DNA of 64,000 bases from Sphingobium xenophagum NBRC 107872 (GTDB lineage Bacteria; Pseudomonadota; Alphaproteobacteria; Sphingomonadales; Sphingomonadaceae): contig NZ_BARE01000001.1 in NCBI RefSeq assembly GCF_000367345.1, positions 186,001-250,000 of the forward strand, read 5' to 3'. The position numbers were made by a program, and so were the translations under genes. The notes below the pieces were generated by a model that was not told the origin of the DNA, did not search any database, and saw nothing but the letters and a program-made list of their open reading frames with translations. How positions within the stretch are numbered: position 1 is the stretch's first letter; every line of letters begins with the position of its first letter. Positions 1 through 64,000 of the stretch are shown here, one piece after another.

Positions 1-522
1 CCCCTTGTCGCCCAGCACCAGCGGGTCGAGCAGGATCGCGGCGTTCAGACGGTTGGTGGTCACCTGCGTCAGCGTGCCGATCTGTGTCAGGGCGAAGAGT
101 TGCCGGGCGAAGGCATAGGGCAGACGGATGCAGCCATGGCTGGCGGGGTAGCCGGGATTATGCCCGGCATGGAGCGCTATGCCGTCCCAGGTCAGCCGCT
201 GCATGAAGGGCATGGGCGCATTGCTGTAGAGGTTGGAGCGGTGCCACTGGCGCTTTTGCAGGATGGGGAAGCTGCCGGTGGGGGTGCGGTGGCCCTTCGT
301 TCCCGTGGACACGCTGGCCGCGCCGATCAGCCGGTCGCCGCGATAGACATGGACGCGCTGCCGTTCCAAGCTGATGATCAGGTAGAGCGGCCCACTGGCG
401 GCGGCATCATCGGCCCAACGATACGCCCCCGGCGCCAGCGGCAGGTCGGCCAGTTCCGCCCGCGCGGACGGCATGCCCAGGATCAGACAGCATGACAGGA
501 CGAACAACCGGGCGAAAAGCAT
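1..522 (-). CDS. L,D-transpeptidase (YkuD) family protein, partial
   Basis: The gene starts at the ATG at 522 and runs off the left edge, so only 174 residues are visible. An N-terminal signal peptide (hydrophobic to about residue 20, likely cut after ARA) is followed by a YkuD catalytic domain. The signature is His118 followed by ASHGCIRLP, with Cys131 as the expected nucleophile. Known of the family: such enzymes make 3-3 peptidoglycan cross-links or attach proteins to peptidoglycan in the periplasm. It lies downstream of rnhB on the same strand, separated by about 180 bases holding an inverted repeat. The catalytic region is complete and the C-terminus is unseen. Confidence 0.9.
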   Translation of the reverse strand, partial: MLFARLFVLSCCLILGMPSARAELADLPLAPGAYRWADDAAASGPLYLIISLERQRVHVYRGDRLIGAASVSTGTKGHRTPTGSFPILQKRQWHRSNLYSNAPMPFMQRLTWDGIALHAGHNPGYPASHGCIRLPYAFARQLFALTQIGTLTQVTTNRLNAAILLDPLVLGDKG

Positions 523-623
523 AAGCCTTTCTTAACCATATGCCAGCGTCGCGCCAGAGGGGGACGCTGCGCTTTGCCGCATTGGTCCCGACTTGGGACA
601 GGGGAGAGAACGGCGTTCCCCGG

Positions 624-678
624 TCGTTTCGAGTCCTTCGACTGCCCGCCTGCGGCAGACGCTCTGGGCTCGAAACGA
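624..678. repeat. Intergenic inverted repeat
   Basis: Perfect 10-bp arms, TCGTTTCGAG and CTCGAAACGA, enclose about 35 bases. The arms share their core with the larger inverted repeat at 9966-10032, so this looks like a member of a dispersed intergenic repeat family. It sits between rnhB and the L,D-transpeptidase gene. Confidence 0.6.
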
Positions 679-703
679 ACGGAGCTTGTGTGGGACAATG
701 CCC

Positions 704-1303
704 TTAAATCAGCAGCATCTGCGCCACGGGGGCAAAGCTGCGCCGGTGCAGCGGCGTTGGCCCATGGGTGCGCAGCGCGGCGAGATGCTGCGCGCTGCCA
801 TAGCCCTTGTTGCTTTCCCAGCCATAATGGGGATGGATGACGGCCGCCTCTCGCATCATCCGGTCCCGCGCTTCCTTGGCCAATATGGAGGCCGCGGCGA
901 TCGACAGGCATCGCGCGTCGCCGCCCACGACCGGGGTGGCCGGCCAGCGCCAGTCGGGCACGCGGTTGCCATCGACCAGGACATGCTGGCAATCGCGCCC
1001 CAGCGCATCGACCGCGCGGGTCATGGCCAGCATCGTCGCCCATAATATGTTGATCCGGTCGATCTCCTCGACACTGGCGACGCCCAGCCCCCAGCACAGC
1101 GCCCGCGCCTTGATCTCCGCCTCCAGCGTGGCGCGGCGCCTCGCCGACAATGCCTTGCTGTCGTCCAGCCCCTCCGGGCAATCCTCCGCCCGCAAAATCA
1201 CCGCCGCCGCGACCACCGGCCCGGCGAGCGGCCCCCTGCCCGCTTCATCCACCCCGGCGACCAGCCCCGGATGGTGGCGCAGTTCATAGGCGAAATCAGG
1301 CAC
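704..1303 (-). CDS. rnhB: Ribonuclease HII
   Basis: A 199-residue protein, usual for RNase HII, which removes RNA from RNA-DNA hybrids and misincorporated ribonucleotides in the cytoplasm. The metal-binding motif DEAGRGPLAG lies at residues 19-28; LVDGN and the later ASILAKEARD carry further active-site residues. I chose the GTG at 1303 because it starts at the conserved N-terminus (VPDFAYEL) and overlaps the thiD stop by 8 bases (GTGCCTGA). A longer frame from 1354 would run deep into thiD. It is translationally coupled to thiD in a glmM-DUF1272-thiD-rnhB run. Confidence 0.93.
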   Translation of the reverse strand: MPDFAYELRHHPGLVAGVDEAGRGPLAGPVVAAAVILRAEDCPEGLDDSKALSARRRATLEAEIKARALCWGLGVASVEEIDRINILWATMLAMTRAVDALGRDCQHVLVDGNRVPDWRWPATPVVGGDARCLSIAAASILAKEARDRMMREAAVIHPHYGWESNKGYGSAQHLAALRTHGPTPLHRRSFAPVAQMLLI

Positions 1304-2063
1304 GGAAGGGCGCTTCGAACCCGCGCGGCGCGCCCATCGGCCCATGCCCGCCACCCAGCCCCGGCGCGATCGTCAGCGCCGCGCGCACATAGGCCCGCGC
1401 CCGCGCGATCGCACCCGGCAGCGCCATCCCCTGCCCCAGCCCGGTCGCGATCGCGCTGGCCAGGGTGCAGCCGGTGCCATGGGTGTGCGGCGTGTCGATG
1501 CGCGGATCGGTCCAGTCGGTGACCAGCCCGTCGGGACCAAGCAGCCGGTCGACCAGCACCGGGCCGACGCCATGCCCGCCCTTGGCCAAAACATGCGTGC
1601 CAAAGCGGGCGGCAACCCGCTCCCCGCCCAGCGCCAGAAGTTCGGGAATATTGGGCGTCACCAGCGTGGCGATCGCCATCAGTTTCTCGAACGCCGCGAT
1701 CGTTTCCGCATCGGCCAGCACCGACCCGCTGGTCGCCACCATGACCGGATCAAAGACGATCGGCACATCGCGCAAACCCGTCAGCAGATCGGCCACCGCC
1801 ATCGCCGTTTCCGCCGAGCCAATCATGCCGATCTTCACCGCATCGACGCCAATGTCGCTGATGCAACTGCGCATCTGCGCCAGCACCATGTCGGCGGGCA
1901 CCGGATGCACGCCCTGCACCCCCAGCGTATTTTGCGCCGTGATCGCGGTGATCGCGGTCATGGCGAAGCCGCCCAGCATCGTCACGGCCTTCAGATCCGC
2001 CTGTATGCCCGCGCCGCCGCCACTGTCGGACCCGGCGATGATCAAAATGCGCGCGATGCTCAT
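1296..2063 (-). CDS. thiD: Hydroxymethylpyrimidine/phosphomethylpyrimidine kinase
   Basis: A 255-residue ribokinase-fold enzyme that phosphorylates HMP and HMP-P for thiamine synthesis. The N-terminal IAGSDSGGGAGIQADLK stretch (about residues 8-24) is diagnostic, and HTHGTGCTLASAIA near residue 210 holds the anion hole and catalytic region. The ATG at 2063 overlaps the stop of the upstream DUF1272 gene (ATGA), and the end overlaps the rnhB start, so the three are probably co-transcribed. An upstream in-frame extension reads through DUF1272 in another frame and is spurious. Confidence 0.95.
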   Translation of the reverse strand: MSIARILIIAGSDSGGGAGIQADLKAVTMLGGFAMTAITAITAQNTLGVQGVHPVPADMVLAQMRSCISDIGVDAVKIGMIGSAETAMAVADLLTGLRDVPIVFDPVMVATSGSVLADAETIAAFEKLMAIATLVTPNIPELLALGGERVAARFGTHVLAKGGHGVGPVLVDRLLGPDGLVTDWTDPRIDTPHTHGTGCTLASAIATGLGQGMALPGAIARARAYVRAALTIAPGLGGGHGPMGAPRGFEAPFRA

Positions 2064-2284
2064 CCCTTGAAGTAACGCACGGTGGACGCGGGATTGCCAG
2101 CAAGCGCCTTGCCCGTGCGGGTCGGCCTGTCCATCAGCTCGCCGCCGCAATTGGGGCAGCGATCGTCCAGCGCCTCGGCACAGGGCGCGCAGAAGCTGCA
2201 TTCGAACGAGCAGATGAACGCGCCGGGCGCATCGGCGGGCAGGTCCGTGCCGCAGCGTTCGCAATCGGGGCGCATTTCAAGCAT
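2060..2284 (-). CDS. DUF1272 domain small zinc-ribbon-like protein
   Basis: A 74-residue protein beginning MLEMRPDCERCG. It is cysteine-rich: CERC, CSFECSFCAPC and CPNC form a probable double zinc site in the first 55 residues. This matches the small DUF1272 family as I know it; no biochemical role is established. I place the start at the ATG at 2284 because the family begins there; another ATG lies eight codons upstream. It overlaps thiD by ATGA. A dispersed inverted repeat separates it from glmM. Confidence 0.85.
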   Translation of the reverse strand: MLEMRPDCERCGTDLPADAPGAFICSFECSFCAPCAEALDDRCPNCGGELMDRPTRTGKALAGNPASTVRYFKG

Positions 2285-2302
2285 GGAGCCACCTCCCATC
2301 CT

Positions 2303-2384
2303 CGTCATGCCGGACCTGATCCGGGATCAAGAGCGCCGGGCGCTGCGAGAGAGACTCTGGATCCTGACTTTCGTCAGGATGACG
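2303..2384. repeat. Dispersed intergenic inverted repeat
   Basis: Starts CGTCATGCCGGACCTGATCC and ends CAGGATGACG, an imperfect long inverted repeat of a type frequent between genes in sphingomonads. It lies between glmM and the DUF1272 gene and could form a transcript hairpin there. Confidence 0.6.
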
Positions 2385-2398
2385 GTTGGAAACAGGCC

Positions 2399-3739
2399 TC
2401 ACGCCGCCGCCTTCTCGACCGCGGCGCAGATACGGTCGACAACATCGCGCACCTGTTCCTCGCGATCGCCTTCGGCCATCACCCGGATCACAGGTTCCGT
2501 ACCGGACGGGCGGATGACCAGCCGGCCAACGCCGGTCAGTTCCGCCTGCGCCTGCGCAATGACGCGCCGGACATCGTCATGCTCCAGCGGCTTGCCCCCG
2601 GAAAAGCGAACATTTTTGAGCAATTGCGGCACCGGATCGAACTGGTGCAGCGTCTCGCTGGCGGGCTTGCCGGACCGGACGAGTGCAGCCAGCACCTGCA
2701 ACGCCGCGACCGTGCCGTCGCCGGTGGTCGCATAATCGGACAGGATCATATGGCCCGACTGCTCCCCGCCGACATTGAAGCCGCCGCTGCGCATCCGCTC
2801 CAGCACATAGCGGTCGCCCACGCTGGTGCGTTCGAGGGCAATGCCCTGCCCGGTCAAAAAGCGCTCCAGCCCCAGATTGGACATGACCGTCGCCACCAGC
2901 CCGCCGCCGCGCAGCGTGCCCGCGCGCGCGAAATTGGCGGCGATCAGCGCCATGATCTGGTCGCCATCGACGATCTGGCCTTTCTCATCGACCACGATCA
3001 GCCGGTCCGCGTCACCATCCAGCGCGATACCAATGTCCGCGCCCGACGATACGACGGTTTCCTGGCACAGCAGGGGCGCGGTCGATCCGCAGCCGTCATT
3101 GATGTTGGTGCCATTGGGATTGACGCCAACCGCCACGACGGTCGCGCCCAGTTCCCACAAGGCGGACGGCGCGACCTGATAGGCGGCGCCATTGGCGCAA
3201 TCGATCACGATTTTCAGGCCATCGAGCCGCAGGTCGGCGGGAAAGCTGGATTTGACCGCATGGATATAGCGGCCACGCGCATCCTCGACCCGGCGGGCGC
3301 GGCCAATATCCTTGGACGCGGCCAGCGGCACCTGCTGCTCGATCAGCGCCTCAATCTTCAATTCATCCTCGTCCGACAACTTGTAGCCGTCCGGGCCGAA
3401 CAATTTGATGCCATTGTCGAAATAGGGATTGTGGCTGGCGGAAATCATGACGCCCAGATCCGCGCGCATCGAATGGGCCAGCATCGCGACAGCGGGCGTC
3501 GGGATCGGCCCGAACTGCACCACGTCCATGCCCACGGCGGTAAAGCCAGCGACCAGCGCATTTTCAACCATATAGCCGGAAAGCCGCGTATCCTTGCCGA
3601 TCACCACGCGATGGCGATGGTCTCCGCGCTGGAAATGGGTGCCCGCCGCCATGCCGACCTGCATCGCCAGTTGCGCCGTCATCGGCCATGCGTTGGTGCG
3701 CCCGCGTATGCCGTCGGTGCCGAAATATCGTCTGGTCAT
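2399..3739 (-). CDS. glmM: Phosphoglucosamine mutase
   Basis: A 446-residue cytoplasmic enzyme converting glucosamine-6-phosphate to glucosamine-1-phosphate for UDP-GlcNAc, peptidoglycan and LPS. It starts [13 protein letters not shown]. The phosphoserine loop ISASHNP places the active serine at residue 102. The metal loop DGDADR and the sugar loop GGEQSGH are present, and the C-terminal phosphate site [14 protein letters not shown] closes it. Length is normal. An open frame continues about 340 codons upstream of the true start but is an antisense shadow of the symporter gene. Divergent from the AGCS gene at 3863. Confidence 0.97.
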
Positions 3740-3862
3740 GCGTTTCTCATGCACCGGAGAGACGCCCGGTATCAACCCCAGAACCGTTCGGGAGGAGCGG
3801 GATGAGAGAAAGCCAAGTTTTTCTTGATCGACTTTCCAGCAGCCTCGCGGCATCCCCGCGCG

Positions 3863-5239
3863 ATGGACAGTTTCAATGGCTTTATCGACGCGCTGTCGGG
3901 CGCGGTGTTTTTCAAGGTGCCGGTGGCGGGCGCGCAGATCGAACTGATCGTGCTGTATCTGGCGCTGCCGATGTTGTTCTTCACCCTGTGGCTGGGCTTT
4001 CCCAATATCACCCAGGTCGGCCGCGCGATCCGCATATTGCGGACCCAGCCGGACAAGGGCGAGGCAAAGGGCGATGTCAGCCAGTGGGCAGCGCTCAGCA
4101 CGGCGCTGTCCGGCACGATCGGGCTTGGCAATATCGCGGGCGTTGCGGTGGCGCTGACCATGGGTGGGCCGGGCGCAATATTGTGGATGTTCATCATCGG
4201 CTGGTTCGCGATGACGGTGAAAATGGCGGAGGTCACGCTGGGCCTCAAATATCGCATCTTTGACGATGCTGGCCATGTCCATGGCGGGCCGATGTATGTG
4301 CTCAAATCCGTCGGCGCTGCGCGCGGATGGCCGAAAATCGGCATGCTGCTGGGCGGTGCCTACGCCTTTTTCGCGCTGTTCGGCGCCATACCGATGGTGC
4401 AGGTCAATCAGAGTTTCGCGCAAGTGAAGGTGGTGACGGGCCTGACCAACGGATGGGCCTATGGCGTGTTTCTGGCCGGGGCAGTCGCGCTGGTGACGCT
4501 GGGCGGCGCGGCCTGGCTGGGGGAAGTCGCCAAAAGGCTGACCCCCCTCAAGGTCGCGGTCTATCTGGCTGGCGTGCTGGCGATCCTGATCCTGCATCTG
4601 GATGCCATCCCCGGCGCGCTGGCGCTGATCTGGGACGGGGCGTGGAATGGCCAGGCGGCGACAGGTGGCGCTGTGGGCGCGTTCGTCGCCGGGATGCGCC
4701 GCGCGGTGTTCGCCAGTGAGGCGGGCGTCGGATCGGCGGTGATGGCGCACAGCCTGGCGCGGGCGCGCCACCCGGTGTCCGAAGGGCTGGTCGCGCTGCT
4801 TGAACCCCTACTCGGCACCATGATCGTGTGCGCGTTGGGCGGTCTGGCGCTGGTCGTCGCGGGGACATGGAATATGGGGCTGGAGGGCATTGCGATTACC
4901 TCCGCCGCCTTTGCGCAGGTGTCGCCCTGGTTCCCCTGGCTGCTGGCGGTCGTGGTGTTTCTGTTTGCTTATTCGACGCTGGTCGCTTGGGGATTTTACG
5001 GCTTGCAGGCCTGGGGCTATCTGTTCGGCCATGGTCCGCGCGCGCAATGGACCTATAAAATCCTCTACATCGTCGCTTTGCCGCCCGCAGCAGCGATCGA
5101 CCTTGGCCGTGTCGTCGACATCGTCGACAGCAGCTTCTTCCTGATGGCGATCCCCAATGTCATCGCGCTATATCTGTGCGCGGGCGAATTGCGCCGGGAC
5201 GTGCGCGCCTATCTGGCTGATAAAGAAAACCCCGCCTGA
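3863..5239 (+). CDS. Sodium:alanine/glycine symporter (AGCS) family protein
   Basis: A 458-residue inner-membrane protein with about ten hydrophobic segments. Family stretches include [18 protein letters not shown] (near residue 85) and [15 protein letters not shown] near residue 285. Known AGCS carriers import alanine or glycine with sodium. The ATG at 3863 ([13 protein letters not shown]) is preferred over the upstream start at 3824, whose extra residues are atypical. Its stop lies inside a terminator-like hairpin. Divergently transcribed from glmM. Substrate cannot be assigned from sequence. Confidence 0.88.
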
Positions 5240-5254
5240 TTAGGGCGGGGCTTT
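5230..5254 (+). terminator. Rho-independent terminator after the AGCS gene
   Basis: CCCCGCC (5230-5236) pairs with GGCGGGG (5244-5250), followed by CTTT. The stop TGA of the symporter (5237-5239) is in the loop. On the opposite strand the hairpin is followed by TTTTCTTTA, so it can also end transcription of csbD from the right. Confidence 0.8.
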
Positions 5255-5278
5255 CTCCTGCTTGGGAGCAAGTCAAAA

Positions 5279-5461
5279 TCAGATTTTGTCGCCAAGGGCG
5301 CCCTTGACCGATCCGGAAACGTCCTGAGCCGTGCCCTTTGCCTTCTGTGCCTTGCCTTCGGCTTCCATGCGCTCATTGTCGGTCGCCTTGCCGATGCCTT
5401 CCTTGACGGCGCCCGCCGCCTTGTTGCCAGCGGCCTTCAACTTGTCGGTTACTTCACCCAT
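5279..5461 (-). CDS. CsbD-like small stress protein
   Basis: A 60-residue, lysine- and alanine-rich hydrophilic protein starting MGEVTDKLKAAGNKAAG, with the repeated AEGKAQKAKG pattern of the CsbD family. Family members are general-stress proteins of unknown activity. An AAGGAG-type site (complement of 5467-5473) precedes the ATG. It converges on the symporter gene across the shared hairpin. Confidence 0.87.
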   Translation of the reverse strand: MGEVTDKLKAAGNKAAGAVKEGIGKATDNERMEAEGKAQKAKGTAQDVSGSVKGALGDKI

Positions 5462-5539
5462 GTGAATACTCCTTGCGTGATTTCCACAAGTTAAACCAAC
5501 GCGGGGAGAAAGGGTTTCAGCCAGAACGCAGGCGTAACG

Positions 5540-6010
5540 TTACTTTTCGATCACATCATGGCGCATCGGCGCGAGTTTGGAGAGAAAGCGGTTTTGCGCC
5601 TGGAAGCTGATCCCTTCCTCCCTCATCGCGCGCTGGAGCGTTTCGACGAGGCGGTTCATGTCCGCCTTCTGCACGCCCAGATCCTTGTGCGCGCTGGCCA
5701 TGTCCCGCCCGCTATAGGTGCAGCCGGCATTCAGGATGAAACAGAATTGCTCGAACAAGGTACGCTTCAGGCGAACCTTGTCATGATTGGCGAAAATCTC
5801 GCCAATCACCGGGTCGGCGAAATTGATCGCGACGAAGCGATCGACGATGCGGCGGATGCCGTCCTGCCCGCCAAACGCCTTTGCCATGCCGTCGCCCGTA
5901 AAAGGCACGGCCCCGGCGTGGCGACTGTCGGCGACATAAGGGTCCACGGCGGCCTCCCCCGGCAAAGCATAGGGCGCCTGCAACAAGAGCAGCGAGAGGA
6001 TGATGGACAT
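5540..6010 (-). CDS. Group 1 truncated hemoglobin with signal peptide
   Basis: A 156-residue protein with a hydrophobic N-terminus (MSIILSLLLLQAPYALPG) that looks like a signal peptide, then a truncated globin. The core starts FGGQDGIRRIVDRF; YSGRDMASAHKDLGV carries the proximal heme histidine at residue 108. Known group 1 truncated hemoglobins bind O2, NO or related ligands, usually in the cytoplasm, so a predicted exported form is unusual. I chose the second ATG (6010) because AAGGA sits at good spacing before it; the ATG at 6016 is too close. It lies 13 bases after the DUF3034 gene, probably one operon. Confidence 0.88.
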   Translation of the reverse strand: MSIILSLLLLQAPYALPGEAAVDPYVADSRHAGAVPFTGDGMAKAFGGQDGIRRIVDRFVAINFADPVIGEIFANHDKVRLKRTLFEQFCFILNAGCTYSGRDMASAHKDLGVQKADMNRLVETLQRAMREEGISFQAQNRFLSKLAPMRHDVIEK

Positions 6011-6023
6011 GGGCATGCGTCCT

Positions 6024-6899
6024 TTAGAAGGCGGTCTGAAGCTGGAGAAACACGCCGCGCTGCTTCTTCACCGTGGCGATCGAGCCCAGGTCGGCATAGG
6101 CGATGGTCGCGGTGACATTGCGGCTGATGGCGACGGCGGCAAAGGCGTCGAACCAGTCATCTTCCCGCGCGATGTTCAGATTGTCAGGCTTGCGCCGATA
6201 TTCCCCGCCGATCGCGATGCGGCGCGACAATTGCCAGGCGGCCGATCCTTCAAACTGAAGCGTATGATTGCCCTGCTTGCCGCCGCCAAAGCCCAGCAGC
6301 CCCATCTGGTTCGCCTTGGTCAGGCGCGCGGTCGCCGACAGCAGGATGGAGCGCGCGAGGAATAATTTGCTGACCGACGCATAATAATCGACGCCTTCGT
6401 CCCCTTTGGCCCCCACCGCCCGGACGATCGCACCCTGATTATTATTCTTATACTGAACGCCGACCGCGATGGCTGGCAGCCGGTCATAGACCAGATCGCC
6501 CGCAACCCGGATTTTCGCGCCGAAAATATCCTGCGAAAAGGCGAAATCCTTGCCCAGCCCCAGCGCCGCGCCAATCTCGTTCGTGTTGAAATCCTGATGC
6601 GTGTAGCTCAGCTCGATGCGATCGCGGATGCCGATCGCGACGCCAGCGCTTTGATAGTCATAATCCTTGACCTCGACCAGCGTGCCATGAGCCGACATGC
6701 CGAAGCCGTCCGATGTTTCATTGCCGGCGATCACCGCCCAGGGAGTCAGGCCACCGCCCGACGCCCCTTCCAGCGAACTGATGCCATTGGTCAGCAGCAA
6801 TTTGCCACCATTGCGGATCGGTCTGGCCATGCCCTGTTGCGGGGACAAAGCAGCCAGCGCGAGCATGATGCACAGGAAAGGACGGAAACAGGTCATCAT
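6024..6899 (-). CDS. DUF3034 family outer-membrane beta-barrel protein
   Basis: A 291-residue protein with a signal peptide (to about residue 25, ending GMA). Alternating amphipathic strands run throughout, and the protein ends in QLQTAF with a terminal phenylalanine, the usual signal for outer-membrane insertion. GKLLLTNGISSLEGASGGGL near the mature N-terminus fits the DUF3034 family as I recall it; function is unknown. It is first in the leftward operon with the truncated hemoglobin and diverges from the cupredoxin and GGDEF-EAL genes, suggesting a shared role. Confidence 0.83.
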   Translation of the reverse strand: MMTCFRPFLCIMLALAALSPQQGMARPIRNGGKLLLTNGISSLEGASGGGLTPWAVIAGNETSDGFGMSAHGTLVEVKDYDYQSAGVAIGIRDRIELSYTHQDFNTNEIGAALGLGKDFAFSQDIFGAKIRVAGDLVYDRLPAIAVGVQYKNNNQGAIVRAVGAKGDEGVDYYASVSKLFLARSILLSATARLTKANQMGLLGFGGGKQGNHTLQFEGSAAWQLSRRIAIGGEYRRKPDNLNIAREDDWFDAFAAVAISRNVTATIAYADLGSIATVKKQRGVFLQLQTAF

Positions 6900-6973
6900 C
6901 GGCAGATAGGCAAATCATGGTTAAAATAATGTTTCCCGTCCCGTCAGCGTGAAAATGCGGTCCATAACGAACT

Positions 6974-6992
6974 AAACATTTGTTCAATGTTT
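6974..6992. promoter_or_regulatory. Inverted repeat in divergent promoter region
   Basis: AAACATT-TGTTC-AATGTTT is a perfect 7-bp inverted repeat with a 5-base spacer, the clearest symmetry in the ~110 bases between the DUF3034 and cupredoxin genes. It could be an operator serving both directions. No regulator gene is adjacent. Confidence 0.45.
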
Positions 6993-7011
6993 GCTTTTAC
7001 CAACAGTAACC

Positions 7012-7626
7012 ATGAACGCGCCACGCCTTTTCCTCGCCGCCCTCTCCCTGATCGCCAGCCCGGCCATGGCGGGCGACATCGATCTTCGGATCGTCGATGC
7101 CGCTGGCCGCCCGGTCAGCGATGCGGTCGTCACCGTCCGTCCCGCCGGCGGCATCCCGGCTGGCCCGATCCGCTTCCCATGGGGTACGACCATGGTGCAG
7201 CAGAATATCGCCTTTTCGCCCCATGTGCTGATCGTACCCGTCGGTGCGACGGTCAAATTCCCCAACAAGGACAAGGTGCGACATCATGTCTATTCCTTCT
7301 CCAAGGCGGCCAAGTTTGAAATCAAGCTGTTCGGACAGGATGAAAGCCGCAGCTACACCTTCACCAGTCCGGGCGCGGTGGCGCTGGGCTGCAATATTCA
7401 TGATGCCATGAGCGGCTTCATCAAGGTGGTCGACACCCCCTTCGCCGCCAAGAGCAATGCCGCCGGACAGGCGCGGATAAACGGGCTGGGGACCGGCACG
7501 GCGCGGGTCACGGTCTGGCACCCGTTGCTCAAGGGCAAGGATAATGAAATGCTGATCAACCTGCCCATTCCGGCGAGCGGCATGGTGAGCAAGACCGTGC
7601 CATTGGCGTTGCGCGCGTCCAAATGA
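7012..7626 (+). CDS. Periplasmic cupredoxin-like protein (methylamine-utilization-protein type)
   Basis: A 204-residue protein with a signal peptide ending SPAMA (residue 20). An N-terminal carboxypeptidase-regulatory-like beta domain (DIDLRIVDAAGRPVSDA) precedes a cupredoxin fold. The probable type 1 copper ligands are His91 or 92 (VRHHVYSF) and Cys127, His130 and Met133 in GCNIHDAMSGF. Databases label relatives methylamine utilization proteins, but no mau genes are nearby. The ATG at 7012 precedes the signal peptide directly; a TTG at 6991 would only add seven residues. It overlaps the next gene by ATGA. Confidence 0.85.
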   Translation: MNAPRLFLAALSLIASPAMAGDIDLRIVDAAGRPVSDAVVTVRPAGGIPAGPIRFPWGTTMVQQNIAFSPHVLIVPVGATVKFPNKDKVRHHVYSFSKAAKFEIKLFGQDESRSYTFTSPGAVALGCNIHDAMSGFIKVVDTPFAAKSNAAGQARINGLGTGTARVTVWHPLLKGKDNEMLINLPIPASGMVSKTVPLALRASK

Positions 7627-9935
7627 GCCTACCCCTTCGCCTGAAAAGACGGTGGCTGCGCTGGCGGCGCGCGGCACAGTCGACCCTGACGATCAGGATG
7701 ACCTTGTTCTACGGCGCGCTGTTTCTGGCCGTAATGACGCTCACGCTTTTGGGCACGCGCCAGGCCATCGAAAGCTATGCCGAAAATGCCATCCGGCATG
7801 AGATGAATGTCGGCAGCGCCCTGTTCGACCGGATTTCGGCGATGCAACGGCGTCAACTGAGCCAGGGGGCCGACGTACTGGCCAGCGATTTCGGCTTTCG
7901 CGAGGCGGTGGGCACCAATGACGCCCCGACGATCGAATCCGCGCTGCATAGCCTCAAGGGCCGCTTCCAGCTCGACCATGCAATGTTCGTCGGGGTCGAT
8001 GGCACGGTGGTGGGCGACCTTCAACATCTTGGCCGTACCGATCAGGACCAGCTTTACGACGCGCTCGACGCCGGTCGGATGCAGGGCGTGGTGCGATGGG
8101 GCAGCGAGGGTCATATCGTGGCAGCCGCGCCCGTCCGCGCGCCGATACTGACCGGCTGGGTCGTCTTTGCCCGCAACATGGGCCCGACCGACCTGAAGGC
8201 GCTGGCGAAACTGTCCTCGATCGACCTGCATCCGCAACTCATGCCGCTGGCACGTGTCGCCCGGACGGACACGGCCAATGGTGGCCTGCGCGAAGTCGTG
8301 CGGAACGGCGAACTGATGCTGGTGCAGACCCGGCCCGTTGAAACGCTGATAGAGACTGCGCCGGAAATGCTGGTGCTGGAATATAGCCTGACCCGCGCGA
8401 TGGCTGGCTATGCGCCGATACTGTGGGCCTTGTTCGGTTTCGGCGCGGTTGGCGGCGTATTGGCCGTGGCCGGCGCATTTGCCGCATCGCGCAGCCTGTC
8501 GCGGCCGATCGTCGCGCTGGAAGCCGCCGCCCGCAAGGTGAGCGCAGGCGAACATGCGCAGGTGAAGGTCGAAACGCGCGACGAAATCGGGCGGCTGGCG
8601 CAAAGCTTCAACCGCATGGTCGATGCGGTCGAGGCGCGCGAGGCGCAGATTGCGCATATGGCCTTTCACGACGCGCTGACCGGCCTGCCCAACCGGGCGA
8701 TGCTGCGCGAACAGGTTGCGCTTGGCCTCACCCGCGCCGAAGGCGGCAACCTGATGCTGTTCTGCATCGACATCGACAATTTCAAATCGATCAACGAATC
8801 GCTTGGCCATCCGGTTGGCGACGCCCTGTTGTGCGAAGTCGGCGCACGACTGAAGGCGACCTGCCCCAGCGGCTTTGCCGCCCGGCTGGCAGGCGATGAA
8901 TTTGCCATCAAGCTGCGCGCCGGGGGCCAGACAGCCGATCAGGCCGGTCGCGCCATCGTCGCGGCGCTGGCCGAACCGTTCGACATAGATGGTCATCGCA
9001 TCATCGTCAGCGCCAGCGTGGGCATTGCGCTCAGCCCGCAGGACGGCGCGGACGCAACCAGCCTGCTCAAAAATGCCGAACTGGCGCTGCACCGGGCCAA
9101 GAGCGAGGGCAAGGGCAGCCATCGCTTCTTTGAAAGCGCCATGGATGCAGAGGCGCAGGCCCGCCGCGCGCTGGAAACCGACCTGCACGACGCGCTGCGC
9201 AATGGCGAACTGGCGCTGCATTTCCAGCCGCTGTTCGGCCTGTCGCAAAATCGCGTGACAGCGTTCGAGGCACTGCTGCGCTGGCAGCATCCCACGCGCG
9301 GCATGGTGTCGCCGGTCCATTTCATCCCGCTGGCGGAGGAAACCGGCCTCATCATCCCGATCGGCGAATGGGCGCTGCATGAAGCCTGCCGGATCGCCGC
9401 GACCTGGCCCGACCATATCCGCGTGGCCGTCAACATATCGCCGATCCAGTTTCGCAGCCCCAATCTGGCCGCCGTCGTCCTTCAGGCGCTGGCGCGGTCG
9501 GGCCTTGCGCCCAACCGGCTGGAACTGGAGATCACCGAAAGCCTGTTCATCGACAATGTCGAGGCGACGCTATCCTCGCTCCACAGCCTGCGGGCGCTGG
9601 GCGTGCGCGTGGCGCTCGACGATTTCGGCACCGGCTATTCCTCGCTCAGCTATCTGCGCAGCTTCCCGTTCGACAAGCTCAAGATCGACCGCAGCTTCAT
9701 CGTCGATCTGCTGGAACATCAGGGCGCAACCGCCATCATCCGCGCGATTACGACGCTGGCCGACGCGCTGGGCATCGAAACGACGGCGGAGGGCGTGGAG
9801 CATAGCGACCAGCTCGACATATTGCGCGCCGAAGGATGCGGCCAGATCCAGGGCTATCTGTTTAGCCGCCCGATCCCGGCGCAAGATGTCGACGCGCTGC
9901 TGGACAAGCTGGACGGCGCGCGAAAGGCGGCCTAG
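7623..9935 (+). CDS. Membrane GGDEF-EAL protein with periplasmic sensor and HAMP
   Basis: A 770-residue protein with a membrane segment near 26-44, a periplasmic sensor to about 258, a second membrane segment at 260-285, HAMP to about 338, GGDEF at about 346-505 and EAL at about 520-765. The cyclase signature is AGDEF (residues 423-427) instead of GGDEF, with no RxxD inhibitory site before it. The EAL domain looks complete: EALLRW, VNISPIQF, ELEITES, ALDDFGTGYSS, KIDRSF and TAEGVEH. It may make and/or break c-di-GMP. It overlaps the cupredoxin gene, so the periplasmic protein may be its input partner. Confidence 0.93.
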   Translation: MSLPLRLKRRWLRWRRAAQSTLTIRMTLFYGALFLAVMTLTLLGTRQAIESYAENAIRHEMNVGSALFDRISAMQRRQLSQGADVLASDFGFREAVGTNDAPTIESALHSLKGRFQLDHAMFVGVDGTVVGDLQHLGRTDQDQLYDALDAGRMQGVVRWGSEGHIVAAAPVRAPILTGWVVFARNMGPTDLKALAKLSSIDLHPQLMPLARVARTDTANGGLREVVRNGELMLVQTRPVETLIETAPEMLVLEYSLTRAMAGYAPILWALFGFGAVGGVLAVAGAFAASRSLSRPIVALEAAARKVSAGEHAQVKVETRDEIGRLAQSFNRMVDAVEAREAQIAHMAFHDALTGLPNRAMLREQVALGLTRAEGGNLMLFCIDIDNFKSINESLGHPVGDALLCEVGARLKATCPSGFAARLAGDEFAIKLRAGGQTADQAGRAIVAALAEPFDIDGHRIIVSASVGIALSPQDGADATSLLKNAELALHRAKSEGKGSHRFFESAMDAEAQARRALETDLHDALRNGELALHFQPLFGLSQNRVTAFEALLRWQHPTRGMVSPVHFIPLAEETGLIIPIGEWALHEACRIAATWPDHIRVAVNISPIQFRSPNLAAVVLQALARSGLAPNRLELEITESLFIDNVEATLSSLHSLRALGVRVALDDFGTGYSSLSYLRSFPFDKLKIDRSFIVDLLEHQGATAIIRAITTLADALGIETTAEGVEHSDQLDILRAEGCGQIQGYLFSRPIPAQDVDALLDKLDGARKAA

Positions 9936-9965
9936 GCGCATCGTCGCGCCAGATTGAACCTACCT

Positions 9966-10032
9966 CCGTTCGTTTCGAGCGAAGTCGAGAAACGTAGCGC
10001 ACAAGTTTCTCGACTTCGCTCGAAACGAACGG
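9966..10032. repeat. Perfect 28-bp inverted repeat between convergent genes
   Basis: Two exact 28-bp arms (9966-9993 and 10005-10032) flank an 11-base loop; each arm contains CGTTTCGAGCGAAGTCGAG or its complement. It lies between the convergent GGDEF-EAL and nucleotidyltransferase genes and shares its core with the repeat at 624-678. It probably acts as a transcription barrier on both strands. Confidence 0.75.
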
Positions 10033-10050
10033 ATCAAGGTGATTGCGCGC

Positions 10051-10836
10051 CTAACCGCGCGCGGCGACGATCTGTTCGATCAGGACCACATCATCCGGCT
10101 TGTCGGCGTCGATACAGGCTTCGGCCTTCTCCATCGCCACCAGCCGCGCGGTCAGCCCGAAGCGCCGCCCGATCCGCGCAATCCCGCCGCGCAACGTCAA
10201 CAGGCGCAGCAGCGTGCCGATCAGCGCAACCGGGCCAAAGGCCGATACGATCTTCCACCCCTTCTTGCGATCCTGCTCAACCTCCTGCCACAAGGCGATG
10301 ATGGACCGCGCCCGGTCGCTGCCGAACCAGAAGATGTTGGCGCCCGACCACCAGCCATCGCGAAATTTGAGCCATGTGCGGCGCGACCCAGGATAGCGCG
10401 CCAGCAATATGCGCCGCTCCACCATCGCCACGGCGATGTCGGCGCCTGCGGCCTCTTGTGCAAACTGATCGAGCATCGCGCTGTCGAGCAGCACATGATC
10501 GGCAGTGGTGAGCAGGATCGGAAAGGGGACATCGCCCCGCTCCAGCAGCGCCAGCAGGGAGGAGGCTATGCCCGCCCCGCTCTGCTCGAACCGGACCTGT
10601 GGATGTGTCGTCAGCCAAGCCGTCGCTAGATAAGCGGCAAAGGGGGCGGACGACTGGGTCAGGATGACAACCTGCCCCACTGCCGGATGTGCCAGCAACG
10701 CGCGCGCGGGACGATTGATCATCGGTTCGCCCGCGACCGGGACGAGCGGCTTGATCGCCACGCCAGCAGCGACCGCCAAAGGATCGGGCGTGGGGCGTGA
10801 TCCGGCAAGCAGGATGGCGGTGATGGGCGTGGTCAT
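10051..10836 (-). CDS. MobA-like nucleotidyltransferase family protein
   Basis: A 261-residue cytoplasmic protein with a Rossmann-like NTP-transferase fold. The N-terminal ILLAGSRP loop is a degenerate version of the family's LAGGxSxRxG nucleotide loop. PLVPVAGEPMI follows, and TTADHVLL near residue 110 carries the expected metal-binding aspartate. The C-terminal half (WWSGANIFWF, IARIGRRFGL) resembles uncharacterised alphaproteobacterial relatives. It could transfer a nucleotide to a sugar phosphate or lipid head group; substrate is unknown. It shares its strand with the M23 gene, 40 bases away. Confidence 0.75.
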   Translation of the reverse strand: MTTPITAILLAGSRPTPDPLAVAAGVAIKPLVPVAGEPMINRPARALLAHPAVGQVVILTQSSAPFAAYLATAWLTTHPQVRFEQSGAGIASSLLALLERGDVPFPILLTTADHVLLDSAMLDQFAQEAAGADIAVAMVERRILLARYPGSRRTWLKFRDGWWSGANIFWFGSDRARSIIALWQEVEQDRKKGWKIVSAFGPVALIGTLLRLLTLRGGIARIGRRFGLTARLVAMEKAEACIDADKPDDVVLIEQIVAARG

Positions 10837-10876
10837 GTCCGCCCTCTACCCAAGCCGGGGCAGCGCGGAAAGCGGC

Positions 10877-12406
10877 TTATTTCCCGCTCGTCACCGGCCC
10901 CAGCGCCTTTTGCGCAAAGCGGTCCTGCTCGCCGACATGCAGCCCCTTATATTGGGCCAGCTTGGCCCGGAATGCGGACAGTTCGGCCCCGGCCAGTTGC
11001 GCGGTTGTGGTGAACTTCACCGACAGCGGATTGATCGTCGCGCCATTGCGATACAGTTCATAATGGAGGTGCGGTCCGGTCGACAGGCCCGTCGACCCGA
11101 CATAGCCGATCACCTGCCCGCGGCGCACCTGCTGACCCGGCGCGGCGGCGATACGGCTCATATGGGCATAGCCGCTGGCCAGGCCGCCGCCATGCTGGAT
11201 GCGGACATAATTGCCATGCCCGCCATGCCGCCCGGCAAAGGCGACAACCCCATCCGTCACCGCATAGATGGGCGATCCGTAGCGCGCGGCGAAATCGACG
11301 CCCGCGTGCATGCGCGTATAGCCCAATATCGGATGGCGACGCATGCCATAGCCCGACGTCATGCGCCCGGCGACCGGGGATGACAGCACGCCGCGCCGTT
11401 CGCCCACGCCCGACGCCTCGAACCATTCAGTGCGGCCATCCTTGGTCCAGCGCAGCATGTCGATGGACTTGCCGCTGGCCCGCTGAAGGCCGGCATAGAG
11501 AAGATCGCCCACCTCGACATCGCCGGTTTCGGCGCGGCGATAGGCGGTGACGATGTCATAGCGGTCCCCCGCCCCGATCCTGCCCAGATCGACCTGCCCC
11601 GCAATCACCCGCAGGAAAGCCTGCACCGCCTTGGGCGGCGCACCGGCTGCGCGGGCCGAGCGATAGATGCTGTCGCCAACCACGCCCTGAATACGCAGCG
11701 GCGTATCGTCGACGCGAATGGGGATGCGCTTGACCGACAGCACGCCACCTGCGCGCGTCAGTTCCATCCCCAGGTCGAGCCGGGCGCGGAACGCCAGCCT
11801 GTCGAGCGGCCGGGGCCGGTCGCGACTGGCGCGGCGGCCCAATATGATGTCGAGCCGCGTGCCGGGCTTCACCCCGCCAGCGACATCGCTGCCGACCAGC
11901 GCGTTGATCGTCGCGACGTCACCGCTGCTCACGCCAGCGCGCGACAAGGCGCGCGACAGCGTATCGCTGCTGCCGACCTGGGCATTCAATTCGATCTGGG
12001 GGCGTTCGGGTGTCTGGCGCAGCGGCTGGACCGCATCGGTCGATCCCATGCGATGGCCACTGTCCGCACCCAGCGCCAATGGTGTAATCATCTGGCTGCG
12101 CACTTCGTCGAACTGCTTTTCGCCAAGCAGCGCGCCGGGCGCGCCGGGCACGGGCTGAAAACCGGGCGACAGATAGATGGCCGTGGCGCACAGGCCGATA
12201 CAGGTGGCAAGGCCGCGAAACCAGGTCAGGCTGCCAACGCGCTGGCCAAGATCGGGGACCAGTTCCACCGCGTCCGACCATTCGCGCAAACGCGCGCGCC
12301 AGTCCTGTGGCGGCTGGGCTACCGGCGTCCGGGCGATCGAGTCGGCCAGCCACAGCGACACGGACGCGCCGCCCTGTTGCGATCCAAACTGGCTTTCCTG
12401 AAACAA
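10877..12406 (-). CDS. Membrane-anchored M23 peptidoglycan endopeptidase
   Basis: A 509-residue protein with a membrane segment near residues 65-83, then a periplasmic part with LysM/OapA-like regions (SRALSRAGVSSGDVATINAL and QGVVGDSIYRSA) and a C-terminal LytM domain. Zinc ligands are in MHAGVDFAA and GPHLHYEL, with GYVGSTGLSTG before the second. The architecture resembles MepM-type D,D-endopeptidases that open the murein mesh for growth. Divergent from the Suv3-like helicase. About 70 C-terminal residues follow the catalytic domain. Confidence 0.9.
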   Translation of the reverse strand: MFQESQFGSQQGGASVSLWLADSIARTPVAQPPQDWRARLREWSDAVELVPDLGQRVGSLTWFRGLATCIGLCATAIYLSPGFQPVPGAPGALLGEKQFDEVRSQMITPLALGADSGHRMGSTDAVQPLRQTPERPQIELNAQVGSSDTLSRALSRAGVSSGDVATINALVGSDVAGGVKPGTRLDIILGRRASRDRPRPLDRLAFRARLDLGMELTRAGGVLSVKRIPIRVDDTPLRIQGVVGDSIYRSARAAGAPPKAVQAFLRVIAGQVDLGRIGAGDRYDIVTAYRRAETGDVEVGDLLYAGLQRASGKSIDMLRWTKDGRTEWFEASGVGERRGVLSSPVAGRMTSGYGMRRHPILGYTRMHAGVDFAARYGSPIYAVTDGVVAFAGRHGGHGNYVRIQHGGGLASGYAHMSRIAAAPGQQVRRGQVIGYVGSTGLSTGPHLHYELYRNGATINPLSVKFTTTAQLAGAELSAFRAKLAQYKGLHVGEQDRFAQKALGPVTSGK

Positions 12407-12629
12407 ACCCGCGACCCCCAGGGCATTTTCTCATTGCGTCCGCAACGGCCCCGCGCGCCGTGCGTCGAGCGCGACTGTTGTGAACGCCCAAGGTTAAAGT
12501 CAATTTAAGACGGGGCCGCGACACGCATCCATGCGACGAACGGTGCCAGCGGTCCGACAGGATCGCGGCAGACCATGGAACCACGGAATCCACTTGCCCC
12601 CGAACCCGTCCTGCCCGACAGAATGGGCC

Positions 12630-15278
12630 ATGGTCCAGCTCACACGTTCGCCCGTTACCGCCGTTCTGGGCCCGACCAATACCGGCAAGACCCATCTGGC
12701 CGTCGAACGCATGTGCGGCCACTCCAGCGGCATGATGGGCTTTCCGCTGCGATTGCTGGCGCGCGAAGTCTATGACCGGGTGGTAGCGATCAAGGGACCG
12801 GCCCAGGTTGCGCTGATCACGGGCGAGGAAAAGATCGTGCCGCCGCAGGCCCGCTATTTCCTCTGCACCGCCGAATCCATGCCGCTCGGCATAGGCCGAC
12901 AGGCCGGAGCCGCAACCCAGGGCCAGTCCGATTACGCCTTTGTCGCTCTGGACGAGGCGCAGATCGGCGCGGACCCGGAACGCGGCCATATCTTCACCGA
13001 CCGGCTGCTGCGCGCGCGCGGGCGCGAGGAAACAATGATCCTTGGGTCGGCCAGCATCGCGCGGCTGGTCAAATCGCTGATCCCCGATGTCGACATTATC
13101 GGTCGGCCGCGTTTTTCCACCCTGTCCTATGCGGGCGCAAAGAAGCTGTCCCGCCTGCCCAAACGATCGGCCATCGTCGCCTTCTCGGCCGAGGAAGTCT
13201 ACGCCGTCGCTGAAATGCTGCGCCGTTTTCGCGGTGGTGCGGCGGTGGTGATGGGCGCGCTCAGCCCCCGCACCCGCAACGCGCAGGTGCAGATGTTCCT
13301 CAATGGCGAAGTCGATTATCTGGTCGCCACCGACGCGATCGGCATGGGCCTCAATCTCGATGTCGCCCATGTCGCCTTCGCCTCGCTGCGCAAGTTCGAT
13401 GGCCGCCGCAGCCGCCGGTTGACCGTCGCGGAAATGGCGCAGATCGCCGGGCGCGCGGGCCGCCATCACAAGGACGGCACATTCGGCAGCCTGGGCGGGG
13501 AAGATGGCCATGCCGCCTTCACCCCGGAAGAGATAGAGGCGATAGAAGCGCACCGCTTTCCGCCCATCGAGCATCTATACTGGCGCGACGGCGCACCCCG
13601 GCTCGACAGTCTGGCGACATTGATCGCCGATCTGGAGACGCGGCCCGACCGTCCCGAACTGCGCGCCGCGCCGGAAGCGGTCGACCTTGCCGTGTTGAAG
13701 CGCATGGCCGCCGACCCGCAAGTCACCGATCGGTTGCGCGGCGCGCGACAGGTCGCCCGGCTGTGGGATGCGTGCGGCCTGCCCGACTTTCAGAAGCTGG
13801 GCGCGGATCATCATGCCCGCACGGTCAATCGCATCTGGCAGTTTCTGTCGGAAGGAAACGGCCATATTCCGCGCGACTGGTTCGCCCAGCAACTCGCCCG
13901 GCTCGATTCGGTGCAGGGCGATATCGACACGCTGTCGGGCCGGATCGCGGCGGCGCGGACATGGGCCTATATCGCCCATCGCGCCGACTGGCTGGCCCAC
14001 CCCGCCGAAATGGCCGAACGGACGCGCGCGCTGGAGGAAAAACTGTCCGACGCGCTGCACGCCGCGCTGACGCAGCGTTTCGTCGACCGCCGCACCACCG
14101 TTCTGTTGCGTGACATCGGCCAAAATGTGAACCAGTTGCCCGTAATCGTGGAGCCCGACGGCAATGTCTGTGTAGATGGCGAAACGATAGGACGACTTGA
14201 CGGCTTCCGATTCTCGGTCGATCCCGCTACGCGCCATCAGGACAGGAAATTGCTGTTGGCTGCGGCGGAAAGGCGCCTTGGAAAGGTATTACGGGTGAAG
14301 GCAGACGAATTGATCGGCGCGGCGGACGTGGATTTCGCGCTTCTGGACGCAGCGGGTGACGCGCCCTGCATCGCGTGGAACGGCACGCCGGTCGCAACGC
14401 TGCTGGCCGGGCCAACCCTGCTGACCCCCGAAATCCGGCTGGATCGCGCGATTCTGGCGCTGGATCAGGATGTGCAGAAGCAGGTATCGGCGCGCCTGAC
14501 CAACTGGGTCGATGCGCAAAAGCAGAAGCATCTGCTGCCGCTCGTCAAGATGGCCGAAAGCGCCGCCGATCCGCAGGTTCCCCCCGTGGTGCGCGCCGTG
14601 TTTGCGCAACTGGGCGACGCTGGCGGGGTCAGCCCGCGCACCGATCTCGATTCGGCGCTGGGCCATCTGGACAAGGATCAGCGCCATTTGCTGCGCCGGG
14701 CAGGCATCGATATTGGCGTGCTCGACCTGTATCATCCCGGCCTGCTCAAGCCCGGCGCTGCGCGCTGGCGCGGCGCGTTGCTGGCGGCGCGGATCGGCAA
14801 GCCCTGCCTGCCGCTGCCCCTGCCCGGCCTTACCCTGATCCCGGCGGGCGAGAAATTCGACCAGATGGGCGCGCGGATCGCGGGCTTCCGCACCTTTGGC
14901 GAACAGATGCTGCGCATCGACATGGCCGAACGCATGGCCCGCACCGCGCATGAAGCCATTGCCAAGGGCGAAGCCTTCACCGTCGCCAGTCCGCAGATCG
15001 TCTCGCTCGGCCTGTCCGAACCCGCCTTCCTGGCGCTGATGCGCGCGGCGGGCTTCCGCCCGGTCGAAGGCGCGGAAGAAGGCAAGCCCAACTGGATATT
15101 CAAGGGCCGCCAGAAAGCGCGCGCACCCCAGCAGCAGCCCGCCCCGGCGCGCGAGGGCAAGCCACGCGGCGGCAGGCCAGCGCCCCGCCCTGCCGCCGCA
15201 ACGCCCGCCAGAGCGCCCGCAGCGCCAGCCAACAACGCCTTTGCCGGTCTTGCCGCGCTGCTCGGCCGCAATGGCTGA
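12630..15278 (+). CDS. Suv3-like DExH-box RNA helicase
   Basis: An 882-residue protein opening with Walker A (LGPTNTGKTH, residues 11-20), then DEAQ in the DExH position and QIAGRAGRHH as motif VI. This combination is characteristic of the Suv3/Ski2-like helicases found in alphaproteobacteria and mitochondria, implicated in RNA turnover. The C-terminus is a proline-, alanine- and arginine-rich tail. I start at the ATG at 12630 directly before the helicase core; an upstream ATG at 12531 gives an unconserved extension, and no strong ribosome site decides it. It overlaps the S4 gene by 8 bases. Confidence 0.9.
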   Translation: MVQLTRSPVTAVLGPTNTGKTHLAVERMCGHSSGMMGFPLRLLAREVYDRVVAIKGPAQVALITGEEKIVPPQARYFLCTAESMPLGIGRQAGAATQGQSDYAFVALDEAQIGADPERGHIFTDRLLRARGREETMILGSASIARLVKSLIPDVDIIGRPRFSTLSYAGAKKLSRLPKRSAIVAFSAEEVYAVAEMLRRFRGGAAVVMGALSPRTRNAQVQMFLNGEVDYLVATDAIGMGLNLDVAHVAFASLRKFDGRRSRRLTVAEMAQIAGRAGRHHKDGTFGSLGGEDGHAAFTPEEIEAIEAHRFPPIEHLYWRDGAPRLDSLATLIADLETRPDRPELRAAPEAVDLAVLKRMAADPQVTDRLRGARQVARLWDACGLPDFQKLGADHHARTVNRIWQFLSEGNGHIPRDWFAQQLARLDSVQGDIDTLSGRIAAARTWAYIAHRADWLAHPAEMAERTRALEEKLSDALHAALTQRFVDRRTTVLLRDIGQNVNQLPVIVEPDGNVCVDGETIGRLDGFRFSVDPATRHQDRKLLLAAAERRLGKVLRVKADELIGAADVDFALLDAAGDAPCIAWNGTPVATLLAGPTLLTPEIRLDRAILALDQDVQKQVSARLTNWVDAQKQKHLLPLVKMAESAADPQVPPVVRAVFAQLGDAGGVSPRTDLDSALGHLDKDQRHLLRRAGIDIGVLDLYHPGLLKPGAARWRGALLAARIGKPCLPLPLPGLTLIPAGEKFDQMGARIAGFRTFGEQMLRIDMAERMARTAHEAIAKGEAFTVASPQIVSLGLSEPAFLALMRAAGFRPVEGAEEGKPNWIFKGRQKARAPQQQPAPAREGKPRGGRPAPRPAAATPARAPAAPANNAFAGLAALLGRNG

Positions 15279-15567
15279 TCCGGTCGCGGTGGGCGGCCAT
15301 GGCCCCACGCTGCGCATCGACAAATATCTGTGGTTCGTCCGCCTGTGCCCCAGCCGGTCGAGCGCGCAGAAACTGGCCGAGGACGGCCATATCCGCGTCA
15401 ATGGCCGCCGCATCGAACGCGCCCACGCCGCCATCCGCGTGGGCGACCTCATCACCTTTCCCCACGGGCAGGGCGTGCGCGTGGTGCGCGTGGCGCAATT
15501 GCCGGTCCGCCGTGGCCCCGCGGTGGAAGCGCAGCGCTGTTATGAGGAATTGACGGTCGGGGGATGA
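15271..15567 (+). CDS. S4-domain RNA-binding protein (Hsp15-like)
   Basis: A 98-residue protein with one S4 fold: LRIDKYLWFVRLCPSRSSAQ, then HIRVNGRRIERAHAAIRVGD. Hsp15-type proteins bind stalled 50S subunits carrying nascent chains; a more general RNA-binding role is possible. Its ATG lies inside the end of the helicase gene, so translation is probably coupled and the two may share RNA substrates. The basic-arginine content and length fit the family. Confidence 0.87.
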   Translation: MADPVAVGGHGPTLRIDKYLWFVRLCPSRSSAQKLAEDGHIRVNGRRIERAHAAIRVGDLITFPHGQGVRVVRVAQLPVRRGPAVEAQRCYEELTVGG

Positions 15568-15600
15568 AGCCCAAGCTGTCGGCTGCCAAGATTATCCTCA

Positions 15601-15629
15601 TTGACCTTGGGCGTGCCTGCGCATAGCAG
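15601..15629 (+). promoter_or_regulatory. Likely sigma70-type promoter of fdxA
   Basis: TTGACC (15601-15606), a 17-base spacer and TAGCAG (15624-15629) precede fdxA by about 33 bases. The -35 matches consensus in five positions and the -10 is moderate. Confidence 0.5.
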
Positions 15630-15662
15630 GACCGCGCTTTTCCAACCAAGAGTGCCCTGACA

Positions 15663-16001
15663 ATGACCTATGTCGTGACCGACAACTGCATCCGCTGCAA
15701 ATATATGGATTGCGTCGAGGTCTGCCCCGTGGACTGTTTCTACGAGGGCGAGAATATGCTGGTCATCAATCCAAGCGAATGTATCGACTGCGGCGTGTGC
15801 GAGCCGGAATGCCCGGCCGAAGCGATCCTGCCCGATACCGAGAATGGCCTGGAAAAATGGCTGGAACTCAACACCAAATATTCGGCTGAATGGCCCAACA
15901 TCACGGTCAAGGGCGAAGCGCCCGCCGACGCCGACGAAATGAAGGGTGTTGAAGGCAAGCTGGAGAAATATTTCTCTCCCGAACCCGGCTCAGGCGACTG
16001 A
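15663..16001 (+). CDS. fdxA: Seven-iron ferredoxin
   Basis: A 112-residue soluble electron carrier. The N-terminal cluster region is [17 protein letters not shown] (from residue 9), and the classical [4Fe-4S] motif [12 protein letters not shown] follows near residue 40. This is the FdxA type with [3Fe-4S] and [4Fe-4S] clusters and a C-terminal extension ([11 protein letters not shown]) typical of alphaproteobacteria. It lies between the S4 gene and carD, an arrangement I know to be common in this group. It has its own likely promoter. Confidence 0.95.
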
Positions 16002-16246
16002 TCCGGGCGGCCCCGCGCCGCTGCCTTCTTGTTCCTTTTGCCAACCACGCCCGGCGATTATGTCCGGGGGTGGCAATTTTGTTACGAATCTGCTATGTAC
16101 CTTCCCAACGGTCGGACACCCTCCTGTCCGTCCCTGGAGAATTAGCTTCATGTCCTGACGGTGGCGCCGTGGACCCCTCATGCATATGCCCCTAGCGCAT
16201 ATGTTCCGCGACGGCCCCGTTCCCCGGTTGATTGGAAAGGTTCCAA

Positions 16247-16774
16247 ATGGCTGCCAAGGCGCTGTCCTTTGACGTTGGTGATTATGTCGTTTACCCCAAG
16301 CATGGCGTGGGCCGTGTGATCGAACTGCAAAAGGAGCAGATCGCAGGTATGGAGCTGGAGCTCTATGTGCTCCGCTTCGAAAAAGAGCGCATGACGCTCC
16401 GCGTGCCGACCAACAAGGCGGAAGGCGTGGGCATGCGCAAGCTTTCGTCCAACAAGACGCTCGAAGAATCGATGGAAACGCTCAAGGGCAAGCCCAAGGT
16501 CAAGCGTACCATGTGGTCGCGCCGCGCGCAGGAATATGAAGCGAAGATCAATTCGGGCGACCTGGTGTCGATCGCCGAAGTGACGCGCGACCTGTTCCGC
16601 GCCGATGACCAGCCGGAACAAAGCTATTCCGAACGCCAGATTTTCGAGGCTGCGTCCAGCCGCCTCGCCCGCGAACTGGCGGCGATGGAAGAGACGGACG
16701 AGCCTGCCGCGCTCAAGAAGATCCTCGCGATCCTCAACGAAGCCGCGCCGAAATATGCCAAGGTCGAAGGCTGA
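16247..16774 (+). CDS. carD: CarD-family RNA polymerase-binding regulator
   Basis: A 175-residue protein. The N-terminal CarD/Tudor-like domain (FDVGDYVVYPKHGVGRVIELQ) binds the RNA polymerase beta subunit; the helical C-terminal part (RRAQEYEAKINSGD) contacts promoter DNA upstream of -10. CarD stabilises open complexes, often at rRNA promoters. The ATG at 16247 is supported by GGAAAGG at 16233-16239. A strong hairpin terminator follows at 16791. Upstream, 16002-16246 holds no gene. Confidence 0.95.
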   Translation: MAAKALSFDVGDYVVYPKHGVGRVIELQKEQIAGMELELYVLRFEKERMTLRVPTNKAEGVGMRKLSSNKTLEESMETLKGKPKVKRTMWSRRAQEYEAKINSGDLVSIAEVTRDLFRADDQPEQSYSERQIFEAASSRLARELAAMEETDEPAALKKILAILNEAAPKYAKVEG

Positions 16775-16790
16775 CATCAGCCACTGACGC

Positions 16791-16830
16791 AAAAAAGGGG
16801 CGCGCCTTTCGCAAGGCGCGCCCCTTTTTT
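16791..16830. terminator. Bidirectional rho-independent terminator
   Basis: AAAAAAGGGGCGCGCC and GGCGCGCCCCTTTTTT flank a short loop: a perfect 10-bp GC stem with an A-run before and a T-run after. It ends carD and the convergent small membrane protein gene. Confidence 0.95.
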
Positions 16831-16847
16831 ATGAGCGCAATGCGGGC

Positions 16848-17087
16848 TTATTCGCCCTTGCTGCCAACTGCATCCTGTGCCGCGTCGCCGACATCGCTGG
16901 CGGCCTGCCCCACCTGCGTCGCAGCGCTGGTCACGGCATTATCCTTGCTCGTCTCGCTGCTGACCAGGAAGAAGGCGGCGACCGCCACCACGACGACCAG
17001 CAGCAGGATCGCAAATGTCATGCCGCCACTGCCGCGCTTTTCGATCACTGTCGTCGTCGTTGCCGGACGCTCCTGATAATCGGCCAT
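16848..17087 (-). CDS. Small single-pass membrane protein of unknown function
   Basis: A 79-residue protein with a basic N-terminus (ADYQERPATTTTVIEKRG), one strong membrane segment (TFAILLLVVVVAVAAFFLV, about residues 24-42) and an alanine-rich outer tail with repeated AASDVGDAAQDA. The tail probably faces the periplasm. A GGAGAGGAT ribosome site precedes the ATG. I do not recognise a named family. Confidence 0.75.
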   Translation of the reverse strand: MADYQERPATTTTVIEKRGSGGMTFAILLLVVVVAVAAFFLVSSETSKDNAVTSAATQVGQAASDVGDAAQDAVGSKGE

Positions 17088-17166
17088 GATCCTCTCCTCC
17101 TCAACACAATAGATGGCCGCATAATGCGCGGCTGTTGAGGGAGGTTCCCGCCCGGCGGGGTCGGAC

Positions 17167-17670
17167 CTATTGGTCGATCGGAACGAAGGCGCCCTTCGCG
17201 CGGTCCTTCACGACCGCGTCGGCCCGGAACACGGACCCGCTCATCGTGATGTAGATGCCAGGCTCCGCCACCTGAACGGTGGCAAAGGCCATGCCCAGAT
17301 TAAAGCTCGCGTCGCTCTCGCCAAATCGCGCCGGGGCCAGCGCGCCCACCAGCACCACCGTCTTGCCGGGAATATCGGCCAGCAGCTTGGCCGTATCGGT
17401 CATCGTGTCGGTGCCATGGGTGATGACGATATGGCTTTCCGGCGCAGCGGCGACGCGGGCACGGATCAACGCCCGATCGGCATCGTCCAGTTCCAGACTG
17501 TCCTTGCGCACGACTTCCTCGACGCGGAAGGGCCGCTTGACCCGCGCCACATCCAGCAAACGGGCCATGACGGTTTCGCCGACCTGATAGTCGGACAGCG
17601 CATCGAAATAGATTTTGTCGATCGTGCCGCCAGTGGTCAGGATCAGGATAGGCGTGTCGGGGGTCAGCAT
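17167..17670 (-). CDS. Stand-alone asparaginase N-terminal domain protein
   Basis: A 167-residue protein matching only the N-terminal domain of L-asparaginases, which are normally about 330 residues. TTGGTIDKIYF (near residue 10) has the nucleophilic threonine and HGTDTMTDTAKLL (near 84) the second Thr-Asp pair. The C-terminal domain that completes the usual dimer active site is absent, and no coding remnant follows the stop. I use the ATG at 17670, preceded by GGAG at five bases; a TTG at 17691 overlaps the proC stop. It lies downstream of proC. Confidence 0.82.
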   Translation of the reverse strand: MLTPDTPILILTTGGTIDKIYFDALSDYQVGETVMARLLDVARVKRPFRVEEVVRKDSLELDDADRALIRARVAAAPESHIVITHGTDTMTDTAKLLADIPGKTVVLVGALAPARFGESDASFNLGMAFATVQVAEPGIYITMSGSVFRADAVVKDRAKGAFVPIDQ

Positions 17671-17687
17671 AATGGCTCCGGTCAGGT

Positions 17688-18500
17688 TCAAGCCCCGCGC
17701 GCCATGGCTTCGCCACGATCGCGGGCTGCGGCCAGCGTGTCGGTCATCAGGGTCAGCAGGCGGTCGTCGGCGTCCAGCACATTCATTCCCTCGCGCGTCA
17801 TCCCGCCGGGGCTGGCGACCCGGTCGGCCAGCACGCCGGGACTGTCACTCGCCCGCGCAGCCATGTTGGCCGAACCCTGCACCGTCGCCAGCGCCATGCG
17901 CGCGGCCTGATCGGCGGGAATGCCCAGCGCTTCGCCAGCCCGCGCCAGCGCGTCGATGAAGCGGAACAGAAAGGCAGGGCCGCATCCCGATAGCGCCGTC
18001 ACCTGATTGAACAGCGCTTCATCGCCAATCCATTCGGCCAGGCCCAGCGGCTCGATCAGTCCGCCAATATCGGCCCTGGCCTGCGCGGATGTCCCGTCGT
18101 CGGCAAACAGCGCCGTGACGCCCTCCCCCAGCCCCACCGGCAAGTTAGGCATCGCCCGCACCATGTCGCGCACGGCCGGAAAGCGCGCCCGCAAATCGGC
18201 GATCGGCGTACCCGCCAGGATGGAGACGATCCGCACGTCCGCCCCGCACAAGGGCGCCAGCGCCGTGGCGACATCAGCAATCTGATAGGGCTTCATGCCC
18301 AGCAAGATGGTCGTCCCGGCCGGCAATGTGGCGGGGTAGGTCGTCACGACTGCCACGCCATCGGCAACCGACCGCCCGCTTGGCCGCAGCACCGTTACCC
18401 GCGCAGGATCAAGCCCGCAGTCGAGCCAGCGCGCCAGCATCTGACCGGCCATATTACCGCAGCCGACAAGGAAAAGATGATCGGGCCAGCAGATCGTCAT
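17688..18500 (-). CDS. proC: Pyrroline-5-carboxylate reductase
   Basis: A 270-residue cytoplasmic enzyme catalysing the last step of proline synthesis with NAD(P)H. LVGCGNMAGQML (residues 11-22) is the dinucleotide loop. ALSGCGPAFLFRF and VASPGGMTREGMNVL are the signatures of the substrate-binding dimer domain. Length is usual. It follows the YbjN gene by 7 bases on the same strand, and the asparaginase-like gene begins near its stop, so the three probably form an operon. Confidence 0.96.
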   Translation of the reverse strand: MTICWPDHLFLVGCGNMAGQMLARWLDCGLDPARVTVLRPSGRSVADGVAVVTTYPATLPAGTTILLGMKPYQIADVATALAPLCGADVRIVSILAGTPIADLRARFPAVRDMVRAMPNLPVGLGEGVTALFADDGTSAQARADIGGLIEPLGLAEWIGDEALFNQVTALSGCGPAFLFRFIDALARAGEALGIPADQAARMALATVQGSANMAARASDSPGVLADRVASPGGMTREGMNVLDADDRLLTLMTDTLAAARDRGEAMARGA

Positions 18501-18507
18501 CGCGCGC

Positions 18508-19014
18508 TCAGGCTTCGCCGCGGGTTTCGATCAGGCTGGCGGCAATCGCCTCGGTCGGGCTTTTGCCGCCCCACAGCACGAACTGGAACACCGGATAGAA
18601 ACGCTCGCACTCGTCGATCGCGGTTTCAACCAGCAACTGCGCCTGATCCAGCGTCAACGTGCCGCCAACGCCCAGCAGCGCGCCGTGGCGGAACAGGATG
18701 ATGCCGCTCGACGACCAAAGCTCGAAATGGCCGAGCCACAGCTGTTCGTTGATCAGCCCCAGCGCCTCATAGATCGTGCCGCGCTTTTCGTCGGTGACGC
18801 GAATGTCCGGCAGCGCCAGCAGTTGCAGCACCTGATCCTCGTCACGCCAGATGCCGCGCAGTTCATATTGCGCCCACGACCCCTGCGTATTGGCGACGAT
18901 CTCATCCTCGCCGACCTGCTCGTAGGTCCAGCCATGCGCCTCGAAATACGCCGCCAGCATGTCGATCGGCGCGGCTTCCTGGCCGCCATGTTCAAACTCG
19001 TCACTGTCCATCAT
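18508..19014 (-). CDS. YbjN domain-containing protein
   Basis: A 168-residue protein of the YbjN family, with the family's TYEQVGEDEIVANTQG beta region and LGLINEQLWLGHFELW helix. YbjN proteins resemble type III secretion chaperones in fold and have been linked to stress responses; no reaction is known. No signal peptide. It sits just upstream of proC, a neighbourhood I recognise as recurrent in sphingomonads. Confidence 0.85.
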   Translation of the reverse strand: MMDSDEFEHGGQEAAPIDMLAAYFEAHGWTYEQVGEDEIVANTQGSWAQYELRGIWRDEDQVLQLLALPDIRVTDEKRGTIYEALGLINEQLWLGHFELWSSSGIILFRHGALLGVGGTLTLDQAQLLVETAIDECERFYPVFQFVLWGGKSPTEAIAASLIETRGEA

Positions 19015-19056
19015 CGGCGCGCCTTAACACCGTGAAGGATGAAAGGACAGACAGGA

Positions 19057-19356
19057 TCAGTCCACCTCGCCGGGCTTGGGCTTGGTCGCCTTGACGCTTT
19101 TCTTGACAGGTTCAGGGGTCTTGCCTTCCAGCGCGTCGATGCGCGCCTTGAGCAATTCGACCTCTTCGCGCGCGCTTGCGGCCAGCGCCTTGACCGCGTC
19201 GAATTCCTCACGCGACACAAAGTCCGCGCCGCCCATCCATTCCCGCGCCTTCTCGCGCGCATTGGCTTCAAACTCACGGCTCATGCCCGCCACGGTCCCG
19301 GCTGCGCCGTTCACCAGCTTGGCCAGATCGTCGAAAAAGCGGTTCTCGCTCTGCAT
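19057..19356 (-). CDS. UbiK-like accessory factor (BMFP family)
   Basis: A 99-residue, mostly helical protein: MQSENRFFDDLAKLVNGAAG, an amphipathic middle, then a coiled coil VSREEFDAVKALAASAREEVELLKARIDALE ending in a lysine-proline tail. This is the BMFP/YqiC form; E. coli UbiK is a ubiquinone-biosynthesis factor of this family. I chose the ATG at 19356 because GAGG lies nine bases before it; earlier ATGs are less well placed. It precedes YbjN on the same strand. Confidence 0.8.
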   Translation of the reverse strand: MQSENRFFDDLAKLVNGAAGTVAGMSREFEANAREKAREWMGGADFVSREEFDAVKALAASAREEVELLKARIDALEGKTPEPVKKSVKATKPKPGEVD

Positions 19357-19398
19357 GATGCTCATCCTCTCAACGGGCGCGGAAAGCCGCGCCAAAAC

Positions 19399-19947
19399 TC
19401 ATATCTGGGTCTGGAGCGCGGGCGCGACAAGGGTTTCCGCGTCCGGGTTCAGGCGATTAATCTCAAAATTGAGGAAAGACGCGAAGGCCAGCCATGCCAG
19501 ATAGGGCAGCAGCAGCCAGCCCGCGACACGGCGGATGCGGCTGAACAGCCAGGTCGTGATGGCGACCAGCACAATCAGGACGAGGATCAGCACCAGCGCG
19601 CTGCCGACCTGATGTGCGCGGAAAAATAGCGGTGACCAGGCGAGGTTCAGGACGAACTGGACCACGAACAGGGCGATGGCGGTGCCCCGCCCGTTGGCCC
19701 CGCGTGCATGCAGCACGATTGCCAGCGCCAGCGCCATGGCGATGTACAGGATGGTCCAGGCAACGCCAAACGCCCAGCCCGGCGGCATCAGCGCCGGTTT
19801 TTCCAGCGCGTCGAACCAGCGATTGTCAAAGCCGCTATTGGCGAGCTGGCCCGACAGAAAGCCCAGCAGGACGATGACCGGCACAGTCACCAGCGCCCAG
19901 CGCAGATAAGCAAGGCGCAACTGGCCGGGGGACGCGATTTCGTTCAT
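19399..19947 (-). CDS. TspO/MBR family membrane protein
   Basis: A 182-residue membrane protein with five hydrophobic segments. The family signature is WFDALEKPALMPPGWAFGVAWTILYIAMALAL near residues 45-76, plus NLAWSPLFF and WLLLPYLAWLAFASFLNFEI near the end. TspO binds porphyrins, and in Rhodobacter it affects oxygen-dependent regulation. The ATG at 19947 is slightly preferred over 19953. It lies 24 bases downstream of the RND pump gene, so it may be co-transcribed. Confidence 0.92.
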   Translation of the reverse strand: MNEIASPGQLRLAYLRWALVTVPVIVLLGFLSGQLANSGFDNRWFDALEKPALMPPGWAFGVAWTILYIAMALALAIVLHARGANGRGTAIALFVVQFVLNLAWSPLFFRAHQVGSALVLILVLIVLVAITTWLFSRIRRVAGWLLLPYLAWLAFASFLNFEINRLNPDAETLVAPALQTQI

Positions 19948-19971
19948 CGGCAACGCTTCTCCACGCTCATC

Positions 19972-22900
19972 CTATTCGGCTGGATCGGGCGAATCCTTCA
20001 ACGCCGAATCCAGCTTGCGACCAACGGTTTGCGGAGAAACGGTCCGCTTCGCAACACGCGAATAGAATATGGGGATCAGGAATAATGTTATCAGCGTCGC
20101 CAGACTGACCCCGAACACGATGACCACGCCGATCGAATTGCGCGCAGCAGCGCCAGCGCCCCCGCGAATCACCAGCGGAACCGCGCCGATGACCGTGGCG
20201 ATCGACGTCATCAGGATCGGCCGCAAACGCCGGGTCGCCGCCTCGCGAATGGCCTGCGCCACCTCCATGCCCTCGTCGCGCAACTGGTTGGCGAATTCGA
20301 CGATCAATATGCCGTTCTTGGCCGCCAGCCCGACCAGCATGACGATGCCGATCTGGCTGTAGAGATTGACCGATCCGCCCGTAACGATCAGCCCCAGCAC
20401 ACCGCCCGCCACCGCCAGCGGCACCGTGGCGATAATCACGCCGGGGTGAATGAAACTTTCGAACTGCGCGGCCAGCAACAGATAGACGATCAATATGGTG
20501 AGGCCGAAGATCAGCCAGATCGACCCGCCGGTTTCGCGCAAGGACTGGCTTTCGCCGCGATAGCCGATCGCCAGCACTTCCGGCGACTGGCGCGCTTCAT
20601 TTTCCAGAAAGGCGAGCGCCTGCCCCAGCGACGTGCCGGGGGCCAGCGCTGCTGACAAAGTGATCGCGCGCAGCTTGTTGTAGCGGTTGAGCTGGCGCGG
20701 CCCGGCGACTTCGCGCACGGTGACCAGCGCCGACAGCGGGACGAGCGCCCCTTTGTTCGCGCGCACCTGAATCCGCTCCAGATCGGCGAGCGTCTGGCGT
20801 CCCTCCTGCTCCGCCTGCACCAGCACGCGATATTCCTCGCCCCGGTCGACATAGGTGGTCACGCGGCGCGACCCCAGCAGGCTTTGCAACGCCTGGCTGA
20901 TGTCGTTCACCGACACGCCCAGATCGCCCGCGCGCTGCTGGTTGACGTCGATCCGCATCTGCGGCTTGGTTTCCTTATAGTCGCTGTCCAGGTTGATCAG
21001 CCCCGGATAGTTGGCCGCCGCCGCAAAGACGCGATCGCGCGCCGCCACCAGCCCTTCATAGGTCGAACCAGCGAGCACGATATTGACCGGCAGCCCGCGC
21101 CCGCGCCCCAGGCCCGACCGGGGGGCGGCGTTGCCGCGCACGCCGGGTTGCTCGGCAATCACCTTGTTGATGATGGTCGCGACTTCCGCCGTCGTGATCG
21201 TGCGGTCCTCCCATGGGCGCAGGAAGGCGATCACGTTGCCGCTGTTGAAATCGTCCGACGTGCCGAAACCGGCGGGGGTGCGGACGACCAGATTCTGGAG
21301 CGTCCCGTCTTCCCGCAGCGGCGCCAGCGCCGCTTCGATCTTGCGCATATAGGCCAGCATCCGGTCATAGCCGGTGCCCTCCGGCGCGCTGATCTGGCTG
21401 TCGACGACGCCGGTATCCTCCGCCGGCGCCAGTTCGCTCGGCAGCAGGGTGAACATCCCCCCGGCAAGCACCAGGAACAGTCCGACGCCGATCAACGGCA
21501 GCAGCGGCTTGCGCAGCACATGATCCAGCCAGCGGGAATAACCGCCCTCCAGCCGCTGGAACCGGGCATCCACCCAGCGCGCCAGTCGCCCGCGTTCGGC
21601 ATTGTTGAGCAGCTTGGAACAGAGCATCGGCGCCAGACTGAGCGATATGAAGCCCGAAAAAGCGATGGCGGCGATCATCGCGACCGCCAGTTCGCGGAAC
21701 AGCAGCCCGGTCTGCCCCGCCAGGAACATCACCGGCACGAACACCGCGCACACAACCAATGTGGTGGAAATGATCGCAAAACCCACCTGCCGCGTACCGA
21801 GATAGGAGGCGACCAGCGGGTCTTCTCCCTGCTCGATCCGATGATAGACATTCTCCAGCACGACGATCGCGTCATCCACCACCAGCCCGATCGCCAGCAC
21901 GAAGGCCAGCAAGGTCAGCAGGTTGATGGACAGGCCAAGCAGCCACATGACCGCGCAGGTCGCCAGCAGGCAGATCGGCACGGTGATGGCGGGAACGATC
22001 GTCGCACGCACCGATCCCAGGAACAGGAAGATGACGAGGATGACGAGCAGCGCCGCTTCAAGCAGCGTGTCATAGACGTTGTCGATCGCGCGGCTGATGA
22101 ACAGCGACTCGTCGGAGCCGACCGCCACCCGCATCCCCTGCGGCATGTTCGGGCGCAATTGCTCGACCAGCGCCTTGGCCTTGTCCGCCACCTCCAGCGT
22201 GTTGGCGCCCGATTGCCGCACGATCCCCAGGCCGATGGCCGTCCCCGCGTTGGAACGGAAGCTGCTATAGGGGTTTTCCGCCCCTTCCTCGATCCGGGCG
22301 ACATCGCCCAGCTTGACCTGATAGCCATTCGCGCCCCGGCCAACGACCAGCTGGGCGAACTCGTCGGGCGTGGCGAAGGGCCGCTCGACGCGCAGCGTCT
22401 GGTTCTGATCCTTCGATTCAAATCGACCGGCAGGCAGTTCGACATTCTGCGTGCGCAGCGCATTTTCGACGTCGGCTGGCGTCAGGCCGAAGGCCGCAAG
22501 CCGTTCGGCGTTCATCCACACACGCGTCGATGGACGCGCCTCGCCACCGATCGTGACGCGGGCCACCCCGTCAATGGCGGAAAACCGATCGGCGATGTTG
22601 CGGTCGATATAGTCGCTCAGCTGGATTTCGCTCCAGCCGGGGCGGGAAAAGGACAGGAACAATATCGGCCGCGCATCCGCATCCACCTTGCGGATTTCGG
22701 GCGCCAGCGCCTCTTCCGGCAAATCCTCCACCACCGATCCCACCCGGTCGCGCACATCGTTCGCCGCAGTGTCGATGTCGCGAGAGGGATCGAATTCGAT
22801 GCTGATGTCGGACGTGCCGTCCTGGGATGTCGACGTGATGGTGCGAATGCCCTGAACGCCTGCGACGGCATCCTCGATCAGCTGGGTGATCCGGGTTTCG

Positions 22901-23076
22901 ACGACCGAAGCGGCAGCACCCGTGTAGATGGTCTCCACCGACACGATCGGCGGGTCCGTGTCAGGATATTCGCGCACCGACAGGCTGAGATAGCCGACCA
23001 CCCCGACGATGCAGAGCAGGATCGCGATGACCGCGGAGAATACCGGGCGGCGGACGGACAGGTCGGACAATTGCAT
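19972..23076 (-). CDS. RND-family multidrug efflux transporter (HAE1 type)
   Basis: A 1034-residue inner-membrane pump, the usual length. It starts MQLSDLSVRRPVFSAV, with twelve predicted membrane segments and two large periplasmic loops. Segment 4 contains GLVVDDAIVVLENV with the proton-relay aspartate pair; MFLAGQTGLLFRELAVAM is another conserved stretch. The protein belongs to the drug-efflux branch and works with the adaptor encoded 9 bases upstream and an outer-membrane factor not in this window. Substrates are unknown. No local TetR or LysR regulator is seen. Confidence 0.94.
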   Translation of the reverse strand: MQLSDLSVRRPVFSAVIAILLCIVGVVGYLSLSVREYPDTDPPIVSVETIYTGAAASVVETRITQLIEDAVAGVQGIRTITSTSQDGTSDISIEFDPSRDIDTAANDVRDRVGSVVEDLPEEALAPEIRKVDADARPILFLSFSRPGWSEIQLSDYIDRNIADRFSAIDGVARVTIGGEARPSTRVWMNAERLAAFGLTPADVENALRTQNVELPAGRFESKDQNQTLRVERPFATPDEFAQLVVGRGANGYQVKLGDVARIEEGAENPYSSFRSNAGTAIGLGIVRQSGANTLEVADKAKALVEQLRPNMPQGMRVAVGSDESLFISRAIDNVYDTLLEAALLVILVIFLFLGSVRATIVPAITVPICLLATCAVMWLLGLSINLLTLLAFVLAIGLVVDDAIVVLENVYHRIEQGEDPLVASYLGTRQVGFAIISTTLVVCAVFVPVMFLAGQTGLLFRELAVAMIAAIAFSGFISLSLAPMLCSKLLNNAERGRLARWVDARFQRLEGGYSRWLDHVLRKPLLPLIGVGLFLVLAGGMFTLLPSELAPAEDTGVVDSQISAPEGTGYDRMLAYMRKIEAALAPLREDGTLQNLVVRTPAGFGTSDDFNSGNVIAFLRPWEDRTITTAEVATIINKVIAEQPGVRGNAAPRSGLGRGRGLPVNIVLAGSTYEGLVAARDRVFAAAANYPGLINLDSDYKETKPQMRIDVNQQRAGDLGVSVNDISQALQSLLGSRRVTTYVDRGEEYRVLVQAEQEGRQTLADLERIQVRANKGALVPLSALVTVREVAGPRQLNRYNKLRAITLSAALAPGTSLGQALAFLENEARQSPEVLAIGYRGESQSLRETGGSIWLIFGLTILIVYLLLAAQFESFIHPGVIIATVPLAVAGGVLGLIVTGGSVNLYSQIGIVMLVGLAAKNGILIVEFANQLRDEGMEVAQAIREAATRRLRPILMTSIATVIGAVPLVIRGGAGAAARNSIGVVIVFGVSLATLITLFLIPIFYSRVAKRTVSPQTVGRKLDSALKDSPDPAE

Positions 23077-23085
23077 GGCGGTGCC

Positions 23086-24129
23086 CTACCCCGCCGATTT
23101 GGAAGACGGCGCAGGCTTGTCCCCCGCCAGCCGCACCGGCACGCCATCGCTCAGCTTGACGACGCCATCGGTCACCACCTGCTGGCCCGCCTTCACCCCG
23201 CCCAATATCTCGACCAGCCCGTTTTGCCGCAGCCCGGTATCGACCTTGACCCGCTTGGCCTTGCGATCCTCCACCACGAACACGAAGCGATCCTCGCCAT
23301 CGCCCACCACCGCCAGTTCGGGCAGCGCGAGCGACTGGCGCTGGCGCGACACGATGCTGACGGTCAGCAACATGCCGGGTTTCAGCGCATGATCAGGATT
23401 GGGCAGGATCGCGCGGACACGCACCGCGCGCGTGGCGGGGTCGATCACCGGGTCGATGGTCGCGATCGTGCCGTTGAACGGCCGGTCGGGCCAGGCGGCG
23501 GACACGGCGCGGATAGTCTGCCCTTCGCGAATGGTCGACAGGCGGGTTTCGGGCACGGTGAAGTCCAGCTTGATCCGTGAAATGTCGCTGACCGTGGCGA
23601 TGGCCGTGCCCGCCGTCACGATTGCGCCGGGCGACACGGTGCGCAGGCTGAGCCAGCCGCCAAAGGGCGCGCGGATCACCCGGTCGTTGATCGCGGCACG
23701 ACTCTGATCGGCACTGGCCTTGGCTGCGTTGGCCAGCGCAAGTTGCTGGTCCAGCAAGGCGGCCGTGGCAAAGCCGCGCGCCTTTAGCGCCTGCACCCGT
23801 TGCAGTTGCTGTCCCGCCTGCAATGCCTGTGCCTGCGCCGCGGCCAGTTCGGCCTGTTCCTGCGCGATCGCCATGGTCGCGATCACCTGCCCTTTGGCGA
23901 CATAGCCGCCATCGGCGAAGTTGATCGAAGTGACCCGTTCGGTCACGGGCGCGGACAGGATCACCTGTTCATTGGCCAGCGCCGTGCCGACGGCATCCAG
24001 CGTATCGGCAAAATCCGCCTTCGCAATCGGCGCTGCCTCGACCAGCGCGGCCTGGCGCGGCTTGGATGTCTTGTCGCCACTGCAACCGGCAAGGCATAGG
24101 GCGGTGATAAGAAACAGGGATTTGCGCAT
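23086..24129 (-). CDS. RND efflux periplasmic adaptor lipoprotein
   Basis: A 347-residue membrane-fusion protein with a lipoprotein signal (LITALCLAGC, acylated Cys near residue 16). A lipoyl-like half (VTERVTSINFADGGYVAKGQVIATM), an alpha-helical hairpin rich in alanine and glutamine (QAELAAAQAQALQAGQQLQRV), the second lipoyl half (VIRAPFGGWLSLRTVSPGAIV) and beta-barrel domains follow in order. It links the RND pump to an outer-membrane channel. It starts a two-gene operon with the pump. Confidence 0.93.
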   Translation of the reverse strand: MRKSLFLITALCLAGCSGDKTSKPRQAALVEAAPIAKADFADTLDAVGTALANEQVILSAPVTERVTSINFADGGYVAKGQVIATMAIAQEQAELAAAQAQALQAGQQLQRVQALKARGFATAALLDQQLALANAAKASADQSRAAINDRVIRAPFGGWLSLRTVSPGAIVTAGTAIATVSDISRIKLDFTVPETRLSTIREGQTIRAVSAAWPDRPFNGTIATIDPVIDPATRAVRVRAILPNPDHALKPGMLLTVSIVSRQRQSLALPELAVVGDGEDRFVFVVEDRKAKRVKVDTGLRQNGLVEILGGVKAGQQVVTDGVVKLSDGVPVRLAGDKPAPSSKSAG

Positions 24130-24218
24130 GGTGGAGGGCTATCGGGCCTTTCGATGCGACACAACATGGCCTTTTGTCGCAAGATGTAACAACGTCGCAA
24201 ATAACGAATACAGGACGC

Positions 24219-24956
24219 TTATCCACCAAGCCGGGCATAGAGTAAAAATTCGACATTGCCCTGCGGTCCCGTGATCGGGCTGGGCGTGATGCCGATGGTG
24301 GTCCAGCCCTGCCCCTCTATCCACGCGCGCACGTCCTGGCAGACACGATCATGGATCGCCGGATCGCGCACCACCCCGCCTTTGCCGACCTCCTCACGTC
24401 CCGCCTCGAACTGCGGCTTGATGAGCGCCACCAGCGACGCGCCGGGCCGGGCGAAGGTCAGCGGCCGTTCCAATACCTTGGCAAGCGCGATGAAGCTGGC
24501 GTCGCACACGATGATGTCGATCGGCTCGGCAATATGGGCCTGTGTCAGGATGCGCGCGCTGGTCTGTTCATGCACGATGACGCGCGGATCGCTGCGCAAC
24601 TTCCACGCCAGCTGATTGGTGCCGCTGTCCACCGCATAGACGCGAACCGCGCCATTGGTCAGCAGCACGTCGGTAAAGCCGCCGGTCGAGCTGCCCACGT
24701 CCAGCCCTACCATGCCAGTCACGTCGATGGCATATTCGGCCAGCGCATGGGCCAGCTTGATGCCGCCGCGCGACACCCAGGGGTGGTCCCGGCCCCGTAC
24801 GTCCAGTTCGGCATCGGGCGCGACCTGCTGCCCGGCCTTGTCGATCTTCCTGTCGCCCAGAAAGACGAGGCCAGCCAGGATCAGCGCCTGCGCGCGCGCG
24901 CGGCTTTCCGCCAGCCCATTGTCGACAAGCAACTGGTCGGCGCGAATCTTCGCCAT
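24219..24956 (-). CDS. tlyA: TlyA-family 23S/16S rRNA methyltransferase
   Basis: A 245-residue protein: an N-terminal S4 domain (ADQLLVDNGLAESRARAQALI) and a C-terminal FtsJ-like Rossmann methyltransferase with the SAM loop GLDVGSSTGGFTDVLL near residue 85, VCDASFIAL and IKPQFEAG. TlyA proteins 2'-O-methylate rRNA in actinobacteria and some have haemolysin-like names. The ATG shares a base with the dsbD stop (TGATG), so translation is coupled. Confidence 0.93.
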   Translation of the reverse strand: MAKIRADQLLVDNGLAESRARAQALILAGLVFLGDRKIDKAGQQVAPDAELDVRGRDHPWVSRGGIKLAHALAEYAIDVTGMVGLDVGSSTGGFTDVLLTNGAVRVYAVDSGTNQLAWKLRSDPRVIVHEQTSARILTQAHIAEPIDIIVCDASFIALAKVLERPLTFARPGASLVALIKPQFEAGREEVGKGGVVRDPAIHDRVCQDVRAWIEGQGWTTIGITPSPITGPQGNVEFLLYARLGG

Positions 24957-26980
24957 CAGCCCACCAGCGCCGTCAGCGTCGCGGGCGTCAGCAATTGCGG
25001 CAGCGTCTGCGCGTCCTTGCCCGGCGCATACCAGAGATAGAGCGGCACGCCCGACCGGCCCTGACCTTCCAGAAAGCGGGTGATCGCCGGATCGGCATTG
25101 GTCCAGTCGCCGACCATCACCGTCACACCCCCCTTGTCGAAGGCGGCGCGGGTCTCGGCGCGGTCGATCGCGGCGGCTTCATTGGCCTTGCAGGTCAGGC
25201 ACCAGTCGGCGGTGAAATAGAGGAATACCGGCTTGTTCGCCGCGCGCAGGCTGGCCAGCCGCGCTTCGTCGAACGGCAGCGCCGCCCCCTCCTGCGCGGC
25301 GGCGGCAGGCGCGCGCGACGGCAGCAGCGCCGCCGCCCCGCCCAGCACCGCAAGGGCCGCCAGCGCCACGATCCAGCCGCCGCCCCGCCCGGCCCGCTGT
25401 CGGCTGCCCAGCCACCAGAGCAGCAGCACCAGCGCCAGCATCGCGGCCAGCCCGATCGTCATGCCCGTCACGCCGCGCTGTTGCCCCAGCAGCCATGCCA
25501 GGCCCAGCGCGGTCAGGAACATCGGGATCGACAATATCTTCTGGAACCGCCCCATCCACGGCCCCGGTCGCGGCAGCCGTGTGCGCAGCGCGGGAATATA
25601 GGCCAACAGCAGGAAGGGCAGCGCCAACCCCAGCCCCAGCCCGGCAAACACCGCCAGCGCGGCGGCCAGCGGCAGCACCAGCGCCGCGCCCATCGCCGCG
25701 CCCATGAATGGCCCGGTACAGGGCGTCGCGACGAAGGCGACCAGCGCCCCGGTCCAGAAGGCGCCCGCCATGCCGCCCTTGCCCGCCAGCCCCTCGCCCC
25801 CGCCGACCGCCTGCAATTCGAACAGGCCCGAAAGATTGAAAGCGATCGCGCCGACCAGCAACAGCAGCGTCAGGATGATGCGCGGGTCCTGCAACTGGAA
25901 CGCCCAGCCGACAGCCGCCCCCGCCGCGCGCAACGCGAGCAGCGCTGCGCCAAGCGCCAGGCAGGTGGCGATCACCCCGGCGGCATAGGCGATCGCTTCG
26001 CGCCGCACGGTCCGTTCATCGCCCCCAGCCTTGGCCAGTTTCATGGCCTTAAGGCCCAGTATCGGGAAGACGCAGGGCATGATGTTGAGCAGCAACCCGC
26101 CCAGCAGCGCCCCGCCCAGCGCGATCAGGATCGCGCCGGTCACGCCGCCGCCCGATGCCGCCACCTGGCCGGGACGGGCCGTCAGCAGAAAGCCGACATG
26201 GTCGCCCGTGGCCAGCACCGCCTGCACCGCGCCGCCCTTGCCGCCCTCGCCCGCATCGGTTTCCACCAGCAGCCGGTCGCCATCGCGGGTCACGCTCTGC
26301 GGCGCGGCATAGCGCGCCAGCCCTTCGCCCAAGGGAAACAGATGCACCTGATCCGCCTGCGCATCGGCGGGAAAGGGTACGGACAGGCGCAGCTTGCCAT
26401 CGGCAATCGCGTAGGTCGCTTCGGACCCCAGCGGCCGCGGCAGATGGCTGCGCCAGGCGTCGAACCGCGCCCGATCGGCTGCCGCCACCTGCCCGTCGCC
26501 CGCGACCAGATCCAGCGCCATCTCGCCACTTTCCGGCACGCACACCTTGTCGGTGCAGGCCAGCCATTGCGCCTTCACCCGCACCGGCAGGCGCGTGCCT
26601 GCCGCGACATCGGGCGCAACCGTCAGGGTCGCCAATATGCCATAGGGGCCTTCATACACATGGTTCATCAGGCCAGAAATCAGCAGCGTTTCGGGCACCG
26701 GATAGCGCAGGCGACCGACGCTCACGCCCTTGGGCAATGTCCAGCTCACCGTCATGCCAAGGCCCGCGTCGCCCGGATTTTCCCAATAGCCGTGCCATCC
26801 CGCTTCCGGCACCATGGCAAAGGCTATGTTCGTCGTCTTGCCCGGTGCGGGCGTGGCGCTTTCGGCCACCAGATGCGCGGAAATATGCGGCGCACCGCCC
26901 CCGAACGCGCCCTGCGCCTGCGCGCCTGAAACCCCGGCCAGCAAAGCCAGCGTCATCAATATGACATGAAAAATCCGCAT
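24956..26980 (-). CDS. dsbD: DsbD-like thiol:disulfide interchange protein
   Basis: A 674-residue membrane protein with a signal peptide (to AQA near 22), a periplasmic N-terminal domain containing CTDKVC, an eight-segment central membrane domain with PCVFPILG and TPCTGPFMG cysteines, and a C-terminal thioredoxin-like domain with WCLTC. All three cysteine pairs are present, so electrons can pass from cytoplasmic thioredoxin to periplasmic substrates such as DsbC or cytochrome-maturation proteins. It overlaps tlyA. The N-terminal domain is divergent from E. coli DsbD, so the exact partner is uncertain. Confidence 0.9.
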   Translation of the reverse strand: MRIFHVILMTLALLAGVSGAQAQGAFGGGAPHISAHLVAESATPAPGKTTNIAFAMVPEAGWHGYWENPGDAGLGMTVSWTLPKGVSVGRLRYPVPETLLISGLMNHVYEGPYGILATLTVAPDVAAGTRLPVRVKAQWLACTDKVCVPESGEMALDLVAGDGQVAAADRARFDAWRSHLPRPLGSEATYAIADGKLRLSVPFPADAQADQVHLFPLGEGLARYAAPQSVTRDGDRLLVETDAGEGGKGGAVQAVLATGDHVGFLLTARPGQVAASGGGVTGAILIALGGALLGGLLLNIMPCVFPILGLKAMKLAKAGGDERTVRREAIAYAAGVIATCLALGAALLALRAAGAAVGWAFQLQDPRIILTLLLLVGAIAFNLSGLFELQAVGGGEGLAGKGGMAGAFWTGALVAFVATPCTGPFMGAAMGAALVLPLAAALAVFAGLGLGLALPFLLLAYIPALRTRLPRPGPWMGRFQKILSIPMFLTALGLAWLLGQQRGVTGMTIGLAAMLALVLLLWWLGSRQRAGRGGGWIVALAALAVLGGAAALLPSRAPAAAAQEGAALPFDEARLASLRAANKPVFLYFTADWCLTCKANEAAAIDRAETRAAFDKGGVTVMVGDWTNADPAITRFLEGQGRSGVPLYLWYAPGKDAQTLPQLLTPATLTALVG

Positions 26981-27056
26981 CGGGCCTCTGGTCGCGTGGG
27001 TGTCAGCGGGCTAGGTCGGGTGACGTTCGCCGTCAAGGCTGGAGAAGGTAGAGTAG

Positions 27057-28685
27057 ATGTTGAGAAAAGTCGCCACAGCTCTGCTGCTCGCCACCGCGAT
27101 CCCGGCCACGGCCCAGACGACGCCGCCCAAGCTGATCGTCGCCATATCGGTCGACCAGTTTTCCGCCGACCTGTTCAGCGAATATCGCCAATATTATAGC
27201 GGCGGCCTGAAGCGGCTGACGCAAGGGGTCGTGTTCCCCAAGGGCTATCAAAGCCATGCCGCAACCGAAACCTGCCCCGGCCATTCGACCATCCTGACCG
27301 GCAGCCGCCCGTCGCGCACCGGGATCATCGCAAACACATGGTTCGACCTGTCGACCGCGCGAGAGGACAAGGCTGTCTATTGCGCCGAGGATGAAAGTCA
27401 GCCGGGCAGCAACAGCGGCAATTATGTCGCCTCCCCCATTCACCTGAAAGTCCCCACATTGGGCGGCCGGATGAAGATCGCCAACCCCACCACCCGCGTC
27501 GTATCGGTCGCGGGGAAGGATCGCGCCGCGATCATGATGGGCGGACCGACCGCTGATCAGACATGGTGGATCGGCGGCGCGCAAGGCTTCGTCAGCTACA
27601 AGGGCGTCGTCACCCCGCCACTGGTGGCGAAGATCAACGACGCTTTTGCCGCGCGCCTGGCCCAGCCCAATGCGGGATTCGACCTGCCGCAGCAATGCGT
27701 GGCCAAGGATTTCCCGGTCGCGATCGGCGCTGGCAAGAGCGTTGGCACCGGGCGCTTCGCGCGCGCAGCCGGTGATTTCAAGGCCTTCCGCGCCTCGCCC
27801 GAACAGGATGCGATGACGCTTGTGCTGGCTGCTGGTGCGATCGAAAGCATGGCGCTGGGCAAGCAGGCGCAGACCGACATCATCTCGATCGGCCTGTCGG
27901 CGACCGATTATGTCGGCCACACCTACGGCACCGAAGGCACCGAAAGCTGCATCCAGATCGACCGTCTGGACCGCGAACTGGGCGCTTTCTTCGACCGGCT
28001 CGACAAGGATGGCATCGACTATGCGGTGGTACTGACCGCCGACCATGGCGGCCACGACCTGCCCGAACGTCACCGCGAAAATGCCATGCCGATGGAAAAC
28101 CGTGTCGACGCGGCATTGACGCCCAAGGCGCTGAGCGCGACGATCGGGGCCATGACCGGCCTGTCCGGCAAGACGCTGATCTGGGGCGACGGCCCGGCGG
28201 GCGACCTTTATATCGACAAGGGGCTGACTGCCGCCCAGCGCGCGAAGGTGGAGGCCGAGACGCTCAAGCTGCTGCGCGCGCATCCGCAGGTCGAGGCCGC
28301 CTATACCAAGGCGCAGATCGCCGCCGTCCCATCCCCGTCCGGCCCGCCGGAAAGCTGGTCGCTGCTACAGGAAGCGCGCGCCAGTTTCGATCCGGCGCGG
28401 TCGGGCGACATCCTGTTGCTGCTCAAGCCCCGGATCACGCCGATCGTCGATCCGACCAAGGGCTATGTCGCCACCCATGGCAGCCCATGGGACTATGATC
28501 GCCGCGTGCCCATCCTGTTCTGGCGCCATGGGCTAACCCATTTCGAGCAGCCGCTGGGCGTGGAAACGGTCGACATCATGCCGACGCTGGCGGCTCTGAT
28601 CGGCCTGCCCGTCCCCAAGAGCGAGATTGATGGCCGTTGCCTGGATCTGGTGGCGGGTGAAGGGAGCAGTTGCCCCGCGCAATGA
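27057..28685 (+). CDS. Alkaline phosphatase of the Sphingomonas (SPAP/PafA-like) type
   Basis: A 542-residue exported enzyme with a signal peptide ending TATAQ (residue ~20). Catalytic threonine is in ATETCPGHSTIL near residue 72, and the metal ligands sit in ISVDQF, SATDYVGHTYG, LTADHGGH and ATHGSPWDYD. This matches the threonine-nucleophile phosphodiesterase-fold phosphatases known from Sphingomonas and Flavobacteria, active on phosphomonoesters in the periplasm. The next genes encode an OmpR/EnvZ-like pair in the opposite direction; I see no obvious Pho box. Confidence 0.92.
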   Translation: MLRKVATALLLATAIPATAQTTPPKLIVAISVDQFSADLFSEYRQYYSGGLKRLTQGVVFPKGYQSHAATETCPGHSTILTGSRPSRTGIIANTWFDLSTAREDKAVYCAEDESQPGSNSGNYVASPIHLKVPTLGGRMKIANPTTRVVSVAGKDRAAIMMGGPTADQTWWIGGAQGFVSYKGVVTPPLVAKINDAFAARLAQPNAGFDLPQQCVAKDFPVAIGAGKSVGTGRFARAAGDFKAFRASPEQDAMTLVLAAGAIESMALGKQAQTDIISIGLSATDYVGHTYGTEGTESCIQIDRLDRELGAFFDRLDKDGIDYAVVLTADHGGHDLPERHRENAMPMENRVDAALTPKALSATIGAMTGLSGKTLIWGDGPAGDLYIDKGLTAAQRAKVEAETLKLLRAHPQVEAAYTKAQIAAVPSPSGPPESWSLLQEARASFDPARSGDILLLLKPRITPIVDPTKGYVATHGSPWDYDRRVPILFWRHGLTHFEQPLGVETVDIMPTLAALIGLPVPKSEIDGRCLDLVAGEGSSCPAQ

Positions 28686-28745
28686 CGAGGCTTTGGCCGG
28701 GCTATTCCGGTTCGCGCCGCGAATATCGCTCGCGGCCGCGGTTTC

Positions 28746-30068
28746 TCATTTGCCCGAAGGCAGGAACAGGCAGATTTCAGCGCGCAAGCCCCCTTCGGGC
28801 CGGTTCGCGAGCGTCAGCTTGCCGCCTTCGGCATCGACCGCCTTCTGCACGATCGCCAGCCCCAGCCCCAATCCGCTGGTATTGCGCTGGCGCGCGGTGT
28901 CGAGCCGGGCAAAGGGTTTGAGTACGGCGTCAAGCTGGTCGCGCGGGATGCCCGGTCCATCATCATCGACGCGGATCAGCACCTCATTCCCTTTGCGCTC
29001 CAGGCTCACGCGGGCGCGCTTCCCATAATGCAGCGCATTTTCGATGAGGTTGCGCACCGCCCGGCGGAGCGATAGCGCCCGCACCGCCAGTTCCAGATGA
29101 TCCGGCCCGGCATATTCGACATCATGGCCATGGTCCTGAAACGAATCGACGATCGTCGCGACCGTGACTGCCAGGTCCGTACGCACCGCAGGCTCGGGGT
29201 CTTTCTCACCGCCCAGAAAATCGAGCAGCGATTCGATCATCTGCCCCATTTCCTCCAGGTCGCCATCCATCGCCTCGCGCGTTTCCCCGTCGGGCACCGT
29301 TTCCAGCCGCAACTGCAGCCGCGCCAGCGGCGTACGCATGTCATGGCCAACCGCCGCCAGCGTCTCCGTCCGTTCATCGATCAGACGATGGATGCGGGTC
29401 TGCATCACGTTGAACGCGCGGATCAGGTTGCGCACATCGTTGGTGCCCGCTTCTGGCAGGATCACCTCGCGCCCCAGGCCGATCTGCTCGGTCGCGCGGG
29501 TCAGGTCGCGCAGCGGGTCCAGCGTCTTGCGGATCAGAACCCAACCCGCAATCAACAGCGCCAGCACGGGAATGAGCGCCATCCCCATCCGTCCGATGGT
29601 GAAGGCCCATTTGCCCCCGCCATGATGCATGCCGAAATAGAGCCAGCTGCCATCGGGCAATTGCAGCCCGCCATTGATTTCCGAATGGCGGCCCGGCGAC
29701 GCGAGCCGCAGCCACAGGCGGGATCGTTCCAGACTGGGTTCCCAGGCGATGATCTGCTGGCGCATCCGCTCCAGTTCGGGCGACAGGGGCGGCGGCGGTG
29801 GCGCAGCGGGCGACCAATGCACGTCATAGCGGTCCGTGGTCAGCTGAACGCCCATCGTGCGCCGCTCCTCGACCGGCTGTTCGGTCAGCAGCTTGCGCGC
29901 GATCACCAGATGCTCGGCCAGCCGCCGCGCCTCGTCATCCTGCAAGGATAGCTGGCTGGCCCGCTCGTACATCAGCGTGCCAACGGCAAATTCCAGCGTC
30001 ACCGTCAGCAAAAGGATCGCGAAAATGCGGCCGACCAGCCCCAGCGATCCTTTGAAATGCCGTTTCAA
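28746..30068 (-). CDS. EnvZ-like sensor histidine kinase
   Basis: A 440-residue membrane kinase. Membrane segments near residues 10-32 and 160-182 flank a ~125-residue periplasmic sensor with a proline run. HAMP is followed by HisKA (AAVGHDMRTPLARLQLRLE, phospho-His near 248) and HATPase_c with RNLIENALHYG, RVDDDGPGIP and GLGLGLAIV. All catalytic boxes are intact. It starts within the end of the response regulator gene (4-base overlap), so they form a two-component pair; the stimulus is unknown. Confidence 0.95.
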   Translation of the reverse strand: MKRHFKGSLGLVGRIFAILLLTVTLEFAVGTLMYERASQLSLQDDEARRLAEHLVIARKLLTEQPVEERRTMGVQLTTDRYDVHWSPAAPPPPPLSPELERMRQQIIAWEPSLERSRLWLRLASPGRHSEINGGLQLPDGSWLYFGMHHGGGKWAFTIGRMGMALIPVLALLIAGWVLIRKTLDPLRDLTRATEQIGLGREVILPEAGTNDVRNLIRAFNVMQTRIHRLIDERTETLAAVGHDMRTPLARLQLRLETVPDGETREAMDGDLEEMGQMIESLLDFLGGEKDPEPAVRTDLAVTVATIVDSFQDHGHDVEYAGPDHLELAVRALSLRRAVRNLIENALHYGKRARVSLERKGNEVLIRVDDDGPGIPRDQLDAVLKPFARLDTARQRNTSGLGLGLAIVQKAVDAEGGKLTLANRPEGGLRAEICLFLPSGK

Positions 30069-30775
30069 GCGCGGCTGACCTCAGCATTGAACATATAGCC
30101 GACGCCTCGCACGGTGGTGATGGGCGCTGGCCGATCCTCGGTGGTCAGCTTGCGGCGCAAGCGGCTGACCAGTACGTCGATGCTGCGGTCGCTGCTGTCG
30201 CCCATGCGGGTGCGCGACAATTCTATGAGCCGCTCACGCGCGATCACCCGCTGCGGATGACTGAGGAAGCTGCCCAGTAGGTCGAATTCCGCGCCCGTCA
30301 GGTCGACGATAGCGCCCGTGGGCGACCGCAGTTCGCGGCGGGGGAAATTGACCACCCAATCGTCGAAGCGCGCTTCATTTTCGCGATGATCGTCCGGCCC
30401 GCGCTCCAGCCCGACACGGCGCAGGATGGCGCGGATGCGGGCGATCAGTTCGCGGGTGCCGAACGGCTTGGGCAGATAATCGTCCGCGCCCAGTTCCAGC
30501 CCGACGATACGATCGGTCTCGCTGCCCTTGGCGCTGATGAAGATGATGGGAACATCGCTCTTGCGCCGGATCTGGCGGCACAGGTCTATGCCGTTGGTGC
30601 CCGGCAACATGACGTCCAGCACGACCAGGTCGACCGGCCCGGCATCGAACGCCACCCACATTTCCGGTCCCGAAGAGGCAGGACGGACCTGATAGCCATG
30701 TTCCTGCAACGCCCGCGCGGTCAGCGTACGCAGCGGCGGGTCGTCCTCGACCAGGATGATGGTGGGGGCGGTCAT
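30065..30775 (-). CDS. OmpR-family response regulator
   Basis: A 236-residue protein: receiver domain with VEDD acidic pair (residues 9-12), phospho-acceptor Asp in VVLDVMLPG near 55, Ser in FISAKGSE and Lys in LPKPFGTRE, then a winged-helix DNA-binding domain with SDRSIDVLVSRLRRKL and RGVGYMF. It is fully canonical and is partner to the kinase it overlaps. It could regulate the TorF-type porin upstream or the phosphatase, but binding sites are not demonstrable here. Confidence 0.95.
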   Translation of the reverse strand: MTAPTIILVEDDPPLRTLTARALQEHGYQVRPASSGPEMWVAFDAGPVDLVVLDVMLPGTNGIDLCRQIRRKSDVPIIFISAKGSETDRIVGLELGADDYLPKPFGTRELIARIRAILRRVGLERGPDDHRENEARFDDWVVNFPRRELRSPTGAIVDLTGAEFDLLGSFLSHPQRVIARERLIELSRTRMGDSSDRSIDVLVSRLRRKLTTEDRPAPITTVRGVGYMFNAEVSRA

Positions 30776-30926
30776 GATGGGAACGACAGGACGTTGGTCA
30801 TGTCAGCAGGGATAAGGTCGCCCGTAACAGGGGTCAACCATGAGACGCTTGGGAAACGAACTGCAAGCGCGACAGCAACAATTTGTCATGCCCGCGACAT
30901 CGGCGGATTGACGCGGCACGACAGGT

Positions 30927-30957
30927 TGCGCCGGGCCTGCGTGACAGGCCCGGCGCA
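30927..30957 (-). terminator. Strong hairpin downstream of the porin gene
   Basis: A perfect 13-bp stem: TGCGCCGGGCCTG (30927-30939) and CAGGCCCGGCGCA (30945-30957) with a 5-base loop. It lies just past the original porin stop at 30964. No long T-run follows on the minus strand, so it may stabilise the 3' end as well as stop transcription. Confidence 0.6.
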
Positions 30958-30993
30958 TCTGGATCAGAAGGCTGCGGTCAGCGAGAAGACGAC

Positions 30994-31803
30994 CTAGCTA
31001 CGTGCGATCGACTTGCCGACATCCTTGCTGTCACCCGACACCATGAAGTTGGGGCGCAGGTAATTTTCCTCGACGCGCGCAATGTCGGTATCGACATAGG
31101 CGACGCCCAGCGTCAGCGGCGTGCCGGGAATGGCGACGTCCGCGCCGACCAGCCAGTCGAGATATTTGCCGGTCGGGGCAATCGACGTGCCGTTCGGGCC
31201 AAGGCCGGGGTTGCCGTTCGACCAGCCCATATGCGCCTTCAGCGAGACAGGTGTGTTGGGGATGGCGCCGCTCACGTCAGCCCAGACGTAGAGGTTGTCT
31301 TCCTTGTCGCCCGGGTTGAAGATCGTACAAGCCGCGTCGCTGCACACATTACCCAGTGCTTCCTGCTTGGGCGCATAGGCGACGCCAACCAGACCCTTGA
31401 CCGGACCAACGGTGCTGGACAGCTTGACATAGGGTTCGGCGAAATCGGTCGTGTCGGCACCCGACGGATACATGTACCAGGTCAGACCGACGTCGAGCGT
31501 CGCGCTGCCCAGCGGAATGGCGTAACCGGCGAACAGGTCGAGTTCCATGTTGGAACCACCGAAACGGCCCCAGCCGCCCAGGTTCGATGCCCAGGTGCCG
31601 ACATAGGCGCCGCTTTCATGCGTGGCGGTAATGCCGCCCTGAACGGCCATGCCCTTGTCCGTCTGCGACACGCCACGGAAGCGATAGTCGGAAACCAGGG
31701 CAACGCTGCCCGATACGGTGATGGGACCGGCAGGTTCTTCCTGCGCGAAAGCCGGGACGCTCGACATAAGGGCGAGGGCGGCGGTAGCGATCTTATACTT
31801 CAT
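30994..31803 (-). CDS. TorF-family porin with premature amber stop
   Basis: A 269-residue outer-membrane beta-barrel protein with a signal peptide ending AFAQ. Family stretches: GSVALVSDYRFRGVSQTDKGMAV, then ESGAYVGTWASNL and WYMYPSG. Known TorF-like proteins are putative porins. The frame ends at TAG (30994-30996), but the same frame continues as VVFSLTAAF and a TGA at 30964, exactly the terminal strand with final Phe expected of outer-membrane barrels. So the true end was probably 30964 and the last strand is lost, or the base is a sequencing error. ATG 31803 is preferred for its AAGGGGA spacing. Confidence 0.88.
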   Translation of the reverse strand: MKYKIATAALALMSSVPAFAQEEPAGPITVSGSVALVSDYRFRGVSQTDKGMAVQGGITATHESGAYVGTWASNLGGWGRFGGSNMELDLFAGYAIPLGSATLDVGLTWYMYPSGADTTDFAEPYVKLSSTVGPVKGLVGVAYAPKQEALGNVCSDAACTIFNPGDKEDNLYVWADVSGAIPNTPVSLKAHMGWSNGNPGLGPNGTSIAPTGKYLDWLVGADVAIPGTPLTLGVAYVDTDIARVEENYLRPNFMVSGDSKDVGKSIARS

Positions 31804-31931
31804 GAACATTCCCCTTTACGAAAGAATGTTCCGTCCTGCGTCCACTGGCCCGAAAGTCTGTTGCTGCCGCTTCCAGTGCCTGTGGTCGACGTCTGACTAA
31901 TTCTCAAATGCCCGACAGGCAAACAGGTTTT

Positions 31932-31947
31932 TCTCGCATATGCGAGA
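31932..31947. promoter_or_regulatory. 16-bp perfect palindrome upstream of the porin gene
   Basis: TCTCGCATATGCGAGA is a perfect palindrome about 130 bases before the porin start, in the long leader 31804-31980. It has the form of a dimeric regulator's operator. The identity of the binder is unknown. Confidence 0.55.
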
Positions 31948-32010
31948 TGTTGGAAATTGCTGTGACATAAAAGTAACGATTTGACCGTCGCCCTCGCCGC
32001 TCTGAAACGG

Positions 32011-32050
32011 CAAAATGCCGCCGTGTCGGGAGGAACACGGCGGCATTTTG
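32011..32050. terminator. Long hairpin terminator after the SulP gene
   Basis: CAAAATGCCGCCGTGT (32011-32026) is perfectly complementary to ACACGGCGGCATTTTG (32035-32050): a 16-bp stem with an 8-base loop. TTTTG ends it on both strands. It closes the carbonic anhydrase-SulP transcript. Confidence 0.8.
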
Positions 32051-32075
32051 GTCGCCTGATCAGGGGGGGGGATGA

Positions 32076-33572
32076 TCAGGCGACGAGCTGGCGCATCCGT
32101 CCGGTTGCACCGAACAACTCCACGGGGGAACCGGCACCGCGGCGGCGATCGACCCATTCCCGCACCATTTCGGCGCAGGTATGGTCGATATGCCCCAGCC
32201 GCTCGACATTCAGGATGACGAGGCCGGCCGCAGGCAGCGAGTCGAGCTTGGCCGACAGCTTGGGCAGGTTGAGGAAGGTGGCCGAACCGCGCAGCGCCAC
32301 TTCATGCGTGTCGCCACGGCTTTCTTCCTCCATCTTCAGCCGCAGACGGCTCAGATGCGGGATCAGTTCCAGCATCGACAGGCCAATGCCGACCAGCACA
32401 CCGGTCAACAGGTCCGTCGCGACCACGCAGATCAGCGTTGCGGCCCACACGATGGCCGGCAACGGTCCATAGCGGTGCAGCAGATGGCGAACATGATCGA
32501 CACTGACCAGACGGACGCCGGTGACAACCAATATGCCCGCCAGCGCAGCCATCGGAATTTCACGCAGCAACCAGGGGAGCAGCGCCACGAAGCCCAAAAT
32601 CCAGATGCCATGCAATATGGTGGACATCCGGGTCTTGGCCCCCGCCTGCACGTTGGCGGAACTGCGCACGATAACGCCGGTCATCGGCAGCGCCCCGGCA
32701 AAGCCGCAAAGCAGATTGCCAACGCCCTGCGCGCTGAGTTCCCGGTTGTAATTGGTGCGTACGCCATCATGCATCCGGTCGACGGCAGCAGCCGACAGCA
32801 GGGTTTCGGCGCTCGCGATGAAGGCGATCGCAACGGCGGTGGTGATCACGGTCGGATTGAGCAATTGCGCCAGCAATCCGCCTTCGGGCAGCGTGATGGC
32901 GCCGACAATCGATTCCGGCACGACGACCCGCGCAACCGGCAGGGCAAGCAGGAAGGCGACCAGCGTGGCCGCAACCACGCCAACCAGCGCGCCGGGCACC
33001 AGCTTGAGCGAGGCGGGGCGGAATTTCTCCCAACCCAGCATGCCAAAGATGGTGATGAGGCCGACCGCGAAGGCCGTCGCCGCGTCGCCGTTGGTCAGGC
33101 CGAAAATCTGGCCCGGCATAGCGATCAGATTGTGCAGGCCGCTCGACAAGGGCTTGTCGTCGAACAGCACATGGAACTGGCCGACCACGATCAGCACGCC
33201 GATGCCAGCCAGCATCCCGTGTACGACCGCGGGCGAAATCGCGCGGAACCAGCCGCCGACCCGCAACAGCCCGGCGATCACCTGGATCGCGCCTGCCAGG
33301 ATCAGGATGGGGCCAAGGGCGGAAAGCCCCTGTTCGCGGACGATTTCAAAGACGATGACGGCCAGGCCCGCCGCCGGCCCGCTGACCTGCAAGGGCGAAC
33401 CTGCCATCAGACCAACGACGATGCCGCCGATGATCCCGGTGATCAGGCCCTTTTCCGGTGGCACGCCGGAAGCAACCGCAATGCCCATGCACAGCGGCAT
33501 CGCCACCAGAAAGACAACGATCGACGCTACGAAATCGCGGCTGAATGTGCCGCCGGAAAAGGCTTTCAACAT
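32076..33572 (-). CDS. SulP-family anion transporter (likely bicarbonate or sulfate)
   Basis: A 498-residue membrane protein with about ten or more transmembrane segments, starting MLKAFSGGTFSRDFVASIVVF. Conserved LITGIIGGIVVGLMAGSPLQVSGPAAGL fits the SulP signature. A C-terminal STAS-like domain (LNLPKLSAKLDSL, GLVILNVERLGHID) follows. The gene starts 3 bases after the carbonic anhydrase stop, which favours HCO3- as substrate over sulfate by association. That is inference, since SulP specificity is not readable here. Confidence 0.88.
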   Translation of the reverse strand: MLKAFSGGTFSRDFVASIVVFLVAMPLCMGIAVASGVPPEKGLITGIIGGIVVGLMAGSPLQVSGPAAGLAVIVFEIVREQGLSALGPILILAGAIQVIAGLLRVGGWFRAISPAVVHGMLAGIGVLIVVGQFHVLFDDKPLSSGLHNLIAMPGQIFGLTNGDAATAFAVGLITIFGMLGWEKFRPASLKLVPGALVGVVAATLVAFLLALPVARVVVPESIVGAITLPEGGLLAQLLNPTVITTAVAIAFIASAETLLSAAAVDRMHDGVRTNYNRELSAQGVGNLLCGFAGALPMTGVIVRSSANVQAGAKTRMSTILHGIWILGFVALLPWLLREIPMAALAGILVVTGVRLVSVDHVRHLLHRYGPLPAIVWAATLICVVATDLLTGVLVGIGLSMLELIPHLSRLRLKMEEESRGDTHEVALRGSATFLNLPKLSAKLDSLPAAGLVILNVERLGHIDHTCAEMVREWVDRRRGAGSPVELFGATGRMRQLVA

Positions 33573-33575
33573 GGC

Positions 33576-34274
33576 TTACTCCGCCGCCAGGGCATATTCG
33601 CCTTCGCCAGCGAGGCGACGGGCGTGGGGGAGCGCTACGGGCAGCGGCTGGCCTTCGCGCAGCGGCGAGAAACGGCCGGTTTCGCCATCAAGGCCCATCA
33701 CCAGACCGGCATGAATGTCGACATACCAGCCATGCAGCGCAATCTCGCCACGGGCGATGCCCGATGCGACCGATGGATGGGTGCGCAGATGGGCGAGTTG
33801 CGCGACGACATTTTCCAGCGCCATGTTGCGCAGCTTGTCCGCGTCGCTCAGATCGGCGGGATAGCTTGCCTTGCAGACCTGCTGCGCGGCATGGCTGTGC
33901 CGCAGCCAGGCAGCGACATTGGGCATGGCGGTCAGGTCGGCCTCGGTCGACAAAGCCTTCATCGCGCCGCAATCGCTATGGCCGCAAACGATGATGTCGC
34001 GGACGCCCAGAACCATGACGGCATATTCGACCGTGGAGGTGACGCCGCCATTCTGCGTCGCGTGCGGCGGGACGATGTTGCCTGCATTGCGGCATACGAA
34101 CAGATCGCCCGGCTGCGCCTGCATGATATGTTCGGGAACGATTCGCGAATCGGCGCAGGAGATCATCAGCGCCTTGGGGCTCTGACCGTCACTGGCGAGT
34201 CGGTTGTAAAGCGCGCTTTCGTTCGGAAACGTGTGCTTTTCGAAGTTGAAAACGCGACCGATGAGCTCGTTCAT
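33576..34274 (-). CDS. Beta-class carbonic anhydrase
   Basis: A 232-residue cytoplasmic enzyme interconverting CO2 and bicarbonate. Zinc ligands are visible: Cys in MISCADSRI near residue 40, then His and Cys in VCGHSDCGAMKAL near residue 98; the CADSR aspartate-arginine pair is also present. The N-terminus NELIGRVFNFEKHTFP fits the family. It is in an operon with the SulP gene, suggesting inorganic carbon uptake or pH control. The atypical response regulator at 34418 lies upstream on the same strand. Confidence 0.94.
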   Translation of the reverse strand: MNELIGRVFNFEKHTFPNESALYNRLASDGQSPKALMISCADSRIVPEHIMQAQPGDLFVCRNAGNIVPPHATQNGGVTSTVEYAVMVLGVRDIIVCGHSDCGAMKALSTEADLTAMPNVAAWLRHSHAAQQVCKASYPADLSDADKLRNMALENVVAQLAHLRTHPSVASGIARGEIALHGWYVDIHAGLVMGLDGETGRFSPLREGQPLPVALPHARRLAGEGEYALAAE

Positions 34275-34417
34275 GGAGTCTCTCCTTCGTTGTTTGCCAG
34301 TCGGAACAGACCGGCCTGTCAGGATAGATAGGAGAGCGGCTTTGCTAGGTCGCAGCGGCTTTGTTAAATAGTATGTCTGAACGTTGAATCGATGTTGCAG
34401 TGCGGCGAAAGCATATT

Positions 34418-35134
34418 TCAGCAGCGATCGACGGTGGCGCTGAACATGTAGCCGATGCCGCGGGCGGTCACGATCGGCGCGGGCTGGTCGCCATGGCGCA
34501 ATTTGCGGCGCAGGCGGCTGATCAGCACGTCGACGCTGCGATCCGACGATGGCGCGTCGCGCACACCGGCCAGTTCCATCAGCCGCGCCCGCGCGATCAC
34601 CGTCTGGGGATGGTCCAGCAACACAGTCAGCAATGTAAACTCCGCCGCCGTCAGATCGACCGGCGCGCCGGCTGGATCAAGGATGGTCCGCCGTCCGAAA
34701 TCGACTGTCCAGCCGTCGAACACCGCCTGGGTCTGGCGATTGAGGCCGGAGGACCGATCGCTCCTCCCGCGGCGCAGCACGGCCCGCACGCGCGCAGCCA
34801 GTTCCCGTCCCGAATAGGGCTTGGCCATATAATCGTCCGCCCCCAGTTCCAGCCCGACCACCCGGTCCACTTCGCTGCTGTTGGCGCCGACCAGTATGAC
34901 AGGCACGTCGCTGCGTTCGCGCACGTCGCGGCACAGGTCCAGCCCATCCGCCCCGCGCAACGCCGAATCCAGCACCACGACGCCCACAGGCACTTTACCA
35001 AGCGCCTGAAACACATCGTCGGACGATTGGGCAGGCAGGACGCGAAAGCCGCTTTCCTCCAGAAACTCGCGGATCGTCCGGCGCAGATCCGGCTGCGTCT
35101 CGGCGACCATGATCAACGGCGCGGTTACCGGCAT
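34418..35134 (-). CDS. OmpR-family response regulator with degenerate receiver
   Basis: A 238-residue protein with an OmpR-type architecture. In the receiver the acidic pair is ET (MVAETQPDLR) instead of two acids, and the conserved Ser/Thr after strand 4 is Gly (VILVGANSSE). The phospho-acceptor Asp (VVVLDSALRG) and Lys (MAKPYSG) remain. The winged-helix domain resembles that of the regulator at 30065. No kinase gene is adjacent. The gene is upstream of the carbonic anhydrase-SulP operon on the same strand; it may act without phosphorylation. Confidence 0.9.
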   Translation of the reverse strand: MPVTAPLIMVAETQPDLRRTIREFLEESGFRVLPAQSSDDVFQALGKVPVGVVVLDSALRGADGLDLCRDVRERSDVPVILVGANSSEVDRVVGLELGADDYMAKPYSGRELAARVRAVLRRGRSDRSSGLNRQTQAVFDGWTVDFGRRTILDPAGAPVDLTAAEFTLLTVLLDHPQTVIARARLMELAGVRDAPSSDRSVDVLISRLRRKLRHGDQPAPIVTARGIGYMFSATVDRC

Positions 35135-35297
35135 CGCGGACCATTCGGCGCGGCATTGTGCGTCATCATCGCAACTCCTGCTCAGGCGAAAGCATCCGGC
35201 CCCTGCGAAGCCGGCGCGCCCGAATTAGGGCAGGCGAATGTCTCCGAAATTTGCCGGAGGTAACAAATTGTTGCTAATGGCCGACGGCAGATTTGGA

Positions 35298-35828
35298 TCA
35301 GTAGCAGGACATCAGCGGCATCCGCACCGGCGGAGCAGCGGCAAGGTCGGGCCAGAGCTGCGCCATGACGCATGCCAGCCACAGGGCGTCGCTGCCTGCC
35401 CGGTGCCGCGTCGGACAGCGCTGGTCGGCGATCCGCACGGCCGCGCTGATTTGCGCTTCATCGACCTGCCGTTCGTCCAGCAGCGTTGCGACATGATCGA
35501 TCGCAAAGGGGGCCGACCGACCGGCCGCCGCCGCCAGCGTCTCCAGCCAATAGGGGTCGATCAGGCTGTCGGCGACCACGCGCTGGCCACCCACCGCCTC
35601 GACCAGTTGATCCAGCACGACATGGGCAGGCAGCCCGTCCTGTTCGATCCGCGCTCGGCTCAGCCCGTGCAAGGCCTCGGCCTCCGCCGTCCAGCCCCAG
35701 CCCGCCCAGTCGGGATGCGGCCTTATGATCCAGCTGCGCGCGCCATCCGCTCCCGCCAGTCCGACCTCGATCGGAAAGGACCGCCCGTGGCGCGGCAGGC
35801 AGGATGCCTCGAAATCTATGGCCAACAT
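35298..35828 (-). CDS. DEDDh-type 3'-5' exonuclease family protein
   Basis: A 176-residue protein resembling DnaQ-like exonucleases. MLAIDFEAS supplies the first Asp and Glu, LHGLSRARI and VVADSLID follow with the next Asp, and HRAGSDALWLA carries the last His and Asp. Short, without polymerase or other domains. It may degrade RNA or DNA ends; substrate unknown. Divergent from corA with about 180 bases between starts. Confidence 0.82.
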   Translation of the reverse strand: MLAIDFEASCLPRHGRSFPIEVGLAGADGARSWIIRPHPDWAGWGWTAEAEALHGLSRARIEQDGLPAHVVLDQLVEAVGGQRVVADSLIDPYWLETLAAAAGRSAPFAIDHVATLLDERQVDEAQISAAVRIADQRCPTRHRAGSDALWLACVMAQLWPDLAAAPPVRMPLMSCY

Positions 35829-36006
35829 GATGGGGACCGCCTTCGCCTGCTATTTCCAATCCCCCTCTCGCCCCCAACTATGTCAGGGCGAAGTCACCTG
35901 CCACCGCTTCGTCGAAAAATCATGCGGGCCGTGGCCTGATTGGGATAGGACGCCGTCCCCGCCATCTGCTAATCGAACCTCGCCTTGCCCCAAGCCGGAC
36001 CTGTTC

Positions 36007-36975
36007 ATGACTGTCATCGCTGCCTATCTCTATCGCAACGGCGCCCGTGTCCGGTCGGTGTCGATCGACGAGCGAATCGACTGCGCCCACGACAAATCCG
36101 AATTTGTCTGGATCGGCGTCGCCGACCCCACGCTGGCGGAAATGCAGGCGCTCCAGCGCACCTATGATCTGCATCCGCTGGCTGTCGAGGATGCGGTCAA
36201 GGCCAACCAGCTGCCCAAAGTCGACCTTTATGGCGACCAGCTGTTCGTCGTCGCCCGGACCGCCCATGTCGAAGATGACAGCATCTGCTACGGCGAAACC
36301 GCGATCTTCGTGGGGCACAGCCATATCATCACCGTCCGCCACGACTCTTCCCGCGCGCACCTTGCCCTGCGGCAGGATCTGGAGGCGGTGCCCGCCCGCC
36401 TCGCCCAGGGGGTCGATTATGTCCTGCACGCCATTCTCGACTTCGTGGTCGATGGCTATCTGCCGATCATCGAGGGGATAGAAGAAGAGGTGCTGGCGAT
36501 GGAACAGCATACCATCGACACGTTCCTGGGGCATGACGACATCACCCGCATCTTCAATCTGCGCCGCCAGCTGCTGCGTTTCCAGCGCATCCTGACACCG
36601 ATGCACGAAGTCGCGACCAAATTCGTCAAGCAGGAACTGCCCTGCATCGATGCGGAGGCCCGCCCCTATTTCAGCGACGTGCGCGACCATGTGCGCCGGG
36701 TCCAGACGATGGTGGAGGATCTGCGCGAGATTCTGGCGTCCGTGTTCGAATTCAGCAATTTGCTGGAACAGCAGCGCACCGGGGTCATCACCCGCCAATT
36801 GGCGGCCTGGGCCGCCATCCTGGCCGTACCGACCGCGATTGCGGGCATTTACGGCATGAATTTCGAACATATGCCCGAACTGCGCACCCGCTATGGCTAT
36901 TTCGTGGTGCTGGGCGTGATCAGCATCATCTGCGCCCTGCTCTATGCTCGCTTCAGGAAACTCAAATGGCTGTAA
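36007..36975 (+). CDS. corA: CorA-type magnesium and cobalt transporter
   Basis: A 322-residue protein: a large cytoplasmic funnel, then two C-terminal membrane segments. The first ends with the selectivity motif YGMNFEHMPEL (GMN near residue 285), a strict mark of this family. The basic end RFRKLKWL lies inside. Start at the ATG at 36007 (MTVIAAYLYRNG); longer frames into the exonuclease are spurious. The 3' end overlaps the next small gene by 10 bases. Confidence 0.96.
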   Translation: MTVIAAYLYRNGARVRSVSIDERIDCAHDKSEFVWIGVADPTLAEMQALQRTYDLHPLAVEDAVKANQLPKVDLYGDQLFVVARTAHVEDDSICYGETAIFVGHSHIITVRHDSSRAHLALRQDLEAVPARLAQGVDYVLHAILDFVVDGYLPIIEGIEEEVLAMEQHTIDTFLGHDDITRIFNLRRQLLRFQRILTPMHEVATKFVKQELPCIDAEARPYFSDVRDHVRRVQTMVEDLREILASVFEFSNLLEQQRTGVITRQLAAWAAILAVPTAIAGIYGMNFEHMPELRTRYGYFVVLGVISIICALLYARFRKLKWL

Positions 36976-37187
36976 CCAACACCCTGGAGCGCGCCGCCCG
37001 CGCCATGTACGCCAATATCGCACCCGACTGGGACTGGGACGATCCCGATGCAGAACCGATGCGGCGCATGTATCGCGACAATGCCCGCGTCGTGCTGGCC
37101 ACGATCCGCGATCCCGACCTGTCGATGGATAGCACCGCGCTTGCCGCCTGGCAGGCGATCATCGACGCCATGCTGGCAGAAGGCTGA
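36966..37187 (+). CDS. Small hypothetical protein overlapping corA
   Basis: A 73-residue helical protein (MAVTNTLERAARAMYANIAPDWDWDDPDAEPMRRMYRDNARV), mildly acidic, with no membrane segment. It starts inside the end of corA, so it may be coupled to it. I do not recognise a family. It is the last gene before the integrated element. Confidence 0.65.
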   Translation: MAVTNTLERAARAMYANIAPDWDWDDPDAEPMRRMYRDNARVVLATIRDPDLSMDSTALAAWQAIIDAMLAEG

Positions 37188-37229
37188 ACGGGACACGCAT
37201 GCCCGCGTGACGCCTGAGGCTGGAAAAAA

Positions 37230-37277
37230 TGGTGCACCCGACGGGATTCGAACCCATGGCCCTCAGATTAGGAATCT
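37230..37277 (-). repeat. attL: displaced 3' fragment of tRNA-Arg(CCT)
   Basis: These 48 bases are identical to 53671-53718, the 3' part of the intact tRNA-Arg gene from the anticodon arm to CCA. The sequence diverges directly after (TTTTC versus GATGC). It is a nonfunctional tRNA piece marking the left end of the element. Confidence 0.95.
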
Positions 37278-37315
37278 TTTTCTGACCCTACGGAAAGCTA
37301 TGGTTTAATGCCCCA

Positions 37316-37335
37316 TGTGCCAACCGTGTGCCAAC
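37316..37335. other. Integrase arm-type sites, left end
   Basis: Two direct copies of TGTGCCAAC start 11 bases apart (37316 and 37327) between attL and the integrase stop. Near copies (TGTGCCAT) with the same 11-base phasing occur at the right end. One helical turn of spacing is typical of arm-binding sites. Confidence 0.5.
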
Positions 37336-38495
37336 TAGCCTAACAGTTCGGCCTGCGCGGCGGCGATCAGTGCGGCGTCTCCAGAGGCGTCCGATAGCAG
37401 ATGGCCGTATGTGTCGAGAGTGATTTGCACCGACGAATGGCCCATCCATACCTGTAGGCGCTTCAAGTCGATCCGTTGCTTGATCCATGCGCTCGCGGCG
37501 GCGTGGCGCAGGGCATGGAAGCCATAGCGGGGGATCATGACCGCCCTGCCCTTCGCGTCCAGCTTTGGCTTGCCAGCGACCAGCGCCAGGTCGCAGACGC
37601 CCGCCTCTATCTGGAGCGGGAAGAATTTGCGCCGGAGCAGATGGCCATATTGCTGGACCCCGCCTTGCGAGTTCGGGAACGCCAGCCCCAGGTCGCCTTT
37701 CGGGCAGGCCAGTTTCCATTCGCGCAGTTCCGCGACCAGCGCCGGGGGGATTGGTATCGAGCGATGGCCCGCATCGGACTTGGGCGCGCCAATCTCACCA
37801 AACTTGTCCGCGCGCTGGGCAACCGTGACCGTCGCGGCCTTCAAGTCTATGTCCGACCAGCGCAGGCCGCGCAGTTCCGACGCGCGCAGGCCGGTGAAGA
37901 TCGCGGTCATCACCATAGGCCGCAAGGTGGCGGGCGCATGATCCAGCAAGGCTTTCAATTCGGGCTTAGTGGGTATCTCGACCTTGCCTTTTTCCCGCGC
38001 CGACCGAATCACCCTTACATCGCTGGCGACGTTTTGCGCGACCAGACCCCGGCGCTGCGCCTCCGATAGGATGCTGGACAGCGCGCGCACCACCTTTCCC
38101 GCCATGACCTTAGATCGCGTCCTGACCAGCTCGTCGCGGAAACCTTCGACCATGGGCCGGGTAAGGCGTGTCAGACGCTCGCCACCGATCAGCGGCGCTA
38201 TGTGCAGGTCGGCAAGCTGGCAATACTGCTGGAGCGTAGCGCGCTCCCTGCCCTCTTGTTCCGCTTTGGCGATCCACAGCTTCGCGGCGGCGGCAACGGT
38301 CGCGCTCTGGCTGTCGGCGGTATGGACGCCCTTGGACACTTCCCACGCGGCTTGCGTGATCCAGCTATCGGCATCCTTTTTCCGGGCGAATTGCTTGCGG
38401 CGGCGCTTGCCCGCCTGATCGACGTAATCGACCTGCCAGCCTGTCTTGGCGGTGCCGTCTGGAGCGGTCCAGCTACGCTTGCGGATCGAGGTCAT
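37335..38495 (-). CDS. Tyrosine recombinase / phage integrase
   Basis: A 386-residue protein: an N-terminal arm-binding region (TSIRKRSWTAPDGTAKTGWQV), a core-binding domain and a C-terminal catalytic domain. Catalytic residues are Arg204 (TGLRASELRG), His327/Arg330 (FHALRHAAAS), His353 (WMGHSS) and Tyr363 (TLDTYGH). It should integrate and excise the element at tRNA-Arg(CCT). The start overlaps the upstream regulator gene by ATGA, so both are on one leftward transcript. Its 3' end abuts attL. Confidence 0.95.
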   Translation of the reverse strand: MTSIRKRSWTAPDGTAKTGWQVDYVDQAGKRRRKQFARKKDADSWITQAAWEVSKGVHTADSQSATVAAAAKLWIAKAEQEGRERATLQQYCQLADLHIAPLIGGERLTRLTRPMVEGFRDELVRTRSKVMAGKVVRALSSILSEAQRRGLVAQNVASDVRVIRSAREKGKVEIPTKPELKALLDHAPATLRPMVMTAIFTGLRASELRGLRWSDIDLKAATVTVAQRADKFGEIGAPKSDAGHRSIPIPPALVAELREWKLACPKGDLGLAFPNSQGGVQQYGHLLRRKFFPLQIEAGVCDLALVAGKPKLDAKGRAVMIPRYGFHALRHAAASAWIKQRIDLKRLQVWMGHSSVQITLDTYGHLLSDASGDAALIAAAQAELLG

Positions 38496-39178
38496 CTTCT
38501 ACCTACGATAAATCGGTGCAGCGATTGAATGGTAGAAGAATGACGATTTGAGAGAGGTGACTGAAGCAATTCTTCAAAATACAATAGCGGAAGAGCCTCT
38601 GGGTCAAGTGTCGGCAAAATGTCTAAGAGACTCATATCTACCGCGATAGTGAGCGCCCGCAAGCCCACAACCAAAGTTCTATTTTGTCCACCAAACCCAG
38701 CGTCTTCTATGGCTTGGGACAAGTGAAAGGCCAATTGAGAGGGGCGCAGTATTTCAACGGGGCTTTCATGTGCAGATTCCTTACGTTCCCTCGCCAGTTC
38801 GGCAAGGGCTTCAGGATGGACGCACCAAAAGAATTCCTTGAGGTCTTCAGAACCTAGCAAACCCCATTCGATCAAGACGTTCTCAGTGACGCGCGCCAGC
38901 GCCAAACTGACGGCGGTTTCTCCCCAATCGGTTTTGAGGATTGCAACGATCCTCCGGGGACTGAGGCCCGCTTGCATTAATTCCAACGCAAGCGCGAGCT
39001 GCATCAACGAGTCTATGGAATAACTGAATCGCTTTCCGGTGCCAGTGTTGGCTCCAAGCGGCCACCCCTCGCGCTGTAGATGCTTAAGCCGCGCCCTGAA
39101 CGCAACACGCTTCTCTGGCCGGATACGATGCACAGCAGCCAGCGTCGCTTCCACGTCTGCAAAGGCCAAATCGACCAC
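38492..39178 (-). CDS. MerR-like HTH protein, candidate lysogeny regulator
   Basis: A 228-residue protein from the GTG at 39178, which has GGAG six bases before it; the frame is open to a GTG at 39289. Residues about 22-90 look like a MerR-type winged helix (FRARLKHLQREGWPL, then KRFSYSIDSLMQLALALELMQAGLSPRRIVAIL). The rest is unlike MerR effector domains. It is divergent from the excisionase-like gene and overlaps the integrase start, the position of a lysogeny or excision regulator. Not a recognised named family. Confidence 0.7.
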   Translation of the reverse strand: MVDLAFADVEATLAAVHRIRPEKRVAFRARLKHLQREGWPLGANTGTGKRFSYSIDSLMQLALALELMQAGLSPRRIVAILKTDWGETAVSLALARVTENVLIEWGLLGSEDLKEFFWCVHPEALAELARERKESAHESPVEILRPSQLAFHLSQAIEDAGFGGQNRTLVVGLRALTIAVDMSLLDILPTLDPEALPLLYFEELLQSPLSNRHSSTIQSLHRFIVGRR

Positions 39179-39241
39179 TCGAATCTCCAAGGACGAAATA
39201 TAGTCTTGCGTGTGGCACGGAATTAGCGGTATGTCACGAAA

Positions 39242-39255
39242 GACGAATACTCGTC
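39242..39255. promoter_or_regulatory. Candidate operator in the divergent switch region
   Basis: GACGA-ATAC-TCGTC is a perfect 5-bp inverted repeat in the 101 bases between the MerR-like gene and the excisionase-like gene. It lies just before the ribosome site (GGAG at 39267) of the rightward gene. Confidence 0.4.
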
Positions 39256-39279
39256 CCGGTATTAATGGAGGCAACGTAA

Positions 39280-39462
39280 ATGCTGTCACAAGACCTTATC
39301 GCGGGGGCTACGGCTGCCGCGACCTATGCGGGCCTCACGCCCCGCGCCATTTATCACCTTGTCGAGGCGGGCCACCTACCGGTGATCCGCAAGGGCAAGC
39401 GCCTATATTTCCGTAAGTCGGAGTTGGAAGCAGCGTTCCGATCGGACGCGGCCAATGGCTGA
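39280..39462 (+). CDS. Excisionase-family helix-turn-helix protein
   Basis: A 60-residue protein with a HTH_17/MerR-like fold: AATYAGLTPRAIYHLVEAGHLPVIRKGKRLYFRKSELEAAF. Such short proteins are typical excisionases (Xis) or AlpA-like regulators. GGAG at 39267-39270 supports the ATG. It opens the rightward early operon and overlaps the next small gene by 8 bases. Confidence 0.82.
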   Translation: MLSQDLIAGATAAATYAGLTPRAIYHLVEAGHLPVIRKGKRLYFRKSELEAAFRSDAANG

Positions 39463-39655
39463 GCGCATTATCGAAATCACCTACGAGCCGTTCGGTGCGG
39501 GCTTTGATGTGCGGGTAAAGCCGCCTGTCGAGGGTGAGCATCTCGATGCTGAGTTTCAGACGCACCGCAAGGCGCGGGGGTGGGCCAGTGGCCTTCGTCT
39601 GACGCGCGGCTGGCGGATCGTGGATCGCACCGAGGTAGTCGACAGCATGAAGTGA
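39455..39655 (+). CDS. Small phage protein of unknown function
   Basis: A 66-residue protein (MAERIIEITYEPFGAGFDVRVKPP) with alternating beta-type residues and a basic middle (HRKARGWASGLRLTRGWR). It starts inside the end of the excisionase-like gene. No family recognised; the context suggests an early phage function. Confidence 0.6.
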   Translation: MAERIIEITYEPFGAGFDVRVKPPVEGEHLDAEFQTHRKARGWASGLRLTRGWRIVDRTEVVDSMK

Positions 39656-39722
39656 AGGAAGGCGGTCGAGGCGATGGCTGGAACCCATCAACCCCGACCT
39701 TATCATAGTGGAGGAACCAACA

Positions 39723-40259
39723 ATGATTGAATGCTCTATAGCGCCCTCGCGGCGCGATGTCATCCGTGCGCTTGCAACTCTTTCGGTCGCGTCTGTGCCG
39801 ACCATGGCCAGCGCTGCGACGATGCTGGTTTGCGCACCTGCCGACCAAATAGCCGTCGAAGCCCGCGCGTGGAATGCTGCCATGACGCATTACCTCAAGG
39901 CGAAGGCGGACGGGGAGACGTTCGATCGCGAGCGCCTTGGGCCGCAGTTTGAAGCAGCGCGGGCCAAATTCGGCAACAAACAGCCGATGAAGGACGCCCC
40001 CGGCTGGGCGGAATACAAGGAGTGGCGCGAGGCCAGCGGCTATGAGGCTGTCATGGATCGCTGGGATTTGATGACCCAGGTTGAAGGCGAAGCGCATACG
40101 GCGCTGCTGCGCCTGCCCGCGCCTGACATGGCCGCATTGCGGTGGAAGCTGGAACAGACGTTCGATGACGATGGCGAGATTGCGCTCTGGTCTGAAACGA
40201 TCGCGCTGACCATTCGGTCCGACTTCCAAAGGCTTCTGATCGGGGAGGCTGTGGCATGA
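39723..40259 (+). CDS. Tat-signal-like protein A of tandem trio
   Basis: A 178-residue protein. The N-terminus has SRRDVIRA, then a hydrophobic stretch ending SVPTMASAA, resembling a twin-arginine export signal. The mature region is helical and includes LPAPDMAALRWKLEQTFDDD and a closing IRSDFQRLLIGEA. GGAGG eight bases upstream supports the ATG at 39723. The C-terminal module recurs in the next two genes. Function unknown; export by Tat is inference. Confidence 0.7.
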   Translation: MIECSIAPSRRDVIRALATLSVASVPTMASAATMLVCAPADQIAVEARAWNAAMTHYLKAKADGETFDRERLGPQFEAARAKFGNKQPMKDAPGWAEYKEWREASGYEAVMDRWDLMTQVEGEAHTALLRLPAPDMAALRWKLEQTFDDDGEIALWSETIALTIRSDFQRLLIGEAVA

Positions 40260-40690
40260 CCGACCGTCGCGCTTTCCTGTCGGGCTTGATGCTCGCTCCC
40301 GTCGCCCTTGTCGCTCCAGCTATTGCCGCGCCCATGGCCGTCGATACCACAGCATGGAGCGCCGCGCTGTCCGCTGTCGCGGCAACCCACAGCGCCATGG
40401 ACGCCTACTACAACGATCATGTCCGCCCGCTCAATGATGCCCACGACAACGGCACCGGAACCTATGAAGCGGCAGCGGCGGCAGAGGGTCGCTTTGACAC
40501 CTATGTCGATGTCTATGCGGATGCCGTAAAAGCTTTGGTGATGATGCCAGCACCTACGATCGCGGACATTGCCGTCAAGATCGAGTGGGGGCTGAAAGAC
40601 TGGATATTCGACGGGACCAGCGAAGCGACCCGAATGCTCGAACTGATCGCCGCCGATGTCCGACGCCTTGGCGGGAGTGTAACAGCATGA
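40256..40690 (+). CDS. Tat-signal-like protein B of tandem trio
   Basis: A 144-residue protein starting MTDRRAFLSGLMLAPVALVA, a good fit to RRxFL of Tat signals, with a possible cleavage at PAIAA. The C-terminal part has MPAPTIADIAVKIEWGLKDW and IAADVRRLGG, matching the module of protein A. The ATG overlaps the preceding stop (ATGA) and the TGA overlaps the next ATG, so the three are coupled. No enzyme motif is seen. Confidence 0.7.
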   Translation: MTDRRAFLSGLMLAPVALVAPAIAAPMAVDTTAWSAALSAVAATHSAMDAYYNDHVRPLNDAHDNGTGTYEAAAAAEGRFDTYVDVYADAVKALVMMPAPTIADIAVKIEWGLKDWIFDGTSEATRMLELIAADVRRLGGSVTA

Positions 40691-41007
40691 CCGACCGCCG
40701 CAACTTCATCACGGGGCTGGCGCTCGCGCCAGTCATCGCCGCCGCGCCTGCCATGGCCATCATGGCCACACCTTCGCCCGATCCTGTCGCGGCCTATTGG
40801 GCAGCGTGGCACGGCATCAATGACGGCACCGTTTCGCAGGATGCTTTCGCGCGGGCGATGGATGCTCTCGACTATTGGGAGCCTGTCACACAGCGGGACT
40901 TTATCCGCAAGGTCGTCACGATGTTTCACGACTTTGACGCGCCGCCGCCTGATGACCGGATTGCCCTCATGATCGCGCAGGGCAAGCGCTTTGTTGGGGA
41001 GGCTTGA
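40687..41007 (+). CDS. Tat-signal-like protein C of tandem trio
   Basis: A 106-residue protein beginning MTDRRNFITGLALAPVIAAAPAMA, again RR-x-F-[IL] followed by a short hydrophobic core. The remainder (PVTQRDFIRKVVTMFHDFD and IALMIAQGKRFVGEA) aligns loosely with the end of proteins A and B. Start overlaps the stop of protein B. Likely co-translated; function unknown. Confidence 0.7.
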   Translation: MTDRRNFITGLALAPVIAAAPAMAIMATPSPDPVAAYWAAWHGINDGTVSQDAFARAMDALDYWEPVTQRDFIRKVVTMFHDFDAPPPDDRIALMIAQGKRFVGEA

Positions 41008-41010
41008 GCC

Positions 41011-41364
41011 ATGGGCGTCATGAACCACCCCGCCGCCATGCCGGTGCCAGCCGCTGTTATATCCGGCATTCTCGCGCGGTTCGACCGTGGCCTACTAGAG
41101 GACTTTGTTTCCACGGCCATTGACTTGCTCGACCTTATGGACGGCGACACCGACCTGGAGGACGGCAACGATCAGGAAGCCTATGAAGGCGACGATCAGG
41201 GCGATCTTAGTTGGATCGAATGGCACAATCGCGACCGGCAAACCCTCTATCTAGGCGGGCCGGAAATGCGGACAACGGCGCTGTTGCAGGACAGCGAGGA
41301 CGCAGAGGACGACGACCCCGCAGAGGATGGCGATGCTATCGGCTGGGAGGCGCTGCTATGCTGA
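41011..41364 (+). CDS. Very acidic small phage protein
   Basis: A 117-residue protein with about 30 Asp/Glu, five Arg and no Lys by my count. The acid-rich regions are LLDLMDGDTDLEDGNDQE and DSEDAEDDDPAEDGDA. GGGGAGG eight bases upstream supports the ATG. Strong negative charge is a feature of DNA-mimic and some scaffold or anti-restriction proteins, but no specific match is recognised. It closes the early operon. Confidence 0.65.
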   Translation: MGVMNHPAAMPVPAAVISGILARFDRGLLEDFVSTAIDLLDLMDGDTDLEDGNDQEAYEGDDQGDLSWIEWHNRDRQTLYLGGPEMRTTALLQDSEDAEDDDPAEDGDAIGWEALLC

Positions 41365-41403
41365 TTTCAAGGAACATCACCGCGCCCGTAAAAACCGGTT
41401 TGC

Positions 41404-41464
41404 GTCGATTCAACCCGGCCAAAACCTGTTTATTAGGGGGGTCGCACTTTTGACGGAGCGACCC
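41404..41464 (+). promoter_or_regulatory. AlpA leader: GTCGATTCAACCC motif and hairpin holding the ribosome site
   Basis: GTCGATTCAACCC (41404-41416) is followed by a perfect 7-bp hairpin, GGGTCGC (41439-41445) with GCGACCC (41458-41464), directly before the ATG. GGAG (41455-41458) overlaps the right arm, so folding could limit translation. The motif recurs before other element genes. Confidence 0.55.
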
Positions 41465-41665
41465 ATGAATAACCAGATTTCTCGGATTCTGCGGGTAAGG
41501 GAGGTCTGTGCGCGCACAGGCCTCTGCCGCGTCACGATCCACACCCTTCGGCGCAACAATGATTTCCCTGAGCCGCTGCAACTCAGCCCCGGCGCTGTCG
41601 GCTGGTTGGAACATGAGGTCAACGACTGGATCGCGCGGCGCGCGTCGGAACGGAGTGCGGCATAA
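41465..41665 (+). CDS. AlpA-family phage regulatory protein
   Basis: A 66-residue HTH protein (ILRVREVCARTGLCRVTIHTLRRNNDFPEPLQLSPGAVGWLEHEVNDWIARR), a close fit to AlpA-type regulators that control satellite and prophage excision or gene expression. Start at the ATG at 41465, right after the leader hairpin. Its stop shares a base with the next small gene. Confidence 0.85.
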   Translation: MNNQISRILRVREVCARTGLCRVTIHTLRRNNDFPEPLQLSPGAVGWLEHEVNDWIARRASERSAA

Positions 41666-41871
41666 TGGCGCGCGGTCCCTTCTGGGCAGACGGCCCCCCA
41701 AAAGAAAACGGCCCCGGACGTGAACCCGGAGCCGCTTCCCATAAGGAGTGTGGACCCCGCTCTGATACTTCTGGCTGCGGTTCGGTTGAATCGACGGGCC
41801 ATGGCGGGACGATCGGCGGCAATGTGGTTGCGTTCCCTGTTGCGCGACACGGCGTTGGGGGCGCGGCATGA
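41665..41871 (+). CDS. Small glycine-rich unknown protein between alpA and primase
   Basis: A 68-residue frame whose start overlaps the alpA stop (TAATG) and whose end overlaps the primase start (ATGA), which suggests it is translated. Composition is glycine- and proline-rich without a clear fold. An inverted copy of the element's motif (GGTTGAATCGAC, 41784-41795) lies within it, so part of this sequence may serve as a DNA site rather than protein. Confidence 0.45.
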   Translation: MARGPFWADGPPKENGPGREPGAASHKECGPRSDTSGCGSVESTGHGGTIGGNVVAFPVARHGVGGAA

Positions 41872-42779
41872 GTCTGCTCGATGTGATGGCGATCCGCACC
41901 GCCCATCCTCTGCCAGCCATCGCCGGGGCCAGCGTCAAGCTGTTCAAGGCTGGCAATGAGTTTAAGGGCTGCTGTCCCTTCCATGATGACAGCTCGCCCT
42001 CGTTCACGATCTTTGCGAATGGCCAGCGCTTCTATTGCTTCGGCTGTGGCGCAACGGGCGACGTGCTGGATTTCGTGCAGCGCGCGCACCGCGTTGACCT
42101 GCGAACGGCGGCTGACATGCTCTGCGGCGGCAATCTGCCATCGGTAGAGGTCGCGCCTGTGGTTGAGTCTGGTCCTGGGCCTGATCGGTCTGGGGAGGCG
42201 CTGGAGATATGGCGCAATGCCGTGCCGATCGAGGGGACGGAGGCTGAACGCTATTTGCGCTTTCGCGGCCTGCACCTGCCAATCCCGCGCAGCATCCGCT
42301 TTGCGCGCCTCCGCTATGGCAAGCGCGGCCCTGAGCGTCCCTGTCTGGTGGCTTGCGTCGGGTCCATCGATAACAAGATCGTGGGTATCCAGCGGACGTT
42401 TCTCAACGAGGCGGGGACGGGCAAGGCGAGCGTTCCCAAGGCGAAACTGTCGCTGGGGCATGTTGCGGGCGGGGCAATCCGTCTCGCGCCTGCTGCGTCT
42501 GACCTGATCGTCTGCGAAGGGCTGGAGGATGGCCTGACGCTGATGCAGGAACTTGGCCGGGCCGTCTGGGTCGCTGCTGGCGCTTCAATGCTTCCGAAAA
42601 TGCAATTCCCTGTCGGGGTGCGGAAGGTGGCGATCGGCGGCGATGGCGATCAGGCCGGGCGTGACGCGGCGGGGGCTGCGGCCAGCGCCTATGCAGAGCG
42701 TGGGCTTTCGACGCGCGTGTTCTTCCCGGTCGACGGGTTCAAGGACTTCAACGATGAATTGCGCGGGGTGGGCCAGTGA
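41868..42779 (+). CDS. DNA primase: CHC2 zinc finger plus Toprim
   Basis: A 303-residue protein with an N-terminal CHC2 zinc ribbon (CCPFHDDSSPSFTI near residue 35 and CFGCGATGDVLDF near 58) and a C-terminal Toprim domain (CEGLEDGLTL near 216, GDGDQAGRDAA near 258). It lacks a separate helicase domain, which the following gene supplies. It should prime replication of the element. It overlaps neighbours at both ends (ATGA and GTGA). Confidence 0.9.
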   Translation: MSLLDVMAIRTAHPLPAIAGASVKLFKAGNEFKGCCPFHDDSSPSFTIFANGQRFYCFGCGATGDVLDFVQRAHRVDLRTAADMLCGGNLPSVEVAPVVESGPGPDRSGEALEIWRNAVPIEGTEAERYLRFRGLHLPIPRSIRFARLRYGKRGPERPCLVACVGSIDNKIVGIQRTFLNEAGTGKASVPKAKLSLGHVAGGAIRLAPAASDLIVCEGLEDGLTLMQELGRAVWVAAGASMLPKMQFPVGVRKVAIGGDGDQAGRDAAGAAASAYAERGLSTRVFFPVDGFKDFNDELRGVGQ

Positions 42780-43945
42780 AGGCGGCGGCGTTGGAAGATC
42801 GGGCGCGTGCGCGCGTGGTGGAAAGCCATCCTGCCGCTGCTAACCGTTTGCCGGAACCTCTGCCCGTCGAATGGTTCGCGGACATCAAACCGCAACTGGA
42901 CGGCATGTGGCTGATAAAGCGCTTGCTACCGTCTCAGGGGCTGGCGCTGGTCTATGGCCATCCGGGTAGCGGCAAAAGCTTCTTCGCGCTCGATATTGCG
43001 CTGCATGTGTCGCTGGGCTGGGAATGGGCGTCCCGTCGCGTCAAGCAAGGTCTTGTCGTCTATGTGGGGGCGGAAGGTGGCGCGGGCCTGCGCAATCGCC
43101 TCGCGGCATTCCGCATACAGCACAACATTGAAGGCGAGATACCCTTCGCGCTGATCCCTACGCCGATCGACATGCAGGACCCAAATGCGGACACCGGACG
43201 CCTGGCGGAGACTGTCCGTGCCGCTGCCCTTAAATCTGGCGCTGTCCCTGCGCTGGTCATCATCGACACGCTGAGCAAGACCTTTGGTGGCGGCAAAGAA
43301 AACACCGACGACATGGCCACCTATATCGCCAACTGCCAGCGCATTGCGTCCGAGTTCGATTGCCTCGTGATGCCCGTCCACCATCGGCCCAAGGACGCGG
43401 AAAGTATTGAGCCGCGCGGGCATGGTAGCCTCAAGGGCGGCGTTGATACGGTGATCCTGATCGAGGCGGGTAAGACGAAGTGCGCGGAGGTGACGAAGCA
43501 AAAGGACGGGGAGATAGGCGAGCGGTTCCTGTTCAATCTGGGCGTCGTTGAATTGGGCGTAGATGAGGATGGCGATCCTGTGACTTCGTGCGTGGTGGAA
43601 CATACTGCCACCAATATGAACCCGGTTGTCAGTCCATTTGCGCAGGCTGTTGGCAAGCTGAGCGTGGGAAATCGCTTGGTCTATGAACAGTTGGGCGAGC
43701 TTATCGAGGCTGCTGGGGAACCGGTCCCTGCCGACATTCCCGACACCGAAATCAACCGCGATTGGGTTTGCCGGGTGGTCTCGCTGGAAGCTTGGCGGGA
43801 CAAGTCCATTTCGGCTGCCGGGACAGAGGCGGGACATAACCGGGACAGCGGGAAGCGTGCATTTAATCGGGCGCTTCCTGCTCTGCGAAAGGCTGGAATT
43901 GCGCGTGTTTGGAACGATTGGGCATGGATCACGCACCAGCTTTGA
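42776..43945 (+). CDS. RepA-type AAA/RecA-fold replicative helicase
   Basis: A 389-residue protein. Walker A is YGHPGSGKSFFA near residue 61; Walker B-like ALVIIDTLSKTF follows near 163, then VMPVHHRPKD and HGSLKGGVDTVI. This is the RepA/DnaB-like hexameric helicase type of phages and plasmids. GTG start overlaps the primase stop. Near the end, the coding sequence includes a copy of the 17-bp iteron (43819-43835). Likely unwinds the origin immediately downstream. Confidence 0.88.
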   Translation: MKAAALEDRARARVVESHPAAANRLPEPLPVEWFADIKPQLDGMWLIKRLLPSQGLALVYGHPGSGKSFFALDIALHVSLGWEWASRRVKQGLVVYVGAEGGAGLRNRLAAFRIQHNIEGEIPFALIPTPIDMQDPNADTGRLAETVRAAALKSGAVPALVIIDTLSKTFGGGKENTDDMATYIANCQRIASEFDCLVMPVHHRPKDAESIEPRGHGSLKGGVDTVILIEAGKTKCAEVTKQKDGEIGERFLFNLGVVELGVDEDGDPVTSCVVEHTATNMNPVVSPFAQAVGKLSVGNRLVYEQLGELIEAAGEPVPADIPDTEINRDWVCRVVSLEAWRDKSISAAGTEAGHNRDSGKRAFNRALPALRKAGIARVWNDWAWITHQL

Positions 43946-44032
43946 TGATTAAGCGGGACAGAGGCGGGACGATGATCGGGACAGAGGCGGGACAGCGGGA
44001 CAACCGGGACAAGGGTCTTTAGACCCTGTCCC
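43819..44032. repeat. Iteron-like repeats and hairpin, candidate replication origin
   Basis: Three exact 17-bp direct copies of CGGGACAGAGGCGGGAC lie at 43819-43835, 43954-43970 and 43977-43993, with extra half-units (CGGGACAG, CGGGACAA) between. A hairpin follows: GGGAC (44006-44010), AGGGTCT (44012-44018), AGACCCT (44021-44027), GTCCC (44028-44032). The last two iterons and the hairpin are just after the helicase stop. Iterons beside a Rep gene suggest an origin. Confidence 0.6.
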
Positions 44033-44061
44033 TGTGTCCCGGTTCCAAGTGGGGGTGTAAT

Positions 44062-44071
44062 GTCGATTCAA
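44062..44071 (+). promoter_or_regulatory. Partial copy of the GTCGATTCAACCC motif before the terminase small subunit
   Basis: GTCGATTCAA matches the first ten bases of the motif; the next bases are GG instead of CC. It starts 62 bases before the terminase small-subunit ATG. Confidence 0.45.
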
Positions 44072-44123
44072 GGCATCTCCCGTTCCAGCCTATCTGTTGC
44101 TCTCAACATTCAGGGCGACGGTG

Positions 44124-44414
44124 ATGGGATTTAAGAAGGGACAGAGCGGCAATCCGGGTGGCCGTGCAAAGGTGACCATGGCTGACGGCAAGACGCTGAC
44201 GGACCTTGCCCGCGAGCATACGCCCAAGGCGGTGCAAGCGTTGGTGGACGTGCTGGAAGGCGCAGAAACTTCCGACGCGGCCCGCGTGTCGGCTGCTACT
44301 GCGCTGCTGGATCGCGGCTGGGGTCGACCGCGCCAGGACGTTGGGGTTGAGATGAAGTCTGATGAGGGGATTGCGGCGCTGCTGGAGGCGGCACGGAAGC
44401 GGGCGGCTGGTTAG
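44124..44414 (+). CDS. DUF5681-type protein, probable terminase small subunit
   Basis: A 96-residue protein starting MGFKKGQSGNPGGRAKV, the typical DUF5681 opening (FKKGQSGNPGGR), followed by helices (LTDLAREHTPKAVQALVDVL, AARVSAATALLDRGWGRP). These proteins often sit before terminase large subunits and probably recognise DNA ends. AGGG eight bases upstream supports the start. Here the large subunit is 1.5 kb away, separated by the recombinase module. Its 3' end overlaps the leftward membrane gene. Confidence 0.78.
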   Translation: MGFKKGQSGNPGGRAKVTMADGKTLTDLAREHTPKAVQALVDVLEGAETSDAARVSAATALLDRGWGRPRQDVGVEMKSDEGIAALLEAARKRAAG

Positions 44415-44682
44415 GGCGCTCTGCGACGATGGCTAGGATCGACGCGACCAGCGCGGCTACAGAGACGATTAGGGCAAACCGTGCAGTCCAGTTTTCGCGA
44501 CGGCGCAATTCGGCCTGAGCCAATATCCCCCGCGTCGATCTGTTTTCCTCCGACCTGATGAGTTCTGCCACGTCTTCGGTCGATAGGCGGCGCAGAGTTA
44601 CTATCGTACTGTCTGGCATATTGTGGAGGGACACTGATCCGCGCCGCTCGAATGTCCTGCCCCACCATTCATCAAAGCCCAT
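44296..44682 (-). CDS. Small membrane protein of unknown function
   Basis: From the ATG at 44682 the protein has 128 residues: GFDEWWGRTFERRG, a helical region (LSTEDVAELIRSEENRSTRGILAQAELRRRENW), one membrane segment (ARFALIVSVAALVASILAIV) and a proline-rich tail. AGGGG lies seven bases before this ATG; another ATG at 44751 would sit inside the inverted repeat. The last 119 bases overlap the terminase small subunit on the other strand. An accessory gene; function unknown. Confidence 0.6.
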   Translation of the reverse strand: MGFDEWWGRTFERRGSVSLHNMPDSTIVTLRRLSTEDVAELIRSEENRSTRGILAQAELRRRENWTARFALIVSVAALVASILAIVAERPNQPPASVPPPAAPQSPHQTSSQPQRPGAVDPSRDPAAQ

Positions 44683-44748
44683 AGCGCCGCCCCTGTAATA
44701 ATCTCGCTGTAATAGCTGAATGTCCTGCAAAAAGCGCTCTTCCCATGT

Positions 44749-44788
44749 CATACAAAATGGCGTATCGTTCGTTAGTCTATTTTGTATG
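44749..44788. promoter_or_regulatory. 10-bp inverted repeat beside the serine recombinase gene
   Basis: CATACAAAAT (44749-44758) and ATTTTGTATG (44779-44788) are perfect inverted repeats, 20 bases apart, in the gap between the leftward membrane gene and the recombinase. It could be the recombinase's own binding or crossover site, or its operator. Confidence 0.5.
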
Positions 44789-44801
44789 GGATTATCGAGC
44801 G

Positions 44802-45485
44802 ATGAAAGCCGTTGCCTATTACCGCGTATCAACCGCCGCGCAGGGACGGTCAGGCTTGGGGCTAGAGGCGCAGCGGGAGGCCGTAGAGAGCCTTTGTCGG
44901 TCGCGGGGTTGGGAACTGACCGCGCCGCCTTTCACAGAGGTAGAGAGCGGCAAGCGTGCTGATCGCCCTGAACTCTTGAAGGCTCTGCACCGCGCCAAAG
45001 TCACTGGCGCTACGCTGGTTGTTGCAAAGCTGGATCGGCTGTCGCGCAATGTCGCCTTCCTTGCGGCGCTTCAGGACAGTGGCGTCAAATTCATTGCCGC
45101 CGACATGCCAGAAGCGAATGAACTGACCGTGCATATCATGGCTGCCGTCGCGCAGGCTGAGCGCAAAGCTATCTCAAAGCGGACGCAGGAAGCCCTACAG
45201 GCCGCAAAGGCGCGTGGGCAGCGATTGGGCAACCCTAACGGCGCAGCGGCTTTGCGTCGGGCAGCCAAGGGCAATGTGGCCAGCGTCGATGCGATCAAGT
45301 CAGGGGCAGCGTCTCGTGCCGACCAGATGCGCCCTGTGATCGAGGATATGCAGGGTCGGGGCATTGCGTCGCTCGGTGCGCTGGCGAAGGCCTTAAACGA
45401 TGGCGGGTTTGTCACGGCGCGCGGTGGCCAATGGCACGCCTCATCGGTGCGGAACCTGATTGGTAGGATTGGCCAATCCGGCTAA
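44802..45485 (+). CDS. Serine recombinase of the resolvase/invertase family
   Basis: A 227-residue protein. MKAVAYYRVST holds the catalytic serine near residue 10. VVAKLDRLSRN (with the conserved arginines) and ERKAISKRTQEALQAAKARG follow, and the C-terminal region is a helix-turn-helix (GIASLGALAKALNDGGFVTARGGQWHASSVRNLI). It catalyses site-specific inversion or resolution. Start at the ATG at 44802, after the inverted repeat. Its presence beside a tyrosine integrase suggests a nested module inside the element. Confidence 0.93.
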   Translation: MKAVAYYRVSTAAQGRSGLGLEAQREAVESLCRSRGWELTAPPFTEVESGKRADRPELLKALHRAKVTGATLVVAKLDRLSRNVAFLAALQDSGVKFIAADMPEANELTVHIMAAVAQAERKAISKRTQEALQAAKARGQRLGNPNGAAALRRAAKGNVASVDAIKSGAASRADQMRPVIEDMQGRGIASLGALAKALNDGGFVTARGGQWHASSVRNLIGRIGQSG

Positions 45486-45745
45486 CCGATCTGCTTTAGT
45501 AGCATATCCAAATCGCACTTGGCTGGAGTAGAGCCAAGGAAATACACTTCGCGCTTATTGGTGTCGATGATAGCCTCTTCGCTATAGCCATATTCGTAAC
45601 AATATTTCGTTCGCACAAATATCTGCTGGCCGTCGACCTGGTAGAAATTCGACTCTTTGCGGGTGAGGGAAACGCTGTAGCGTTCGGCATTTGCCTCTGT
45701 AGCTATCAGGCTGATGACCATGACTGCGACGGTTTGCTTGAGCAT
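45482..45745 (-). CDS. Small exported protein of unknown function
   Basis: An 87-residue protein with a signal peptide (MLKQTVAVMVISLIATEANA) and a short mature part of beta-type sequence with two cysteines (KYCYEYG and AKCDLD) that could form a disulfide. GGGGGA precedes the ATG by six bases. It is on the minus strand against the phage genes, typical of accessory cargo expressed in the lysogen. It converges with the recombinase gene, overlapping its stop by four bases. Confidence 0.6.
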   Translation of the reverse strand: MLKQTVAVMVISLIATEANAERYSVSLTRKESNFYQVDGQQIFVRTKYCYEYGYSEEAIIDTNKREVYFLGSTPAKCDLDMLLKQIG

Positions 45746-45820
45746 CTGAATTCCCCCAAAATTCTTAGTTCCGCCCAGTAGCACAGCATCGGCGCTTACC
45801 AACGTCATAGTTGGCGACCC

Positions 45821-45870
45821 GTCGATTCAACCCCCGGCATACCCCGCTACCCTCGCTCCGATAAGGAGCG
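45821..45870 (+). promoter_or_regulatory. Terminase leader: GTCGATTCAACCC motif and ribosome-site hairpin
   Basis: GTCGATTCAACCC (45821-45833) precedes a hairpin, CGCTCC (45854-45859) with GGAGCG (45865-45870); the AAGGAG ribosome site lies in the right arm. The layout matches the leader at 41404-41464. Confidence 0.55.
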
Positions 45871-45875
45871 TGACA

Positions 45876-47414
45876 GTGACACCAGATGAAATTCGCCGTG
45901 AGGTCATAGGCGACCTTGCCCGCTTTACCCATGATCCGCTTGGCTTCGTCCTCTGGGCTTTCCCATGGGGTAGAGAGGGAACCTCACTGGTCGATGAGGA
46001 CGGCCCCGACCAGTGGCAGCGCGAGCAGCTCGTTGCGATCGGTGACAGCCTGACGGCTGATCCCTTCAAGGTCATTCAGGACGCTACGGCATCGGGCCAC
46101 GGCATCGGCAAATCGTCTGAAGTGTCCTGGCTGATCCTGTGGGCCATCATGACGCGGGAGGATACGCGCGGCGTCGTGACGGCTAATACCGACACGCAGT
46201 TGCGCACCAAAACATGGCCGGAACTGGCCAAGTGGTATGGCCTTCTGCAATTCGACGTGCTGCGCGACATGTTCGCCCTAGAGGCAACCAGCATCCATTC
46301 GACGGAGGCCGGGCATGATCGGACGTGGCGTATCGACGCGATCCCATGGAGCGAGCGCAATACGGAAGCATTCGCCGGGCTGCACAATGCCGGGAAACGC
46401 GTCATCCTGCTATTCGATGAAGCGTCGGCCATCCTTGATGCCATCTGGGATACCGCGTCGGGAGGCCTGACCGATGCCAAGACCGAAATCCTGTGGATGG
46501 CCTATGGCAACCCAACGCGAAACACCGGGCGTTTTAGGGAGGCGATAGCGGGCCGGTTCCGCAATCAGTGGACGCACCGGCAGGTTGATGGCCGATATGT
46601 GAAGCGAACCAACAAGGCGCTCCTTCAGACGTGGATCGAAACCTACGGGGAGGACAGCGATTTTGTCCGCGTCCGTGTCAAAGGGCAATTCCCCCGCGCC
46701 GGGTCGACGCAATTCATATCCTCGGAAATCGTGCAGCAGGCGCGCAAACGGGAGGCGCTAGACCCGCTGCGTTCCGATCCGCTGATCTTTGGCGTCGATA
46801 TTGCCCGTTTCGGCGATGATCATAGCACGCTGGCAATCCGGCGTGGGCGAGACGCGCGGGGCATAGAATGGAAACGCTGGCACGGCGCTGACACTATGAC
46901 GGTGGCCGGTGATATTGCGCTGGAGGCACGGCGTTGGAACCCCGAAGCCATCTTTGTCGATGTGGGCGCAATGGGTGCGGGCGTGGTGGATCGCTTGCGC
47001 CAGCTTCAGGTTCAGAACGTCTTTGAGGTCAATTTCGGGGGCAAGGGGCGGGAGGTCGATTGGGCCACCGGCGTTCGGGTGAAAACGGCCAACAAGCGGG
47101 CCGAGATGTGGACGAAGCTGCGCGCCTGGTTGCCCACTGGCGCTATCCCTGACTGCGACGATCTGGAGGCCGATCTGACCGGGCCTGAATATGGCTATGG
47201 TCCCGATCAGGTGTCGATCCAGCTGGAGCGCAAGAAGGACATGAAGGCGCGCGGTCTATCGTCTCCTGATGATGGCGACGCGCTGGCTCTGACCTTTGCG
47301 GAGGCGGTGATGCCGGTGGATGTGCCGGGCTATCTCAATCCCGACAACTACACGTCGATGCGCCCGATTGATCGCTATGCAGAATTGGACGGACCTGATG
47401 TCCGCTACCACTGA
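45876..47414 (+). CDS. Phage terminase large subunit
   Basis: A 512-residue DNA-packaging motor. Walker A-like GHGIGKS is near residue 74, Walker B VILLFDEASAI near 178, and the RNase H-like nuclease shows GVDIARFGDDHS near 306, VDVGAMGAGVVDRL and DDGDALALTFAEA near the end. All key acids are present, so it looks functional. I use the GTG at 45876, with AAGGAG at seven bases; a GTG at 45870 is too close. No portal gene follows, which is unusual. Confidence 0.9.
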   Translation: MTPDEIRREVIGDLARFTHDPLGFVLWAFPWGREGTSLVDEDGPDQWQREQLVAIGDSLTADPFKVIQDATASGHGIGKSSEVSWLILWAIMTREDTRGVVTANTDTQLRTKTWPELAKWYGLLQFDVLRDMFALEATSIHSTEAGHDRTWRIDAIPWSERNTEAFAGLHNAGKRVILLFDEASAILDAIWDTASGGLTDAKTEILWMAYGNPTRNTGRFREAIAGRFRNQWTHRQVDGRYVKRTNKALLQTWIETYGEDSDFVRVRVKGQFPRAGSTQFISSEIVQQARKREALDPLRSDPLIFGVDIARFGDDHSTLAIRRGRDARGIEWKRWHGADTMTVAGDIALEARRWNPEAIFVDVGAMGAGVVDRLRQLQVQNVFEVNFGGKGREVDWATGVRVKTANKRAEMWTKLRAWLPTGAIPDCDDLEADLTGPEYGYGPDQVSIQLERKKDMKARGLSSPDDGDALALTFAEAVMPVDVPGYLNPDNYTSMRPIDRYAELDGPDVRYH

Positions 47415-47490
47415 GCACTGCGGGGCCAATGTTGCGCAGGCTGGCAAGGTAGCCCCCAGTGAAAGGGGTATTCGCAGCGGGCCGAATGAA

Positions 47491-47518
47491 AACAGGGCCG
47501 GTAACTTCCGGCCCTGTT
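47491..47518. terminator. Perfect 11-bp hairpin terminator
   Basis: AACAGGGCCGG and CCGGCCCTGTT flank a 6-base loop, about 77 bases past the terminase stop. It separates the packaging gene from the convergent 42-residue gene and could stop both transcripts. Confidence 0.8.
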
Positions 47519-47525
47519 CCTTGTC

Positions 47526-47654
47526 TTATTCGCCCTTCGGCTTTTCAGGCTCGTCCACATCAATGGTGATGGGAAAGGCTCTGCCCTTGGGAAGGCAAAT
47601 GCGCCTTCCGTTTTTGAGGGTTATGCATTGTCGGAAAATAACAGTCTTTGCCAT
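47526..47654 (-). CDS. 42-residue small protein
   Basis: The ATG at 47654 has AAGGA nine bases before it. The product (MAKTVIFRQCITLKNGRRICLPKGRAF, ending DEPEKPKGE) has a basic, beta-like N-terminal half and an acidic tail. It resembles many uncharacterised small phage proteins; no function can be given. It diverges from the predicted small RNA and ends against the hairpin at 47491. Confidence 0.5.
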   Translation of the reverse strand: MAKTVIFRQCITLKNGRRICLPKGRAFPITIDVDEPEKPKGE

Positions 47655-47678
47655 TGTCGCAAATCCTTCAAACAAGTG

Positions 47679-47786
47679 TTGACCTGCCCGATAGGAAGTG
47701 CGATTCTTTGTCTGCAACGACGGTTTCGCATGTTCCTACCGGGACAGAAATCGGAAGAGGGCTGGCTTTTGCTGGCCCTTTTTTTT
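47679..47786 (+). ncRNA. Candidate small RNA with promoter and terminator
   Basis: TTGACC (47679-47684), a 17-base spacer and GATTCT (47702-47707) form a possible promoter. A rho-independent terminator follows: GGGCTGGC (47759-47766), TTTT, GCTGGCCC (47771-47778, with two G-U pairs) and eight Ts (47779-47786). The implied transcript is about 73 nt, from about 47714. The open frame in this stretch has no ribosome site and atypical composition. Confidence 0.4.
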
Positions 47787-47959
47787 CTGTCGTTTTCATC
47801 AGCGCCGCGCTGGCTTGCATGATCTTGATAACCGATTCCTTCACTAAAGACGCTCAGGGCATAACACATGCGAGTGTCTGTTGCAATTCTCTGGACTCCA
47901 AATCCAACCAAGGGTTGAATTCCTAGGAAAGTCGTGTATTGGAGTCCTCGGAGGGTGTC

Positions 47960-48424
47960 ATGGACGATGTGCTGAAAAAGCTGATCGAGCAAAGGGACCA
48001 AGCAATTCAAGCCGCGCGCGAGTGGCAGGAACGTGTCGAGAACCTAAATGCACTCGTTAACAGCTATCAAGATTTGATTTCCGGGGCGCGTAAGCCGCGC
48101 CGCGATGGGAGTCAGCAAGCGGACCTATTTGCCGCCCCTGCTATGAACAGGGCAGAGCGCTCCAAATACGTTTTTGAAATGATGGACGCAGCCGAAGAGA
48201 TAATCATGGCGACCAAGAGGCCATTGACGCGATCGGAGCTACTAGATGCTCTGCAATCGCGCGGCTTCCATATAGAAGGTGGCGACAAGTCTAAGGTTTT
48301 GGGCACCAATATCTGGCGGTCTAAACGCTTCCACAACATCAAGGGCGTAGGGTATTGGCCGAAGCGCCACCCTCTGCCCGATAACTTGCAAGATCACCAG
48401 CTGCGCTCTTCGATGCTCGGCTGA
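47960..48424 (+). CDS. Coiled-coil plus winged-helix (HARE-HTH-like) protein
   Basis: A 154-residue protein. Residues 1-40 form a likely coiled coil (DDVLKKLIEQRDQAIQAAREWQERVENLNALVNSYQDL). The C-terminal half resembles a HARE-type winged helix (RPLTRSELLDALQSRGFHIEG, KVLGTNIWRSKRFHNIKGVGYWPKR), a fold linked to restriction, chromatin and stress-sensing proteins. GGAGG five bases upstream supports the ATG at 47960. It sits where portal or capsid genes would be expected, so it is a candidate cargo or defence-related gene. Confidence 0.65.
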   Translation: MDDVLKKLIEQRDQAIQAAREWQERVENLNALVNSYQDLISGARKPRRDGSQQADLFAAPAMNRAERSKYVFEMMDAAEEIIMATKRPLTRSELLDALQSRGFHIEGGDKSKVLGTNIWRSKRFHNIKGVGYWPKRHPLPDNLQDHQLRSSMLG

Positions 48425-48513
48425 CGCGCAATCTCCCATTGCAGCGAAAGCCCGATTTCTCCACCGACCGAACAAGCCACGCACTCCGAGACACTTTCAC
48501 AACCATCTTTGTA

Positions 48514-48526
48514 GTCGATTCAACCC
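48514..48526 (+). promoter_or_regulatory. GTCGATTCAACCC motif before structural module
   Basis: An exact copy of the 13-bp motif, 65 bases before the ATG at 48579. The following leader (GGCTCCGACGATC, then AAAAAGGAG) resembles the terminase leader, but the hairpin is weaker. Confidence 0.6.
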
Positions 48527-48578
48527 GCCGCCCTCCTGACCCTATCGTCGGCTCCGACGATCAAAAAGGAGTGTGACA

Positions 48579-49223
48579 ATGACGGAACGACTGACCCAGG
48601 CCGACTATGATCTGCAATGCGCTGAACTGGAGGCGCTGCTGACCGGGGCGCAACAGCACCACAATCTCGCGGCCTATCGCAAAACTATCGGTGAAGCGAC
48701 ACAGGACGATGTTGATAAGGCATTCGTCCATCTGGAGGCTGTGAAGGCGCAGCGTCGCCAGTTGGATGGCGCGTGGGAAGCAACCAAGATTCAGGCTGCG
48801 GCGGAAAAGGCAGATGCGCGCCGCGCAGACCAGCAAGCCGTGATCGACATGGTCGAGGGCAAGATCAAAACGCGGCTCGCAGCGGCACGGAAGATGGAAA
48901 AATTCGCCAAGGAATTGGCAGAGCAGGCCGTCATCTATCGCGAAGCCGGGGAGGCAGTCGTAGTCGCGGTAAAGCCGATGTATGATGCCGGGGTCATTCG
49001 GCAGGATGACTTTCAATTTATCATGTCGGACGCGCGCGATTCTCGCCACCTCCGCATGATCGCGGGCCTACTGTTCAACAATGGTCTCGATATGAGCATG
49101 ACCAATCCGGGGAATGATCGCTTTGAGTTGGAGCGCCAAGGCGGCGTGATGGGCTTGGTGGAGAGAACGAATTCGAGTTTGCGCCAGCGCTGCGCTGCCA
49201 TCGAACCGGGGGCCGTCGCATGA
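48579..49223 (+). CDS. Coiled-coil phage protein of unknown function
   Basis: A 214-residue, strongly helical protein (LTQADYDLQCAELEALLTGAQQHH, EAVKAQRRQLDGAWEATKIQAAAEKADARRADQQAVIDMVEG). The length and helical register suggest a virion-internal or scaffold-like protein. Start at the ATG at 48579 with AAGGAG upstream; a GTG two codons earlier is less well spaced. It overlaps the next gene by ATGA. Confidence 0.65.
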   Translation: MTERLTQADYDLQCAELEALLTGAQQHHNLAAYRKTIGEATQDDVDKAFVHLEAVKAQRRQLDGAWEATKIQAAAEKADARRADQQAVIDMVEGKIKTRLAAARKMEKFAKELAEQAVIYREAGEAVVVAVKPMYDAGVIRQDDFQFIMSDARDSRHLRMIAGLLFNNGLDMSMTNPGNDRFELERQGGVMGLVERTNSSLRQRCAAIEPGAVA

Positions 49224-49489
49224 GCATCCAGCTCGCTCTAGTCCGCCTCCAGTTGCCCGATGGCGCGTGGGGCCTGCCCGGCGATCTGGTCGAATGGTCG
49301 GGCCTCAACTGGAAGCTGAAGCCGACAGATCCCGGCGAACTGGCGGAATGGGAAGCCGACCACCGCGACGATTTTCGGGTGTCTGAGAACCGACGCCAGT
49401 TTGGCCCCCAAGAGGAGGTTCCTGCGCCAGAGGGCGTCTGGTCGCCTGTCGGTGCCAAGGCTCTGCCTGTCAGCGGCTTAGCGAGCTGA
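49220..49489 (+). CDS. Small phage protein of unknown function
   Basis: An 89-residue protein (MSIQLALVRLQLPDGAWGLPGDLVEWSG), tryptophan-rich, with charged helix WEADHRDDFRVSENRRQFG. Both ends overlap neighbouring genes (ATGA before, TGATG after), so it belongs to the virion-protein operon. No recognised family. Confidence 0.6.
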   Translation: MSIQLALVRLQLPDGAWGLPGDLVEWSGLNWKLKPTDPGELAEWEADHRDDFRVSENRRQFGPQEEVPAPEGVWSPVGAKALPVSGLAS

Positions 49490-51564
49490 TGCCCCGTATC
49501 CAGACATATGGCAGTCCTGCCGTTGGTCCGGTCGAAGCGACGCGGGCGCGCTTTCGTGCAGCAGACAACGATGGGGGCGTAGCTGGAGCCATCGCTCGCG
49601 GTTTGCAGCAAATTGGCGGTGCGGTAGGTGACTATGCTGTCGCGCAGGATCAGATTCAGGAAGGTTTGGCCAAAACGAACTCGGACGATCGGCAATTGAC
49701 TGCCCATTCGTCCGTATCGGGCATATTGGCTGATCTCAAATCGAAGCCGGGGAAGCTGGCGCTTGATGCAATCCCTGATGCTGAAAAGTCCATAGATGAG
49801 GCACTCAATGAGGTGCTGACGCAGGCTGATCCTCGGACCAAAAAATATCTGGAGCCACAGATTGCCCGCCTTCGCGCGAGCGCCCGCAACGAAATCGGCC
49901 TTTATGCAGCAAGCCAGGCGCGCGTTTATGGCCAGGAAACCGGCAGCGCGAAGCTGATAAACTTCATGGAAAGCGCGATCGATTCCGCCAGTCCCGATGA
50001 GCGCTCGCAATTCATCGCCAGCGCCCGCGCGCAAGTAGCAGAAAACGCCCGCATGGCTGGTTTGAACGATCCCGATATTATCAAGGCGGAAGAGCGTAAA
50101 GCCGTCTCTGGCATCCACCTATCAATCGTAGATCGCTACCTTTCTGGTGAGGATGTTGATCTGGCGAAGGCCTATTTCGACGCCAATGAGGATGGCATGA
50201 CGGGCAAGGATCGCAATGCGGCCCTGCAATCTCTCAAGTCTCCATTGCTGGCCCGCGATACGGACTATGGCGTCAGGGAGATATTGGGCCTCTCGCTCCC
50301 GGCTGACGGGGCTGGCGTCAACTATTCCGATCCTCTCCGGGGCGCTGGCAAGGGTGTTTCATCTGCCTTCGGCGTGGATCGTGGCGGCGGCAAAAGGCAC
50401 AACGGCGTCGATTTCCCTGCCTTCCCCGGCACGCCGATCTATGCGACCGGCGCGGGTAAGGTTGTGCGGTCGGGCTATGACGATAAGAGCGGCAATTTCG
50501 TGGTCATCGACCATGGCAACGGCATGACCTCCAGTTATTCGCACATGCAGGGTGCTTCGGCGCTCAAGCCTGGCGACATGGTGACGCCAGACACGCGGCT
50601 TGGTGGGGTTGGCTCTACTGGCCATTCGACAGGGCCGCACCTCCACATGGTGGTCAAACAGAACGGCAAGGTGGTCGATCCTACCAAGGTCATCGGGCAG
50701 GCGCAGCAGTCGTCCACGCGCATTGATCTGGAAAGCAAACTGGCGCAGGTCGATGCCCGTACCGACTGGACACCGGAAAAGCGCGAGCGCGTGAAGGATG
50801 GTATCAGGCGGTATGTGTCAGTGAATGATAGCCTGATCGCCCGCAAGGAGGCTGACGCCGACCGTGCGGCCAGCGAGTGGGTAATCAAGCGCGGCGACGC
50901 CTTCACCGACATTTCGCAGATGCCATTAGGCATCCGTAGTGGCCTCAACGCCGACGCATTGAAGGGATACATCAGCACAGCAAAGTCAAATGCCACGCCA
51001 AAAGATGTGGCGGCCCACGGCGCGCGCGCGACTGAGCTTGAAATCGAACGAATTAACAAACCCGAAGCGTTTATGAACAGGCCACTTGGTCGTTTTGCTG
51101 GCGAGATGACCCGTGCCGAGCTTCAGGGCTTCCTCATCGCCCAGGCAAAGATGAAGAAGGGTGACCCGGACGCAGGTATCCGCGCCAAGGTTGCCGCAAC
51201 GATTAGCACATATGACACGCCCGACTTGGGGTTCAGCGATAAGGAAACCGGCGCTGTTAAGCGGGTCGCGGTGCAGAAAATCATGGAGAGCGAACTGATC
51301 GCGGCCACTGGCGGCAAGCGCAAGCCAACAGAAGTGGAATTATATCAGGCCTTCATCTCGGCTACCAAAGAGGTGATCATCCCACACAAAGGCTTCTTTG
51401 GCGGTGTGTCTGACAAGAAGTTTAGACGATATGAGATCAAGGTAGACGACATTCCTCCCAATGTCAGGTGGCAGATTGAGGACGCTTACAAGCGCAAGTT
51501 TGGTGTGAAGGACGTTCCTCCGGAAGTTGTGGCCGAGGCCTATCAGTCAATGAAGGTGCGTTGA
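49489..51564 (+). CDS. Virion-type protein with M23 peptidase domain
   Basis: A 691-residue protein. Residues 1-260 are helical (SAKLINFMESAIDSASPDERSQF). A LytM/M23 domain follows with HNGVDFPAFPGTP near residue 304 and GPHLHMVVKQNGK near 383, so both zinc-binding motifs are intact. The C-terminal ~280 residues are again helical. Peptidoglycan hydrolases inside large virion proteins help DNA ejection through the cell wall in podovirus-like phages. It shares a base with the preceding stop. Confidence 0.85.
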   Translation: MPRIQTYGSPAVGPVEATRARFRAADNDGGVAGAIARGLQQIGGAVGDYAVAQDQIQEGLAKTNSDDRQLTAHSSVSGILADLKSKPGKLALDAIPDAEKSIDEALNEVLTQADPRTKKYLEPQIARLRASARNEIGLYAASQARVYGQETGSAKLINFMESAIDSASPDERSQFIASARAQVAENARMAGLNDPDIIKAEERKAVSGIHLSIVDRYLSGEDVDLAKAYFDANEDGMTGKDRNAALQSLKSPLLARDTDYGVREILGLSLPADGAGVNYSDPLRGAGKGVSSAFGVDRGGGKRHNGVDFPAFPGTPIYATGAGKVVRSGYDDKSGNFVVIDHGNGMTSSYSHMQGASALKPGDMVTPDTRLGGVGSTGHSTGPHLHMVVKQNGKVVDPTKVIGQAQQSSTRIDLESKLAQVDARTDWTPEKRERVKDGIRRYVSVNDSLIARKEADADRAASEWVIKRGDAFTDISQMPLGIRSGLNADALKGYISTAKSNATPKDVAAHGARATELEIERINKPEAFMNRPLGRFAGEMTRAELQGFLIAQAKMKKGDPDAGIRAKVAATISTYDTPDLGFSDKETGAVKRVAVQKIMESELIAATGGKRKPTEVELYQAFISATKEVIIPHKGFFGGVSDKKFRRYEIKVDDIPPNVRWQIEDAYKRKFGVKDVPPEVVAEAYQSMKVR

Positions 51565-51565
51565 T

Positions 51566-52852
51566 ATGGCGACCAATCCTTATGACGACTATTTCGAGAA
51601 GCAGCGCTCGGCCCAGACTGCTTTCCGCATACAGGTCGCAAAGCCTGATGAGGCAGCGCGTGCAAATGCCATAGCCAAAGAGCGTGGCCTCCCCGCAGTT
51701 GTCGTCCAATCTGATCTACCAAATTTCGAGGCACAACAGCGCGCGGCCCGTGCAAATGAGGTCATGCGCCAACATCCCGCCATCGGGCGCTGGTCCGCCA
51801 AGCCGGACAACGCCGCCATCGCCGCCGACGATTACGACAATCTGGGACTGTTCGGTAAGGCGTTCTACACCGTCAAAGGAGTTGGTTCTAGCCTTGCCAC
51901 TGGCGGCTACAGCGCCCTTGTTGGTGCGCCTGCTGGGTTCATCCGTGGCTTGTCTGAGACTGCGGAACAGAATAGCCCAATCGCGTGGGCGCAAGAGAAG
52001 CTGTTTGGCGGATCGCTGGAGGGACTTCTCGCGGAAGGTGCCACCAGTGTTCAGAATTGGGCGGACAAAAAGGCTGATAGCTGGCGGGTTCGCTCAGGCA
52101 ATCGTTTTGTCGATGCTGCATTTTCTGGGGTCGAGAGCGCCCCGATTGCCCTTGGATCGGTAGCAGTTGGGCTGACTGCCGGGCCACAGGCTGGTGTGTC
52201 GTTTGCGGGGGCTGCAACGGCGGGGACCGAATACAAGGCAGCGCGGAGCAAGGGGTTGGACCCGTTTGCTGCGCAAGGTTATGCCTTGGTGCAAGGCTCT
52301 ATCGAAATTCTGACCGAAAAGCTGCCAGTCAGTAAGTTGGTGGGCGACATCGCCAACAAGACTCCGCTGGGCAAGACATTCGTGCGCCAGATAATGGCGG
52401 AAGTGCCGGGGGAGCAGGCCGCGACATTCTTGCAAGACCTGAACGAATGGGCCACGCTCAATCCCGATAAGACGGTGAAGGACTTTTGGGCTGCCCGTCC
52501 CGGTGCTGCGCTCGATACGCTGGTCGCAACCACTGCTGGCGTGGGGACCACGGTATCACTGGCTAAGGCGGGCGAACGCACTGCGCGCGTTGTGGGTGAA
52601 ATCATAGATCGTCGCGAGAAAGCCCAACAGGCCAAGGCTGGCGGTGCATTCCTCGACCAGATCGCGGAAGCCACCGCGAAGGCTAAGACGGCCACGCGCT
52701 CGCCTGATGCTATTGCCGATCTGGTGCAGCAGCTCGGCGATGATACCGGCACCGATCGCGTGTTCCTGCCCGGTGAGGCTGTTGACGCCTATCTTTCCGC
52801 CGATGTCGACAACAACTATTTTGGAGACGAAGCATGTCCCTGGCGAACCTGA
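51566..52852 (+). CDS. Large ejection-type (polyvalent) protein, truncated
   Basis: A 428-residue protein: helical N-terminus, then a glycine-alanine hydrophobic region (GVGSSLATGGYSALVGAPAGFI, IALGSVAVGLTAGPQAGVSFAGAATAG) typical of internal virion proteins that cross membranes. The end DAYLSADVDNNYFGDEACPWRT looks abrupt: the last residues are encoded by the ribosome site and start region of the next gene. I infer a deletion that removed a longer C-terminal part. It starts 1 base after the M23 gene stop. Confidence 0.7.
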   Translation: MATNPYDDYFEKQRSAQTAFRIQVAKPDEAARANAIAKERGLPAVVVQSDLPNFEAQQRAARANEVMRQHPAIGRWSAKPDNAAIAADDYDNLGLFGKAFYTVKGVGSSLATGGYSALVGAPAGFIRGLSETAEQNSPIAWAQEKLFGGSLEGLLAEGATSVQNWADKKADSWRVRSGNRFVDAAFSGVESAPIALGSVAVGLTAGPQAGVSFAGAATAGTEYKAARSKGLDPFAAQGYALVQGSIEILTEKLPVSKLVGDIANKTPLGKTFVRQIMAEVPGEQAATFLQDLNEWATLNPDKTVKDFWAARPGAALDTLVATTAGVGTTVSLAKAGERTARVVGEIIDRREKAQQAKAGGAFLDQIAEATAKAKTATRSPDAIADLVQQLGDDTGTDRVFLPGEAVDAYLSADVDNNYFGDEACPWRT

Positions 52853-53511
52853 TTGTTCAGCCTCAAGCGGCCTATCTCTACACCGATCAGGGCTATTTTG
52901 ACCGTGAGGGGTGTGTCCTTCGGCTTGAGCACAAGATTATGCCTTTCCCTCGCCAGTCGTTGGCGATCGCCATGGTCGGTGCGGGAAAATTGAGCGCGAC
53001 TAGTCTGTTCGATGAGATCGAGCGGCGCGGCCTGGACAAGCTCGACCAGATAGATTTTGTGGCGGCATTTCGGCTGCTGGTTTGTGAACTATGTCCTGAT
53101 GACGCGACCGGCCCTGATCGGGAGGACCGGCGCTTTGTGATTGGCCTCTACTCCCATGCTTATCGACGCGCATTTGGGCTTACGCTTTTTACGCCCGGCA
53201 TGGGGCCTGATGGCAAGGCACCCTATGAATATCACACCGCTGACATAGTGATTGCGCCCATGGTGCCGCCGTCTGATGCGTTCGGGGAGCGTAAGATTAA
53301 CGTCACGTCATCGGCGGCGTTTGATCCTATCGCTGATGGGCGCGAGCTGGTCGCCGCGCAGCGTCGCAAAATTATTGGCTGGAGCCATGGCGTAGCGGAC
53401 GGGAGCCGAGTGGCGGGTGATGTGCTGATGACTGAAGTGTCTGCACGGGGGTTGCACTTTGAGATTTTGAGCCAGCATAACGATCGTGTTGGTGATCGAG
53501 TTTGCGCGTAA
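52834..53511 (+). CDS. Phage protein of unknown function near the right end
   Basis: A 225-residue protein (MSLANLIVQPQAAYLYTDQGYFDREGCVLRLEHKIMPF) with alternating strands and helices. The opening is reminiscent of Ntn-hydrolase-like folds, but no catalytic residue can be assigned. GGAG seven bases upstream supports the ATG at 52834, inside the truncated preceding gene. It is the last gene before the right attachment site. Confidence 0.65.
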   Translation: MSLANLIVQPQAAYLYTDQGYFDREGCVLRLEHKIMPFPRQSLAIAMVGAGKLSATSLFDEIERRGLDKLDQIDFVAAFRLLVCELCPDDATGPDREDRRFVIGLYSHAYRRAFGLTLFTPGMGPDGKAPYEYHTADIVIAPMVPPSDAFGERKINVTSSAAFDPIADGRELVAAQRRKIIGWSHGVADGSRVAGDVLMTEVSARGLHFEILSQHNDRVGDRVCA

Positions 53512-53527
53512 CAAGATACGCAGTCCA

Positions 53528-53612
53528 TGTGCCATCTATGTGCCATGGACTTGCCGGAATGGTGCGGGAATCGGCGGAAAACCAAGGAAAAGCGCGGCAC
53601 ACACTTGGCACA
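53528..53612. other. Integrase arm-type sites, right end
   Basis: TGTGCCAT occurs at 53528-53535 and 53539-53546, starts 11 bases apart, and TTGGCACA (complement of TGTGCCAA) at 53605-53612. The same octamer core and phasing appear at the left end. Confidence 0.5.
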
Positions 53613-53670
53613 TGAAAATCCGGCTAGGCCGCAGCAGGAGAATCTAAGCCATTGAATTATATGTGAAAAG

Positions 53671-53747
53671 TGGTGCACCCGACGGGATTCGAACCCATGG
53701 CCCTCAGATTAGGAATCTGATGCTCTATCCTGCTGAGCTACGGGTGC
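53671..53747 (-). tRNA. tRNA-Arg (anticodon CCT), attR
   Basis: A 77-base cloverleaf with encoded CCA: acceptor GCACCCG/CGGGTGC, D arm GCTC...GAGC, anticodon stem TCAGA/TCTGA with loop TTCCTAA (anticodon CCT), and TTCGAAT T-loop. The 3' 48 bases (53671-53718) equal attL, so the 3' half of this gene came with the element and restores function. Confidence 0.96.
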
Positions 53748-53783
53748 CCATCGCTTGGCCTCTATTATGGGCAGACGACGCGG

Positions 53784-54269
53784 TCAATTCTTCGCTTCGG
53801 GGGGAATGACGGGAAAAGGCAGCGGCGCGACCGGCACGCCCTCTTCCATCAGCGCTTTCGCCTCTGCCGGGGCGACCTCGCCATGGATGCTGCCGCTGGC
53901 CTGTTCGCCATAATGCATGGCGCGCGCCTGTTCGGCAAAGCCGCGGCCGACCCAGGTGGACCCTTCCAGCAGCTTTTGCTGGGCCTGCGCAAGCGCTTCG
54001 ACCATCGCGCGCATCTTGGCCGCGTCGCCCGTGCTGATCGCGACAGGGGCGTCGGGCGTGGGCGCGGCAGCATCCTGCACCACGACCGAGCGGCTATTAC
54101 CCTTGGCCGCCACCGCGGGCGCCATCACCGCTTTGGTCACCTGCGGGTCGCCACATATCGGGCAGGCCAGAAGTCCGCGTTCCTGCTGGTCCGCATAGTC
54201 GGCGCTGGAACCGAACCAGGCTTCGAACACATGGCCCTGCGACTGGCATTTGAGGTCGAACACGATCAC
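53784..54269 (-). CDS. DUF1178 family protein
   Basis: A 161-residue protein starting VIVFDLKCQSQGHVFEAWFGSS, with an N-terminal zinc-ribbon-like pair (KC...ACPICGDP). Known DUF1178 proteins are uncharacterised, common in alpha- and betaproteobacteria. I chose the GTG at 54269, which matches the family's usual start and overlaps the hydrolase stop (GTGA). The longer upstream frame is a shadow. Operon with the hydrolase, grxC and comF. Confidence 0.87.
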   Translation of the reverse strand: MIVFDLKCQSQGHVFEAWFGSSADYADQQERGLLACPICGDPQVTKAVMAPAVAAKGNSRSVVVQDAAAPTPDAPVAISTGDAAKMRAMVEALAQAQQKLLEGSTWVGRGFAEQARAMHYGEQASGSIHGEVAPAEAKALMEEGVPVAPLPFPVIPPEAKN

Positions 54270-55105
54270 GAAATTTGCACTTCCTGCGCAATGGCACGGC
54301 GGTTGGCGATGGCGGGCACACGCGCCCGCACCTCCCCTAGCCGCGTCAGGTCGATATCGACAAGCCCCAGTCCCCCGGACTCCCCCATGTCGAGCAGCAC
54401 CTCGCCCCATGGATCGACCACCAGGCTATGGCCATAGGTCACGCGACCGTCCGCATGCGCGCCGACCTGCGCCGTCGCAATGACGAAACAGCCCGCCTCG
54501 ATCGCGCGGGCGCGCAGCAGCACATGCCAATGCGCCTGTCCGGTCGGCACGGTGAAGGCGGCCGGGGCCAGAAGGATCGTTGCCCCGGCATTGGTCAGCG
54601 CGCGATACAGGTCGGGAAAGCGCATGTCGTAGCAGATCGAAAAACCCATACGGCCCCAGGGCGTATCGGCAGCGACCACCTGTTCGCCCGGTCCATAGAC
54701 CGACGATTCGCGCCAGCTTTCTCCCGTCGCCAGATCGACGTCGAACAGGTGGATCTTGTCATATTGCGCCCGGATCGCGCCGGTGTCGTCGATCAGGAAG
54801 CTGCGATTGGCCCAGCGACCGTCGGTACGCTCATCTTTCAGAGGCAGCGATCCGATATGAATCCACAGGCCCTCCCTGGCCGCCGCATCGCGCACGGCGG
54901 CCAGCACGGCATCATCGGCTTGGGATCGCAATGTGGCAGCAGCGCGCGCGCGGTCGCGGTCCAGATAGCCCGCCATTTCCGGGGTGAAGAGCATGTCCGC
55001 CCCCTCCCCCCTGGCCCGCGCCGCCATCGCCACGATGGCAGCGGCATTGGCGGCAGGATCAATGCCGCTGGTCATCTGGAACAGCGCGGCGCGCATCGTG
55101 GTCAC
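54266..55105 (-). CDS. Carbon-nitrogen hydrolase (Nit2-like)
   Basis: A 279-residue cytoplasmic amidase-fold protein. The catalytic triad is visible: Glu in LFTPEMAGY near residue 43, Lys in YDKIHLFDV near 116 and Cys in SICYDMRFPDLY near 156. This branch is often omega-amidase-like or deaminated-glutathione amidase. The GTG at 55105 overlaps the grxC stop; the ATG at 55096 is an alternative start. It belongs to a recognisable grxC-nitrilase-DUF1178 operon. Confidence 0.9.
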   Translation of the reverse strand: MTTMRAALFQMTSGIDPAANAAAIVAMAARARGEGADMLFTPEMAGYLDRDRARAAATLRSQADDAVLAAVRDAAAREGLWIHIGSLPLKDERTDGRWANRSFLIDDTGAIRAQYDKIHLFDVDLATGESWRESSVYGPGEQVVAADTPWGRMGFSICYDMRFPDLYRALTNAGATILLAPAAFTVPTGQAHWHVLLRARAIEAGCFVIATAQVGAHADGRVTYGHSLVVDPWGEVLLDMGESGGLGLVDIDLTRLGEVRARVPAIANRRAIAQEVQIS

Positions 55106-55359
55106 AACCCCAGCAGCGGGTCGAGCTTGCCCTGCCGGTTCAGCGCCGCCATGTCGTCGCTACCACCGATATGCTGTCCGTCGATGAAGATTTGCGGCAC
55201 GGTGCTGCCGCCCCGGCTGCGTTCCAGCATCTCGGCGCGTTTCGGCCCGCCCATCGTGATGTCATATTCCTCGAACGCGACACCCTTGTCGTTCAGCAGT
55301 GCCTTGGCCCGCGCGCAATAGCCGCAAAACGCCTTGGTATAGATTTCGACCTTTGCCAT
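55102..55359 (-). CDS. grxC: Glutaredoxin 3
   Basis: An 85-residue dithiol glutaredoxin: VEIYTKAFCGYCARAK with the CGYC active site at residues 12-15 (typical CPYC replaced by CGYC), GGSTVPQIFIDGQHIGGSDDM for glutathione binding. It reduces disulfides with glutathione in the cytoplasm. Coupled to the hydrolase gene by a 4-base overlap; comF lies 51 bases upstream. Confidence 0.95.
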   Translation of the reverse strand: MAKVEIYTKAFCGYCARAKALLNDKGVAFEEYDITMGGPKRAEMLERSRGGSTVPQIFIDGQHIGGSDDMAALNRQGKLDPLLGL

Positions 55360-55410
55360 CTGTCCGTCGTTGCTCCTTATTCCCTGAAATTGGGGCTTTG
55401 CTCCGCATTG

Positions 55411-56160
55411 TCAATCAGCGCTTTCGCGTGGCAAGGCCCGCGCCCAGCACAGCAACCGCACCTCGCCAGCCCCGCCGCGCTTGAGAATATGGGTGCAGGC
55501 CGCCGCCGTCGCGCCGCTGGTATGAACGTCGTCGATCAGCAGGATGCGTCGTCCCGTCATCCCATGCCCGGCCGCCAGCGCAAAGGCGCCGCGCACCGCC
55601 CTTGCCCGTTGCCCCGGATGCATGCCGCGCAAGGGCGCCGTCCGCTTGACCCGCAGCAGACCATGTTTGTCCACCGCCAGCCCGGTCAGTCGCCCCAGAT
55701 GATCCGCGATCAGCGCCGACTGGTTGAACCCCCGCCCCCATAATCGCCAACGATGCAGCGGCACCGGCACGATCAGCGGCGGATCTTCGCCGGTCGCGGG
55801 CACATGGCGCAACATCTGCCGCGCGACCAGCCGGGCAAGGCCGATGCGCCGCCCATATTTCAACCGCAGCGCGACCGTGCGCGCGACATCGCCATAGGCC
55901 AGCACCGCCCGCGCGCTGTCGAAGGGCGGCGGATCGGCCAGACAGGCACCGCACTCCGCGCCCTCCCCCATGTCATGCGGAAAGGGTGTGCCGCAGCGCG
56001 CGCAACAGGGTTCGCCCAAAAATTCCATGCCGTCCCAGCAGGACAGGCAGAAACCATGATCTTCCCCCACGATCACGCCGCAACCGGGACAGCGCGGCGG
56101 CAATGTATAATCAAGCGCGGGGCGGATCGCGCTCTTGAGAAGCGGCAGGAAAGGCATCAT
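55411..56160 (-). CDS. ComF-family phosphoribosyltransferase-like protein
   Basis: A 249-residue protein with an N-terminal double zinc finger (CPGCGVIVGEDHGFCLSCW, CCARCGTPF) and a C-terminal phosphoribosyltransferase fold with ILLIDDVHTSGAT as the PRPP loop. ComF helps DNA uptake in competent species; the role here is unknown. The ATG at 56160 (MMPFLPLL) is preferred over 56193. Divergent from the methyltransferase gene with 41 bases between starts. Confidence 0.88.
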   Translation of the reverse strand: MMPFLPLLKSAIRPALDYTLPPRCPGCGVIVGEDHGFCLSCWDGMEFLGEPCCARCGTPFPHDMGEGAECGACLADPPPFDSARAVLAYGDVARTVALRLKYGRRIGLARLVARQMLRHVPATGEDPPLIVPVPLHRWRLWGRGFNQSALIADHLGRLTGLAVDKHGLLRVKRTAPLRGMHPGQRARAVRGAFALAAGHGMTGRRILLIDDVHTSGATAAACTHILKRGGAGEVRLLCWARALPRESAD

Positions 56161-56201
56161 CTGCCTTGTCCCCCCTTCCCGCCCGTTGCACAAGGCCCGG
56201 C

Positions 56202-57056
56202 ATGAGCAGCCCCGACATATTCGACCGTTCCCTGCGCAGCATCCGGCGGGACCGGATGCTGGCCGATTTTGCGACCCATGACTTTCTCTATCGCGCCATG
56301 CTGGACGAACTGCTCGACCGGCTGGGCGATGTGCAGCGCGACCTGCCCGAAGCCTTGGTGATCGGCTGCCCGGACGGCAGCGCCAGGGCCGCTCTGGAAG
56401 CGATGGGCAAGCGGGTCGCCTGCATCGACCCCGGCTTCCGCGCCGCCCGTGCCGGCAATGGGGTGCAGGGGGATGAGGACGCCCTGCCCTTTGCCGACAA
56501 TAGTTTCGATCTGGTCATCGCCTGCGGCACGCTCGACAGCGTCAATGACCTGCCCGGCGCGCTGATCCTGATGCGGCGGGTGCTGCGGCCGGACGGGCTG
56601 ATGCTGGCGGCCTTCACCGGCGCTGGCAGCCTGCCGCGATTGCGCGCCGCGCTGATGGCGGGCGAAGGCGACCGGCCGGGCCAGCATATCTACCCGCAGG
56701 TCGATGTGCGATCGGCAGGCGACCTGCTCAGCCGCGCGGGCTTTGCGATGCCGGTGGCCGATGGCGAAACGCTGACGATCCGCTATGGTGATCTGCTGCG
56801 GCTGATGCATGACCTGCGCGGCATGGGCGCGGGCAACGTGCTGACGGCGCGCGCCCCCGCGCTGCGTCGGGACGCGCTTGTCGCCGCCGCGCGCCATTTT
56901 GCCGATGCAGCCGACCCGGATGGCCGGACGGCGGAGCAGATGGCGATCCTCTATCTGTCAGGCTGGAAACCCGACCCCAGCCAGGCCGCCCCGGCCCGAC
57001 GCGGCAGCGCGACAGTATCGCTGGCGGAGGCGCTGAAGGGGAAGGATCATGCGTGA
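56202..57056 (+). CDS. SAM-dependent methyltransferase (BioC/NDUFAF5-like)
   Basis: A 284-residue protein. It opens FDRSLRSIRRDRM, a typical start of this family, then a class I methyltransferase: ALVIGCPDGSARAALEAMG (loop I), DEDALPFADNSFDLVIACGTLD and VLRPDGLMLAAFTGAGSL. Mitochondrial NDUFAF5 hydroxylates a complex I subunit, and BioC methylates malonyl-ACP; which activity applies is unclear. Start at the ATG at 56202 near the family's N-terminus. Confidence 0.87.
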   Translation: MSSPDIFDRSLRSIRRDRMLADFATHDFLYRAMLDELLDRLGDVQRDLPEALVIGCPDGSARAALEAMGKRVACIDPGFRAARAGNGVQGDEDALPFADNSFDLVIACGTLDSVNDLPGALILMRRVLRPDGLMLAAFTGAGSLPRLRAALMAGEGDRPGQHIYPQVDVRSAGDLLSRAGFAMPVADGETLTIRYGDLLRLMHDLRGMGAGNVLTARAPALRRDALVAAARHFADAADPDGRTAEQMAILYLSGWKPDPSQAAPARRGSATVSLAEALKGKDHA

Positions 57057-57366
57057 GCCGTCGGCTGTCCTACAAGGATAGCCCATGCTAAAAAGCCGCA
57101 CCTGCCTGGTTCCAGTAGCCGCTTGTCCAGACTCTCACACTATTGGTGATCATGCGCTTTGCAAACCCGGTACAAAACCATCCTCCCCTGCAAGGGGAGG
57201 GGGACCGCCGCGTAGCGGTGGTGGAGGGGTGTCGCCCTATCCACGGCGCGATACCCCTCCGTCCGGCCTGCGGCCAGCCAGAAAGTATTGACGTAATATT
57301 ATTACCAAATTCAGTTCGTAAATGTCTCGATTGCCGGGAAATATGCGAAGTTAAGCCCCGCAAATC
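57057..57366. other. Intergenic region with a dispersed repeat
   Basis: No gene seen. 57182-57264 holds a G/C-rich repeat (CCTCCCCTGCAAGGGGAGG, then GGACCGCCGCGTAGCGGTGG, then GGAGGGGTGTCGCCC) with several small hairpins and a closing GATACCCCTCCG. This is a third repeat family in the window, of a kind common in sphingomonads. The rest is unremarkable and slightly AT-richer near 57290-57360. Confidence 0.6.
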
Positions 57367-58233
57367 CTATTCGTCCGGCAAAGCCCCAACGACGGGCGCA
57401 TCGCGCATATCGTGTCCGGTCCAATCCTGCCCGTCGCGGACATATTCCACATGGCTCGCCCGGCGAAAGCCTGCGCCGTCCCAGACGATCACTTGCAACT
57501 CCATCGCATTGTTGCGCCGCACGTGCAGCCAGTTGAAGCTTTGCGGTTCGGCGTTGCGCAGCCGGGTCGATGTCGCGGTGCCGGCCTGGATGATCAACGC
57601 GCCGCCCGCCCGTTCCACCATCTTGCGCGCTGCCTGCGCATAGGTGCGGTGGAAATGGCCCGCCAGCGCCAGATGGACGCCCGCTTCGCATGCCGCCTGG
57701 ACCGCGTCGTCATGCTGGCCGACCGCTTCGCTCAGTTCACCGCCCCGCCCGATCGGCATGGCGAACAGGGGATGGTGCGTCACCAATATGCGCGTCTTGC
57801 CGCTGGCGACCGGCGCGAAATAGTCCCGCAGCATGTCCATCTGGTCATGATTGATCCGCCCGTCCTTGATGGTCAGCGAGCGGGCGGTGTTGAGGCCAAG
57901 GATCGCGACTTCGTCATCCTCATACCAGGGGCACAGGTCGTGACTGATATAGCGTTTGTAGCGTTTGAGCGGAGCAGCGAAGCGCCGCACAACGTCATAG
58001 AGCGGAATGTCATGATTGCCGGGGATGACCAGTAATTTCAGCCCCGCCGCGCGCAGCCGGTTGAGCCATGCAGACGCCGCGCGGAACTGCTCGACCCGCG
58101 CGCGCTGGGTCAGGTCGCCGCTGATGATGACCAGGTCGGGCCGACGCTCCTCCAGCCAGGCTGTGGCGGCGTCGACTATGCGCGGATCGTGCGCGCCGAA
58201 ATGAATGTCGGACAGATGAGCGATACGGGCCAT
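57367..58233 (-). CDS. Metallophosphoesterase family protein
   Basis: A 288-residue calcineurin-like phosphoesterase. Motifs in order: HLSDIHFGAHD, ISGDLTQRARV, IPGNHDIPLYD, VTHHPLF and LALAGHFHRTYA, all metal-binding residues in place. The C-terminal tail carries basic YVRDGQDWTGHD. Possibly a cyclic-nucleotide or other phosphodiesterase; substrate unknown. Cytoplasmic, no signal peptide. Divergent from the lipid-kinase-like gene. Confidence 0.92.
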   Translation of the reverse strand: MARIAHLSDIHFGAHDPRIVDAATAWLEERRPDLVIISGDLTQRARVEQFRAASAWLNRLRAAGLKLLVIPGNHDIPLYDVVRRFAAPLKRYKRYISHDLCPWYEDDEVAILGLNTARSLTIKDGRINHDQMDMLRDYFAPVASGKTRILVTHHPLFAMPIGRGGELSEAVGQHDDAVQAACEAGVHLALAGHFHRTYAQAARKMVERAGGALIIQAGTATSTRLRNAEPQSFNWLHVRRNNAMELQVIVWDGAGFRRASHVEYVRDGQDWTGHDMRDAPVVGALPDE

Positions 58234-58301
58234 GATCAGGTAACGATCCAGCGGGACATGGTTTCCCCGGAGCCTAACCCGCCTTCGCGAGTTGTTGTGG
58301 T

Positions 58302-59210
58302 ATGATAACGAAATCCTCCAATCGCCCCCTCCCGCGTCAGGCCGCGCTGATCGTCAACGCGCACAGCCGCAAGGGCGAAGCGCTCTTTGCGGAGGCGAAG
58401 GAAAAACTGGAGGAGGCGGGCATCGACCTGCTCGCCGCCCATGCAGTCAAAAACCCCGCACTGATGGAAGAAACCGTGGCAAAGGCGATTGCCGATGGCG
58501 CGCCGATGGTGATCGTGGGCGGCGGCGATGGCTCCATGTCCAGCACGGTCGACCAGTTTGTCGGCAAGGATTGCGTGTTCGCCGTCCTGCCGCTGGGCAC
58601 CGCCAACAGCTTTGCGCGAACGCTGGGCCTGCCGCTCGATCTGGACGGCGCGATCGCGGCCATCGCCAACGGACGCCGACGCCGGGTGGACCTGGGCATG
58701 ATCGACCAGGATTATTTCGTTAACGCCGCCTCGCTCGGCCTGTCGCCGATGATCGGCCGGACGGTGCCGCACAAGCTGAAACGCTATCTGGGGCGGATCG
58801 GCTATCTGCTATGGGCGATCAAATGTTCGGTCGGCTTCCGCGCCTTCCGCCTGATCATCGACGATGGCCAGCAGGAACGGCGGCTATGGTCGACCGAAGT
58901 ACGCATCCTGAACGGCCCCTTTCATGGCGGGGTCGAACTGTCCGATCATGCCGACGTCGATAGCGGCGAAATCGTGGTCCAGGCGGTTGTCGGGCGCAGC
59001 AAGCCGCGGCTGGCGTGGGACTGGTACGCCAAATTCTTCAAGCTGCGCGATCGCGACGCCCATACGCAGGAATGGCATGGCAAGGCTTTCACCATCACCA
59101 CCCGCCCGCGCCAGCGCATATCCATCGACGGCGAAGTGCTGGCGAAAACGCCGGTCGTGGCGCGGATTGCGGCAGGCGCGGTCGATGTCGCCGTGCCCGC
59201 CGATCCATGA
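58302..59210 (+). CDS. Diacylglycerol kinase-catalytic family (lipid kinase) protein
   Basis: A 302-residue protein with the DAGK fold: ALIVNAHSRKGEALF, VIVGGGDGSMSSTVDQFV (GGGDGS loop near residue 73) and LPLGTANSFARTLGL. These proteins phosphorylate lipids or sphingoid bases; sphingomonads contain glycosphingolipids, so a sphingolipid substrate is possible but inferred. Ends directly against the GNAT gene, tail to tail. Confidence 0.88.
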   Translation: MITKSSNRPLPRQAALIVNAHSRKGEALFAEAKEKLEEAGIDLLAAHAVKNPALMEETVAKAIADGAPMVIVGGGDGSMSSTVDQFVGKDCVFAVLPLGTANSFARTLGLPLDLDGAIAAIANGRRRRVDLGMIDQDYFVNAASLGLSPMIGRTVPHKLKRYLGRIGYLLWAIKCSVGFRAFRLIIDDGQQERRLWSTEVRILNGPFHGGVELSDHADVDSGEIVVQAVVGRSKPRLAWDWYAKFFKLRDRDAHTQEWHGKAFTITTRPRQRISIDGEVLAKTPVVARIAAGAVDVAVPADP

Positions 59211-60368
59211 TCAGAGCGGCTTTTCGTACAGCTGATAGACTTTGTTGACCTTGCTGTTGATCGCCTGCGCAATGGCGTTCATGCCCTGATTGTCATCCAG
59301 AACCCAGCCAATCTCGCCACGCGTCGCGCCATAATGGGCGATCGCTTCCAGCCTTATCGCCTCGATCATCATGAAGGCCAGCTGGCTGGCCAGCCGGGAC
59401 GATTGCAGCCGTTGCAGCACGCCCATCAGCGGCACCCGCATTGTGCGGACCTTGGGCTTGCGCAGCCACCAGAGAAGCTTGGCCCAGCCAAAGGGAAACA
59501 GCGCGCCGTTGAGCGGCTTGATCGCCTCGTTAAGGTCGGGCAGCGTCATCATGAAGGCGACCGGCTCACCGTCCAGTTCGGCGATCATGATCAGATCTTC
59601 GAACACGATGGGTTTCAGCTTCTTGCCGGTATGCGCGATTTCCGCATCGGTGATCGGCACGAAGCCCCAGTTTCGGCCCCAGGCATCGTTCAGGATGTTG
59701 AGGATGATCGCCGCCTCCGCATCGAATTTCGACTTGTCGACCTTGCGAATGCGGATGCGCTCGTTTTTCTGGCCCGAAGCGACGATGCGCTGGATCAGCG
59801 GGGGGAAATTCTGGGTGATGTCCAGCTCAAAACAGTTGAGCGTCTTGACCGGCTGATACCCTGCCCCCTCGACCATCGCCTGATAGGTCGGGCTGTTATG
59901 CCCCATCATGACCGTTGGCGGATGGTCATGCCCGGCGATCAGCAGGCCAGGCTCCTCCCAGATCGACAGCGAGATCGGGCCGACCACGCGGGTCATGCCC
60001 TGTTGACGCAGCCATTGCTCGGCCTGCGCGATCAGCGCCGCGCCAATCGCATCATCTTCCGCCTCCAACAGGCCGAAATTGCCGGTCCCTGCCCCCATGC
60101 CCTGTTCCGGCGGCATCGACAGCGCCAGTTCGTCATAATGGGCCGAAATGCGGCCAACGACACGGCCGTTGCGGCGAGCCAGGAAATATTGCGCCTTGGC
60201 ATGTTCGAAAAAGGGATTTTTGCCGGGCGTCAGCAATTCGTACATTTCCGCCTTCAGTGGCGGCACCCAATTGGGGTCCGTGGCGTAAATCGACCAGGGC
60301 AGGTCGATAAAGGCCTTGAGGTCGCCCTTGCCCGAAACGGGCGTAATCACCAGATCAGAATGTGCCAC
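59211..60368 (-). CDS. GNAT-like acetyltransferase family protein
   Basis: A 385-residue cytoplasmic protein. The N-terminal half has KAQYFLARRNGRVVGRISAHYDEL and GLLEAEDDAIGAALIAQAEQWL, resembling GNAT acetyl-CoA-binding elements, and the C-terminal half holds further GNAT-like strands (MIAELDGEPVAFMMTLPDL). Substrate unknown. I start at the GTG at 60368 (VAHSDLVITPVSGKGD), close to the conserved region; the frame extends upstream to 60425. Confidence 0.78.
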   Translation of the reverse strand: MAHSDLVITPVSGKGDLKAFIDLPWSIYATDPNWVPPLKAEMYELLTPGKNPFFEHAKAQYFLARRNGRVVGRISAHYDELALSMPPEQGMGAGTGNFGLLEAEDDAIGAALIAQAEQWLRQQGMTRVVGPISLSIWEEPGLLIAGHDHPPTVMMGHNSPTYQAMVEGAGYQPVKTLNCFELDITQNFPPLIQRIVASGQKNERIRIRKVDKSKFDAEAAIILNILNDAWGRNWGFVPITDAEIAHTGKKLKPIVFEDLIMIAELDGEPVAFMMTLPDLNEAIKPLNGALFPFGWAKLLWWLRKPKVRTMRVPLMGVLQRLQSSRLASQLAFMMIEAIRLEAIAHYGATRGEIGWVLDDNQGMNAIAQAINSKVNKVYQLYEKPL

Positions 60369-60512
60369 GGCTGCCGCTTTCACCAAAAGATGGCAGCAGT
60401 TCGCCGCTTGTTTGCGGATTGTCAATCACAGCCCGCCGCCAGCCCGCTATTGGGCGGATAATGTCATCGTGCTGCCACGATGTCAGCGCATTTGGAGATT
60501 AGGACGCCTGCC

Positions 60513-61580
60513 ATGACTATGCATGATCCCATCCTTGCCGCCGCGCAGCGCGCCCGTGCGACCATTCCCGATGACGTGGCGATGCTGCGTGCGGCGGCCG
60601 AACTGACGCGCGACCTGTCCACCGCCAATCCGCGCATCTACTGGCCCGACATGCTGGCGTCCGCGCTGATCGGCTGGGGTGCGCTGGCGGGTGCTATCCT
60701 GATCGACAACGTGCCGCTGGCCCTTGCCTGCGCGGTTATTGCGATGCTGGCGCTGTATCGGGCGGCCAGCTTCATCCACGAACTCACCCATATCCGCGCC
60801 GGCGCGCTGCCCGGTTTCCGCGCCGCGTGGAACCTGATCGTGGGCATTCCGCTGATGATCCCGTCCTTCATGTATGAAGGCGTCCATACCCAGCATCACG
60901 CCCGCACCCGCTACGGCACGGCGGAAGATCCGGAATATCTGCCGCTGGCGCTCATGAAGCCCTGGTCGCTGCCGCTGTTCATCCTCGTCGCCGCGCTGGC
61001 GCCGGTCGGCCTTATCCTGCGCTTTGCTGTGCTGACGCCATTGTCGCTGATCATCCCGCCGCTCCGCGCGAAGATGATCGGTGAACTGTCCGCGCTGTCG
61101 ATCAATCCGGCCTATCGCCGCCGCAAGCCCGAAGGGGCCTTCGCCCGCATGTGGGCGTGGCAGGAGGCTGGCGCGTCCTTGTTCGCGCTGGCGCTGGTCG
61201 GCAGCGTGTTCCTGTTCGGGTGGAAGCCGTTGCTGGTCTATATGGCCGTCCATTCGGCGATGACCGTCATCAACCAGCTGCGCACCCTGGTCGCGCATTT
61301 GTGGGAGAATGAAGGCGAACCGATGACCGTGACGGCGCAATATCTCGATTCGGTCAATGTACCCCCGCCCGGCAGCCTGCCTGCGCTGTGGGCGCCGGTC
61401 GGCCTGCGCTATCATGCGTTGCACCACCTGCTGCCCAGCGTGCCCTATCACAATCTGGCCGCCGCGCACCGCAAGCTGGTGGCGACGCTGGACCCGCAAT
61501 CGCCCTATCATCGCGGCAATTATCGCGGGATGATACCGCTGGTCGGCAAGATCGCCCGCAGCACCATGGGGGCGCGCTAG
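60513..61580 (+). CDS. Membrane fatty acid desaturase
   Basis: A 355-residue integral-membrane protein. Three histidine boxes are present: HELTH near residue 90, HTQHH near 127 and HALHH near 302, the di-iron ligands of front-end acyl desaturases or hydroxylases. Four membrane segments surround them. The ATG at 60513 (MTMHDPI) has a better context than 60480; 60519 is possible. Substrate could be acyl lipid or carotenoid-like. It ends one base from lptG, convergently. Confidence 0.86.
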   Translation: MTMHDPILAAAQRARATIPDDVAMLRAAAELTRDLSTANPRIYWPDMLASALIGWGALAGAILIDNVPLALACAVIAMLALYRAASFIHELTHIRAGALPGFRAAWNLIVGIPLMIPSFMYEGVHTQHHARTRYGTAEDPEYLPLALMKPWSLPLFILVAALAPVGLILRFAVLTPLSLIIPPLRAKMIGELSALSINPAYRRRKPEGAFARMWAWQEAGASLFALALVGSVFLFGWKPLLVYMAVHSAMTVINQLRTLVAHLWENEGEPMTVTAQYLDSVNVPPPGSLPALWAPVGLRYHALHHLLPSVPYHNLAAAHRKLVATLDPQSPYHRGNYRGMIPLVGKIARSTMGAR

Positions 61581-61581
61581 G

Positions 61582-62682
61582 CTATTCCTCCGTCCTGAAC
61601 AGCACAGTCTCACCGACCAGCAGGAACAGCAGGAAGGGCGCCCAGGCCGCCAGAAACGGCGGATAAGCGCCCAGGCTGCCCATTGCGAGCGAGAAATTGT
61701 CGGCGACGAAATAGGCAAAGCCCAGCGCCATGCCCATCACTGCGCGCACGAACAACTGGCCCGATCGCGCCAGCCCGAACGCCGCGACCGACCCCAATAT
61801 CGGCATCAGCAGGGCCGAAAGCGGGCCGGACAGCTTGTGCCACAAATTGGCCTCCAACTCCGCCGTGGGCCGCCCGGCATCATGCAGGTCGGAAATCGCG
61901 GCCTGAAGCTGGCTGAAGGTCAGGGCATCGGGATCGACCTTGGCCAGGGTGAACTGGTCGGGGCGAATGTCGCGGCCAAAACGCACCGTGCCGACATTGG
62001 TCACGGTGCCGCGCGCCACGTCGAACTGGCGCGCCTCTTCCAGCACCCAGCTCTTGTCCGCCGCGTCATAATGGCCGCGCGGCGCCTGGATGATGGTCGT
62101 CAGGCTGTTGTTGATGCGGTTGAAAATCTCCACCTTGCGCAACTGCACCTGCGTACCGCGCCCGGCGACGATCGCCGCGTTGACCAGATTATTGCCGTCG
62201 CGCACCCAGGGGTTGCTTTTGACCCCGCTATCGCGCGGGATCGGGCCGTAATCGACCGCTTGCCAGGCACTGAGCGCCGCGGTGGACCGGGCGACGATCC
62301 GGTCGTTGAAGGCATAGCTGATGATCGCCACGCCCAGCGCGGACACCACAAGCGGGGCCAATATCTGGTGCGCGGACAGGCCCGCCGCCTTCATCGAGAT
62401 GATCTCGCTATTCTGGTTCAGCGTCGCCAGCATCACCAGCGTGCCGAGCAGCACCGAAAAAGGCAGGAAGCGCGCCACGATCTGCGGCACGCGCAGGCCG
62501 ACATAATGCCACAATTGCGCGTCGCCATTGCCGGGATAGGCAAGGATGTCGCCTGACTGGCCCAGCAGGTCGAGCGTCTGTAGCACCAGCACCAGCAGCG
62601 CCAGAACCGCCAGCGTCCGCGTAAGGAACAGGCGCGCCATGTACCAGCTGATCTGGCGCGAGGGGAAGAAAGCAAATTGCAT
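61582..62682 (-). CDS. lptG: LPS export ABC transporter permease LptG
   Basis: A 366-residue inner-membrane protein of the YjgP/YjgQ family: six membrane segments with a periplasmic jellyroll (NNSLTTIIQAPRGHYDAADKSWVLEEARQF). Start region WYMARLFLTRTLAVLALLVLVLQTLDLL is typical. With LptF and LptB it drives LPS (or related glycolipid) from the inner membrane to the Lpt bridge. Gene order LptF then LptG on the minus strand, separated by 3 bases. Confidence 0.93.
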   Translation of the reverse strand: MQFAFFPSRQISWYMARLFLTRTLAVLALLVLVLQTLDLLGQSGDILAYPGNGDAQLWHYVGLRVPQIVARFLPFSVLLGTLVMLATLNQNSEIISMKAAGLSAHQILAPLVVSALGVAIISYAFNDRIVARSTAALSAWQAVDYGPIPRDSGVKSNPWVRDGNNLVNAAIVAGRGTQVQLRKVEIFNRINNSLTTIIQAPRGHYDAADKSWVLEEARQFDVARGTVTNVGTVRFGRDIRPDQFTLAKVDPDALTFSQLQAAISDLHDAGRPTAELEANLWHKLSGPLSALLMPILGSVAAFGLARSGQLFVRAVMGMALGFAYFVADNFSLAMGSLGAYPPFLAAWAPFLLFLLVGETVLFRTEE

Positions 62683-62685
62683 GGG

Positions 62686-63897
62686 TCAGGCGGCTCCTTC
62701 CGCCGCAGGCGGGCGTCGACGGCCCAGCCGCAACAGGCGCACGATCTGCTTGCCCACCTTGGCAAAGGCGACTTCCAGCGCGCCGATCGGCTGCCCGCCG
62801 GGGCGGTGCGCAATGACATGATACATCCAGAAGATCAGGCCCGCCGTCAGCAGAAATGGTCCCCATAGCGCGATGATCGGATCAACCTTGCCCAGCGCGC
62901 CCACGCTTTCGCCATATTGGTTGACCTTGTGATAGGTCACGATGAAGATGATCGACAGGAACACGCCCAGCGCCGATGTCGACCGCTTGGGCGGGATCGC
63001 AAAGGCGAGCGCGGCCAGCGGCAACAGCATCATCATCACCACTTCCACCATGCGGAAATGGAAATTGGCGCGCACTTCGTTGCGCAATTTGTCCGGGGTG
63101 GCCGGATCGCGACCAATCACGATCAGTTCGGGGATCGTCTTTTCCCGGTCGACGTCGCGCCCGCGGAAATTTTCGATCTGCGGCAGGTCGATCGGCAGGT
63201 CGTGGCTGGAAAAGGACAGGATTCGCGGCGTCTTATATTTGGGCGCGTCGTTGACCAGAACGCCGTCGCGCAGGCGGAAGATGATCGTGTCGGGATCGTC
63301 CGTCGCCAGGAACATGCCCTGCGCCGCCGTGACCGCGACAGATTGTCCGTCCCGGCTGACCGCGCGGACGAAAATCCCCTGCAGATTGCGCCCACCGTCC
63401 AGGCTGCGTTCGATCCGCATCGTCATCCGCTTGCCCAGATTGGTGAACTCGCCGACCTTGATCGACGCGCCCAGCGCACCCGACCGCAATTCGAATCGCA
63501 GCGCTTCATAGGCGTGGCGGGACAGCGGCTGGACGAAGCCGACAATGCCGAAATTAAGCAGCGCGAGCGCGATCGCATACATGTACGGCACCCGCAGCAG
63601 CCGCCCGTAGGACAGGCCTACTCCGCGCATCACGTCCAGTTCCGACGACAGCGCCAGCTTGCGAAAGGCCAGCAGGATGCCAAGCATAAGGCCGATGGGA
63701 ATGCCGAGCGAGAGATATTCGGGCAGCATGTTCGCCAGCATCCGCCACACGACGCTGACCGGCCCGCCTTCCGCCGCGACGAAATCGAACAGGCTGAGCA
63801 TCTTGTCCAGCACCAGCAGCATCGCGGCGATCACAAGCGTACCCAGCATGGGCACCGCGATCAGGCGGGCAAGATAACGATCGGTGGCGGTCAGCAT
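62686..63897 (-). CDS. lptF: LPS export ABC transporter permease LptF
   Basis: A 403-residue protein of the same YjgP/YjgQ family: N-terminal TATDRYLARLIAVPMLGTLVIAAMLLVLDK and ILLAFRKLALSSELDVMRGVGLS, a periplasmic domain in the middle, then two or three C-terminal segments (LLPLAALAFAIPP). It pairs with LptG. It is first in the operon; the palindrome at 63941 is in its upstream region. Sphingomonads that make glycosphingolipids in place of LPS may use it for another lipid. Confidence 0.93.
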   Translation of the reverse strand: MLTATDRYLARLIAVPMLGTLVIAAMLLVLDKMLSLFDFVAAEGGPVSVVWRMLANMLPEYLSLGIPIGLMLGILLAFRKLALSSELDVMRGVGLSYGRLLRVPYMYAIALALLNFGIVGFVQPLSRHAYEALRFELRSGALGASIKVGEFTNLGKRMTMRIERSLDGGRNLQGIFVRAVSRDGQSVAVTAAQGMFLATDDPDTIIFRLRDGVLVNDAPKYKTPRILSFSSHDLPIDLPQIENFRGRDVDREKTIPELIVIGRDPATPDKLRNEVRANFHFRMVEVVMMMLLPLAALAFAIPPKRSTSALGVFLSIIFIVTYHKVNQYGESVGALGKVDPIIALWGPFLLTAGLIFWMYHVIAHRPGGQPIGALEVAFAKVGKQIVRLLRLGRRRPPAAEGAA

Positions 63898-63940
63898 TCT
63901 CTAAGTCGTCGTCCCATCACCATGTTTTGGCCGCAAACCC

Positions 63941-63955
63941 ATTCCATATTGGAAT
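63941..63955. promoter_or_regulatory. Palindrome upstream of lptF
   Basis: ATTCCATATTGGAAT is a perfect inverted repeat (6-bp arms, 3-base centre), about 45 bases before the lptF start. It could be a regulator site, or simply part of a promoter. The rest of 63898-64000 holds no complete gene. Confidence 0.35.
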
Positions 63956-64000
63956 CAGGAAAATAGCGGGGCGAACAGGGGCTGCCGTCCGACCCGATCG

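Follow-up and report, generated by a model that had tools for sequence, protein, structure and literature searches.

What joins a copper protein, a c-di-GMP enzyme, a predicted outer-membrane barrel and a probably exported globin, all encoded side by side? The question arises from a locus in the window, the 64,000-nucleotide stretch of the Sphingobium xenophagum NBRC 107872 genome analysed here. The original prediction had placed a four-gene cluster at positions 5540–9935, and all four genes were confirmed there (Table 1). The open-reading-frame list and the sequence put 7 bp between the globin and DUF3034 genes, and the overlap claimed for the cupredoxin and c-di-GMP enzyme genes takes the form of an ATGA. 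The ATG at 7012 is the best cupredoxin start, with a TTG at 6991 possible upstream. A shared divergent promoter of ~110 bp had also been proposed; a 112-bp gap is indeed present, but divergence is not general, being a trait of the window's class in the sample (7/7 places), whereas the set cupredoxin-EAL-DUF3034-globin is co-directional at 22 of the 33 places outside that class. The dyad AAACATT-N5-AATGTTT (6974–6992) inside this gap was rejected as a common regulator site, as it was seen in one of the 69 stretches compared, the window's own.

Table 1. Features of the four-gene locus (window coordinates) and the basis of each assignment.
Feature	Position	Strand	Size and basis
Group 1 truncated globin, probably exported	5540..6016	-	158 aa; Bac_globin profile
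DUF3034 outer-membrane barrel (predicted)	6024..6899	-	291 aa; PF11231 profile and AlphaFold2 model
Divergent intergenic stretch	6900..7011		112 bp, if the cupredoxin ATG start is right
Type 1 cupredoxin, periplasmic (predicted)	7012..7626	+	204 aa; ligands and AlphaFold2 model
Membrane receptor, dCache_3/CHASE4-like-HAMP-GGDEF-EAL	7623..9935	+	770 aa; Pfam

As a unit the four genes are widely conserved and no accident of one locus. DUF3034 was found in 39 of 398 sampled Pseudomonadota genomes, which are not independent of one another. A truncated globin adjoins it at 40/40 places, one of them broken, and at 30 of these 40 the cupredoxin and GGDEF-EAL genes are present as well, so that the neighbourhood search proposed with the original prediction found co-conservation, with most relatives keeping the four together. 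Linked or not, the cupredoxin is held by 38/39 DUF3034 genomes and the sensor by 37/39; DUF3034 and the cupredoxin are both absent from 346/398 genomes, and DUF3034 and the sensor from 347/398. The cluster-type globin subfamily, delimited at a visible score gap between 142 and 94 bits, occurs in 39/39 DUF3034 genomes vs 2/359 others, the two that hold it without DUF3034, an association above chance. Where the DUF3034-globin and cupredoxin-receptor pairs adjoin, three gene orders occur; in four genomes (G213, G225, G261 and G389) the two pairs lie apart. One genome (G078) has DUF3034 and globin without cupredoxin or sensor, and 11 have cupredoxin and sensor without DUF3034. A wider scan confirmed at least 586 DUF3034 relatives; relatives occur in 13 of 72,556 plasmid records, and of three stretches in viral contigs that matched a barrel pattern none was confirmed.

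The window cupredoxin falls under the Pfam cut-off (Copper-bind, 17.5 vs 21.2), and its AlphaFold2 model (mean pLDDT 96) is matched in Foldseek by PDB cupredoxins, including amicyanin (1.9e-06) and NirK (2.5e-06). The copper ligands H91, C127, H130 and M133 are invariant in 33/33 cluster relatives, and His-Cys-His-Met type 1 ligands are found in 91/91 of a wider cupredoxin set. By ligands and modelled fold the protein is a type 1 cupredoxin, with copper binding predicted; extra strands flank the copper domain on both sides in the model, and the N-terminus suggests export to the periplasm. One relative, in Caballeronia sp. SBC2, is annotated as ‘methylamine utilization protein’.

In the GGDEF-EAL protein, hereafter the receptor, Pfam recognises HAMP (48.3, cut-off 25), GGDEF and EAL above their cut-offs; dCache_3 is barely over its own (25.9 vs 25.7 bits) and CHASE4 is below (20.6 vs 26.2). 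The periplasmic sensor carries a DFGF motif at residues 89–92, of which D89, G91 and F92 are present in all 31 aligned receptors and F90 in 30, the distant EAL protein of locus L047 having been left out of this alignment. Eight EAL residues, which we take to be catalytic (E549, N604, E636, D666, D667, K687, E723 and Q743), are kept in 31/31. The window's GGDEF motif reads AGDEF and does not fit the pattern GG[DE]EF; AGDEF variants can be active. With the exact GGDEF in only 9/31, cyclase activity does not count as conserved, and the conserved chemistry of the receptor is predicted to be c-di-GMP breakdown by EAL. The ‘membrane c-di-GMP enzyme’ originally proposed is corrected in this sense.

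Receptors with other outputs were also found beside the cupredoxin. The motif D-[FY]-[GA]-F occurs in cyclase and histidine-kinase receptors, as it does in EAL receptors, and dCache_3 reaches 48.7 bits in the cyclase receptors. The sensors of the kinase receptors resemble the others weakly (30–36 bits at four, none at three); in those of loci L283, L285 and L287 Pfam gives dCache_1 below cut-off and no dCache_3, and these were counted as receptors by HAMP and adjacency. HAMP is below cut-off in L271 and L284, and dCache_3 is below too in L271.

How closely cupredoxin and receptor travel together was examined across genomes. Of the 398, 48 match both the cupredoxin and the sensor profile, three the cupredoxin only and one the sensor only, so that within this one sample 48/51 cupredoxin genomes hold the sensor and 48/49 sensor genomes the cupredoxin; in G019 the cupredoxin is present and the sensor was not found. 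By coordinates, the cupredoxin adjoins 47 of 56 sensor places and is absent beside nine. A survey of 80 cupredoxin places, which left out matches below 130 bits in sample 1 (for example G021, at 117) and below 110 bits in sample 2, found a receptor within about 1.3 kb at 67; neighbour lists at 17 loci were chosen by codon score, which failed at L031. The outputs are GGDEF-EAL at 54 (53 plus L273, whose EAL is split over frames), class III cyclase at six, Ser/Thr kinase at six and histidine kinase at one. At one further place a Ser/Thr kinase lies about 2 kb off, and L218 reaches the end of its contig.

Eleven of the 80 places have no receptor. At six of them (in G015, G126, G142, G158 and G375) the genome encodes its receptor at another site, where no cupredoxin accompanies it, and the keeping of both orphans in the same genome fits partners later separated. 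Three others are surplus copies, the complete pair being present in the same genome, and L282 shares its genome with the kinase receptor at L284. The cupredoxin tree requires a minimum of six changes for the output label and of 13 for the barrel label; 29 of its 77 inner branches are weak, and the well supported branches alone allow a single origin per output. Gene linkage, together with the occurrence of the same cupredoxin beside other outputs, gives strong support to the part of the original prediction that ties a putative periplasmic copper protein to a c-di-GMP receptor; its further step, a periplasmic gas, copper or redox signal passed on to c-di-GMP, stays a hypothesis.

The DUF3034 protein matches its profile at 316.9 bits (cut-off 25), with a signal peptide, judged by eye, at about residues 1–25. 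Its AlphaFold2 model has 12 strands (pLDDT 80, pTM 0.80) and resembles FapF (Z 19.4), KdgM (Z 18.8) and NanC (Z 18.1) in the PDB. The earlier guess of a barrel is therefore borne out at the level of the model, which supports the prediction of a transmembrane outer-membrane barrel. The copper transporter PcoB also matches, although many other channels exceed its Z of 13.3, and was not taken as evidence for copper transport. An obligatory association of the cupredoxin with DUF3034 was considered and is contradicted by the wider survey: over the 80 places the barrel neighbour is DUF3034 at 40, type B at 17, type C at seven and Porin_5 at one, with none recognised at 15. Pfam porin matches of types B and C are weak or absent, all below cut-off; other porin-like proteins replace DUF3034 beside the cupredoxin elsewhere.

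The globin matches Bac_globin at 40.9 bits (cut-off 21), and chains listed in the PDB as group 1 truncated hemoglobin are among its matches. The proximal His110, with Cys92 and Cys99, is present in 39/39 aligned globins, an alignment that leaves out the broken second copy in G078 (L040). The short, hydrophobic N-terminus suggests export to the periplasm. A loose lipobox pattern occurs in 25 of the 39, none with Asp at +2 and the window copy not among them; in many relatives the globin is likely an outer-membrane lipoprotein. The idea that the globin is an essential part of the unit was dropped.

Taken together, the locus may encode one envelope-spanning signalling unit, a reading to which we give slightly better than even chances. 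In it, the dCache_3-HAMP receptor would have the type 1 cupredoxin as a periplasmic partner of its own and would change its output with the cupredoxin's copper or redox state; in the window that output would be the hydrolysis of c-di-GMP, carried out by the EAL domain. DUF3034 would provide the outer-membrane channel, and the exported globin would be a gas- or redox-binding accessory. We infer the docking of cupredoxin on sensor, what the globin does, which way the signal runs and its nature, be it copper loading, redox, O2 or NO. More broadly, and somewhat short of an even chance, such cupredoxins may be a general class of periplasmic co-receptor, found beside interchangeable channels and driving dCache-HAMP receptors with outputs exchanged between c-di-GMP turnover, the making of cyclic nucleotides, histidine kinases and Ser/Thr kinases, so that periplasmic copper or redox state would be read by a protein and not by the receptor itself.

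Linkage gives no direction, and the receptor could respond to something else, the cupredoxin being a co-regulated target. One such arrangement, rather unlikely in our estimate, is a unit for the uptake or homeostasis of copper or a small solute, in which the solute enters through the barrel and is bound by the cupredoxin as cargo, and the receptor itself detects it and only regulates the unit. The PcoB match is in keeping with this despite its low rank, as are cupredoxin-type B pairs without an adjacent receptor at five of the 80 places, since that pair may have its own job; the CHASE4 domain of the GGDEF-EAL protein PA14_37690 is also reported as a direct copper binder (PMC13277305). The five genomes in which a lone cupredoxin and a lone receptor both persist fit a physical partner better, however, than an accessory of transport.

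A redox or detoxification enzyme, with electrons exchanged between cupredoxin and globin (acting as NO dioxygenase or peroxidase, or in O2 handling) and the GGDEF-EAL protein merely co-regulated, is less likely again. Group 1 truncated globins are NO and O2 proteins, and a cytochrome c or MauG-like peroxidase adjoins three distant cupredoxins (82–92 bits; neighbour scanned at 3 of 11 places). Truncated-globin domains outside the cytoplasm of cable bacteria have been described as possible O2 reductases (PMC11976967). Against an enzyme, a cluster-type globin was found within 6 kb at none of the type B and type C places, most of which have cupredoxin and receptor paired, and varied output domains beside the same cupredoxin would not be expected of it. 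That DUF3034-globin and cupredoxin-receptor are two separate pairs, often neighbours but without a single common function, appears improbable: the four genomes with unlinked pairs and the 11 without DUF3034 speak for it, whereas the near-constant presence of cupredoxin and sensor in DUF3034 genomes, and the joining of the pairs in three orders, speak against.

The proposed signalling unit has counterparts among known systems. LapD/LapG, YfiBNR (TpbB), AwsXRO and MbaA/NspS regulate c-di-GMP across the envelope and resemble it in joining a periplasmic partner to a membrane c-di-GMP protein, with an outer-membrane component in some; we know of no copper-protein partner, nor of a channel plus globin, in any of them. 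LapD has degenerate GGDEF and EAL active sites, whereas the EAL residues of the window's receptor family are intact in 31/31. The electron carriers amicyanin, pseudoazurin and plastocyanin have the same type 1 copper fold and the same ligand set, His-Cys-His-Met, but the window cupredoxin differs in its additional flanking strands and its linkage to signalling receptors. FapF and KdgM/NanC are 12-strand outer-membrane channels resembling the DUF3034 model, a common fold that gives no function, at 8–14% identity. The cable-bacteria globins likewise lie outside the cytoplasm but are fused to multihaem cytochromes (PMC11976967), whereas the cluster globin is a free protein or lipoprotein. A further parallel is offered by the CHASE4 GGDEF-EAL proteins PA14_37690/PA2072 (IsmP) and PA14_53310/PA0847 of Pseudomonas aeruginosa, which sense metal or haem (PMC13277305). 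Both are inner-membrane c-di-GMP proteins whose periplasmic CHASE4-type sensor meets copper, iron or haem; there the CHASE4 domain itself binds metal, whereas the window has a separate cupredoxin gene, a predicted barrel and, as in its branch, a probably exported globin.

The open literature, from which subscription journals are mostly missing, yielded no description of a cupredoxin-receptor unit. Passages mentioning DUF3034 do not concern the window family: one is a retron legend that otherwise reads DUF3037, and the other, from a Streptomyces paper, lists an actinobacterial membrane protein in a table. Passages of a survey of beta-proteobacterial copper proteins do not mention EAL or GGDEF (PMC6769254), and in those of PMC5847120 and PMC7019866 the two searched-for terms appear at points unconnected with each other.

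If the proposed unit is real, DUF3034 would gain a place, the export of the globin a suggested reason, and the misleading database name ‘methylamine utilization protein’ would be corrected. To our knowledge, most periplasmic sensor domains tied to c-di-GMP have no known signal; since this receptor family has a probable partner, its signal becomes testable, and copper proteins would join the known signalling partners.

The four genes lie within 5540–9935 as originally predicted, as ORF calls and the sequence bear out (see table). The globin and DUF3034 genes are 7 bp apart on the minus strand, and the cupredoxin and GGDEF-EAL genes overlap by ATGA. The closest named DUF3034 relatives among the matches listed are from Sphingobium, with 65–96% identity at the top four loci, the 96% value covering part of the protein only. 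The shared intergenic stretch holds a dyad, AAACATT-TGTTC-AATGTTT (6974–6992), absent from the 68 other divergent stretches compared. Just 3′ of the GGDEF-EAL gene lies a perfect 27-bp inverted repeat (arms 9966–9992 and 10006–10032), which may be a terminator or repeat element, and which has no further copy within the window at up to three mismatches.

Genes of the window cluster, and receptors with other outputs at fetched cupredoxin loci (L numbers)
Feature	Position or loci	Strand	Basis
Truncated globin	5540–6016	-	ORF; clear by Pfam
DUF3034	6024–6899	-	ORF; clear by Pfam
Cupredoxin	7012–7626	+	ORF; Pfam score under cut-off
GGDEF-EAL receptor	7623–9935	+	HAMP, GGDEF, EAL clear by Pfam; dCache_3 barely over cut-off
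Cyclase receptors	L216, L217, L266, L275, L279		dCache_3-HAMP-Guanylate_cyc by Pfam
Cyclase receptor	L276		As other cyclase receptors, dCache_3 not reported by Pfam
Histidine-kinase receptor	L271		HisKA-HATPase by Pfam; dCache_3, HAMP under cut-off
Kinase receptors	L223, L281, L283–L287		Pkinase by Pfam

DUF3034 is present in 39 of 398 genomes sampled across the phylum, at 40 places including one broken second copy. In the ~17 kb fetched around each (shorter at contig ends), a globin gene adjoins DUF3034 at all 40 (fragmented in the broken copy); 33 have a cupredoxin and 32 a GGDEF-EAL match, and these two are at most 1.3 kb apart at 30, so that the neighbourhood search proposed with the original prediction came out in its favour. 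Among the 80 best named DUF3034 loci, mostly from Alphaproteobacteria, 63 have all four genes, and 9 of the 17 incomplete loci are stretches shorter than 12 kb. The divergent layout is found at all seven places from the class of the window's host; outside it, 22 of 33 share the one-direction order cupredoxin-EAL-DUF3034-globin. One locus (L053) reads DUF3034-globin-cupredoxin-EAL, as does Caballeronia sp. SBC2, annotated in order as DUF3034 family protein, group 1 truncated hemoglobin, methylamine utilization protein and EAL domain-containing protein. A second DUF3034-globin pair in genome G078 (L040, G078:C3) is disrupted by stop codons or frame breaks.

By genome, DUF3034 occurs with the cupredoxin in 38 and without it in one, and with the globin in 39. 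The globin profile scores at least 142 bits in these 39 and in two genomes with a cluster-type globin and no DUF3034 (G154 and G328; loci L229 and L230), and at most 94 in all others; as the profile was made from the same 39 globins, the evidence is this gap, not the high scores. Proximal His110, Cys92 and Cys99 are invariant in 39 aligned globins, and a Cys92-Cys99 disulfide, which we infer from sequence, would fit globin export. A loose lipobox pattern occurs in 25 of the 39 (two, L037 and L049, being doubtful matches), with Asp at +2 in none. Under the lipoprotein sorting rule, lack of Asp at +2 points to the outer membrane, the predicted placing of these lipobox globins. In the same scan the window globin has no lipobox, just a short hydrophobic N-terminus. 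Truncated globins of another kind stand in tandem in many small genomes of family f38 (e.g. G029:C4:64743-65636).

A DUF3034 model (no signal peptide, 50 sequences) has 12 strands, pLDDT 80 and pTM 0.80, its best structural matches being FapF (Z 19.4, 14% identity) and KdgM (Z 18.8, 11% identity). This supports the outer-membrane barrel first guessed, as a predicted fold rather than a function.

The window cupredoxin is confirmed as such by a confident model (pLDDT 96) whose best PDB matches are cupredoxins; His91, Cys127, His130 and Met133 are invariant in all 33 aligned cupredoxins. Its profile also matches places without DUF3034, and 80 places were surveyed: all 57 from the first sample at 130 bits or above, and 23 new ones at 110 bits or above from 369 genomes of G154's class, taken as a second sample. 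More distant cupredoxins (L290, L292 and L295; 82–92 bits) adjoin cytochrome c or a MauG-like di-haem peroxidase, and are possibly an electron-transfer outgroup.

Beside these 80 cupredoxins stand DUF3034 (40 places), a porin-like family of 400 aa, type B (17), a family of 300 aa, type C (7), a Porin_5 protein (1), or none recognised (15). All 13 type B members compared match each other by BLAST, and the type B profile has no match in the DUF3034 loci. Types B and C are only likely barrels by sequence, since their porin matches are weak (under the Pfam cut-off) or absent. At L281, DUF3034 adjoins the cupredoxin and a dCache_3-HAMP Ser/Thr kinase receptor, with no cluster-type globin in the 13 kb fetched.

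The receptor output varies likewise. By script count GGDEF-EAL is near the cupredoxin at 53 of the 80 places (at three with a type C gene between), a class III cyclase at six, a Ser/Thr kinase at six and a histidine kinase at one; a further kinase lies ~2 kb away. Thirteen places have no receptor counted: at L273 the EAL is split over frames, and L218 meets a contig end; L047, L212, L213, L215, L228 and L234 are from five genomes with a receptor elsewhere, which has no cupredoxin in its fetched stretch; L065, L232 and L235 are additional copies where the genome already has a complete pair; the genome of L282 has a kinase receptor at L284; and no receptor was found in that of L031 (G019). Mapped onto the tree of the cupredoxins, the output label requires 6 changes and the barrel label 13; support is weak at 29 of the 77 inner branches, the kinases fall in a single clade, and the well-supported branches alone are compatible with one origin per output. 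The 31 aligned receptors all share eight EAL-domain residues and nine of them have exact GGDEF, which marks c-di-GMP hydrolysis as the conserved chemistry. A periplasmic D-F-G-F motif is found in 31, 30, 31 and 31 of the 31, residue by residue. At L041 and L042 the cupredoxin is flanked on its other side by another full-length GGDEF-EAL receptor that has this sensor too.

Reciprocally, the sensor profile finds 56 places in 49 of the 398 genomes, and the cupredoxin adjoins 47 by coordinates. The other nine are in G015, G119, G126, G142, G158, G207, G225, G375 and G389, and all but G119 have a cupredoxin elsewhere. Both proteins occur in 48 genomes, the cupredoxin only in three (G019, G154 and G233), the sensor only in one (G119) and neither in 346; Fisher values on such co-occurrence ignore kinship and are descriptive only. 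Three sensor places (L334, L335 and L336), with a short or fragmented GGDEF-EAL match and no cupredoxin in 13 kb, may be different receptors that share this sensor.

The cupredoxin and the dCache-HAMP sensor thus remain paired, with the intracellular output and outer-membrane protein variable, the pattern expected of a receptor's periplasmic partner. In the simplest mechanism the cupredoxin would dock on the sensor depending on its own state, which might be copper loading, the oxidation state of the copper (Cu(I)/Cu(II)) or redox coupling to the globin. The main rival is that the sensor binds metal itself and the cupredoxin is unneeded; in its favour, a 2026 report (PMC13277305) describes a P. 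aeruginosa GGDEF-EAL protein whose CHASE4 domain binds copper. For a cupredoxin partner, too, that finding makes copper a reasonable guess as the signal. In the open-access literature searched, no paper was found on DUF3034 function or on a cupredoxin-cyclase link, nor, partly among the matches listed, on a link between a cupredoxin and a c-di-GMP receptor. Envelope-spanning c-di-GMP systems are already known; the novelty would lie in one copper protein serving receptors of four different outputs as their common partner.
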